A stretch of DNA of 36,391 bases from an uncultured Erythrobacter sp. (lineage in GTDB: Bacteria; Pseudomonadota; Alphaproteobacteria; Sphingomonadales; Sphingomonadaceae), in the NCBI GenBank assembly GCA_938015255.1, contig CALLQC010000184.1, positions 1 to 36,391 on the forward strand. The letters are read 5' to 3'. Position 1 is the first letter of the stretch. Each line of letters starts with the position of its first letter. Below are positions 1-36,391 of the stretch, piece after piece. Made by a program: the position numbers and the translations under genes. The notes below the pieces were generated by a model. The model searched no databases and was not told the origin of the DNA. It saw nothing but the letters and a program-made list of their open reading frames with translations.

Positions 1-198
1 CACATGATCACGGTCAAGATGACCGATGGCACAGAGTTTCAGACGCGCTCGACCTGGGGCAGCGAAGGCGACACGCTCGCTCTCGATATCGACCCGACGA
101 GCCACCCGGCATGGACCGGCGGCAAGCAGCAGCTCCAGGAAGGTGGCCGTGTGGCTGCGTTCAACAAGCGCTTCGGTGGGCTTTCGCTCAAGAAGTAA
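1..198 (+). CDS. rpmE: 50S ribosomal protein L31 (bL31), 3' part
   Basis: Ribosomal protein bL31 of the large subunit. The window opens inside the gene: the first codon (cac, His) and the next (atg, Met) are internal, corresponding to the usual [11 protein letters not shown] segment, so roughly ten N-terminal residues lie outside. The visible 65 residues carry the family's [13 protein letters not shown] and a basic C-terminus ending [12 protein letters not shown]. Whether the N-terminal zinc-binding form is present cannot be judged from this part. The gene ends at TAA 196-198 and is followed by two hairpins, the second with a T tract, so it looks like the last gene of its transcript. Identification is by motif and is confident. 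Confidence 0.93.
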
Positions 199-215
199 GC
201 TGCATAAAAAGCTTC

Positions 216-231
216 GCAGGGTTCGCCCTGC
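216..231 (+). other. UUCG-capped hairpin in the rpmE 3' UTR
   Basis: A perfect 6-bp stem, GCAGGG with CCCTGC, closed by the very stable tetraloop TTCG. It lies 18 bases after the rpmE stop and is not followed by T residues, so it is more likely a 3'-end stabilising structure or an accessory to the terminator just downstream than a terminator itself. Confidence 0.6.
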
Positions 232-237
232 AAGGGG

Positions 238-266
238 AAGGCGGGCTGACGGGCTCGCCTTTTTCT
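238..266 (+). terminator. Rho-independent terminator of rpmE
   Basis: The 5' arm AAGGCGGGC (238-246) pairs with GGCTCGCCTT (252-261) through nine pairs including one G-U, and is followed by TTTTTC. This is a classical intrinsic terminator in the sense direction of rpmE. It ends just before the stop of the convergent oxygenase gene. Confidence 0.8.
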
Positions 267-273
267 TTGCCGT

Positions 274-906
274 CTACCCCCACGGTTTTTCCCGATACCA
301 TTTCGTGATTACATATTTCACGCCTTTGCGCACCTTCATCGCGTGGTGCAGGGTGTTCACATTACCGCTGCCATCGGGGTTGCGGTTGTTCCACCCCAGC
401 AGCTTGCCTTTTTCCGGCAGGATCTTCTTGCCAACCGCTTTGAACCGCGTCGCGCCGCCCGCCTCAACCTCATTCAGATAAATCATGAACGTCCAGGTCC
501 GCTGGCCGGATGTGCTGCAATATTTCTCCCAATCGGGTCCGTCGGGAGTGAACCAGTCCGTGTGCTCTTTGAATTCTTGCCCCACTTCATAGCGCTGGCC
601 CTGCACCTGCTCGCCATGCACAGGGTCGATACCGGTGAAATCGTACAGCAGCCCTTCCAGCTGCTGAACAGCATGCTCACCCGGATCGAGATCGCAGGTC
701 TCGCTGGTCCGAAACGCTTCATCACCGTTGAAATACGCCAGCGTGGATGGGCGCCGGTTCGCATCGATAAGAGCAATCAGCCGTGCGCAATGATCGGCTG
801 TCAAAAAGCTATCTTTGATAAACAGTTCAAGTTTGGGCGAGGGAACGCGTTTCACCCCATCATGGGAGCGCAGAAACTCAGCTGAAGATTCGCCCGGTGC
901 CAGCAT
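274..906 (-). CDS. 2OG-Fe(II) oxygenase, prolyl 4-hydroxylase type
   Basis: A 210-residue cytoplasmic oxygenase of the prolyl-4-hydroxylase alpha-subunit (P4Hc) fold, expected to hydroxylate a substrate using 2-oxoglutarate, O2 and Fe(II). The iron ligands are visible: H115-T-D117 in EHTDWF and the distal histidine in LHHAMKV (187/188), with a 2-oxoglutarate-binding basic residue in GVKYVITKW (about K197). RTWTFMIYLN preceding a Gly-Gly-Ala-Thr segment matches the conserved core strand of the family. No signal peptide or membrane segment is seen. The substrate is unknown; bacterial members act on proteins or small molecules. The gene stands alone, convergent with rpmE, and ATG 906 is the only sensible ATG start. 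Confidence 0.85.
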   Translation of the reverse strand: MLAPGESSAEFLRSHDGVKRVPSPKLELFIKDSFLTADHCARLIALIDANRRPSTLAYFNGDEAFRTSETCDLDPGEHAVQQLEGLLYDFTGIDPVHGEQVQGQRYEVGQEFKEHTDWFTPDGPDWEKYCSTSGQRTWTFMIYLNEVEAGGATRFKAVGKKILPEKGKLLGWNNRNPDGSGNVNTLHHAMKVRKGVKYVITKWYREKPWG

Positions 907-1038
907 GGGTCTGGGGTAGCGGCACCAATGAGGCTCGCCAAGCCAGGAAAGATTCTTGCGTGTTTCAATTTCCCACGCAGTTTTCGCTTCACTTGGCGCG
1001 CGCTTTGTGCAACAGGCTCGCGCCCGCCACGCATGGCC

Positions 1039-1066
1039 TTGACCGCCAGCGCAGCGGGATTAAACC
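1039..1066 (+). promoter_or_regulatory. Candidate sigma-70 promoter of tRNA-His
   Basis: TTGACC (1039-1044) is followed after 16 bases by TAAACC (1061-1066), 54 bases before the tRNA. The same TTGACCGC opening and a TAAA-type -10 occur before tRNA-Met at 30007-30035, which supports a real promoter. Confidence 0.5.
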
Positions 1067-1119
1067 GCCCCGTTCACGCGGGCTTGGCAAAGACTGATGC
1101 TGTGTCGGGGTGGAGTTGT

Positions 1120-1197
1120 GGCGATCGTAGCTCAGTTGGTTAGAGCGCCGGTTTGTGGTACCGGAGGTCGGGGGTTCGAGACCCCTCGATCGCCCCA
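1120..1197 (+). tRNA. tRNA-His (GTG)
   Basis: A complete cloverleaf. The acceptor stem GCGATCG (1121-1127) pairs with CGATCGC (1187-1193). The anticodon loop TTGTGGT contains GTG, and the T-arm is GGGGTTCGAGACCCC. The extra G at 1120 faces C1194, giving the histidine-specific G-1:C73 pair, and the CCA end (1195-1197) is encoded. Confidence 0.97.
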
Positions 1198-1272
1198 TCA
1201 ACTCCTTTCCAAAATGCATGATTGCTCCCGCGGTCCACGCGCATTCTTGCGCTGAATTTGGGGCAATATCGT

Positions 1273-2340
1273 ATGACCGCTTTCTGGACCGAACCTGATT
1301 TCGACGATCACGAAATGGTGCATATCGTGCGGGACCGAAACAGCGGCCTGACGGCGATTATTGCGGTTCATTCGACTCATCTCGGCCCCGGCGCGGGCGG
1401 TACGCGGTTCTGGCATTATCCCGATCCGAAAGATGGCCTGCGCGATGCGCTGCGCCTTTCACGCGGCATGAGCTACAAGAATGCTATGGCCGGTCTGCCT
1501 ATGGGCGGCGGGAAGGCAGTCATTTTGGCAGACGAAACCCGCACCAAGACACCTGAATTGCTTGCCGCGTTTGGCGATGCGGTAGAGGGGCTGGGCGGGC
1601 GCTACGTTACCGCCGAGGATGTCGGGATCAGCGAGGCGGATATGGTCGCCGTTTCAAAGCGGACAGCGCACGTCTCGGGGTTGCCTGTGTCGGGTGACAA
1701 CGCTGCTGGCGGCGATCCCGGCCCGTTCACCGCAATGGGTATCTACCTCGGCATCAAAGCTGCGGTGCGCCACAAGCTTGGCAAGGATTCGGTTGCCGGG
1801 GTCCATGTCGCGGTCCAGGGCACCGGCAGCGTCGGCGGCGGAGTGGCGAAACTCCTCGCCGCAGACGGGGCCAAGTTGACGCTGGCTGATATCCATGCGG
1901 ATCGCGCCGCCGCGCTTGCGCGCGAACTGGGCGGACGGACGGTGCCGGCTGACGAAATTCTGAGTACGCCGTGCGATGTTCTCAGCCCGAATGCATTGGG
2001 TGCCATCCTTGACGAGCAGAGCATCGCCGCGCTTGATTGCGCGATTGTCGCAGGGGGAGCCAACAATCAGCTTGCCCGCGCCCATCACGGCAAACCTCTG
2101 TTTGACAGCGGTATTTTGTTCGCGCCTGACTATGTTATCAATGCGGGGGGAATTATCTCTGTCGCCATGGAATATCTGGCCCGCCGTGACGGAACAGGCG
2201 CAAGTGTCGAAGATGTTCATGCCCGCATTGCGACGATCCCCGATCGTCTTGAACAGATCTGGGCGCAGAGCGATTCCAGCAAGGTTTCTCCAGATGTGGT
2301 TGCTGACAGGATGGCGCAGGAACTGATCGGCCGCGCATAG
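1273..2340 (+). CDS. Leucine dehydrogenase-like amino acid dehydrogenase
   Basis: A 355-residue enzyme of the Glu/Leu/Phe/Val dehydrogenase family, which reversibly deaminates an amino acid to the 2-oxo acid with NAD+. It has the LGPGAGGTR substrate loop (38-45) and the lysine pair K69 (SYKNAMAGLP) and K81 (MGGGKAVI), at the spacing of Bacillus leucine dehydrogenase. A C-terminal Rossmann domain carries VQGTGSVGGG. Length fits leucine/phenylalanine dehydrogenases (about 350-365) rather than glutamate dehydrogenases (about 420-450). ATG 1273 was preferred to an in-frame upstream start at 1222 because the family begins just before this point. Likely role: branched-chain amino acid use. The exact substrate (Leu, Val or Phe) cannot be read with certainty. 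Confidence 0.85.
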   Translation: MTAFWTEPDFDDHEMVHIVRDRNSGLTAIIAVHSTHLGPGAGGTRFWHYPDPKDGLRDALRLSRGMSYKNAMAGLPMGGGKAVILADETRTKTPELLAAFGDAVEGLGGRYVTAEDVGISEADMVAVSKRTAHVSGLPVSGDNAAGGDPGPFTAMGIYLGIKAAVRHKLGKDSVAGVHVAVQGTGSVGGGVAKLLAADGAKLTLADIHADRAAALARELGGRTVPADEILSTPCDVLSPNALGAILDEQSIAALDCAIVAGGANNQLARAHHGKPLFDSGILFAPDYVINAGGIISVAMEYLARRDGTGASVEDVHARIATIPDRLEQIWAQSDSSKVSPDVVADRMAQELIGRA

Positions 2341-2436
2341 CAATGTGTCGATTGCGCGCGGTAAAGCGGGCGTTGCGCAATTTGCGGTCTTGCGGGGCGC
2401 GATGAGGGGACTACAACGTCCTTTGGGGATCCCTGA

Positions 2437-3195
2437 ATGCACATTTATGCCAATCCCAAACGCTTTCTGTCGCTCGCGGCATGGCTGACTCCGCTTGTCT
2501 TCTGGAGCGGACTGGTCGTGGCGCTGGGCGCGATTGCATACGGTATGACTTCAGTCGCGCCGGATCGCTTGATGGGTGAAAGTGTGCGTATCCTGTTTAT
2601 CCATGTGCCAAGCGCCTGGCTGGGTATGGGCGGTTGGACAGGTATCGCCCTCTCTTCGGCGGTCCTGCTCATCTGGAAGCATCCTCTGGCAAGCATTGCC
2701 GCGCGCGCAATTGCATTGCCCGGAATGGTATTCACTGCCATCTGCCTTGCCACAGGGTCGATCTGGGGACGCCCGACATGGGGCACCTGGTGGGTGTGGG
2801 ACGGAAGACTGACTTCAATGCTGGTTTTGCTGTTCCTTTATGCTGGATACATCGCACTGGCTCAGGCCACCGCGCGCGAAGGCGGATCAGCGAAAATTGC
2901 TGCGATTTTCGGTCTCGTCGGTGCAATAAACATACCGATCATCAATCGCAGTGTCGTGTGGTGGAATTCGCTTCACCAACCGCCCAGCATTACCGCTGGG
3001 GGATCGTCAATCGATGCCAGCTACCTATGGCCTCTTCTGGCAGCAGTAATCGGTTTTTCGCTGTTGTTTGGCGGCATTGTGCTGATGCGGATGCGTGCCC
3101 TGATCGCGGAACAGCAGGTGGAGGCCCGGTTGCGCCGCCGCGCGCTGGATGACGAAATGCCCGCCACTGCGCAAGCCGCGATGGAGACAGCGTAA
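2437..3195 (+). CDS. ccmC: Heme exporter protein CcmC
   Basis: A 252-residue, six-helix inner-membrane protein of System I cytochrome c maturation that displays heme on the periplasmic face and loads it onto CcmE. The tryptophan-rich heme-handling WWD-type motif is clear (GRPTWGTWWVWDGRLTS, about 115-131), and conserved histidines flank it (FIHVPSAW and NSLHQPPS). It is the first gene of the ccm run here. It overlaps ccmD by one base (TAATG) and lies 96 bases after the dehydrogenase gene. CcmA and CcmB, its usual ABC partners, are not next to it. Confidence 0.95.
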   Translation: MHIYANPKRFLSLAAWLTPLVFWSGLVVALGAIAYGMTSVAPDRLMGESVRILFIHVPSAWLGMGGWTGIALSSAVLLIWKHPLASIAARAIALPGMVFTAICLATGSIWGRPTWGTWWVWDGRLTSMLVLLFLYAGYIALAQATAREGGSAKIAAIFGLVGAINIPIINRSVVWWNSLHQPPSITAGGSSIDASYLWPLLAAVIGFSLLFGGIVLMRMRALIAEQQVEARLRRRALDDEMPATAQAAMETA

Positions 3196-3341
3196 TGCGC
3201 GAGGCGCTCGACCATTGGGACTTTGTGATTGCCGCATATGCAATCGGCCTGGGTGCACTGGCTATGCTGATTGCGTGGAGCTGGCAGACAATGCGCAATG
3301 CCGAAAAACGCCGGGACGAATTAAAGCGCCGAGGAAAATGA
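3195..3341 (+). CDS. ccmD: Heme exporter protein CcmD
   Basis: A 48-residue gene that length cut-offs easily miss. The protein starts MREALDHWDFVIAAYAIG, has one membrane helix (about 10-30) and ends in a strongly basic tail (EKRRDELKRRGK). This is the standard CcmD layout: a small single-span protein that helps release holo-CcmE from the CcmC/ABC complex. The ATG shares its A with the ccmC stop (TAATG), and its TGA overlaps the ccmE ATG (ATGA). The position between ccmC and ccmE makes the call firm despite the short length. Confidence 0.92.
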   Translation: MREALDHWDFVIAAYAIGLGALAMLIAWSWQTMRNAEKRRDELKRRGK

Positions 3342-3802
3342 CAGTGAAAGCGAAACATCAAAGGCTGACTCTGGTCGTCTTGGCCCTGATCGCGATTATC
3401 GCGGCAGGGCTGATCGCTACTTGGGCGCTGCGCAGTCAGGCTAACTATTTCTATCTGCCCGAACAAATGGCGGCGGAACCGCCGGAAGTGGGTCAGGCTG
3501 TGCGATTGGGCGGTATGGTGCAGGCCGGTTCAATCGAAACCATGGCTGACGGGATCACCGTCAACTTTCGCGTCACAGGCAACACAGCGGATGTGATACC
3601 CGTGCGTTACAGCGGCATTCTTCCCGACCTGTTTGTCGAGGAATCAGGTGTCGTGGCAGAGGGCAGCCTGGGTGCCGATGGGGTATTCGAGGCGACCAAT
3701 TTGCTGGCCAAGCACGACGAGAATTATGTGCCGCGAGAGCTCGAGGGGCTCGAAGGGCACCAGAGCCAGGACTACGCCGAAACCGTGGCGGGAACGGAAT
3801 AG
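3338..3802 (+). CDS. ccmE: Cytochrome c-type biogenesis heme chaperone CcmE
   Basis: A 154-residue periplasmic heme chaperone anchored by one N-terminal helix (about 10-30). The heme-attaching histidine is H126 in LLAKHDENYVP, with the partner tyrosine Y130. The OB-fold strand region VRLGGMVQAGSI also matches the family. The ATG at 3338 overlaps the ccmD stop (ATGA). A longer reading in the same frame from 3149 was rejected because it runs through ccmC and ccmD. CcmE takes heme from CcmC and hands it to the CcmF/CcmH lyase. Confidence 0.95.
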   Translation: MTVKAKHQRLTLVVLALIAIIAAGLIATWALRSQANYFYLPEQMAAEPPEVGQAVRLGGMVQAGSIETMADGITVNFRVTGNTADVIPVRYSGILPDLFVEESGVVAEGSLGADGVFEATNLLAKHDENYVPRELEGLEGHQSQDYAETVAGTE

Positions 3803-3808
3803 GACGAG

Positions 3809-5794
3809 ATGATCGCTGAACTCGGCCTTGCCGCTCTTTGGCTCGCCACTGCTCTGGCTTTCCTGCAAATTGCTGCGGGTGTCCTCGGCCTGCGGGGCGA
3901 CGCGCATTCCGCCCGGTTCGCGGTGTACGCCCGTCCTGCAGCAGTTGTGCAGGCATTTCTCGCGGTGCTGTCATTTTTCCTGCTGCTTTACGCGTTCGCC
4001 GTTACGGATCTTTCGATCAAACTGGTCGCGACCAATTCGCACTCGATGAAACCCTTCATCTACAAGCTGACCGGAACATGGGGAAACCACGAAGGGTCTA
4101 TGCTGCTCTGGGTGGGTGTGCTGGCGCTCTCTGGCGGATTGTTGGCCGGAATGGAAAAGCGACTGCCGGAAAAGACCATGTCTGCGACGCTCGCCGTGCA
4201 GGGTTTCGTGGCGCTTGGCTTCTACGCATTTCTGCTTCTCAGCTCGAACCCGTTTGAGCGTCTGCCTGTTCCTGCGGCGGAGGGCACCGGGCTTAATCCG
4301 TTGCTGCAGGATATCGGCCTCGCAGTTCATCCTCCCACGCTTTATGTCGGCTATGTCGGTCTTTCTGTCGCGTTCAGCCTCGCTATGGGGGCGCTTATCA
4401 CCCGGCAGGTCAATCCCGATTTCGCAAAGGTGATGCGGCCATGGGTGCTGTTTGCATGGGTGTTCCTGACGCTCGGCATTACAGCTGGCTCCTATTGGGC
4501 GTATTACGAGCTCGGTTGGGGCGGCTGGTGGTTCTGGGACCCGGTGGAAAACGCATCATTGATGCCATGGCTCGCGGCTACTGCATTGCTTCATTCCGTA
4601 AGCGTACTGGCCGCCCGCGATGCCTTGCGCACATGGACCATCATGCTGGGTGTGCTTGCATTCTCGATGTCCATGCTCGGTACTTTCCTGGTGCGCTCAG
4701 GGGTGCTGACAAGCGTGCATGCCTTCGCCGTCGATCCCGAACGCGGGACGTTTATCCTGGTGCTGCTTGCGCTGTATATTGGCGGCAGTCTGGCGATCTT
4801 TGCCGTGCGCGCCGGATCCATCGCTGAGGGAAAGCGCTTCACCTTCACCAGCCGCGAAGGTGCGCTGGTTTTCAACAATGTGATGCTTAGCGCGATATTG
4901 GCCATTGTGCTGTTGGGCACGCTTTATCCGCTGCTGACCGAAGCGTTCGATGTGCGTGTCTCAGTTGGACCGCCATATTTCAATCCCGCCGGCGCAATCT
5001 TTGCGATACCGATGTTTATCGTCATGGCGATCGGGCCATTACTCCGGTGGAAGGATGACAAGCCTAAACGCATTCAGTTTGAGCTATGCCTCCTAGCCGC
5101 GATTGCGATTGCCGTTGTTTCGCTCGTCGCGATCCTGGGGGACTACGCGATCCTGCCATTGCTTGGTCTGGCATTGGCAATCGCGCTTGGCGTAGCCGCA
5201 TTCCTGCCGCTGCGAGGTCGCAAGCTGTCACGCGTTCCGACGGCGGTGTGGGGCATGGTCATGGCGCATTTCGGTGTGGCTGTGGCGCTATTCGGCATGG
5301 CGAGCGAAAGCGCCTTTACGCAGGAACGGCTCGCCGCTGTATCACCCGGCAGCACAGAGCAGCTCGGTGATTGGACCCTGACGCTTGAAGGGGTTGAACC
5401 CATTGCCGGGCCCAACTGGACGGCGATTGAAGCCCGTGTCCTCGCCGCACGCGGGAATGAAGATCCGATCGTACTCACTCCTCAGGCGCGCGATTTCTGG
5501 GCGCCCGCACAAGCCACAAGCGAGAGCGCGCTGATCACACGCTGGGACGGCCAGCTTTACGCTGTCATTGGCGAACAGACCGAAGATGGCCGTTGGCAGC
5601 TGCGCGTCTGGTGGAAACCGTTTGTGACCTTCATCTGGTACGGCGGCCTGCTCATTTCGCTGGGCGGTGTGCTATCAATTGTCGGACGCGTCCGGCTTGA
5701 TCTAAAGCGCCGAAGTGCGGTTCGAAAAGGCAATCAGCGGCGCGAGGATCAGGCGAAAATCACTGGCAAAGTCCAAGTGGAGCCTGCCGAATAA
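3809..5794 (+). CDS. ccmF: Cytochrome c heme lyase subunit CcmF
   Basis: A 661-residue polytopic inner-membrane protein, the usual length for CcmF, that joins heme to the CXXCH cysteines of apocytochrome c together with CcmH/CcmI. The WWD heme-binding motif is seen as GWGGWWFWDPVENASLMPW (about 229-247). Conserved surrounding segments include GTWGNHEGSMLLW (90-102) and HPPTLYVGYVG. A large periplasmic domain lies near the C-terminus, before a last membrane helix. It starts six bases after ccmE and overlaps ccmG by one base (TAATG). Confidence 0.97.
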   Translation: MIAELGLAALWLATALAFLQIAAGVLGLRGDAHSARFAVYARPAAVVQAFLAVLSFFLLLYAFAVTDLSIKLVATNSHSMKPFIYKLTGTWGNHEGSMLLWVGVLALSGGLLAGMEKRLPEKTMSATLAVQGFVALGFYAFLLLSSNPFERLPVPAAEGTGLNPLLQDIGLAVHPPTLYVGYVGLSVAFSLAMGALITRQVNPDFAKVMRPWVLFAWVFLTLGITAGSYWAYYELGWGGWWFWDPVENASLMPWLAATALLHSVSVLAARDALRTWTIMLGVLAFSMSMLGTFLVRSGVLTSVHAFAVDPERGTFILVLLALYIGGSLAIFAVRAGSIAEGKRFTFTSREGALVFNNVMLSAILAIVLLGTLYPLLTEAFDVRVSVGPPYFNPAGAIFAIPMFIVMAIGPLLRWKDDKPKRIQFELCLLAAIAIAVVSLVAILGDYAILPLLGLALAIALGVAAFLPLRGRKLSRVPTAVWGMVMAHFGVAVALFGMASESAFTQERLAAVSPGSTEQLGDWTLTLEGVEPIAGPNWTAIEARVLAARGNEDPIVLTPQARDFWAPAQATSESALITRWDGQLYAVIGEQTEDGRWQLRVWWKPFVTFIWYGGLLISLGGVLSIVGRVRLDLKRRSAVRKGNQRREDQAKITGKVQVEPAE

Positions 5795-6318
5795 TGCGCC
5801 CCGTTTTCTTCATTCCGCTTGCCCTGTTCCTGTTTTTCGCAGGATTGGCCGCTTACATGCTCGCCAATGGCCGGTTCGAGACCGTACCGTCCGGTATGGT
5901 GGATAAGCCGCTTCCGGAATTCAGCCTGCCGCCAGCGGTCGATGGTCTTCCGGGTGCGTCACAAGCCAATTTTATAGGCGGAGAACCCAAACTGCTGAAC
6001 ATCTGGGCGAGCTGGTGCCTTCCTTGCATTGCTGAGGCTCCGCAGCTTGAAAGGTTGAAGGAGGAGGGTGTCGAGATCATTGGCATCGCCATTCGCGACA
6101 GGCCCGAGGATGTCGCAGATTTTCTCAGCCGATATGGAAATCCCTATACGCGCATCGGTGCGGATGACATTTCGGAGCTGCAGATTGAAATCGGGGCGGC
6201 CGGCGTACCCGAAACTTTCGTGATCGATGGCGAAGGGAAGATTCGTTATCAGCATATCGGCGACATACGCGCAGACGACGTTCCCGAGATTCTTGAAATA
6301 CTGGAGGACGTGAAGTGA
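5794..6318 (+). CDS. ccmG: Thiol:disulfide interchange protein CcmG (DsbE)
   Basis: A 174-residue membrane-anchored periplasmic thioredoxin that keeps apocytochrome or CcmH cysteines reduced before heme attachment. It has an N-terminal anchor helix (about 5-24) and the thioredoxin active site WASWCLPCIAEAP with C75 and C78. The conserved cis-proline loop is AAGVPETFVID. Translation is coupled on both sides: TAATG with ccmF and GTGA with ccmH. Confidence 0.95.
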   Translation: MRPVFFIPLALFLFFAGLAAYMLANGRFETVPSGMVDKPLPEFSLPPAVDGLPGASQANFIGGEPKLLNIWASWCLPCIAEAPQLERLKEEGVEIIGIAIRDRPEDVADFLSRYGNPYTRIGADDISELQIEIGAAGVPETFVIDGEGKIRYQHIGDIRADDVPEILEILEDVK

Positions 6319-6737
6319 TCCGCGCGTTTCTCATTTTCCTGTTCGCGGCCATTGCGATGCCATCGGCGGCGCAGGACACACTGCCGCCTGCGCCCTATGC
6401 CTACAAGCAGCTCGACGATCCTGATCTGGAGGCAAAGGCATCTGACCTGATGGACACTTTGCGTTGTCTCAAATGCCAGTCGCAAAGCATCAATGACAGC
6501 GACGCGCCCATGGCAGGAGATATGCGCCATCAAGTCCGCAGCCGTATTCTCGCAGGAGAGGAGCCTGACGCAATCCGTGCATGGCTGATCGAGCGTTACG
6601 GGAACTATGTGAGTTACCAACCCGAGGTTAGCGCCTCCACCTGGCCACTATTCGCGATACCGGCATTGCTGGTTTTGATCGCGGCGCTGATCCTGCTGCG
6701 CAGGCTCGGCAAACGGCGGCAAGAAGAGCGCGCATAA
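6315..6737 (+). CDS. ccmH: Cytochrome c-type biogenesis protein CcmH (CcmL/CycL type)
   Basis: A 140-residue thiol-oxidoreductase that handles the apocytochrome CXXCH cysteines. It has a signal peptide ending near PSAAQ, then the hallmark LRCLKCQSQSIND with C51 and C54, and a C-terminal membrane helix (about 112-130) followed by an Arg/Lys-rich tail. The start is GTG 6315, overlapping the ccmG stop as GTGA. This is the short form without the TPR half, which is encoded separately as the next gene. Confidence 0.94.
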   Translation: MIRAFLIFLFAAIAMPSAAQDTLPPAPYAYKQLDDPDLEAKASDLMDTLRCLKCQSQSINDSDAPMAGDMRHQVRSRILAGEEPDAIRAWLIERYGNYVSYQPEVSASTWPLFAIPALLVLIAALILLRRLGKRRQEERA

Positions 6738-7375
6738 TGGGCGGCTGGCTCGCAGTGCTGGCTCTGGCCATGGCATCGTTCGCGCTCGCAGCACTTCTGC
6801 TGAAGTTGCCGCGAGAGGGATACACGCTGTTTGGATCCGTTCTGCTGTTCGGGCTTGCAGGCTATGCCTGGCAGGGGTCACCCGAACAGCCCGGAAGTCC
6901 CAAGGCCGAACAATTGCAGGTTCCCCGTTCCGGTGAGGATATGGTGATGGCGCGGCAGGCGCTCTTCGATGAGGGACAGGCCAAACCGAATTACCTGGTC
7001 ACGTCAGACGCTTTTGCGAGGCGCGGCCGGTTTGATGATGCGGCCGGCCTGCTTCGAAAAGGGTTGATCGATAATCCCGATCATCTCGAAGGGTGGCTGG
7101 CATTGGCAATGGCGCTGACAGGCCATGCAGATGGGTTCGTAACGCCAGCGGCGGCGCACGCCTATGCCAAGGCTCGGGCGATTGACCCTGCCAATCCGGC
7201 GGCGGATTTCTTCCTTGGATTCAGTTTTTTACAGACTGGAGAGGTGCGTCAGGCGCGCAATGTGTGGATGAGCCTGCTGGCCCGCTCACCCGAAGATGCA
7301 CCGTGGCGTGATGACCTTGAGGCGCGCATTGCCCGTCTTGATGAAATGATCGCCAACGCACCGATGCTGCAATAG
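6737..7375 (+). CDS. ccmI: TPR protein CcmI (CycH-like)
   Basis: A 212-residue apocytochrome c chaperone. Its N-terminal hydrophobic part has two probable helices (about 2-24 and 29-45). The periplasmic part contains TPR-like helices: GRFDDAAGLLRKGLIDNPDH, GWLALAMALTGHA, and AYAKARAIDPANPAADFFLG. The protein is shorter than many CcmI proteins. The start overlaps the ccmH stop (TAATG), and it is the last gene of the ccm run. Name assignment relies on position plus the anchor-TPR layout. Confidence 0.85.
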   Translation: MGGWLAVLALAMASFALAALLLKLPREGYTLFGSVLLFGLAGYAWQGSPEQPGSPKAEQLQVPRSGEDMVMARQALFDEGQAKPNYLVTSDAFARRGRFDDAAGLLRKGLIDNPDHLEGWLALAMALTGHADGFVTPAAAHAYAKARAIDPANPAADFFLGFSFLQTGEVRQARNVWMSLLARSPEDAPWRDDLEARIARLDEMIANAPMLQ

Positions 7376-7401
7376 TGTCACACTCCCCCCCGCCCTCGAT
7401 G

Positions 7402-7430
7402 TTGCAGGAGCGAAATGGCGGTGCTAGGGC
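7402..7430 (+). promoter_or_regulatory. Candidate promoter of kup
   Basis: TTGCAG (7402-7407), 17 bases, then TAGGGC (7425-7430), about 90 bases before the kup ATG. The acpP upstream region has the same arrangement (TTGC.., 17 bases, TAGGGC). An in-frame upstream start for kup at 7415 would lie inside this promoter, which favours the start at 7523. Confidence 0.4.
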
Positions 7431-7522
7431 GCGCCACCTTGCGGGACGCCGCTTTGATTTCATCGCCTGCGGAACGTGGCCGCCGGCTTAGGGCAGTACC
7501 GCAATCGGGAAATCCAGTTAGT

Positions 7523-9448
7523 ATGAGCGATACAGCAGCACCACCAGCGCATCATGCTCCCACAGGGGGCAAGGGGCATAGCGGCACAAAAGCTGCGCTG
7601 GCCGTCGGCGCTATCGGTATCGTGTTTGGCGATATCGGCACCAGCCCGCTTTACGCTTTCCGCGAAACCTTTGTCGGGCCGAATCCACTGGCGCTCGATA
7701 AAGCGCATGTGTTGGGCGTTATCAGTCTCATTTTCTGGTCGATGACGCTCGTCGTTGCGATTCAGTATGTCACCATCCTCATGCGGGCGGATAATAAAGG
7801 GCAGGGCGGCTCGCTCGCTCTCGTCGCGCTCATCAGCCGAAGTATTTCAAAATCGAAATATGGCTGGGTTGCGGTTCTCCTCGGCGTATTTGCGACATCG
7901 CTGTTTTACGGGGACAGCATGATCACGCCCGCGATTTCGGTCCTGTCCGCTGTTGAGGGTCTGACGGTGGTTGATGAGGGGCTGGAGCGCTTTGTTATCC
8001 CTATCGCGCTGTTCCTGCTGATATTCCTGTTTATGCTGCAAAAGCGCGGGACGGCAAAGGTTGGCGCGCTTTTTGCGCCGGTGATGATTGTGTATTTCAC
8101 CGTTATCGCAGGCATGGGTCTTTGGCAGATCATTGGTACGCCTGAGATTTTGTGGGCGCTCAACCCGTATCATGCGGTCAACTTCTTCATTCTCGATGGC
8201 TGGCTCGCTTTTCTTGCACTCGGTTCGGTCGTGCTTGCGGTTACCGGCTCGGAAGCGCTCTATTCGGATATGGGGCACTTTGGCCGCGGCCCGATGCGGC
8301 TGAGCTGGTTCGGCTTTGTAATGCCATGCCTGCTGCTGAATTATTTTGGGCAGGGTGCGATGATTATCGGCCTGCCGCCGGAGCAGGCAGCGCAAGCTAT
8401 CCAGAGCCCGTTCTTCTTCCTTGCCAATGAAGACTGGCGCTTGCCATTGGTGTTGTTGGCGACAGTTGCCACGTTCATTGCGAGCCAGGCTGTGATCTCG
8501 GGTGCGTTCTCGATCACGCATCAGGCAATCCAGATGGGCTATATCCCGCGCCTCAATGTGCTGCACACATCCGAGACCGAGGGCGGACAGATCTACATTC
8601 CGTTTATCAACTGGGCGCTGATGGTTGCGGTGATCATTCTGGTGCTGACATTCCAGAACTCGTCCAACCTCGCCAGTGCGTACGGGATTGCGGTGACGGG
8701 TGCGGTTACAATCGACACATTGCTGATGGCGGTGCTGTTCGTTGGCGTCTGGAAGTGGAAGTGGTGGTATGCGGCGCCTGTCGTCCTTGTATTCCTGATC
8801 GTGGACGGCGCGTATTTTGCAGCGAACCTCACCAAGGTACCGGACGGCGGATGGTTCCCGCTGATGGTGGGTTTCGTCGCCTTCCTGCTGCTCACGACAT
8901 GGGCTCGCGGGCGCAAGCTCATGCGCGAACGGATGAGCGAGCATGCGCTGCCGATGGAAATCTTCGCGAAATCGGCCAAGAATTCTGCCTTGCGCGTGCC
9001 AGGGACTGCGATCTTTATGGCTTCCAGCACGGCGGGGGTTCCGTCTGCTCTGCTTCACAACATCAAACACAATAAGGTTCTGCATGAACGCGTCGTGATC
9101 CTGACGGTCGATATCCAGGACGTACCCTATGTCGATCCCGATAATAGGTGCGAGTTCACCGATATGGGCGATGGGTTCTACCGCGCTGTGCTCCATTATG
9201 GATTTATGGAAGAAACGAGCGTGCCTGACGGGCTCAAGCATATGGAACGGTGCGGCGGTGAATTCGATATGATGCACACCAGCTTCTTCCTGTCCCGTCA
9301 GACATTGCTGGCGAGTGACAAACCCGGAATGCCTATCTGGCGCGAAAAGATATTCGCCTGGTTGCTCAGAAACTCTGCGAGCGCGATGGATTTCTTCAAA
9401 TTGCCCACCAATCGCGTGGTCGAGCTTGGCAGTCAGGTGGAAATCTAG
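7523..9448 (+). CDS. kup: Low-affinity potassium uptake transporter Kup
   Basis: A 641-residue KUP/HAK/KT family K+/H+ symporter of the inner membrane. The family signature [20 protein letters not shown] occurs in the first helix (about 29-48), followed by about eleven more hydrophobic helices. [13 protein letters not shown] and the [17 protein letters not shown] segment are strongly conserved family motifs. A C-terminal cytosolic domain of about 150 residues follows. ATG 7523 ([11 protein letters not shown]) was chosen over an upstream in-frame codon at 7415 because the family starts close to the first helix and the upstream part overlaps the candidate promoter. It is probably a single-gene unit. 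Confidence 0.96.
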
Positions 9449-9513
9449 CGCGCTCGATATTGCCTCCACCCTGTAAAGCGCGTTAGCTAACTACGGCTAA
9501 GGAGGCGTTCGCA

Positions 9514-9753
9514 GTGGAAAATCACGGTGCATTGGTAGGCTGGGCTCATCACGACCACGGCGATGGACGGCTCCTGCTGCGCATCGAGACAGTACAAACG
9601 CTGAAGGATGCGAAAGAGCACAGTCCGGATATTACCCGCGTGATGCTCACAAAGCAGCAGGCCAAGGTACTGGCAAACTATCTGGTAAAGATTTCGGATG
9701 GTGAACTCGGCACGATGAAAAAGCCCGGTTTCTTCCGCCGCGTGTTTGGGTAA
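9514..9753 (+). CDS. Small conserved-looking protein of unknown function
   Basis: A 79-residue soluble protein starting with GTG 9514. An excellent ribosome binding site, TAAGGAGG (9498-9505), sits eight bases before it, which makes translation credible. The N-terminal half is acidic and histidine-containing (GWAHHDHGDG), the middle reads VMLTKQQAKVLANYLVKIS, and the end is basic (MKKPGFFRRVFG). No signal peptide, membrane helix or known domain is recognised. It stands between kup and the convergent yciB, only nine bases from the yciB stop. The function is unknown. Confidence 0.75.
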   Translation: MENHGALVGWAHHDHGDGRLLLRIETVQTLKDAKEHSPDITRVMLTKQQAKVLANYLVKISDGELGTMKKPGFFRRVFG

Positions 9754-9762
9754 CTGCCGCCG

Positions 9763-10410
9763 CTACTCTTTCGGGCCAGCGTCATCCTGGCCCAGGTCAA
9801 GACCGTGCCGCAAGAGCATAGGCATCTGGGTCATAATGAAGACCAGGCTAAGCGGCATGAACACCCAGAACTTGGCCCATAGCCAGCCTTCGAAACTCAT
9901 CACCCGCACCAGCACTTCGTTCAGCGCGGCAAGCGCCAGGAAGAACAGGCCCCAATTGCGCGAAAGCTTAAGCCAGCCTTGAGCGTCGACGCCCTCAAAT
10001 GCGGCTTCGAGAAGTATCTGCAACAGCGCCTTGCCCCGCAGCCATCCGCCGACCAGCAGCAAGCCGAACATGGCGTAAATCACAGTAGGCTTGAGCTGGA
10101 TAAAACGTTCGTCCTGCAACCAGATCGTCAAGGCGCCAAAACCGACTATGAGAACGGTGGAAAGCATCAGCATTGGCGAAACATGCCCCAGCTTGAGCTT
10201 GCTGAAAGCGAGAGCGATGACAGCGGCGACCATGAAAGCGATGGTCCCATAGATGACAGGGGCGATATCGCCGAATTGCGTATCCGCCGGTACGGGATAG
10301 AGTTTAAAGACGCCGAGAAAGATGATCAGCGGGCCATAGTCGACCAGCATGTTTATCCAGCCCGTTTTGGGTTTCGCGGCTAGGTCCGCGGCGGTGTTTT
10401 CCTCGGTCAT
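9763..10410 (-). CDS. yciB: Inner-membrane-spanning protein YciB / septation protein A
   Basis: A 215-residue polytopic inner-membrane protein of the YciB/IspZ family, linked to envelope integrity and septation. The N-terminal MLVDYGPLIIFLGVFKL is the family's opening motif. PTVIYAMFGLLLVGG and a late NEVLVR segment in a helix also fit. About five or six membrane helices are visible. Its ATG shares a base with the ftsY stop (TGATG on the reverse strand), so translation is coupled to ftsY; a downstream position after ftsY is common in alphaproteobacteria. Confidence 0.9.
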   Translation of the reverse strand: MTEENTAADLAAKPKTGWINMLVDYGPLIIFLGVFKLYPVPADTQFGDIAPVIYGTIAFMVAAVIALAFSKLKLGHVSPMLMLSTVLIVGFGALTIWLQDERFIQLKPTVIYAMFGLLLVGGWLRGKALLQILLEAAFEGVDAQGWLKLSRNWGLFFLALAALNEVLVRVMSFEGWLWAKFWVFMPLSLVFIMTQMPMLLRHGLDLGQDDAGPKE

Positions 10411-11333
10411 CAGGCAACTCCAGCGATTACGCGCGCAACCAGGTCAGGATCGAACGGGCGCAAATCTTCCATTTTTTCGCCTACACCAATGGCATGGATC
10501 GGCAGACCATACTGTTCGGCAGCGGCGACCAGCACGCCGCCGCGCGCCGTTCCGTCCAGCTTCGTCATGATCAGACCGGTGACGCCTGCCACTTCCTTGA
10601 AAACGTCGATCTGCGACAATGCGTTCTGCCCGTTTGTCGCATCCAGAACGAGCACCACATCATGCGGAGCCTCTGGATTTAACCGGCCCAGAACGCGGCG
10701 GATTTTCTCCAGTTCGTCCATAAGCTCGCGCTTGTTCTGAAGCCGTCCTGCGGTGTCCACGACCAGCGCATCAATTCCGGTATCGGTCGCCTGCTTGACC
10801 GCGTCGAACACGATCGACGCAGGGTCGCCGCCCTCTGGGCCGCGCACAATGTCCACACCGGCACGTTCTGCCCATGTGGCGAGCTGGCCGATGGCCGCCG
10901 CTCTGAAGGTGTCGCCCGCAGCCAGCAGAACGCCATAATCGTCCTCTGTGAAGAGGTGGGCGAGTTTGGCAATCGTGGTCGTCTTGCCCGATCCATTGAC
11001 CCCGATGACGAGGATTACCTGCGGACGCGGAAAGGCCGTGACCTCAAGCGGCCTTGCGACCGGACGCAGGATCTCTGCAATTTCGTCTGCGACCGCCAGC
11101 TTCAGCTCTTGTTGTGTGATCTGGGCGCCGAATTGCTTTTCGGATAGTTTGGCCCTGATGCGCGCTGCTGCTGACGGGCCCAGATCAGACATGATCAGCG
11201 CATCTTCCAGATCATCCAGTGTCGCATCGTCAAGCTTGCCGCCCCCGGCCAATCCGGTGAGGTTCTCGGACAGGCGATCGGATGTTTTGCGGAAGCCGCC
11301 AAGGAGCTTTTCGCTCCAGCTCGTCTCGCTCAT
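10410..11333 (-). CDS. ftsY: Signal recognition particle receptor FtsY
   Basis: A 307-residue SRP GTPase that receives ribosome-nascent chain-SRP complexes at the membrane. The NG domain is complete: P-loop GVNGSGKTTT (111-120), DTFRAAA, GDPASIV, DTAGR (193-197) and TKLDGTARGG. The N-terminal acidic A domain is very short compared with E. coli FtsY (497 residues), as usual for alphaproteobacteria. ATG 11333 (MSETSWSEKL) overlaps the mtaB stop as ATGA. A 53-residue in-frame upstream extension lies wholly within mtaB and was discarded. Confidence 0.96.
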   Translation of the reverse strand: MSETSWSEKLLGGFRKTSDRLSENLTGLAGGGKLDDATLDDLEDALIMSDLGPSAAARIRAKLSEKQFGAQITQQELKLAVADEIAEILRPVARPLEVTAFPRPQVILVIGVNGSGKTTTIAKLAHLFTEDDYGVLLAAGDTFRAAAIGQLATWAERAGVDIVRGPEGGDPASIVFDAVKQATDTGIDALVVDTAGRLQNKRELMDELEKIRRVLGRLNPEAPHDVVLVLDATNGQNALSQIDVFKEVAGVTGLIMTKLDGTARGGVLVAAAEQYGLPIHAIGVGEKMEDLRPFDPDLVARVIAGVA

Positions 11334-12505
11334 ACAGCCATGCCTTCCTGAATGTTGCGCACTGTTACGTCTGCGATTGTGCCCGCTCTCGTCCCGCTGG
11401 GCAGATCGACGCGAGCGTAATTGGGCGCATAGCCTGTGCCATCGCGTTCGGCGAGGACTGGCAGGGTTTCTCCCACAAGGCTGGCGAGCCATTCGGCGCG
11501 GATACTGGCGACTGCCGCGCGCAGTTCAGCCGCGCGCGCCTTTATGACTGTACGGTCAAGCTGCGGCATTCGTGCTGCCGGAGTGCCGGGCCGGGGCGAG
11601 AAGGGAAAGATATGACCATGCACAATGGCCAGTTCGCGGATGATTGAAAGATTGTCGGCATGATGCGCATCGCTCTCTGTCGGAAATCCGGCCATCAGGT
11701 CGGCCCCAACCGCGATTTCCGGTCGCCTTTCTTTCAGCGCCAGAACCAGGTCTACCGCGTCCTTGCGAAGGTGGCGGCGCTTCATCCGCTTCAAGATCAG
11801 ATCCGCGCCGTGCTGCAGTGACAGGTGGAGGTGCGGCATAACACGCTGCTCGCTCGCGATGAGTTCGAACAGCTGATCATCGATCTCTATCCCGTCGAGT
11901 GAAGACAAACGCAAACGGCCAAGCGCGGGAAAGGCATCAAGAATAGCTTCCGCCAGCGCGCCCAGTTTCGGCGCACCCGGCAGATCGTGCCCCCATGATG
12001 TCAGATCAACACCGGTCAGCACGGCTTCTTTAGCGCCAAGATCGAGGTGCTGTTCAATCTCGCTCAGGACTTCCGAGATAGCGAGTGAACGGCTTTTTCC
12101 CCGCCCTTGCGGGATTACGCAGAACGTGCAGTCATGATCGCAGCCATTCTGAACAGCGATGAACGCGCGTGTCTTGGTGGGAGCGATCGGGGGCGCATCG
12201 ACGGGAATATTCCAGGCACGCGGATCAAGCTTGCTTGCGTTTGCGATCAGCCCGTCAACCTCGGGCATATCCGCCAATTGCCCGCGTTCTATATCAGCGG
12301 CGCAGCCCGTTACGATCAGGCGGGCATCGGGACGCGCGCGGCGGGCCTTGCGAATGGTCTGACGTGTCTGACGCACCGCCTCGGAGGTGACGGCGCATGA
12401 ATTGACCACCACGATGTCCCCGGCATCGGAAAGCATCGCGCGCATCCGTTCGCTTTCGGCGATATTCAGGCGGCAGCCCAGCGATATGACTTTGGGATTG
12501 GTCAC
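11330..12505 (-). CDS. mtaB: tRNA (N6-threonylcarbamoyladenosine(37)-C2)-methylthiotransferase MtaB
   Basis: A 391-residue radical-SAM methylthiotransferase that converts t6A37 to ms2t6A37 in ANN-decoding tRNAs. The N-terminal UPF0004 domain has the three cluster cysteines C11 (ISLGCRLN), C37 (VVNSCAVTSEA) and C68 (VTGCAA). The radical-SAM motif CDHDCTFC provides C122, C126 and C129. GRGKSRS and a C-terminal TRAM-like stretch follow. The start is GTG 12505, which overlaps the dapF stop (GTGA); the MtaB-type opening VTNPKVISLGCRLN fits exactly there. A longer frame running back into dapF was rejected. RimO and MiaB are less likely because of the CDHDCTFCVIP sequence and the length. Confidence 0.92.
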   Translation of the reverse strand: MTNPKVISLGCRLNIAESERMRAMLSDAGDIVVVNSCAVTSEAVRQTRQTIRKARRARPDARLIVTGCAADIERGQLADMPEVDGLIANASKLDPRAWNIPVDAPPIAPTKTRAFIAVQNGCDHDCTFCVIPQGRGKSRSLAISEVLSEIEQHLDLGAKEAVLTGVDLTSWGHDLPGAPKLGALAEAILDAFPALGRLRLSSLDGIEIDDQLFELIASEQRVMPHLHLSLQHGADLILKRMKRRHLRKDAVDLVLALKERRPEIAVGADLMAGFPTESDAHHADNLSIIRELAIVHGHIFPFSPRPGTPAARMPQLDRTVIKARAAELRAAVASIRAEWLASLVGETLPVLAERDGTGYAPNYARVDLPSGTRAGTIADVTVRNIQEGMAV

Positions 12506-13311
12506 GAATAGTCGTTCCAATCGAATTCGCCGCGAAATGCCTCGGTCGCAGGGCCGGTCATCCGGATCGAGCCGCCCTGATCCCAGGCGATGGTCAAATC
12601 GCCGCCGGGCAGTGTTACGGTAACGGGGCTTTGCACCAATCCCCTGCGAATAGCGGCCACCGCCGCCGCGCAGGCTCCTGTGCCACATGCCCGGGTCAAT
12701 CCGGCGCCGCGTTCCCAGACATGCAGTTTCAGATGATCGGGACTAGCAAGGCTTGCTACGTTCACATTGATGCGTTCCGGAAATAGCGGATCGGTTTCAA
12801 TATTTGGGCCAATTCGGCCGAGTTCGACAGCGTCCGCGTTCTCGACGAAAAAGACGACATGAGGATTCCCGACGTTGACCGCCATCGGATGTTCGAGATC
12901 ATCCCATCCAACCGGCATAGCCGCCGTGTCCATCGCATAGGCGAGGGGGATTGCGTCCCAATCGAAATTCGGCTTCCCCATATCGACTGTGGCACCGCCA
13001 TTTGCGGGTTCTAGAGCTATGTCGCCGCCTGCCGTTTCAACCTTTGCGGGAGATCCGTGAAGCAAGGCAACGGCCCGGCTTGCATTGCCGCATGCTTCCA
13101 CTTCGCTGCCGTCTGCGTTGAAGATGCGCATCCTGAAATCTGCATTGTCACTCGGTTCAAGAATGATTACCTGATCACACCCTATCCCCTCTCGCCGGTC
13201 CGCGATACGCGCTGCGATACCTTTTGAAATCTGCGGAATATCCACGGCGCGCGCGTCCAGCACCACAAAGTCGTTGCCGAGGCCGTGCATCTTGATGAAA
13301 GGAACGCGCAT
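12502..13311 (-). CDS. dapF: Diaminopimelate epimerase
   Basis: A 269-residue cytosolic enzyme converting LL- to meso-diaminopimelate for lysine and peptidoglycan synthesis. Both catalytic cysteines are present: C74 in VEACGNASR and C209 in RACGTGACAA. The opening FIKMHGLGNDFVVLDAR is the family N-terminus. ATG 13311 was preferred over an ATG seven codons upstream because homologues start directly before FxKMHGLGND. The gene is translationally coupled to mtaB (GTGA), and it follows the GGDEF/EAL gene by 62 bases on the same strand. Confidence 0.96.
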   Translation of the reverse strand: MRVPFIKMHGLGNDFVVLDARAVDIPQISKGIAARIADRREGIGCDQVIILEPSDNADFRMRIFNADGSEVEACGNASRAVALLHGSPAKVETAGGDIALEPANGGATVDMGKPNFDWDAIPLAYAMDTAAMPVGWDDLEHPMAVNVGNPHVVFFVENADAVELGRIGPNIETDPLFPERINVNVASLASPDHLKLHVWERGAGLTRACGTGACAAAVAAIRRGLVQSPVTVTLPGGDLTIAWDQGGSIRMTGPATEAFRGEFDWNDYS

Positions 13312-13373
13312 AGTGACGCCGCATCTATGCACGCGTTTGCCCGGCGTCCAGTGTTAGCTAGTGTGCTGGCACC

Positions 13374-15047
13374 TTACAGGCTGGCTGACTGCTTTGGCTC
13401 AGCCGGTTCGATAGCCTCAAACTCCGCCAGATCGAGCACGTTGCTGTCAGCGGTGTCATTTTTGACAACCAGTTTGCTCATTTTTGCGAGGCGCGCAAAT
13501 ACCTGCTCAGAGCTTTCCGGCTTGCCGTAGAAATAACCCTGACCTTTCAGCTGCCCCATTTTTTTCAGTGTTGCCAGGATTTCCTCGCTCTCGATGCCCT
13601 CTGCCGTGATTGGCAGATCGAGGCCGCGCCCCAGCGAAACGATGGCATTGACGATCGTGCTGTTGCCTTCGGATTCCTGAAGTTCGCGGACGAAAGTCCG
13701 GTCGATCTTGAGCCGGTCAAACGGGAGCGAGCGAAGCTGCTCCAGACTGGAATAGCCGGTGCCAAAATCATCAAGGCTGATCTTTACGCCCTGGTTCTGG
13801 AGGCTGGTGATCATGGACCTGACCATGCCGATATTGTCGTGCAGGCAGCTTTCGGTGACTTCGATTTCGAGCCGATGTGCAGGGAAATTGCTGCTGATCA
13901 ATTGCTTCAAAAGCTTTTGGGCGAACCACGGATCGCGCAGCTGAACCGGGGAGATATTGACCGACAGAGTAAGGTTCTCATCCCACAGCAGCGCGTCCGC
14001 AAATGCCTGCTCCATCAGACTTTCCGACATTTCGGAAATCAGGCCCATCTCCTCGGCGATCGGAATGAAGATTTCAGGGCTGACAAGACCGAGCCGAGGT
14101 GAATCCCAGCGCGCAAGCATCTCAAAACCGACAAGCTCGTTCGATTGCAGGTCCACCTGTTGTTCGTAATAGGGGACAAATTCTCCGTCACTAAGGCCAG
14201 CGCGGATGCTGGTCTCGAGTTCGTTACGGAACCGCAGCTCGTTTTCCATCGCGGGCTCGAACCAGAAATAGCGGTTCTTGCCCTGCTTCTTCGCGTGATA
14301 CATTGCAATATCAGCGCGGTGCATGAGCTCGGCGGCATCGGTCACGTGGGGATTGATACCGGTTTCATCGCAATCGGTCGCTATCCCGATCGACATTGTC
14401 GCGTCGATCACCAGACTGCCCAACCGGAATGGCAGAATAACCCTGTCAAACAGGCGGATCACCAGTTCATCGATTCGGCTGCGTAAGGCTGGATCATACC
14501 CGATTACGAATGCAAATTCGTCACCCCCAAGCCGGGCGAGAACGGCGTCTTTCGGCAGTTCGTTGAGAATGCGTTCGGACAGCGCGACAAGAACTTTGTC
14601 ACCAATCGAGTGGCCATGCATATCATTGATTTGCTTGAAATTATCGAGATCAATCATCGCATAGGCGACGGCCTGCCCCTGCGCGTTTGTGCGGGCACGC
14701 AAGGCATCCGTAGCCGCGGTCATGCTGCGCCTGTTGAGCGTGCCGGTCAGCGGATCAATCTCTGCAAGCTCTCGCGCGTAGGCTTCCGCCCGTTTGCGCT
14801 CGCTGATTTCATGGGTGAGCTGCCGGTAACGGCGCCACCCGAAAATGATCAGCGCGATGTTGAGCAGCAGAGCATTCGTCAAAAGCGGATCGGGACCCTT
14901 GCCATTGCTCAGCAATGCATTTGCGATGCTGGGCAACACAGTGCCGCCGGTTCCAACGAACATGATGATCGCGGCTGTGGCAATACCGAGTGCAACCAGG
15001 TCCCTCTCAGCGGTGCCGAAGCTTTTCTTGCTCTCTTCGTCTTTCAC
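13374..15047 (-). CDS. Membrane-anchored GGDEF-EAL protein (c-di-GMP turnover)
   Basis: A 557-residue tandem cyclase/phosphodiesterase. Two membrane helices (about 17-37 and 56-70) flank a short loop of some 20 residues, and a short coiled linker leads to the GGDEF domain with an intact GGDEF motif (174-178). The RxxD inhibitory site is absent (PKDA instead). The EAL domain has E309-M-L in place of EAL, N364 (VNISPVQL), VTES, DDFGTG (426-431), K447 (LKIDR), AEGIES and Q503, so the phosphodiesterase set looks complete. It may be bifunctional or mainly a phosphodiesterase. No sensory domain is visible apart from the membrane part. It precedes dapF on the same strand. Confidence 0.93.
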   Translation of the reverse strand: MKDEESKKSFGTAERDLVALGIATAAIIMFVGTGGTVLPSIANALLSNGKGPDPLLTNALLLNIALIIFGWRRYRQLTHEISERKRAEAYARELAEIDPLTGTLNRRSMTAATDALRARTNAQGQAVAYAMIDLDNFKQINDMHGHSIGDKVLVALSERILNELPKDAVLARLGGDEFAFVIGYDPALRSRIDELVIRLFDRVILPFRLGSLVIDATMSIGIATDCDETGINPHVTDAAELMHRADIAMYHAKKQGKNRYFWFEPAMENELRFRNELETSIRAGLSDGEFVPYYEQQVDLQSNELVGFEMLARWDSPRLGLVSPEIFIPIAEEMGLISEMSESLMEQAFADALLWDENLTLSVNISPVQLRDPWFAQKLLKQLISSNFPAHRLEIEVTESCLHDNIGMVRSMITSLQNQGVKISLDDFGTGYSSLEQLRSLPFDRLKIDRTFVRELQESEGNSTIVNAIVSLGRGLDLPITAEGIESEEILATLKKMGQLKGQGYFYGKPESSEQVFARLAKMSKLVVKNDTADSNVLDLAEFEAIEPAEPKQSASL

Positions 15048-15135
15048 CCTGATTTCCCGGCCCCTTGCGGCACCTTACTCTCCCCGGAGCGTAGGTGCGC
15101 CACTTAAGAAATTGCGATTCCGCGCCTACGTATGC

Positions 15136-15171
15136 TGTCAGCCTATAAAAATCGGGTTAACTTGGCTGACA
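15136..15171. repeat. Inverted repeat in the divergent GGDEF-EAL / EVE intergenic region
   Basis: Perfect 8-bp arms, TGTCAGCC (15136-15143) and GGCTGACA (15164-15171), are separated by 20 AT-rich bases containing TATAAAAATC and GTTAAC. It lies between the two divergently transcribed genes and is spaced like an operator read by a dimer on two faces. It could also be a hairpin in one of the leaders. No regulator is assigned. Confidence 0.45.
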
Positions 15172-15250
15172 TAAGAATAGTCGGCACTGGATCAGGGGCT
15201 TTTCGAACAGTATTGCGGGCAGCATTGGTATCCTGATGGAGAGATAACTC

Positions 15251-15667
15251 ATGTCCCGCCCAAGCTATTGGCTCATAAAGTCAGAACCCTTTGAATACAG
15301 CTGGAACGATCTGGTGGCCCAAAAAGAGGGCACATGGGATGGTGTGCGCAATCATCTCGCCAAGAAAAATCTCAAAGCGATGGAGGTTGGCGACCTCTGC
15401 TTTTTCTACCATTCGCGCGAGGGACTTGAAATTGTGGGTATCGCCGAAGTGAGCGTGGCCGACATTCTCGACCCGACAGATGAAACCGGCAAGTGGGCTG
15501 CGGTGAAGGTCAAGCCAAAGCAAGAATTGGCCAGGCCGGTTACGTTGAAGCAAATCAAGTCAGAGCCTAAGCTAGCCGATTGCGAACTGGTGCGTTTGTC
15601 GCGTCTTTCCGTTGCCAGCATTAAGCCGGACGAATGGAAGATCATCTGCGAGATGGCGGAAGGTTAG
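15251..15667 (+). CDS. EVE domain-containing protein
   Basis: A 138-residue single-domain protein of the EVE/PUA-like family (thymocyte nuclear protein 1 type), a fold thought to read modified bases in DNA or RNA. It has the characteristic YWLIKSEP opening (residues 6-13), the W-D-G-V-R-N block (EGTWDGVRNHLAKKNL), GDLCFFYHS and a C-terminal VRLSRLSVASI. GGAG at 15238-15241 sits nine bases before ATG. Its stop overlaps the stop of the convergent ThDP enzyme through a shared TTAG. The ligand in this organism is unknown; such proteins sometimes accompany modification-dependent restriction, but none is seen here. Confidence 0.9.
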   Translation: MSRPSYWLIKSEPFEYSWNDLVAQKEGTWDGVRNHLAKKNLKAMEVGDLCFFYHSREGLEIVGIAEVSVADILDPTDETGKWAAVKVKPKQELARPVTLKQIKSEPKLADCELVRLSRLSVASIKPDEWKIICEMAEG

Positions 15668-17349
15668 CCCTTTGCTCGTAGACCACTGACCGTCGCGCCG
15701 CTCGCGGCGAGCTGTTCGACATCGATTTTCATGTGGATCAGGCGGATACCTTTCATGTCCTTCGCCATGTCCAATGCGCTGACGAATTCTTCTGTGGTCG
15801 TCGCAGTTGCGCTCCATGCGCCGAAGGCTTCGCCAAATTTCGCAAAATCGGGGTTGGATAGCTGGGTGCCGGAGACACGGCCCGGATATTCGCGCTCCTG
15901 ATGCATGCGGATTGTGCCGTAAGCGCCGTTGTCGATGACACATACGAGCAGGTTGGTCCCGTATTGCGCGGCGGTGGCAAGTTCCTGACCATTCATCAGG
16001 AAATCCCCGTCTCCAGCGACCGCGACAACGCTCTTGTCTTTGAAATGAAGCGATGCAGCGACGGATGCGGGGATACCATATCCCATGGCACCTGCGGTCG
16101 GCGCCAGTTGACCGGGATACCCGGAATAGCGCCAGTAACGGTGCCACCAGCCAGCAAAATTGCCCGCTCCGTTACAGATAATGCTGTCTTCGGGCAGGGC
16201 GGCGCGCATCGCGGCGACGCAGGCGGCCATGTCGAGCGCCGGGCGCTCTCCTCCGGTTGGGGCGGTGGCCCACTCCTCCCATTCGCGGTGCGCTTGAGCT
16301 CCGGCGTCGAAGGGAATGATTGAATGGTCTTCCCACAGCGCAGCGGCCTCGGCGAATTCGTCCATTGCACAGCAAAGGGCCAGATCGGTTCGGTAAACCC
16401 GCCCCAATTCTTCCGGGTCGGGATGCACATGGACCAGCAGTTGCCCTGGATGTTCGAGAGTTGGAACTTCGTAGCCTTCAGTCGTCGCCTCGCCCAGGCG
16501 CGCGCCCACTGCGATGATGAGATCTGCGTCTTTCACGCGCTGGAGCAGTTTCGGGTTAGGCCCATAGCCAAGGCTGCCTGCATAGACCGGCGAGGAAGGC
16601 GCGATTGCATCCTGACGGCGGAACGCTGTCGCGACCGGCAGGCCGATGCTTTCTGCAAATTGCTGGAAATGGTCGCGGGTCTTGGCATTCCAGCCTGCGC
16701 CGCCAACGATTGCAACCGGGCTCGCCGCATCGCTGATCAGGCCGAACAGGGCCTGCATGGCATCAGGGCAAACCGCCTGAGCAGGTTTGGCGACTAAGGG
16801 GCGCGGTGCGAGTTTCGCATCCACTTCGTCGCACAGCATATCTTCGGGAAGGGCGATCACCACCGGTCCGGGGCGTCCGCTGATCGCGGTCGCATAGGCC
16901 CGCGCGATGTATTCGGGAATGCGCGCTGCATCATCTATGCGGGTTGCCCATTTGCTGATTGGCCCGAAAAACGCCTGAAAATCGACTTCTTGAAAGCCCT
17001 CACGGTCGCGCATGCCGCGCGCGACATCGCCAACGAACAGAATCATGGGCTGAGAATCCTGATGGGCTACATGCACACCGATGCTGGCATTGGTTGCGCC
17101 GGGACCACGCGTGACAAACGCTATGCCTGGACGGCCAGAGCCCGCTGCGTTCATCGCTCCCTCTGCGCAGGCCATAAACGCAGCGCCGCCTTCCTGACGG
17201 CAAATGATCGTCTCAATATCGGTTGTGTCGTGCAGCGCATCAAGCACCGCGAGAAAGCTCTCGCCCGGGACTGAGAAGATGCGGTCAGTGCCCTGCTCGG
17301 CCAAACACTCGACAAGCAGTTGTGCAGCGGTCTTTATGCTCGTTGCCAC
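15664..17349 (-). CDS. Thiamine-diphosphate enzyme, acetolactate synthase/decarboxylase family
   Basis: A 561-residue ThDP enzyme with the three-domain layout of acetolactate synthase, benzoylformate decarboxylase and related proteins. The N-terminal PYR domain has the ThDP-activating glutamate E53 in CRQEGGAAFMA, and TRGPGATNA follows. The C-terminal PP domain carries the Mg/ThDP motif GDGDFLMNGQELATA followed by VCVIDNGAYG. No ilvN-type regulatory subunit is adjacent, so a role in valine/isoleucine synthesis is not favoured. A catabolic 2-oxo acid decarboxylase or carboligase is equally possible. It is convergent with and overlaps the EVE gene; upstream is a 206-base intergenic gap. Confidence 0.85.
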   Translation of the reverse strand: MATSIKTAAQLLVECLAEQGTDRIFSVPGESFLAVLDALHDTTDIETIICRQEGGAAFMACAEGAMNAAGSGRPGIAFVTRGPGATNASIGVHVAHQDSQPMILFVGDVARGMRDREGFQEVDFQAFFGPISKWATRIDDAARIPEYIARAYATAISGRPGPVVIALPEDMLCDEVDAKLAPRPLVAKPAQAVCPDAMQALFGLISDAASPVAIVGGAGWNAKTRDHFQQFAESIGLPVATAFRRQDAIAPSSPVYAGSLGYGPNPKLLQRVKDADLIIAVGARLGEATTEGYEVPTLEHPGQLLVHVHPDPEELGRVYRTDLALCCAMDEFAEAAALWEDHSIIPFDAGAQAHREWEEWATAPTGGERPALDMAACVAAMRAALPEDSIICNGAGNFAGWWHRYWRYSGYPGQLAPTAGAMGYGIPASVAASLHFKDKSVVAVAGDGDFLMNGQELATAAQYGTNLLVCVIDNGAYGTIRMHQEREYPGRVSGTQLSNPDFAKFGEAFGAWSATATTTEEFVSALDMAKDMKGIRLIHMKIDVEQLAASGATVSGLRAKG

Positions 17350-17555
17350 GACGTTCAGCTCCCTTCAGTACCCTTTCAGCCGCGCTTAGACGCGCGCGTG
17401 CACGGAGGCAATGCGAGGTTCGGATTCGCTTATATGGTTAGCAAGCGCCCAGTTCTGTCCCGCTGCGAAACAGGGCAAAACGCGCCGGATCGAAGGGGTT
17501 AAGAAAAAGTTAAAATCTCGTAAAACGTTGTGAGAAACAAAAAACGAGAGAAGAT

Positions 17556-17747
17556 ATGCGTCGCAGCCTGGTTTTGACCGATGAAACTTGTCGCCACCCG
17601 TTCCGTGCGAGCCTCCCGCCGCATGTGAAAGCCGACCTGTTTAGCATTCCGGCGGAGTCGCTCTGGCGGCTGACTGCAGAGGATGTCCGCGGGTTCGCGA
17701 CAACCTATGTCGCGGTCACGGCAGCGGTTTTCGCCTTTATCTTTTAG
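17556..17747 (+). CDS. Small membrane-anchored protein of unknown function
   Basis: A 63-residue protein with a polar N-terminus (MRRSLVLTDETCRHPFRASL) and one C-terminal hydrophobic helix ending at the last residue (TTYVAVTAAVFAFIF), so it is probably tail-anchored in the inner membrane. GAGAG lies about nine bases before ATG 17556. It is the only gene in the stretch between the ThDP enzyme and the convergent MFS gene, and its stop overlaps that of the MFS gene by a shared TTAG. No family is recognised. The upstream 200 bases are AT-rich (GTTAAGAAAAAGTTAAAAT), as for a promoter. Confidence 0.6.
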   Translation: MRRSLVLTDETCRHPFRASLPPHVKADLFSIPAESLWRLTAEDVRGFATTYVAVTAAVFAFIF

Positions 17748-19147
17748 GAAAAGCCCGGTGCTCCGCCAGCGGATGCTTCGCGCTCCGCGTTATAAAGCTG
17801 GCGCCCGAGCCAGGCGGAAATGATAGTCATCGCGGCGACGAGCATCAGCTGATCGACCACTGGGATGCCGATGGCGCTTAACCCCATCGCAACTGCCGAA
17901 CCGATCACCATCCCCAGCGAGTTGAGAATGTTGTTTGCCGCAATTGTGCGGCTGGCGGCATCATCTGCGCAGCGTGTGGTGAGAAAAGCATAGAGGGGCA
18001 CAACGAACATGCCTCCTGCGGTGGTTATGCCGAACAGCATCAGAGAAAGTGGGACCGCTAGCGGTTCGAAGATCCAGTCTGTCCAGGTTAGCAACTCACC
18101 TGTCGGATTTTCGGGCCATGCCTTGGCGATAAGGTAGAACCCCAGAACAAACCCGCCCATTACCACGACCGAGATGGTCGAAAACCTCGCTGAGACGTCG
18201 CCCTTCAGCAGCGCGTTGATACACACAGATCCGATTGCGATGCCGAGGGAGAAAATCACAAGGAACAGGCTTGCAACATCCTGCGCCGCAAACAGCTGGT
18301 TTTTCGCCAGTGGCAGGAACAGGACAAACAAGACCGCACCAATCGTCCAGAAGAAGCTGATTGCGATAATCGAAAGAAAAATTTCTCGATTGCGGGTGGT
18401 CTCCTTGACGAGCCGCGTGCTCATCACAAACTGGTCCGCAATCGCGACAAATGGGTAGCCAAGCCACCGCATCAGGCGATTTTTCGTGTTGGCTGCAAAC
18501 GGTTCGATCAGAGGAAAATGCATCTCGTAGTCGCTTTGCGGCGGGGCATCGGGTACGAAACGGGCTGAAGCATACCCGACTAGTGCTGTTAGTATAATGC
18601 CGACAATTGCCCATTCGACGGGGATGATTCCGGCCAGAATAGTGCCTGCGAGAATTGCGATATATGTTCCTGCCTCGATCAGGCCGGTACCGGCAAGCAC
18701 CTCTTCCTTCTTGAGATGTTGCGGCAGGATCGCGTATTTGATTGGTCCAAGAAACGTTGACTGCGTGGCAGCAAGGAAGGTCACCAAAAGCAGGAGCGGG
18801 ATAGCAAATGTGTGCACAGCTATGCCTTGCCAAGCCATGTAGAGACCCAGCGCCCCCAACATCACCCAACCGATCTCACATAGCTTCACAACCCTGATAA
18901 TTGCTGCCTTGTCGCGTGTGTCGGCGAGTTGCCCGGCAAGAGCAGAAAACAGCACAAATGGCAGGATGAAGATAAAGCTCGCAAAGCCTGAAAATGTGCC
19001 TTCAGTGCTTTCGTCATTATAGACCGTGTAGACGACAAAGAAGAGTGCAGCGTAACGATACAGATTGTCGTTGAACGCATTGAAGAACTGCGTGACCATC
19101 AGCGGGAGGAATCGCTTGCGGGCCATGAGGCGCGTGGTTGCTGTCAT
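17744..19147 (-). CDS. MFS transporter, lysophospholipid transporter (LplT)-like
   Basis: A 467-residue, 12-helix major facilitator. The opening FLPLMVTQFFNAFNDNLYRY and the later STFLGPIKYAILPQHL resemble the LplT group, whose members flip lysophospholipids for reacylation and are often fused or adjacent to the acyltransferase/acyl-ACP synthetase Aas. No aas gene follows here, but the divergent neighbour is pgsA, a phospholipid synthesis gene, which suits a lipid role. ATG 19147 was chosen because the 32 residues upstream are highly charged and unlike a transporter N-terminus. Substrate assignment is inference; a general drug-type MFS role is not excluded. Confidence 0.75.
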   Translation of the reverse strand: MTATTRLMARKRFLPLMVTQFFNAFNDNLYRYAALFFVVYTVYNDESTEGTFSGFASFIFILPFVLFSALAGQLADTRDKAAIIRVVKLCEIGWVMLGALGLYMAWQGIAVHTFAIPLLLLVTFLAATQSTFLGPIKYAILPQHLKKEEVLAGTGLIEAGTYIAILAGTILAGIIPVEWAIVGIILTALVGYASARFVPDAPPQSDYEMHFPLIEPFAANTKNRLMRWLGYPFVAIADQFVMSTRLVKETTRNREIFLSIIAISFFWTIGAVLFVLFLPLAKNQLFAAQDVASLFLVIFSLGIAIGSVCINALLKGDVSARFSTISVVVMGGFVLGFYLIAKAWPENPTGELLTWTDWIFEPLAVPLSLMLFGITTAGGMFVVPLYAFLTTRCADDAASRTIAANNILNSLGMVIGSAVAMGLSAIGIPVVDQLMLVAAMTIISAWLGRQLYNAEREASAGGAPGFS

Positions 19148-19282
19148 ACCAGTATGTCGAACTCGCTCCTCACCCCGCGGGTTCCCTTTACTTGGCGGTT
19201 CCGATGCGGGTTCACAAGTCCGTTCACAAGTTCGCGCCCACACTTTTGAGATCGATCAAGGAACGCTAGAGCGGAAATCGAT

Positions 19283-19891
19283 ATGTTGACGCTGCCCAAC
19301 ATCCTGACGCTTTCGCGCATATTCGCTTTGCCATTGCTGGCCTTCTTTCTGTGGTGGCCCGATTGGCGATTTGGCTATGCGATCGGCTTTGTCCTTTATG
19401 CCCTGATCGGGATAACCGATTTCTTTGACGGCTATCTGGCCCGCGCACAGGGGGCGGTTTCGAAACTGGGCATCTTCCTTGACCCGATTGCGGACAAGAT
19501 CATGGTCGCCACGGTTCTGCTCATACTCACAGCGCAGGGCTACATGCGGGGCCCCTATGTTGGTGACATGCATGTAATTGCCGGGCTGATCATCCTTATC
19601 CGCGAGATTGCGGTGAGCGGCCTGCGCGAGTTTCTTGGCGGGTTGCAGGTCTCTGTGCCCGTGTCGAAGCTTGCCAAGTGGAAGACGACGTTTCAGCTGC
19701 TTGCGCTGGGCGCGTTGATCCTTGGCGGCGCGGTGCATGGGCAGCCTTGCCAGTCGGTGGGCGACATGTGCCGCACATTCGAGGAGAGCTGGATCCATGT
19801 GGTCGGCCTTTCGGCGCTGTGGGCGGCGGCGGTGCTCACCTGCATCACCGGATGGGACTACCTGCGCGTCGGCCTCAAGCACATGGATTGA
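19283..19891 (+). CDS. pgsA: CDP-diacylglycerol-glycerol-3-phosphate 3-phosphatidyltransferase
   Basis: A 202-residue inner-membrane enzyme making phosphatidylglycerol phosphate from CDP-diacylglycerol and glycerol-3-phosphate. The CDP-alcohol phosphotransferase motif D-x2-DG-x2-AR-x8-G-x3-D-x3-D is complete: D46, D49, G50, A53-R54, G63, D67 and D71. LPNILTLSRI is the usual N-terminus. It starts 135 bases from the divergent MFS gene. Downstream (19892-20116) no gene is seen: the 225 bases hold only a loose AATCGAT/ATCGATT inverted repeat (19972-20002). Confidence 0.95.
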   Translation: MLTLPNILTLSRIFALPLLAFFLWWPDWRFGYAIGFVLYALIGITDFFDGYLARAQGAVSKLGIFLDPIADKIMVATVLLILTAQGYMRGPYVGDMHVIAGLIILIREIAVSGLREFLGGLQVSVPVSKLAKWKTTFQLLALGALILGGAVHGQPCQSVGDMCRTFEESWIHVVGLSALWAAAVLTCITGWDYLRVGLKHMD

Positions 19892-20116
19892 GAAGAGGTG
19901 GTGGTTCACTCGGTTCGTCGCAGCTGAGGCACGCCTGGAACACATGGAACACTGTCCTGGCGACAAAATCGAATCGATTACAGCGCCGCTTTTTGATCGA
20001 TTGAGACGATTGAAGGCGGCGTGTTTGAGCATCGTGTTTGCAGAGTAGCCCGCGCGCCCGATGTAGGAAAAGTGTTTTGCCTTCGCCTTTCCGTATCGCA
20101 AGCTGACCAGCGAATG

Positions 20117-20929
20117 TTATCGCCTTTGCTTGATAGAAGGTGAAACGCGGCCTTCTTCGTTGGCTTGAAGGCCGGAAAGCAACGCGGCTTCAAGTGAAGG
20201 ATTATCCAAGAAATATTGTGGAACCGAACGAACTACTTCATCATGTCGTTTCAGCCCGTGAAACTTCTTGAGATTGGAATTCGTTAGGCGCGGTACGATC
20301 AAATGGATTAAGAAACCAAACATTGTCCATTCTATCATGAACCCTGATTTTCGTTTCGCTCTGTACAGACGAGGGTTTAAGATAAATTGGGAAAAGTGCT
20401 CGCGTGTAAATCCACCTGCTTCGGGAGTTCTTTTATCAATGAGGTGAGCAATGCTGATGGAGCAAAATCGTAGAGTTTGGTCTGCTTCTTTCGACATCAG
20501 ATCGTTGATCATTTGTAACTGCAGATGCGTTAGTTTGATATCCGAGTACATTTGAGCACCTGAGTAAGCCATTCGCCAAACAACAGAAACCATTGATTTC
20601 GCAAAAATGTCTGTGTTCGCTTTGACAACGGCAAATCCTTCGGTTGCCGAACACTTCTCTCGTAAAGACTTTAAAACGTAAATTAACTGGCTGTCGAATT
20701 CTTCGTTGAACTCACGTTCGCACTGGAAGCAGAGCATTTCATATGCGCCAGTGTCTTGGATGCGACGTACATTATCGTTCCCATTAGGAATGGCTATAAG
20801 GCTTCCAGATCCGGATTTCAGCAGGGGTCTAAAAGCTGCCAATGGGATAGAGTGAGAATTCTTGAGATTCCTATCGCTTTTACAGAAAGCGCAATTTCCC
20901 TTTTTGCTATCGGTTCTCGATCTGCTCAT
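20117..20929 (-). CDS. Zinc-ribbon orphan protein (CxxC...SHxIP...CxxC)
   Basis: A 270-residue protein of unknown function. The N-terminus holds C13-x2-C16, then NSHSIP with H26, and later C67-x2-C70 (LCFQCE). This is a metal-binding layout recalling HNH-type zinc fingers (SHIIP-type), but without the conserved HNH Asn/His set, so nuclease activity cannot be claimed. The remaining 190 residues are helical and charged with no recognised domain. Base composition is visibly more AT-rich than its neighbours, and codon use is less GC-biased (many AAA, TTT, AAT), suggesting recent acquisition. It lies 18 bases downstream of oxyR on the same strand and could be co-transcribed with it. Confidence 0.7.
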   Translation of the reverse strand: MSRSRTDSKKGNCAFCKSDRNLKNSHSIPLAAFRPLLKSGSGSLIAIPNGNDNVRRIQDTGAYEMLCFQCEREFNEEFDSQLIYVLKSLREKCSATEGFAVVKANTDIFAKSMVSVVWRMAYSGAQMYSDIKLTHLQLQMINDLMSKEADQTLRFCSISIAHLIDKRTPEAGGFTREHFSQFILNPRLYRAKRKSGFMIEWTMFGFLIHLIVPRLTNSNLKKFHGLKRHDEVVRSVPQYFLDNPSLEAALLSGLQANEEGRVSPSIKQRR

Positions 20930-20947
20930 TGTTCATCACGAAACGGC

Positions 20948-21844
20948 CTAACCCGCCCTGAGCTCATCCGCGAGCAACCTGAAATCCGCCTCTCTCGGAG
21001 AATTCTTGCGCCATGTCAGCACGATTTCGCGCTTGGCATTGTCGCTGTCTACCGGGCGGGCAACCACATCGGTGTTTGCCAGAATTCCCGCCTCAATCGC
21101 CATTTCCGGCAGCATGGTAAGGCCCAGATCGTGGTCAACCATCTGCACCAGTGTGTGCAGGCTGGTGCCGATCATCGCCGCGCTTGCGCGCAGTTCGCTG
21201 CGATTGCAGGCCGCCAGCGCATGGTCGCGCAGGCAATGCCCATCTTCCAGCAGCAGCAGCCGCCCCTGATCGATCGTATCGGGATCAATCTGGGCAGGCG
21301 GATCGCGCGGGTCATCCTTGGGAAAGGCGACGTAAAGCGCATCGTCGGCGATATGCACCCAATCGGCCTCGCCCGTGTCAAAGGGCAGGGCGAGCAAAAC
21401 ACAATCGACGCGGCCATGCTGGAGCGAGTCCATCGCGTCTTGCGACGTCTCCTCGCGCAGCATCAATTGCAGATCCGGACGCTCTTTCTTGAGCCTTGGC
21501 AGCAGGCGCGGGATCATAAAAGGTGCGATTGTGGGGATCACACTCATGCGCAGCTGACCCGATAGCGGCTTGCCAGCGGCTTGAACCAGGTCTGACAGTT
21601 CTTCGGCCTCGCGCAGCAATTTGTTCGCCTTCGCCACAACCTGCTCGCCCAGCGCCGTGAAGCGCACGACCCGGCGCGAGCGCTCCACCAGCGTCACGCC
21701 CAGCAGCGATTCCAGCTCGCGAATGCCGGCTGACAAGGTGGATTGCGACACGAAACTCGCATCGGCCGCGCGGCCAAAATGGCCATGCTCGTGCAGCGCA
21801 ACGAGATATTGCAGCTGTTTAATGGTGGGGAGGTAGGTGCTCAC
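20948..21844 (-). CDS. oxyR: Hydrogen peroxide-sensing LysR-type regulator OxyR
   Basis: A 298-residue LysR-family activator of peroxide defence. It has an N-terminal winged helix-turn-helix (FGRAADASFVSQSTLSAGIRELE, about 23-45, quoted only for location) and a C-terminal sensor domain. The sensor segment EDGHCLRDHALAAC holds C204 and C213, the same nine-residue spacing as the E. coli C199-C208 redox pair, so this is a true OxyR rather than a generic LysR protein. The start is GTG 21844 (VSTYLPTIKQ), one base after the rnd stop; a 15-residue longer reading into rnd was rejected. It is probably translated with rnd, in contrast to the common oxyR-ahpC or oxyR-katG arrangements. Confidence 0.92.
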   Translation of the reverse strand: MSTYLPTIKQLQYLVALHEHGHFGRAADASFVSQSTLSAGIRELESLLGVTLVERSRRVVRFTALGEQVVAKANKLLREAEELSDLVQAAGKPLSGQLRMSVIPTIAPFMIPRLLPRLKKERPDLQLMLREETSQDAMDSLQHGRVDCVLLALPFDTGEADWVHIADDALYVAFPKDDPRDPPAQIDPDTIDQGRLLLLEDGHCLRDHALAACNRSELRASAAMIGTSLHTLVQMVDHDLGLTMLPEMAIEAGILANTDVVARPVDSDNAKREIVLTWRKNSPREADFRLLADELRAG

Positions 21845-21845
21845 G

Positions 21846-23048
21846 TCATTCCGCCGCCAGCGCTTCTTCCATGCTGGCCTGCATGTCATCGATATGGGTC
21901 ATGGCGAGTTTGCCGCCTTTGACTGCAAAGGCCAGCTTGCCCTCGACCAGTTCCAGCGCATCCTTGCCGAATACGTCATAACGCCAGCCTTCGAGCACCT
22001 GCAGATCGCGCACACCGGCGGCAAGTGATTCCATCTCGTCGGCGCGGGTCAGCAGGCGCGCGGCGACGTCGATCTCGCGGGCGCGGATTTTGAGAAGCAG
22101 TTTGAGCAGGTCAGCGACAAGCGCGCCTTCCTTGCCCAGCGGCGCGCCGCGTTTCATTTTCGCGGGCATCTCTTCCTTGGGCAGCGGCTCGGCATCGGCG
22201 ATGACTTTCATCAGCCGCTTGCCGATATCATTGTCTCTCCAGGCCGCAGAAAGCCCGCGCACCTTGGCGAGATCCTTTTGCTGTTTGGGCGGATGGCTGG
22301 CGATATCGGCCAAGGTTTCATCGCGCATGATCCGGCCGCGCGGGATGTTCTTGTGCTGCGCCTCGCCCTCGCGCCATGCGGCGAGCGCTTTGAGACGGCC
22401 CAGCACCTGCGGATTGCGGCCCGGCGAACGGATTCGTTTCCAGCTGCGTTCCGGCTCGATCACATAATTCGACACGTCGGCGAGTTTATCCATCTCGGCG
22501 TTCAGCCAGTTGCCGCGATCGGTCTTGATCAGCTTTTTGAGGATCTTGGGGAAGATCACGGAAAGGTGGGTCACATCGCCAATGGCATATTCGATCTGGC
22601 GATCGGTGAGCGGGCGGCGACTCCAATCGGTAAAACGTGCGCCTTTGTCGATCTGGATATTCAGCCATGTGTCGACCAGATTGGCATATCCGATCTGTTC
22701 GGACTGGCTGATCGCCATCATTGCGATTTGGGTATCGAAAATGGGGGTCGGCGTCTTGCCGGTCAGGTTTACGATAATCTCGACATCCTGCCCGCCAGCG
22801 TGAAACACCTTCAGGACTTCGTCATTCTCGGTCAGCAGGTCGAGCAGAGGGGTCAGATCGATGCCCTCAGCCAATGGATCGATTGCGGCGGCTTCCTGCG
22901 TATTGGCAATCTGTACCAGGCAAAGCTCAGGCCAGTAGGTGTTCTCCCGCATGAATTCCGTGTCCACAGCGACAAATTCGGACTGGGAGAGGCGCTCGCA
23001 CAGATCGGCAAGAGCTTCGGTAGTGGTAATCAGGTCATGTATTTTCAT
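21846..23048 (-). CDS. rnd: Ribonuclease D
   Basis: A 400-residue 3'-5' exoribonuclease that trims tRNA 3' ends. The DEDD-y exonuclease residues are visible: D29 and E31 in VAVDTEFMRENTY, D in FHAGGQDVEII, and Y-x3-D in EYAIGDVTHL. The HRDC domain follows (LAAWREGEAQHKNIPRGRI, then RDETLADIASHPP). The ATG at 23048 gives the family N-terminus MKIHDLITTT. It is divergent from aspS across 192 bases and is followed one base later by oxyR. Confidence 0.95.
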   Translation of the reverse strand: MKIHDLITTTEALADLCERLSQSEFVAVDTEFMRENTYWPELCLVQIANTQEAAAIDPLAEGIDLTPLLDLLTENDEVLKVFHAGGQDVEIIVNLTGKTPTPIFDTQIAMMAISQSEQIGYANLVDTWLNIQIDKGARFTDWSRRPLTDRQIEYAIGDVTHLSVIFPKILKKLIKTDRGNWLNAEMDKLADVSNYVIEPERSWKRIRSPGRNPQVLGRLKALAAWREGEAQHKNIPRGRIMRDETLADIASHPPKQQKDLAKVRGLSAAWRDNDIGKRLMKVIADAEPLPKEEMPAKMKRGAPLGKEGALVADLLKLLLKIRAREIDVAARLLTRADEMESLAAGVRDLQVLEGWRYDVFGKDALELVEGKLAFAVKGGKLAMTHIDDMQASMEEALAAE

Positions 23049-23125
23049 GTCATCTTCTTATATGGTTTGAGCGGAGTGCCGCTCTCGGGCCGCGATGACC
23101 CAGTGTGTCTCGAAAGGTGCGCGAC

Positions 23126-23154
23126 TTGACAAAGTGCAGGTCTTGCCCTGTTAG
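23126..23154 (+). promoter_or_regulatory. Candidate sigma-70 promoter of aspS
   Basis: TTGACA (23126-23131) followed after 17 bases by TGTTAG (23149-23154). The -35 is a perfect consensus, the -10 is weaker. It leaves a leader of about 80 bases before the aspS ATG and sits in the divergent rnd-aspS interval. Confidence 0.45.
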
Positions 23155-23240
23155 CGCGCGCATACAGGGCGGCGTTTTACCGACTGCCCAAATGCTGGCG
23201 CGCCTTTAGCGCCTTACACCCAAACAGGACAAGAATTTAG

Positions 23241-25040
23241 ATGCACGCCTACCGTTCTCATACTTGCGCACAGCTTTCCGCTGAAAATGTCGGCGAATCC
23301 GTCCGTTTGTCGGGCTGGATCCACCGCAAACGCGATCATGGCGGGGTTTTGTTCATCGACCTGCGCGATCACTACGGGATGACGCAGATCGTCGCGGATG
23401 AGGATTCGCCCGCGCTGCCGGTTCTGGAAAAACTGAGGCTCGAATCGGTTGTGACCATTGATGGCGATGTGAAGGCGCGCACTCCTGAAACTGTAAACAA
23501 GGATTTGCCGACCGGCGCAATCGAGGTGTTTGCCCGATCGATCACCGTGCAGAGCGCGGCTGAAGAACTGCCCATGCCGGTCGCGGGCGAGCAGGAATAT
23601 CCTGAAGACATCCGCCTCAAATACCGCTTTCTCGATCTGCGGCGCGAAACGCTGCACACAAACCTGATGAAGCGCACGCGGATCGTCGCTGACATTCGTA
23701 GCCGCATGAACGCCATCGGTTTCAGCGAGTTTTCCACCCCGATCCTTACCGCCTCCAGCCCAGAAGGCGCGCGCGACTTCCTCGTGCCGAGCCGCATCCA
23801 TGCGGGCAAGTTCTACGCGCTGCCGCAGGCACCGCAGATCTACAAGCAGCTGCTGATGGTCTCCGGCTTCGACCGCTATTTCCAGATCGCGCCGTGCTTC
23901 CGCGATGAAGACCCGCGCGCTGACCGCCTGCCCGGCGAATTCTACCAGCTTGACCTCGAAATGAGCTTCGTCACGCAGGAAGAGGTGTGGGACACGATGG
24001 AGCCGGTGATCGCCGGAACCTTCGAAACTTTCGCAGAGGGGAAGCACGTAACGCCCGCAGGCGAATTCCCGCGCATTCCCTATGCCGAAGCGATGCTCAA
24101 ATATGGCAGCGACAAGCCAGACCTGCGCAACCCGCTGATCATCAGCGACGTCACCAGCCACTTCGAAAAGTCGGGCTTTGGCCTGTTCGAAAAGATCGTG
24201 AGTGGCGGCGGCCGCGTCCGTGTGATTCCGGCGCCCGATACGCATGAGAAGAGCCGCAAATTCTTCGACGAGATGAATGATTGGGCACGCAAGGAAGGCT
24301 TTGCGGGGCTCGGATATGTCACACGCAAGGGCGGTGAGTTTGGCGGCCCGATCGCCAAGAACCACGGTCCGGACCGCATGGCGGAGCTTTACGGCGAGCT
24401 TGGTCTTGGCGAGAATGACGGCCTGTTCTTCGCCGCGGGCAAGGAAGCCGATGCCGCCAAGCTTGCAGGCGCGGCGCGCACCCGCGTCGCCGAAACGCTG
24501 GATCTCATCGATACCGACCGGTTTGAATTCGCATGGATCATCGACTTCCCGTTCTACGAATATGACGAGGACGAAAAGAAGGTCGACTTCAGCCACAACC
24601 CGTTTTCGATGCCGCAGGGCGGGATGGAAGCGCTGGAGACGCAGGATCCGCTCACGATCAAGGCGTACCAGTATGACCTCGTGTGCAACGGATTTGAGCT
24701 CGCATCGGGATCGATCCGTAACCACAAGCCCGAAACGATGGTGAAGGCGTTTGAGATCGTCGGTCTGAGCCAGGCCGATGTCGAGCGCGATTTTGGCGGC
24801 ATGTACCGCGCGTTTCAGTATGGCGCGCCTCCGCATGGCGGTATGGCAGCGGGTGTCGACCGGATCGTGATGCTGCTGTGCGGCGCACAGAACCTGCGCG
24901 AAATCACGCTGTTCCCGATGAACCAGAAGGCTGAAGACCTGCTGATGGGCGCACCGAGCCCGGCAGAACCCAAGTCGCTGCGCGAACTGCACCTGCGGAT
25001 TGTCGAGCCGCCCAAGAAAGAAGGCGGCGCGGACGCATAG
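23241..25040 (+). CDS. aspS: Aspartyl-tRNA synthetase
   Basis: A 599-residue class II synthetase of bacterial type. It has an N-terminal OB anticodon-binding domain (about 17-105) and the class II core with motif 2 [19 protein letters not shown] (about 218-236). The bacterial GAD insertion follows (about 290-420), and motif 3 is [14 protein letters not shown] near the C-terminus. Many alphaproteobacteria use a non-discriminating form that also charges tRNA-Asn for GatCAB; the sequence alone does not settle this here. The gene is monocistronic, with a strong hairpin just after its stop. Confidence 0.97.
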
Positions 25041-25047
25041 TCCAGAT

Positions 25048-25079
25048 AAAAAAGCGCCCGGCGAAATGGCCGGGCGCTT
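25048..25079 (-). terminator. Intrinsic terminator, best in the reverse direction
   Basis: An 11-bp perfect stem, AAGCGCCCGGC (25052-25062) with GCCGGGCGCTT (25069-25079), and a 6-base loop. On the forward strand the hairpin is preceded by six A residues (25048-25053) and is not followed by T, so a T tract is present only for reverse-strand transcripts. It therefore suits the end of the reverse-strand DUF2383 gene, and at best acts as a weaker forward terminator or 3' stabiliser for aspS. Confidence 0.75.
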
Positions 25080-25255
25080 AGGTGGTGGGACATTTATTGT
25101 TGTTGGGTGAGGCGGAGCTGCGCGCGTCTCCAAAGAAGACTTTCCCCACATGCGCGCGCTCAACGCCGTTCGGTAATTTCGGGGTAGAGCGCAAGCGGCG
25201 TAAGGGCGCCGGCACTCAATACCCCGAGGCGCTCATCCCAGCGCCATCCTGCGGA

Positions 25256-25699
25256 TTAGGCGTATTGACGCTCAATCATGTCACCGAACTTTTCGCCTTC
25301 GCGAATTTCACGGTAGGCTGATTGGATGATCATCAGCGATGACTGGTCGATTTCGTTGCTGTCATCTTCCAATACGTCGCGGAATTTACCGGCGATATAG
25401 TCTTCGCCTTCTTCGACACGCTCTGCAGCGGCTTCGTCACCATTTTCAAAAGTGTCTGCAATGTTGAGGAAGCTCTGGTGCATTGATGCGATCGCGCTCG
25501 ATGATGTAATCGGTTCTTCACCATTTGATTTCAGCGCGTCGTTGAGCTTGTTCAGAGTGCGCGAACGTTCGCTTGTGCGACGCTCCAACGCTTGCTTCAG
25601 GCTCGGGCTTTCGGCCTTTTCTGCGGCCTTGCGATAACCTTCGAGCGAGTCGTATGTTGTTTGAGTAAGTGATTTCAGGGTTTCGACAGTCTGTGTCAT
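25256..25699 (-). CDS. PA2169-family four-helix-bundle protein (DUF2383)
   Basis: A 147-residue, highly charged, all-helical protein of the ferritin-like PA2169/DUF2383 family, whose biochemical role is not established; members are often linked with stress. The family pattern is visible: TLKSLTQTTYDSLEGYRKAAE at the N-terminus, RRTSERSRTLNKL in helix two, and GEDYIAGKFRDVLED in the second half. A strong AAGGAG sits just before the ATG. The 200 bases behind its stop, up to the 25048-25079 terminator, hold no gene. A search by eye of its upstream region found no GGAAC-type extracytoplasmic-sigma motif. Confidence 0.85.
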   Translation of the reverse strand: MTQTVETLKSLTQTTYDSLEGYRKAAEKAESPSLKQALERRTSERSRTLNKLNDALKSNGEEPITSSSAIASMHQSFLNIADTFENGDEAAAERVEEGEDYIAGKFRDVLEDDSNEIDQSSLMIIQSAYREIREGEKFGDMIERQYA

Positions 25700-25784
25700 G
25701 GGTCTCCTTGAGAGTTTCAGTTCAGTTTGCGGAGCCGAATGCGCCGCGGTTTCAATGACTTAATGGCTGGCATGGCAATTCGAT

Positions 25785-25797
25785 CCGAACAGTTCGG
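25785..25797. repeat. Short perfect inverted repeat, possible operator
   Basis: CCGAAC-A-GTTCGG, 6-bp arms around one base, in the 216-base gap between the divergent DUF2383 and lipoprotein genes. It is compact enough for a dimeric regulator, but a single copy by chance cannot be excluded. Confidence 0.3.
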
Positions 25798-25915
25798 TGA
25801 AGCGTAGCTGAGCTGAGATGAACTGATTTAAACTGTTGTTTTTGAAAGTTTTCAGCTCCTGGCGAGTAACCAGAGAGGCGTCAGCGCCGAACACAGGACG
25901 ATTGGAGGTTATGCG

Positions 25916-26713
25916 GTGCACACAACTCGGCGATCAGCAATATTCGGCGGCCTTGCCACCGTGACAGCGGCAAGCGGCGCGAGCGCAGCTTTATCCGGAT
26001 GCGGCGCTGCGAAATCCTCGCACACTGAGGAACTGACCAAGATCACAGTTCTTGGCGCGATCCATGGCCGACACCGGGATAGCGAGCGGTATTCACTCGG
26101 CGTGCTTGAGAAAGCGATCAGGCGTGCAGCGCCCGACATCGTGATCAGCGAAATTCCGCCAGACAGAATTGCCGAGGCGCAGCGGAGCTTCGCAGAAACC
26201 GGCGAGGTTACAGAACCGCGGACCCGGGTATTCCCGGAGCTGACCGATGTCGTCTTCCCGCTATCGCAGGAAATGGGCTTCACCATCGCTGCAGGGGCTG
26301 GTTGGACACGCGAAATCGCTGATGCCCGCGCATCTGCGCTGGCTGCAATCGAGGTTGACCGCGCGCGCGCAGCGCAGTGGGCAGAGCATCAAGCAGCAAG
26401 ACAAGAATATTCACGAGCCCTGCAGGGCAGGGATGATGACCCAGCCTTCATCCACACGCCAGAGTATGACGCCGCTGTGCAGCGCGCTCAGACTCCCTAT
26501 CAGGTCTATTTCGACCCCGATTTGGGGCCTGGAGGCTGGACCCAGATCAACCGCGCCCATACAGATTTGATCGAACACACCCTTGATACGGTTCGCGGCC
26601 AGGGCCTCAAAGTCCTTGTGATCTTTGGATCATGGCATAAATACATGATTGAGCGCGCCCTGATGCTGCGCAGCGATGTTGATCGGATCGATCCGCTTTC
26701 GCTGTTTACGTAA
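25916..26713 (+). CDS. Tat-type lipoprotein, possibly TraB/GumN-like
   Basis: A 265-residue exported protein. The N-terminus MHTTRRSAIFGGLATV has a twin-arginine pair before a hydrophobic stretch that ends in the lipobox LSGC (about 26-29), so it is probably Tat-exported and lipid-anchored. The mature part begins with a strand-turn ITVLGAIHGRH, then IVISEIPPDRI, and ends KVLVIFGSWHKYMIE. Conserved-looking His, Glu and His in such places recall TraB/GumN or ChaN-like folds. That family link is tentative and no function is claimed. The start is GTG 25916 behind GGAGG (25904-25908). The nearby ATG 25911 is out of frame. Confidence 0.65.
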   Translation: MHTTRRSAIFGGLATVTAASGASAALSGCGAAKSSHTEELTKITVLGAIHGRHRDSERYSLGVLEKAIRRAAPDIVISEIPPDRIAEAQRSFAETGEVTEPRTRVFPELTDVVFPLSQEMGFTIAAGAGWTREIADARASALAAIEVDRARAAQWAEHQAARQEYSRALQGRDDDPAFIHTPEYDAAVQRAQTPYQVYFDPDLGPGGWTQINRAHTDLIEHTLDTVRGQGLKVLVIFGSWHKYMIERALMLRSDVDRIDPLSLFT

Positions 26714-26759
26714 GGGCGAGCGGACGGAAATTGGCTTGGGGGGAGCATGTGAAGACCAC

Positions 26760-26788
26760 TTGCGCTCTGTCAAACCGGCCTCTAGGGC
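26760..26788 (+). promoter_or_regulatory. Candidate promoter of acpP
   Basis: TTGCGC (26760-26765), 17 bases, TAGGGC (26783-26788), followed by an AT-rich leader (AATTTTGAAATTTT) of about 38 bases to the ATG. The -10 hexamer and spacing are identical to the kup candidate at 7402-7430. Confidence 0.4.
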
Positions 26789-26826
26789 AATTTTGAAATT
26801 TTAACCCGAGTATAAGAGGGATACAC

Positions 26827-27063
26827 ATGAGCGATACTGCCGACCGCGTGCAGAAAATTGTCGTCGAGCACCTTGGTGTTGAAGGCGATAAAGTCACCCA
26901 AGAAGCCAGCTTCATCGATGATCTGGGCGCAGACAGCCTTGATATCGTTGAGCTTGTGATGGCTTTTGAAGAAGAATTCGGCGTCGAAATCCCTGACGAT
27001 GCGGCTGAAAAGATCAGCACCGTCGGTGATGCGACCAAGTTTATCGAAGAACATAAGGGCTAA
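26827..27063 (+). CDS. acpP: Acyl carrier protein
   Basis: A 78-residue acidic helical carrier of fatty acid synthesis. The phosphopantetheine attachment serine is S37 in the canonical [13 protein letters not shown]. It is followed by [15 protein letters not shown], the recognition helix seen in AcpP. GAGGG lies just before ATG. fabF follows after 159 bases that contain a large hairpin, so the two are probably co-transcribed at unequal levels. Confidence 0.98.
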
Positions 27064-27112
27064 TCGCCCTCAGGATGCCAGCGCGCGCCGTGCGGGCGCG
27101 GCAATCTGACCG

Positions 27113-27151
27113 ACAGGCCCGAACCCTTTTTGCGAAGGGTCGCGGGCCTGT
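27113..27151 (+). other. Large hairpin between acpP and fabF
   Basis: ACAGGCCCG (27113-27121) pairs with CGGGCCTGT (27143-27151). Above a small bulge (A27122 against C-G 27141-27142), ACCCTT (27123-27128) pairs with AAGGGT (27135-27140), giving 15 pairs and a 6-base loop. No T tract follows, so it is not a standard terminator. It may block 3'-5' decay of acpP mRNA or reduce read-through into fabF. Confidence 0.65.
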
Positions 27152-27222
27152 AGTGTTTCAGGCACCAGAGAGTGCATCAGGCAAGACTGAATTTGGCCCC
27201 GTACGGGCTTTGGGAGAAATGA

Positions 27223-28482
27223 ATGCGCCGCGTTGTTGTTACCGGACTAGGCCTTGTCACGCCGCTGGGCGGCGATGTTGAAACCAGCTGGAAAAACCTG
27301 ATCGCCGGGGAAAGCGGCGCAGGACAGATCACGCGCTTCGACACTTCCGATCAAAAGTGCACGATTGCCTGCGAGGTCAAGGATAAGGACCATCCGTGGG
27401 GCTTCGATGCGGACAAGCGTGTCGATGGCAAAATTCAGCGGCAGGTCGATCCGTTCATCGTTTTCGGCATTGATGCGGCGGGGCAGGCTTTGGAAGATGC
27501 AGGCCTGACGAATATGACCTATGCTGAAAAAGAGCGGACAGGCTGCTCCATCGGTTCGGGTATTGGCGGGTTGCCGGGGATCGAGAAAGAGTCGGTCAAT
27601 CTGCATGAACGCGGTCCCGGCCGTGTCAGCCCGCACTTTGTCCATGGCCGTTTGATCAATCTCATCACCGGACAGGTCCAGATCAAGCACGGGTTTATGG
27701 GGCCGAACCATGCAGTGGTCACGGCTTGCTCTACCGGCGCCCACTCAATCGGCGATGCTGCCCGCATGATCATGATGGATGATGCCGATGTCATGCTGGC
27801 TGGCGGCGCAGAGAGCACGATCAACCCGCTGGGTATCGCAGGGTTCGCGCAGGCGCGTGCACTCAATATGAGCATGAACGACCGCCCCACCGAGGCTAGT
27901 CGCCCTTACGACAAGGACCGCGATGGGTTTGTAATGGGCGAGGGCGCCGGTGTTGTTGTGCTTGAAGAATACGAGCGCGCCAAAGCACGCGGAGCAAAGA
28001 TTTACGCCGAAGTGACCGGATACGGCCTTTCGGGTGACGCCTACCACGTTACCGCACCGCATCCTGAGGGCAAAGGTGCGCAGCTCGCAATGGAAATGGC
28101 GATGCGCAAAGCGGGGCTGGGCCCGGGCGAGATCGATTATGTCAACGCACACGGCACAAGCACGATGGCCGACACGATCGAGCTTGCGGCGGTGATGCGC
28201 GTTTTGGGCAAGGATCTCGGCGGTGCCTCCATGAGCTCTACCAAGTCCGCGATCGGCCACCTGCTGGGCGGAGCGGGCGCCGTGGAAGCGGTGTTCTGCA
28301 TCCTCGCGCTGCGTGACCAGATCGTCCCGCCAACGCTCAACCTTCACAATCCCGATGATGGGACCGAGGGCATCGACCTTGTCCCGTTCAAGGCGCGTGA
28401 ACGGGACGTGCGGGCCGTGCTGAACAACAGCTTTGGCTTTGGCGGCACCAATGCGTCGCTGATCATGCAGAAGGTCGATTGA
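27223..28482 (+). CDS. fabF: 3-oxoacyl-[acyl-carrier-protein] synthase II
   Basis: A 419-residue condensing enzyme of type II fatty acid synthesis that elongates acyl-ACP with malonyl-ACP. The Cys-His-His triad is complete: C169 (VVTACSTGAHSIGDA), H310 (VNAHGTSTMADT) and H346 (KSAIGHLLGGAG, with K341). The C-terminal NNSFGFGGTNAS is the family ending. ATG 27223 gives the usual MRRVVVTGLGLVTPLG. The order acpP-fabF-mltG is typical of proteobacteria. Confidence 0.98.
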   Translation: MRRVVVTGLGLVTPLGGDVETSWKNLIAGESGAGQITRFDTSDQKCTIACEVKDKDHPWGFDADKRVDGKIQRQVDPFIVFGIDAAGQALEDAGLTNMTYAEKERTGCSIGSGIGGLPGIEKESVNLHERGPGRVSPHFVHGRLINLITGQVQIKHGFMGPNHAVVTACSTGAHSIGDAARMIMMDDADVMLAGGAESTINPLGIAGFAQARALNMSMNDRPTEASRPYDKDRDGFVMGEGAGVVVLEEYERAKARGAKIYAEVTGYGLSGDAYHVTAPHPEGKGAQLAMEMAMRKAGLGPGEIDYVNAHGTSTMADTIELAAVMRVLGKDLGGASMSSTKSAIGHLLGGAGAVEAVFCILALRDQIVPPTLNLHNPDDGTEGIDLVPFKARERDVRAVLNNSFGFGGTNASLIMQKVD

Positions 28483-28486
28483 TCCG

Positions 28487-29452
28487 GTGAAACGCTTCGG
28501 CCTGATTTTGGTCATTCTTGCAGTAATTGCAGGCGCGGGTCTGTTCTTTGCGCAATCCTATATCGGAGATGCGTCGATTGAGGAGGACACCCCCTTTATC
28601 ATTCCTGCCGGTTCGTCGCTCACTGCGGTTGCCGGCAAGCTCGAAGAGGAAGGGCTGATTACCTCGGCAGACGGATTTCTGCTGCGCGCCAAGCTGTTCG
28701 GGTCGTCCGATCCGATTCAGGCGGGTGAGTTCGCTTTGACACCGGATATGGGGCAGGGCGATATTCTTGCGGCCTTCCAATCCGGTGATGTCATCCGGCG
28801 TTTCGTCACCATTCCCGAAGGAATGCCGTCCATCCTCGTTTACGAAAAACTGATGGCCGAGGATCTGCTGACGGGCGAGATTGACGTTCCTCTCGAAGGT
28901 TCGGTCCTGCCGGATACCTACGCGTATGAGCGCGGTCAGGATCGCGGCGAAATCGTTGAGCAAATGCAAACCGCCATGGACAAATATCTGGCTGAGGCGT
29001 GGGCGCAGCGCGGGCCGGATATCGCGGTCGAAACCATCCGCGAAGCATTGGTGCTGGCCTCCATCGTCGAGAAAGAAACCGGCACGCCTGAAGAGCGCAG
29101 GACCGTCGCTGGTCTTTACTCCAATCGGGTCAAGGCCGGTATGCTGCTGCAGGCCGATCCGACGATCATTTATCCGATTACCAAGGGAAAGCCGCTTGGC
29201 CGCCGCATTCGCCAGTCAGAGATCGCTGCGGTGAACGGCTACAACACTTACACGCGGGTCGGCCTGCCCGAAGGACCAATCACCAATCCCGGGCGTGAGA
29301 GCATCGCTGCAGTGCTCAATCCCGAGCCGCACAATTACCTGTTTATGGTAGCGGACGGCACAGGCGGGCACGAATTCAACGCCGACCTCGAAGGGCATAA
29401 TGCAGCCGTGGAGAAATGGTATCGCATCCGCCGTGAACGCGGCGAGATGTAA
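28487..29452 (+). CDS. mltG: Endolytic murein transglycosylase MltG
   Basis: A 321-residue peptidoglycan enzyme anchored by an N-terminal helix (about 4-23). It cleaves nascent glycan strands and so helps set strand length. A LysM-like region (IIPAGSSLTAVAGKLEEEG) is followed by the YceG catalytic domain with LASIVEKETGTPEER, which holds the catalytic glutamate (E195 region), and later LQADPTIIYP and GLPEGPITNPG. The start is GTG 28487, four bases after the fabF stop. The last sense codon is ATG directly before TAA 29450-29452, and the next gene continues in the same reading frame. Confidence 0.95.
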   Translation: MKRFGLILVILAVIAGAGLFFAQSYIGDASIEEDTPFIIPAGSSLTAVAGKLEEEGLITSADGFLLRAKLFGSSDPIQAGEFALTPDMGQGDILAAFQSGDVIRRFVTIPEGMPSILVYEKLMAEDLLTGEIDVPLEGSVLPDTYAYERGQDRGEIVEQMQTAMDKYLAEAWAQRGPDIAVETIREALVLASIVEKETGTPEERRTVAGLYSNRVKAGMLLQADPTIIYPITKGKPLGRRIRQSEIAAVNGYNTYTRVGLPEGPITNPGRESIAAVLNPEPHNYLFMVADGTGGHEFNADLEGHNAAVEKWYRIRRERGEM

Positions 29453-29470
29453 GCGCGCGGAGTTGGGGCA

Positions 29471-29989
29471 ATCGCCAATCCGTTTATTCTGACTGCGAAA
29501 CTGCCCGAACATATCCATCTGTGGGCGGACGATCTGCGCAAGGCCCATTTCCCGCCGCAGCGCAACCATCTGCATGCGCATGTCACGCTGTTCCATGCCT
29601 TTGCGCCGTCACTGCTGGATGAACTCCGAAGCTTTGTTCCCCGGATCGTACGCGAATTCGCGGCGCCCGAAGCCGAGATCAACGGGTTGATGGACCTTGG
29701 CAAGGGCACCGCCATTCGCCTCCATTCGCCAGCAATTCTCGAAATCCGCGCGCTTGTCGCGGACCATTTCCATGGCAGCCTGACGGATCAGGACCTGCAT
29801 GAGCCGCGTCCCCACATCACGATTCAGAACAAGGTGACAAAGGAAGAAGCTCGTGCGCTGCAGGCCGAATTGGGGCCCGCAATCGAGAGACGAAGCTTCG
29901 CTTTCCCTGCGCTCGAACTGCACCGGTACGAGGGCGGCCCTTGGGAGCATATCAAGACGATGCCCTTCAGAGGTCGCCAAAGGTTTTAA
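29471..29989 (+). CDS. 2'-5' RNA ligase-family 2H phosphoesterase with apparent ATC start
   Basis: About 172 residues. Two HxT motifs, HAHVTLFHA and RPHITIQNK, define a 2H phosphoesterase; relatives act on 2',3'-cyclic or 2'-5' RNA phosphates. The frame is open from directly after the mltG stop, and the first HxT sits well before any ATG, GTG or TTG in frame (the first is TTG 29687, which would delete the first motif). GGAG (29459-29462) lies eight bases before ATC 29471, after which the protein reads xANPFILTAKLPEHIHLWAD, where relatives are expected to begin. Possible explanations are a rare ATC (or ATT 29486) start, read-through of the mltG stop, or a start-codon mutation. Start confidence is low; domain confidence is high. 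Confidence 0.75.
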   Translation: MANPFILTAKLPEHIHLWADDLRKAHFPPQRNHLHAHVTLFHAFAPSLLDELRSFVPRIVREFAAPEAEINGLMDLGKGTAIRLHSPAILEIRALVADHFHGSLTDQDLHEPRPHITIQNKVTKEEARALQAELGPAIERRSFAFPALELHRYEGGPWEHIKTMPFRGRQRF

Positions 29990-30006
29990 AAGGCGCGCAA
30001 GAGTGG

Positions 30007-30035
30007 TTGACCGCGCGCTGCATGGGCCCTAAATG
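30007..30035 (+). promoter_or_regulatory. Candidate sigma-70 promoter of tRNA-Met
   Basis: TTGACC (30007-30012), 17 bases, TAAATG (30030-30035), 44 bases before the tRNA. It shares the TTGACCGC opening with the tRNA-His promoter at 1039. Confidence 0.55.
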
Positions 30036-30079
30036 CGCCGCTCGCTTGAGGCACAGCGCGTCTCGCGAATCCCTGTTGG

Positions 30080-30156
30080 GGCGGAGTAGCTCAGGTGGTT
30101 AGAGCAGCGGAATCATAATCCGCGTGTCGGGGGTTCAAGTCCCTCCTCCGCTACCA
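30080..30156 (+). tRNA. tRNA-Met (CAT), elongator type
   Basis: A complete 77-base cloverleaf. The acceptor GGCGGAG pairs with CTCCGCT (one G-U at the end), and A73 and CCA are encoded. The anticodon stem GCGGA/TCCGC encloses loop ATCATAA with CAT. The first pair (G-U) and the lack of the three G-C pairs of initiator tRNA argue for elongator Met; tRNA-Ile2 with a lysidine CAT is less likely but not strictly excluded. Confidence 0.93.
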
Positions 30157-30227
30157 TAACAACCACGATCAATTGCGCTCGGCGTTTTCATCGGACTGTT
30201 CTGTATTGACGGTGTGATGCGGTTTAG

Positions 30228-30596
30228 CCCGTTTCGAACATTGGTTCAGGCTTGCCTTCGGCTGGGCTTTCGCAAGACGCAGGCAATCCGGCGGACGCAA
30301 ACGCGTTCCAGTTTGAAATTGTCGTGACTGGAGAAACAAGCCGCAACATTGAAAAATCACAGCCAACCGAGCGCTCGCCGGGTGTCATCGGCGATGCGTT
30401 CGTAGGTTATGATATTGGCGACTTACCCGAACTTTCGATTGCCGAAACTATTGAACCGCTTGTGAGGGCGACCTCCGATCGCTTCGAAGGCGGAGCGTCG
30501 AAGCCTTCCGTCTGCGGGCTTGATCTGTTTCTGGGTTCGAAAAGCAGTTCGCTGGCTCAGGTTTACTTGAAGGGCATCGAGCGGGAAACTCACTAA
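30228..30596 (+). pseudogene. TonB-dependent receptor remnant (plug domain only)
   Basis: An open stretch of about 120 codons whose translation matches the start of an outer-membrane TonB-dependent receptor. FEIVVTGETS is the typical TonB-box-like opening. It is followed by GVIGDAFVGYDIGDLPELSIAET, the plug pattern DIGxLPxxxxAE, then SDRFEGGASKPSVCGLDLFLG, matching the GVSxDR...VSVRGLxPFLG segment. The usual RG is CG here, the NGR block is missing, and the frame stops at 30596, so the rest of the plug and the whole 22-strand barrel are absent. A signal peptide is absent too, with TAG 30225 just upstream. It is best read as a decayed gene fragment; a plug-only product is unlikely. Confidence 0.7.
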
Positions 30597-30699
30597 TCTT
30601 ACGACTATAGCGATCGGTTGAATTTGGGTTCATTGGGTCTGCTGACGATCTTTGTCCATTGCAATCCACTGACCGAAATTCAATACTTGTGCATCGCAA

Positions 30700-30713
30700 T
30701 GACACCGGTTACC
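30700..30713 (+). promoter_or_regulatory. LacI/GalR-family operator-like site before the uronate operon
   Basis: TGACACCGGTTACC has the ACCGGT core and TG/C outer bases of many LacI-family operators (TGxxACCGGTxxCA), with one outer mismatch. It lies 71 bases before the isomerase ATG. TTGTGC at 30687-30692 is a weak -35 candidate overlapping it. No LacI-type regulator gene is in the window. Confidence 0.4.
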
Positions 30714-30784
30714 TGAAGGCGGTGAATTTAAGATCGGCGCGCTCTGGATTCAGAGGCTTGCTGTCAATTTGGAGATTGAAAACC

Positions 30785-31417
30785 ATGAAAATCGCATTGA
30801 TTACCGAGAACAGCCAGGCGGCGAAGAACGGCATCATCCACGAAGCGTTGACAGCGGTGGCTGAGCCCCTGGGCCACGAAGTGTTCAACTACGGCATGTA
30901 CACTGCTGATGACGCGGCCTCTCTCACTTACAATATGAACGGCCTTTTGACCGGTATTCTGCTTAACTCAAAAGCTGCCGATTTCGTTGTCACTGGATGC
31001 GGAACAGGCATGGGGTCCATGCTTGCGTGCAACGCCATGCCTGGTGTTTTCTGCGGGTTGGTGATCGACCCTACCGATGCATTTCTGTTCAGCCAGATCA
31101 ATGCCGGAAACGCTATTTCTATGCCGTACGCAAAGGGATTCGGTTGGGCCGCAGAATTGAACCTGCAAGATTGCTACCGAAAGATTTTCGAAAATGAACC
31201 TGGCGTTGGCTATCCTAAAGAACGCGCTGCAATCATGGCGGCCAATCGTGATATTCTGAAGGAGCTAAAGGCCGCATCAAGCCATGACATGCTGAGCGTG
31301 CTGAAAAATGTCGATCAGGAATTGCTGAAATCGGCAATCGCAGGTGAGAAATTCGCAGACTATTTCTATCCGAACTCACAAGACGAAGAAATCAGCGCAT
31401 ATTTGCGCGGTCTTTGA
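30785..31417 (+). CDS. RpiB/LacA/LacB-fold uronate isomerase, DhuI-like
   Basis: A 210-residue sugar isomerase of the RpiB/LacAB fold. It opens MKIALITENSQAAKNGIIHE and contains FVVTGCGTGMGSMLACN, the family phosphate/active-site loop with its cysteine. Then come CGLVIDPTDAFLFSQINAGN and YAKGFGWAAELNL. As I recall it, this layout and length fit streptococcal DhuI, which isomerises 4-deoxy-L-threo-5-hexosulose-uronate to 3-deoxy-D-glycero-2,5-hexodiulosonate in place of KduI; RpiB itself is shorter (about 150 residues). Context is decisive: kduD follows after 23 bases, then a lyase and kdgK. ATG 30785 is preferred to an extension from 30659, which runs through the operator. Substrate assignment is inference. 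Confidence 0.8.
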   Translation: MKIALITENSQAAKNGIIHEALTAVAEPLGHEVFNYGMYTADDAASLTYNMNGLLTGILLNSKAADFVVTGCGTGMGSMLACNAMPGVFCGLVIDPTDAFLFSQINAGNAISMPYAKGFGWAAELNLQDCYRKIFENEPGVGYPKERAAIMAANRDILKELKAASSHDMLSVLKNVDQELLKSAIAGEKFADYFYPNSQDEEISAYLRGL

Positions 31418-31440
31418 TCTCCAGGTTGGGCAAGTTTCAG

Positions 31441-32202
31441 ATGACGGCACATCACCCCTTCGATCTCAGCGGGAAAGTGGCCGTTGTCACTGGCGCGAAT
31501 ACCGGCATTGGTCAGGGAATCGCCCTAGCTTTGGCACAAGCTGGCGCGGATATAGCTCTTGTAACCAGAAGCGATGCATCGGAAACTGCGAAATTGGTCG
31601 AGCAGACCGGTTCGAGATCGCTCGTAGTCAGGGCTGATCTGGGAACGATCGAACCGTGCCAGCGGATTGTTGATGAGGTTGTCGCCGGTCTTGGCGGGCT
31701 GGACATACTCGTAAACAATGCAGGCATCATCCGCCGAAATGATGCAACGGAATTCACCGAACAAGATTGGGACGCCGTTGTCGATACCAATCTGAAGGTT
31801 CTGTTTTTCCTGTCGCAGGCTGCTGGCAAGCACATGATCAGTGCTGGCGGTGGCTCAATCATCAACATTGCATCGATGCTAACCTTCCAAGGTGGCATCA
31901 GGGTGGCGAGTTACACGGCGTCAAAAAGCGGTGTTGGTGGCCTTACCAAATTGCTTGCTAATGAATGGGCTGGCAAAAACATTACGGTCAATGCGATCGC
32001 GCCAGGCTACATCGCGACAAACAACACCGCAGCCCTTCAGGCGGATGAAGCGCGGAACAGACAGATCCTGGAGCGAATACCGGCAGGAAGGTGGGGGGAT
32101 CCATCCGACCTTGGCGGTGCAGCGGTGTTCCTTGCATCTGACGCAGCGCGCTATGTCCAGGGGCATATCCTGGCTGTTGACGGCGGCTGGCTCGCGCGCT
32201 GA
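31441..32202 (+). CDS. kduD: 2-dehydro-3-deoxy-D-gluconate 5-dehydrogenase (KduD-like SDR)
   Basis: A 253-residue short-chain dehydrogenase, the length of E. coli KduD. It would reduce 3-deoxy-D-glycero-2,5-hexodiulosonate to 2-keto-3-deoxygluconate using NAD(P)H. The nucleotide motif is TGANTGIG (17-24), NNAG is at 92-95, and the catalytic residues are S145, Y158 and K162 (SYTASKSG). FDLSGKVAVVTG and IIRRNDATEFTEQDWD resemble KduD closely. ATG 31441 is favoured over a TTG at 31414 inside the previous stop. Overlaps the lyase start by one base (TGATG). Pairing with an isomerase gene supports KduD rather than the alginate-type DEH reductase. Confidence 0.85.
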   Translation: MTAHHPFDLSGKVAVVTGANTGIGQGIALALAQAGADIALVTRSDASETAKLVEQTGSRSLVVRADLGTIEPCQRIVDEVVAGLGGLDILVNNAGIIRRNDATEFTEQDWDAVVDTNLKVLFFLSQAAGKHMISAGGGSIINIASMLTFQGGIRVASYTASKSGVGGLTKLLANEWAGKNITVNAIAPGYIATNNTAALQADEARNRQILERIPAGRWGDPSDLGGAAVFLASDAARYVQGHILAVDGGWLAR

Positions 32203-33440
32203 TGTTGGCGATGCCCAAAACAATCAAGAGCGTGCACTCTTTGATGGTTGGCATGGGTATTTTTTTTGTCGGGCTGCCCGGTGCGGCATACGCAGCAACA
32301 ATACCGGATAAGGGCGTGGAGCCTGTATGCCGCGGCGTTGATGGCTACGCGGCAGATTTTGATGGGCGGCGCACATTTTTATGGAGGCCGCAATGGCTGG
32401 ATGCGATAAAGGCCAGTTCCGAACACAGCGCCGGGTTTGTTTCGGACGCTGAACAGGCGCTCAGACGGGGGCCTTACACAGTCACTGATAAGCCGGCACC
32501 GGTACACGGTGCATCACTGAATGACTATGCGTCTATCGGCCCATATTGGTGGCCGGACCCATCCAAAGCGAACGGTCTCCCTTATGTTCGCCGTGATGGG
32601 GAAGTTAATCCGGCTCGCAATGGTCTGCAATTTGACAAGAACCGTCTTCGCGCTTTGGGGGACGATCTGGAGGCACTGTCGGTTGCATACTTCATCACAT
32701 CTGATCACCGATTTGCGGATCATGCGGCTGGGTTGGTTCGGGTTTGGTTTCTCGATCCGGCAACCCGAATGAACCCTCACATGAATTTTGCCCAGGGGAT
32801 CCCCGGCAAGGTTAAAGGGCGCGGAGAGGGGATTATCGAGGCTTCGGACCTTTCAACCGTCATTGAGAGTATCGGATTGATCGCACCCGCGAATGCTCTG
32901 ACGAGCGGCGAGCTAGATATGCTGAGGGCGTGGTACGCAGAATTCGCCAGCTGGTTGGCAACCAGTGAACTTGGCGGTGATGAGATGCGAAAGCACAACA
33001 ATCATGGTGTATTTTTCGACTTCTATCTCGCCCATTTTGCGATCTTCGCCGGCCTTGAAGGAACTACGAAAAGCCTGGCCGAGAATTTTCTGGAATCTCG
33101 AATAGGCGTGCAAATGGATCAACAGGGACGGTTCTCCGAAGAATTGAAGCGGACGCGCAGTTGGCACTATTCAAATTATCTCGTCAGCGGAGCGGCGCGA
33201 TTGGCGACAATCGGTGAGTGCGTTGACGTCGATTTGTGGAACTCGCAGTTGGAGGACGGGCGAAGCCTATCGACTGCACGTCAATTCTTGCTGCGGTATT
33301 CGACTCGCCTTGAGGAATGGCCTTTTCCAGATCGCGACAAAGACGCTGGTTCATTCTCGAAAATGCAGAACATTTTCGATCGCACCGACTTTATGTTCCG
33401 CGCGCCGGGGCATCAGCCGGACAGCATCACACTTCCATAA
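32202..33440 (+). CDS. Secreted polyuronate lyase, PF05426 family (PL38-like)
   Basis: A 412-residue exported lyase (409 if started at ATG 32211). The signal peptide ends AAYA|A near residue 31. The body is an alpha/alpha-toroid type 'alginate lyase' (PF05426). The family block [20 protein letters not shown] is at 112-131, and the catalytic-region N266-N267-H268 sits in [20 protein letters not shown] follows, with Y323 as likely acid/base. YWWPDP and the following DGEVNP are features I associate with PL38 (glucuronan/cellouronate and some alginate lyases) more than PL5. It would cleave a polyuronate by beta-elimination in the periplasm to 4,5-unsaturated ends. The exact substrate is not readable from sequence; the gene neighbours argue against alginate. 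Confidence 0.8.
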
Positions 33441-33463
33441 CCTCGAAGACGGAGCATATTACA

Positions 33464-34495
33464 ATGGCAGACTTCCTATCCTTTGGTGAAATTATGCTTC
33501 GGCTCAAAACACCGGCGCATCAGCGTTTTTTCCAGTCACCCGAATTTGAGGCGACATTTGGAGGAGGCGAGGCCAATGTAGCCGTCGCTCTTAGCAATTA
33601 TGGGCTTGATGCTGGTTTCGTTAGCGCGCTGCCGGACAATGATATCGGTGACAATGCGATTATGGAGCTGCGCAAATTCGGCGTGGACACCGCGCATATC
33701 AGTCGCTCAGGCGACCGGGTCGGCATATATTTCCTGGAAACAGGGTCCAACCAACGGCCATCGAAAGTGGTTTATGACCGGTCAAACTCATCTATCTGCA
33801 ATGCCAGCGCAGCCGAGTTCGATTGGCGCGCCATTTTCGAAGGTGCGAAGTGGTTGCACATTACCGGCATCACACCAGCGCTCAGTCAATCGGCCGCTGA
33901 TCTCTCTATGGCCTGCGTAGAGGCCGCGAAGCAGGCTGGCGTCACTGTTTCGTGCGACTTCAACTTTCGCGGTAAATTGTGGAAGTATGGCAAGAGCGCG
34001 CCAGAGGTGATGCGCGAGCTGGTCAAATATGTCGACGTTGGCATTGCCAATGAGGAAGACTGTCAGAAATCCTTGGATATTTCGGTGGACGTTGACGTGG
34101 AGAGCGGAGAGCTGGACACTGCCAAATACGAAGCGCTCGGCCAGAAAGTCCTCGATATCTATCCCAATATGCACACGATCGCGATTACACTGCGTGAAAG
34201 CCTGAGCGCGGACCGCAATAACTGGTCTGCCTGCCTGCGCACCCGCGATGACGGCTTTATGCTGTCGAAGAAATACGAGCTGACTGATATTGTTGACCGT
34301 GTCGGGGGCGGGGACAGTTTTGCCTCGGCGCTGATATACGGCCTGAATGCTTATGAAGACCGCCAGCAAAGCCTGGAATTCGCAGTTGCTGCCAGCGCGT
34401 TAAAACACACGATTATGGGCGATTTCAACCGCGTGACTGTGTCCGAGGTTGAGAAGTTGATGAGTGGCGACGGATCGGGCCGCGTGCAGCGCTGA
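33464..34495 (+). CDS. kdgK: 2-dehydro-3-deoxygluconokinase
   Basis: A 343-residue PfkB-family sugar kinase that phosphorylates 2-keto-3-deoxygluconate to KDPG, feeding the lower Entner-Doudoroff pathway. [14 protein letters not shown] (31-44) is the KdgK substrate loop, and [13 protein letters not shown] (278-290) holds the catalytic base D284 and anion hole. GGAG (33451-33454) sits nine bases before ATG 33464; a frame extending upstream to 33317 overlaps the lyase and was rejected. It is the last gene of the four-gene catabolic unit, starting 23 bases after the lyase. The KDPG aldolase gene (eda) is not in the window. Confidence 0.93.
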
Positions 34496-34587
34496 ACGGG
34501 AAGGCAACACGGATCCCGATCGCCTGAATTTCAGTTTTGTGCGCGCGCCAGCGCACACACTTCGAATTTGATCGAACCGAATCGATA

Positions 34588-34605
34588 TTGATCAGTTTCG
34601 ATCAA
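34588..34605. promoter_or_regulatory. Palindromic operator candidate upstream of the dehydrogenase unit
   Basis: TTGATC-N6-GATCAA, a perfect 6-bp inverted repeat, lies in the 162-base gap between kdgK and the next gene, 52 bases before its ATG. A related half-site, TTGATCGAA, is at 34568-34576. The clustering of GATC-containing repeats in an AT-rich gap suggests a regulator site and hence a separate promoter for the next two genes. Confidence 0.4.
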
Positions 34606-34657
34606 TTCAGTAGGTTAATCACATGTGTTTCCAGCCGACCGGACAATTTACAAACTG

Positions 34658-35254
34658 ATGAATTTTCAAGCAACGCGGCGCTCGTTTCTGAGAGTTTGCG
34701 GGGTCGGCAGCATCCCGTTCGGACTGGCCGCGTGCGCGCCGGGCGAGGTCGTCTGCGAGGTTGGAAATTGGGCTCTGCCAGTAAAGCCTGCAGGCGTGTT
34801 CTTCGATTGCTTGCAGATGAGCGTCATGTCGGATGCTGCGAATTTGATCGTGGGCGATGGTGATTGGCCGACTGCTGATGATGCTCACGTGGTGACATAT
34901 CTTGATCAGATTTTCGGGGAATGGGCCGGGCCGGACTTGAAGGTGCGAATGTCCAGATTAGCAGAGCATTTGGGCAATTTTGCCGTCCAGCAACAAGGGC
35001 GCGCTTATGTGCAGCTTAATCAGGAACAGCGTTTGCAAACGCTCCGGCAATATGATGCTGCGGCGTTTGCGGATCGCAAGGATGAAGCCAATGCGACATA
35101 TATAGAATTCAAAACTCTGGTATTGAAAATCTATAACACCAGCGCCGAGGCCAACCGTGACTTCGTGCTCGTGCCGGGTGAGTATATAGGCAACCTGTCG
35201 GCAAGCGAGCATTTGGAATTGGTACGCGCCAAAGCACTGGAATTTGCCGGATGA
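34658..35254 (+). CDS. Gluconate 2-dehydrogenase subunit 3-family protein, Tat lipoprotein
   Basis: A 198-residue small subunit of a membrane-bound flavin dehydrogenase. The N-terminus has a Tat motif (TRRSFLRVCG) and a hydrophobic stretch ending in LAAC, a lipobox, so it is probably Tat-exported and lipidated. The mature part (MSVMSDAANLIVGDGDWPTADDAHVV and the following YLDQIF, quoted for location only) has the family's helical opening. It probably escorts the signal-less GMC subunit across the membrane, as in gluconate/sorbitol/glucoside-3 dehydrogenases. ATG 34658 was chosen because it precedes the Tat motif directly. Its stop overlaps the GMC start (ATGA). Confidence 0.8.
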   Translation: MNFQATRRSFLRVCGVGSIPFGLAACAPGEVVCEVGNWALPVKPAGVFFDCLQMSVMSDAANLIVGDGDWPTADDAHVVTYLDQIFGEWAGPDLKVRMSRLAEHLGNFAVQQQGRAYVQLNQEQRLQTLRQYDAAAFADRKDEANATYIEFKTLVLKIYNTSAEANRDFVLVPGEYIGNLSASEHLELVRAKALEFAG

Positions 35255-36391
35255 GCGCTCAGGCAGATGCAGATTTCGACGCGATTGTTGTCGGCTCAGG
35301 TATCACTGGCGGATGGGTTGCAAAGGAATTGTGTGAGCGGGGTCTTAAAGTTCTCGTTCTTGAACGCGGCCGCAATCTCGATCATCCCAGCGCCGAATAC
35401 ACCGATTTTGAGGCCCCGTGGGAGCTGGAATATCGCGGCATGGTCCCCGATTATCTCGCGGAGAATGACCGGTATGAAATGCTGCGGCGAAAACGGCATA
35501 TCTATCGCAACGAACATCGCCAGTTCTTTGTCGACGATGCTGAGCATCCTTATAGCTTTCCCGAAGATCGCCCGTTCATGTGGACGCGCGGATATCAGCT
35601 TGGCGGGCGCTCGCTGACATGGGCGCGCCAGTGCTACCGCTGGAGTCAAAAGGACTTCGACGCCAATCGCAAGGATGGTCACGGCTCCCCTTGGCCCATC
35701 GGCTATGACGACCTTGCCCCCTGGTATTCCAAGGTCGAGGCGTTTGCTGGCATTTCGGGCAATGTCGATGGCATTGATAGTCTGCCCGATGGCGAATTTC
35801 TGAAACCATGGGGCATGAGCGCAGCGGAAGACCAGATCGCGGCGAACCTGCGCAAAGAGCGACCCGATCGGCCCATGATTATCGGGCGCTGCGCCAATCT
35901 TACCGAAAATCACGAACCATCAAATGCTTTGGGACGCGGTGTTTGCCAAGCGCGCAGTCGCTGCTCCAGCGGGTGCGCATACGGAGCCTATTTTTCGTCG
36001 CTATCCGCCACGCTTCCTGCGGCACGTCTCACAGGAAATCTCACCGTTGTAACGGATTCGACAGTTGAATCGGTAGTCTATGATGCGAAGCAGCGCAAAG
36101 TGACAGGCGTGCGCGCTATCCGGTCGGCTGATGGCTCGCGGGAGAAATATTCGGGTAAAATCGTTTTCCTAAATGCCGGATCACTCAATTCTGTTCACCT
36201 TTTGATGAATTCGCAAGGGGCGCAGCATCCCAGTGGCCTCGCCAACAGCAGCGGGATGCTTGGCGCATATATCATGGATCACTTTGGCGGATCAGGCGCT
36301 TCGGGTGATGTGCCCGGCCTTGATGATCGTTATGCGTTCGGGCGTAGGCCAGTGGGCATTTACGTGCCCAATTACCGGCATGAGCAGTTAG
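35251..36391 (+). CDS. GMC-family FAD oxidoreductase, 5' part
   Basis: The first 380 residues of a glucose-methanol-choline-type flavoprotein; the gene runs out of the window with no stop. The FAD motif is VVGSGITGGWVAKEL (13-27), followed by VLVLERGR. GGRSLTWARQCYRW and WPIGYDDLAPWYSKVE are characteristic of the gluconate/sugar dehydrogenase branch. A Cys-rich segment RCSSGCAYGAY is also seen in that branch. There is no signal peptide, fitting export together with the Tat-tagged subunit just upstream, whose stop it overlaps (ATGA). The substrate could be a sugar, sugar acid or glycoside (for instance 3-keto-glycoside formation). A cytochrome c subunit may follow beyond the window. Confidence 0.88.
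   Translation, partial: MSAQADADFDAIVVGSGITGGWVAKELCERGLKVLVLERGRNLDHPSAEYTDFEAPWELEYRGMVPDYLAENDRYEMLRRKRHIYRNEHRQFFVDDAEHPYSFPEDRPFMWTRGYQLGGRSLTWARQCYRWSQKDFDANRKDGHGSPWPIGYDDLAPWYSKVEAFAGISGNVDGIDSLPDGEFLKPWGMSAAEDQIAANLRKERPDRPMIIGRCANLTENHEPSNALGRGVCQARSRCSSGCAYGAYFSSLSATLPAARLTGNLTVVTDSTVESVVYDAKQRKVTGVRAIRSADGSREKYSGKIVFLNAGSLNSVHLLMNSQGAQHPSGLANSSGMLGAYIMDHFGGSGASGDVPGLDDRYAFGRRPVGIYVPNYRHEQL

Follow-up and report, generated by a model that had tools for sequence, protein, structure and literature searches.

A DhuI-containing lyase operon in an uncultured Erythrobacter, probably for catabolism of a D-glucuronate polymer

Lyases of family PL38 are often labelled 'alginate lyase', and the family divides among alginate, glucuronan and glycosaminoglycan (GAG) activities. 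One such lyase is encoded within a four-gene operon in a 36,391-nucleotide stretch of an uncultured Erythrobacter draft genome (hereafter the window), which raises the question of which polymer the operon serves. We favour, with some reservation, catabolism of a D-glucuronate polymer, most likely glucuronan (beta-1,4-polyglucuronate); substrate, enzyme activities, uptake and regulator binding are here read from sequence comparisons. The features concerned are as follows.

30080-30156: tRNA-Met
30252..30596, + strand: residual plug end of a TonB-dependent receptor gene, by similarity to the receptors of loci L054 and L040
30700..30713, + strand: conserved 14-bp site TGACACCGGTTACC, its start 85 bp ahead of dhuI
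30785..31417, + strand: dhuI, DhuI-type isomerase (PRK09273; similarity to gbs1892 and 3c5y)
31441..32202, + strand: kduD, 2-dehydro-3-deoxy-D-gluconate 5-dehydrogenase (TIGR01832 above cut-off)
32202..33440, + strand: PL38-type polysaccharide lyase, PF05426 (BoPL38/3nfv similarity, active-site residues)
33464..34495, + strand: kdgK, 2-keto-3-deoxygluconate kinase, PfkB family (PfkB; NF041633 kinase half)
34652-36390: genes for a GMC oxidoreductase, truncated at the end of the window, and a Gluconate_2-dh3 protein, both downstream of the operon

All four operon frames are open. Their order and spacings between 30785 and 34495 are those of the original prediction, with 23 bases between dhuI and kduD (31418-31440), -1 between kduD and the lyase gene (a TGATG overlap at 32202) and 23 before kdgK (33441-33463). 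Promoter and terminator scans gave counts no higher than in shuffles.

The isomerase reaches 317 bits against NCBIfam PRK09273 (cut-off 137), compared with only 28 bits for the RpiB model and 31 for LacB, and also matches Pfam DUF3666 and LacAB_rpiB. It is homologous over its full length to gbs1892, a tested streptococcal DhuI (123/209 residues identical, 59%), and shares 166 of 210 residues with 3c5y. These values place it on the DhuI side, as had been proposed, and we infer that the product of 30785-31417 isomerises L-threo DHU. The reductase, likewise predicted, is a true KduD at 386 bits against TIGR01832 (equivalog cut-off 339), while the kinase scores 486 bits with the kinase half of NF041633, below the cut-off (700) that applies to this fusion model. 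The suggestion that an isomerase of RpiB fold replaces KduI did not hold for the organism. The same draft genome encodes a full KduI on contig C132 (369 bits, equivalog cut-off 250) and a second KduD, kduD2, on contig C174 (392 bits, cut-off 339), and by these assignments DhuI is not a genome-wide substitute for KduI.

The lyase matches PF05426 at 222 bits (cut-off 22) and is similar over its full length to BoPL38 (8bdq, profile E 2e-92; phmmer E 1.5e-49). Its profile match to 3nfv, at E 8e-115, compares with E 3e-10 for the best PL5 entry. It is closer to the PL38 barrel than to PL5, with 27-28% identity to BoPL38 (8BDQ) and 3NFV/3NNB over the structural alignment, and it belongs with BoPL38 and 3nfv, so that the expectation of a PL38-like rather than a PL5 enzyme is borne out. 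The tree's rows include neither CUL-I nor TpPL38A and hence no characterised glucuronan lyase; the nearest named rows are Erythrobacteraceae. The N-terminus, judged by eye, looks like a signal peptide, and the lyase is probably exported.

BoPL38 positions Y91, D108, Q173, N242, H243, R292, H297 and Y298, among them the catalytic His243 and Tyr298, are all identical in the window lyase and its 15-member clade. Y91, D108, Q173, N242, H297 and Y298 are positions mutated in BoPL38 according to the titles of mutant entries, and R292 was picked from the alignment. Fold, active-site residues and profile match thus ally the window lyase with BoPL38, itself an alginate lyase, as is Aly38A, so the shared catalytic residues cannot separate GlcA from ManA. 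PL38 activities named so far cover glucuronan, alginate and HA/CS (PMC13027841, consulted in part).

Could the operon then serve alginate after all? In addition to the residues and PL38 relatives just named, the Chondroitinas_B family, two members of which neighbour flavobacterial PL38 relatives among the matches listed, corresponds to PL6 and includes alginate lyases, as BePL6 shows (PMC11381880, in the portion consulted). BoPL38 belongs to an alginate PUL with PL6, PL17 and KdgF, according to the same part of that paper. However, alginate yields DEH, and a review of alginate metabolism mentions KduI 0 times and isomerase 0 times. An alginate catabolic operon has a DEH reductase and lacks a DHU isomerase; the window operon has DhuI and a true KduD instead. 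No second PF05426 protein was found in the draft genome, nor any PL7 match in a search whose control also gave no match.

The gene set is conserved beyond what chance would give. In the GTDB genome collection, dhuI, kduD and the lyase gene stand in one gene run at 11 of 52 lyase loci, which with the window makes 12 genomes, and three further loci have a KduI-type isomerase rather than DhuI in the neighbourhood of a PL38 relative. Cultured relatives that carry the locus include Erythrobacter longus DSM 6997 (L058) and Erythrobacter crassostrea WH158 (L062). Because these isomerases and KduD are kept beside the lyase, the pathway is most likely set for L-threo (GlcA/GalA-type) products and not for alginate. 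This agrees with the original prediction, and we regard service to alginate as very unlikely. As a sorting rule for PL38 enzymes, we propose that a neighbouring DhuI or KduI together with KduD indicates an L-threo product.

The association is not invariable. Four of the 11 loci (L059, L060, L063 and L065; L059 and L060 are near copies, both counted) carry a distant kdgK (34-36%) between kduD and the lyase gene. The window shares its exact four-gene order, including a kdgK of 94-95% identity, with L055, L056 and L057, and at other loci a kinase of 32-37% takes the place of this kdgK. Genome G056 has the lyase without a full-length dhuI, in G044 the two are 60 kb apart, and G019 keeps dhuI, kduD and kdgK with only a lyase remnant between the latter two. 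When the whole class was searched for the lyase, 5 of 386 genomes gave matches, namely the genome of the window itself, G019 with its fragment, a third at 34% identity, and two more with weak hits. Records found twice (L056 as G027, L057 as G020) were reduced to one before counting.

The lyase remnant of G019, together with the receptor remnant upstream of the window operon, might suggest decay, in which receptor, transporter and regulator were lost from the locus and the remainder is perhaps unused. This seems improbable. All four genes are intact, the copy of the 14-bp site is exact, and transporter and LacI genes are present in trans. Protein identity of dhuI, kduD and kdgK to G019 is 88-95% against 26-42% at 4-fold sites, which implies strong constraint; for the lyase and its relatives the corresponding figures are 53-68% and 23-38%. 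Horizontal transfer of kdgK, considered since its product is 94-95% identical in four distinct relatives (L038, L039, L040 and L055) and the lyase about 60%, was rejected. Its 4-fold sites there are only 36-42% identical, and with 22-45% for all four genes at all loci compared, kdgK is merely a slow protein.

A short DNA motif links the operon to two other places in the genome. The window contains TGACACCGGTTACC once when as many as 2 mismatches are allowed, and the 2.88-Mb draft assembly has it without mismatch at three places only, all at uronate genes: before the dhuI operon, at TRAP transporter genes adjoining a LacI gene, and at a kduD2-kinase-TonB receptor group. The latter two are on C132 and C174, and C161 has a one-mismatch copy. 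With 1 mismatch allowed, 23 of the 25 distinct genomes that have dhuI carry the site within 100 bp of that gene and 2 lack it; it is also present in 5 genomes without dhuI. It was picked by eye, after the data had been seen, in the output of a palindrome search upstream of dhuI which found nothing common, and the counts came afterwards. We consider it a probable operator for the LacI-family regulator encoded on C132, in trans to the operon.

The company of the other two exact sites is a source of doubt about the substrate. C132 and C174 hold genes for a BNR_4 protein, a sulfatase-like protein, GH88, L-rhamnose use, KduI and KduD2. Of two Hepar_II_III proteins in the genome, one is on C3 and the other, distantly like PL35/PL39, is on C132 beside the LacI gene. 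Given the ulvan-type genes of C132 and C174, the lyase could serve ulvan or another GlcA-bearing heteropolymer such as a GAG-like chain, and the operon would then be a satellite of the ulvan gene set of the host. RiPL38 is active on HA and weakly on CS (PMC13027841, in part). Neighbours of flavobacterial PL38 relatives include sulfatases, rhamnosidases and GH88 among the matches listed, and 81 neighbour proteins, from mostly flavobacterial loci (65 of 71 ORFs of ten flavobacterial loci, 7/7 of L100, 3/7 of L087 and 6/8 of L096), comprised 14 sulfatases, 4 GH88 and 2 BNR_4, again among the matches listed. An alphaproteobacterial set held 54 of 69 ORFs from nine loci and 7 from L078, with the near copy L072 left out whole; in both surveys families are the 25 commonest among the matches listed. 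Cluster c10 gave only a ubiquitin match in phmmer, judged spurious. However, heteropolymer products would require a GH88, sulfatase or rhamnose gene, and the window operon has none. The host GH88 protein had no match at 1e-12 in the flanks of 11 dhuI-PL38 loci, a search that could miss distant GH88/GH105. Furthermore, all 12 lyases from dhuI-kduD-lyase runs sit in one 15-row clade, separate from the flavobacterial relatives. We therefore hold the heteropolymer to be a possible, though rather doubtful, substrate.

Pectin-type polygalacturonate is likewise a source of L-threo DHU. Seven loci (L044-L048, L051 and L052) combine a dhuI-kduD-kdgK module with cluster c5 and a carboxylesterase, some also with a cupin, and the c5 member of L047 resembles pectate lyase 9buj (E 3e-14). 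However, a match to c5 is absent from all 52 PL38 loci, and PMC13027841, in the part consulted, does not give any of the five characterised PL38 enzymes it names as a pectin lyase; pectin is thus an unlikely substrate. Glucuronan remains the likeliest one, its specificity being plausible, and the window lyase is a probable glucuronan or other polyGlcA lyase.

On the glucuronan reading, the exported lyase would cleave the chain by beta-elimination and unsaturated monouronates would enter through the TRAP transporter encoded elsewhere in the genome. DhuI would isomerise the resulting L-threo DHU to DK-II, KduD would reduce this to KDG, KdgK would phosphorylate KDG, and the KDPG aldolase encoded on contig C17 would cleave the phosphorylated product. 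The LacI-family regulator from beside the TRAP genes would probably control all three loci through the common 14-bp site. More speculatively, marine sphingomonads may share a LacI-controlled glucuronan regulon of DhuI, KduD, the PL38 clade and c4, an unnamed protein of 4-oxalocrotonate-decarboxylase/MhpD fold that accompanies either isomerase type. Perhaps c4 is a novel enzyme that acts on the unsaturated uronate by ring opening or hydration, in the role of KdgF.

How far is this system already known? Nishimura et al. (mSphere 2025, PMC12838403, in the portion consulted) described the dhuI-kduD pair as 'type G', a cluster found in Sphingomonadaceae/Erythrobacteraceae, and the window shares its isomerase and reductase types, taxa and gene order, with dhuI directly before kduD on the same strand. 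The pair is therefore not new. In the consulted part of PMC12838403, PL38 lyase, operator and regulon are not tied to type G. The alphaproteobacterium SH203 has a lyase that is PL38 by report (PMC13027841, in part), and one PF05426 protein in its genome; its genome paper does not describe an isomerase cluster. The streptococcal gbs1891/gbs1892 (DhuD-DhuI) GAG cluster similarly has DhuI acting ahead of a reductase, KdgK and KdgA, but employs DhuD, UGL and a PTS (PMC6837340, as far as consulted), whereas the window operon has KduD and neither UGL nor PTS. The enzymes thus appear to be of known kinds, in a combination so far met in the organism's bacterial group, and what seems new is the 14-bp site linking three loci, which unites dispersed genes in a single regulon open to testing and draws attention to the uncharacterised protein of hydratase fold. 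Glucuronan has been reported as a significant carbohydrate in green algae (PMC4765187, in part) and Erythrobacter is listed among the dominant genera on seaweeds (PMC10233909, in part), so the route may be a common one for carbon.

The surroundings of the operon suggest a cut-down PUL. The upstream remnant aligns over 91-96 residues with receptors of 936-989 aa (59% with residues 80-170 of the receptor at L054 and 52% with 27-118 of the one at L040); in a Pfam search of this fragment no family reached 0.001. L040 and L057 show a fuller arrangement, TBDR-c4-TRAP-LacI-dhuI-kduD-PL38-kdgK, of which the window locus looks like a shortened form. It could have arisen by a single deletion with one end within the receptor gene and the other just short of the operator. 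Downstream, the GMC oxidoreductase and Gluconate_2-dh3 genes were rejected as members of the system, with no tblastn match at 1e-8 in 29 loci (L038-L066). A tRNA-linked island was also rejected for want of a consistent link, tRNA-Met occurring in 0 of the 8 relatives' loci searched. In the same search a tRNA-Pro was seen some 0.4 kb past the kdgK of L040, and L038 and L043 have distant tRNAs.

Four plus-strand genes, spaced by 23, -1 and 23 bases, make up the uronate operon of the window, in agreement with the original prediction. The operon and the features preceding it are as follows.

30252-30596, first part only of a TonB-dependent receptor (TBDR) gene
30700-30713, conserved 14-bp site, TGACACCGGTTACC, probable operator, starting 85 bp before dhuI
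30785-31417, plus strand, dhuI, predicted DhuI-type isomerase
31441-32202, plus strand, kduD
32202-33440, plus strand, PF05426 lyase
33464-34495, plus strand, kdgK, putative KDG kinase

Judged by its sequence, the product of the first gene is a DhuI-type isomerase, matching NCBIfam PRK09273 at 317 bits (cut-off 137) versus only 28-31 bits for the RpiB and LacB models; 166 of 210 residues are identical to 3c5y and 123 of 209 to gbs1892 of S. agalactiae, identified as DhuI in PMC6837340. The second gene encodes KduD (TIGR01832, 386 bits against a cut-off of 339). The fourth encodes a PfkB-type kinase, whose top match, to the kinase half of NF041633, lies under the cut-off of that fusion model; we read it as a KDG kinase because of this match and its setting. 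Relative to genome G019, dhuI, kduD and kdgK are 88-95% identical (26-42% at four-fold sites). The lyase is 53-68% identical to its relatives and is under weaker constraint than the other three genes. Between kdgK and the downstream Gluconate_2-dh3/GMC genes lies an inverted repeat (34568-34605; TTGATCGAA...TTCGATCAA, 9-base arms 20 apart), a possible operator of that pair.

Polymers of glucuronic acid generally yield an L-threo product, as follows from the stereochemistry of the sugar. According to the available text of PMC12838403, DhuI and KduI both act on the L-threo product of glycosaminoglycan or pectin breakdown, whereas alginate yields L-erythro DEH (PMC11381880, PMC8286568); the case against alginate originally made from this difference stands. 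The retention of such isomerases, along with KduD, near the lyase is the strongest argument for a non-alginate substrate. Characterised PL38 enzymes, as given in the available text of PMC13027841, comprise two alginate lyases, two glucuronan lyases, one of which is CUL-I of the alphaproteobacterium Brevundimonas, and one HA/CS lyase of that study's own. Glucuronan is the most economical candidate substrate, since a homopolymer requires neither GH88 nor sulfatase, since an alphaproteobacterial PL38 tested as a glucuronan lyase exists, and since the dhuI-PL38 loci gave no GH88 match at the search threshold. The dhuI-kduD pair defines type G, a cluster described from nine strains of Sphingomonadaceae and four of Erythrobacteraceae (PMC12838403, available text); the window shares this pair and adds a PL38 lyase. 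In a search of mainly open-access literature, no title or abstract shown joined PL38 to type G. What is new is the way the genes are combined, the proposed regulon and the shortened form of the locus.

The GTDB genome collection yielded 52 lyase loci, and in 11 of them, or 12 counting the window, dhuI and kduD shared a gene run with the lyase; a distant kdgK separates kduD from the lyase in L059, L060, L063 and L065. In a 57-row lyase tree, all 12 dhuI-linked lyases fell inside one 15-row set (support 100/100) and none outside it. Of its three remaining members, L061 had no dhuI in the flank examined, G044/L041 carries dhuI 60 kb from the lyase, and no full-length dhuI was found in genome G056 (L043), where the lyase is present. 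Outside this set, a protein of the KduI family takes the place of DhuI near the lyase in L068, L078 and L100, accompanied by a KduD-like reductase (71%, 63% and 43% identical to the window KduD, respectively). L078 reads TBDR, PL38, c4, LacI, KduI, KduD (c4 is a protein cluster of neighbouring genes), so that loci of this kind function with either of the two isomerases. Neighbours of alphaproteobacterial relatives outside the dhuI set included GH88 (3/61), LacI (3/61) and KduI (2/61), and those of the mostly flavobacterial PL38 relatives (81 proteins) included 14 sulfatases, 4 GH88, 2 BNR_4, two Chondroitinas_B and rhamnosidases. In other genomes of the genus, dhuI-kduD-kdgK is accompanied by genes for a pectate-lyase-like protein and a carboxylesterase, joined in some cases by a cupin; there the chemistry is the same and the polymer probably different, which fits recruitment of PL38 into a general L-threo module.

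Loci L040 and L057 read TBDR, c4, DctP, DctM, LacI, dhuI, kduD, PL38, kdgK. In the window only the first part of the TBDR gene remains, followed by the operator and dhuI; this fragment is 59% and 52% identical to two TonB-dependent receptors and gave no match in a Pfam scan. A single deletion from the L040/L057-type arrangement would produce that of the window. In the related genome G019 most of the lyase gene is gone and the other three genes remain. The lyase remnant (L038, 11626-11994) lies between intact kduD and kdgK; here, the lyase was the first member of the module to be lost.

The operator was first spotted by eye in aligned upstream regions and counted afterwards. It occurs once in the window at up to two mismatches (shuffle mean 0.07). 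Three exact copies occur in the draft genome, which is 94% complete and lies in 185 contigs: that of the window operon and the following two.

Contig C132, in the gap that separates a LacI gene from dctP of a TRAP transporter
Contig C174, upstream of kduD2, another KDG-kinase-like gene and a TonB-dependent receptor gene

A fourth site, TGACACCGATTACC, has one mismatch (G000:C161:22782-22795), and the reversed pattern gave one match, with one mismatch. The position of the C132 LacI gene suggests that its product may bind the operator. Of 25 distinct dhuI genomes, 23 have a site with up to one mismatch no farther than 100 bp from dhuI; the exceptions are L050 and L053. In a relatives search of 120 genomes, exact sites occurred in 13 of 16 with full-length dhuI versus 5 of 104 without (Fisher p 5e-11, uncorrected for kinship). 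Exact sites number 37 in all, whereas the reversed pattern gave 5. G056, one of the five genomes with a site and no full-length dhuI, has a PL38 gene. On contig C2 of G056, 89 bases lie between one contig end and the start of this gene, and 30 bases between the end of an exact operator and the opposite contig end; were the contig circular, the operator would stand just before the lyase.

At this locus DhuI may stand in for KduI, as proposed; genome-wide it does not, as C132 encodes a KduI (369 bits, cut-off 250). C132 also carries a BNR_4 protein, which may be a sign of an ulvan lyase, and a sulfatase-like gene. C174 carries GH88 and L-rhamnose genes (isomerase match slightly below cut-off, aldolase fusion above). 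With KduI and KduD2, the BNR_4 protein, the sulfatase-like gene, GH88, the L-rhamnose isomerase-like gene and the rhamnulose aldolase fusion of the two contigs form an ulvan-type set. A KDPG aldolase lies on C17, and the end of C127 (C127:34606-34932) holds a further GH88 fragment that contains a stop.

Three further proteins are candidate enzymes.

c4, about 265 aa, G000:C174:18112-18921 (L112); also L039, L040, L044-L054, L064, L068, L078
c10, about 570 aa, G000:C174:16250-17941; PL38 loci L056, L067, L068, L078; weak Pect-lyase and BT_3328-family matches
Hepar_II_III-type protein, 664 aa, G000:C132:14399-16393

Cluster c4 had no family match (Pfam, L039 member, 1e-5; NCBIfam, L112 member), but profile (6e-15) and fold comparisons show it to be a homologue of 4-oxalocrotonate decarboxylase/MhpD. 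It co-occurs with dhuI or KduI, and with kduD, and is a candidate unsaturated-uronate enzyme. A cupin that co-occurs with it in L047, L048, L051 and L052 (Pfam Cupin_2 only) could be KdgF, and their joint presence speaks against simple replacement. Cluster c10 is a candidate second lyase; in two of these loci, L067 and L068, it comes immediately after the PL38 gene, and in the window's own genome it adjoins c4. The Hepar_II_III-type protein, distantly like PL35/PL39 lyases and encoded after the LacI gene beside the operator, is a candidate oligo-uronide lyase of the operator's regulon.
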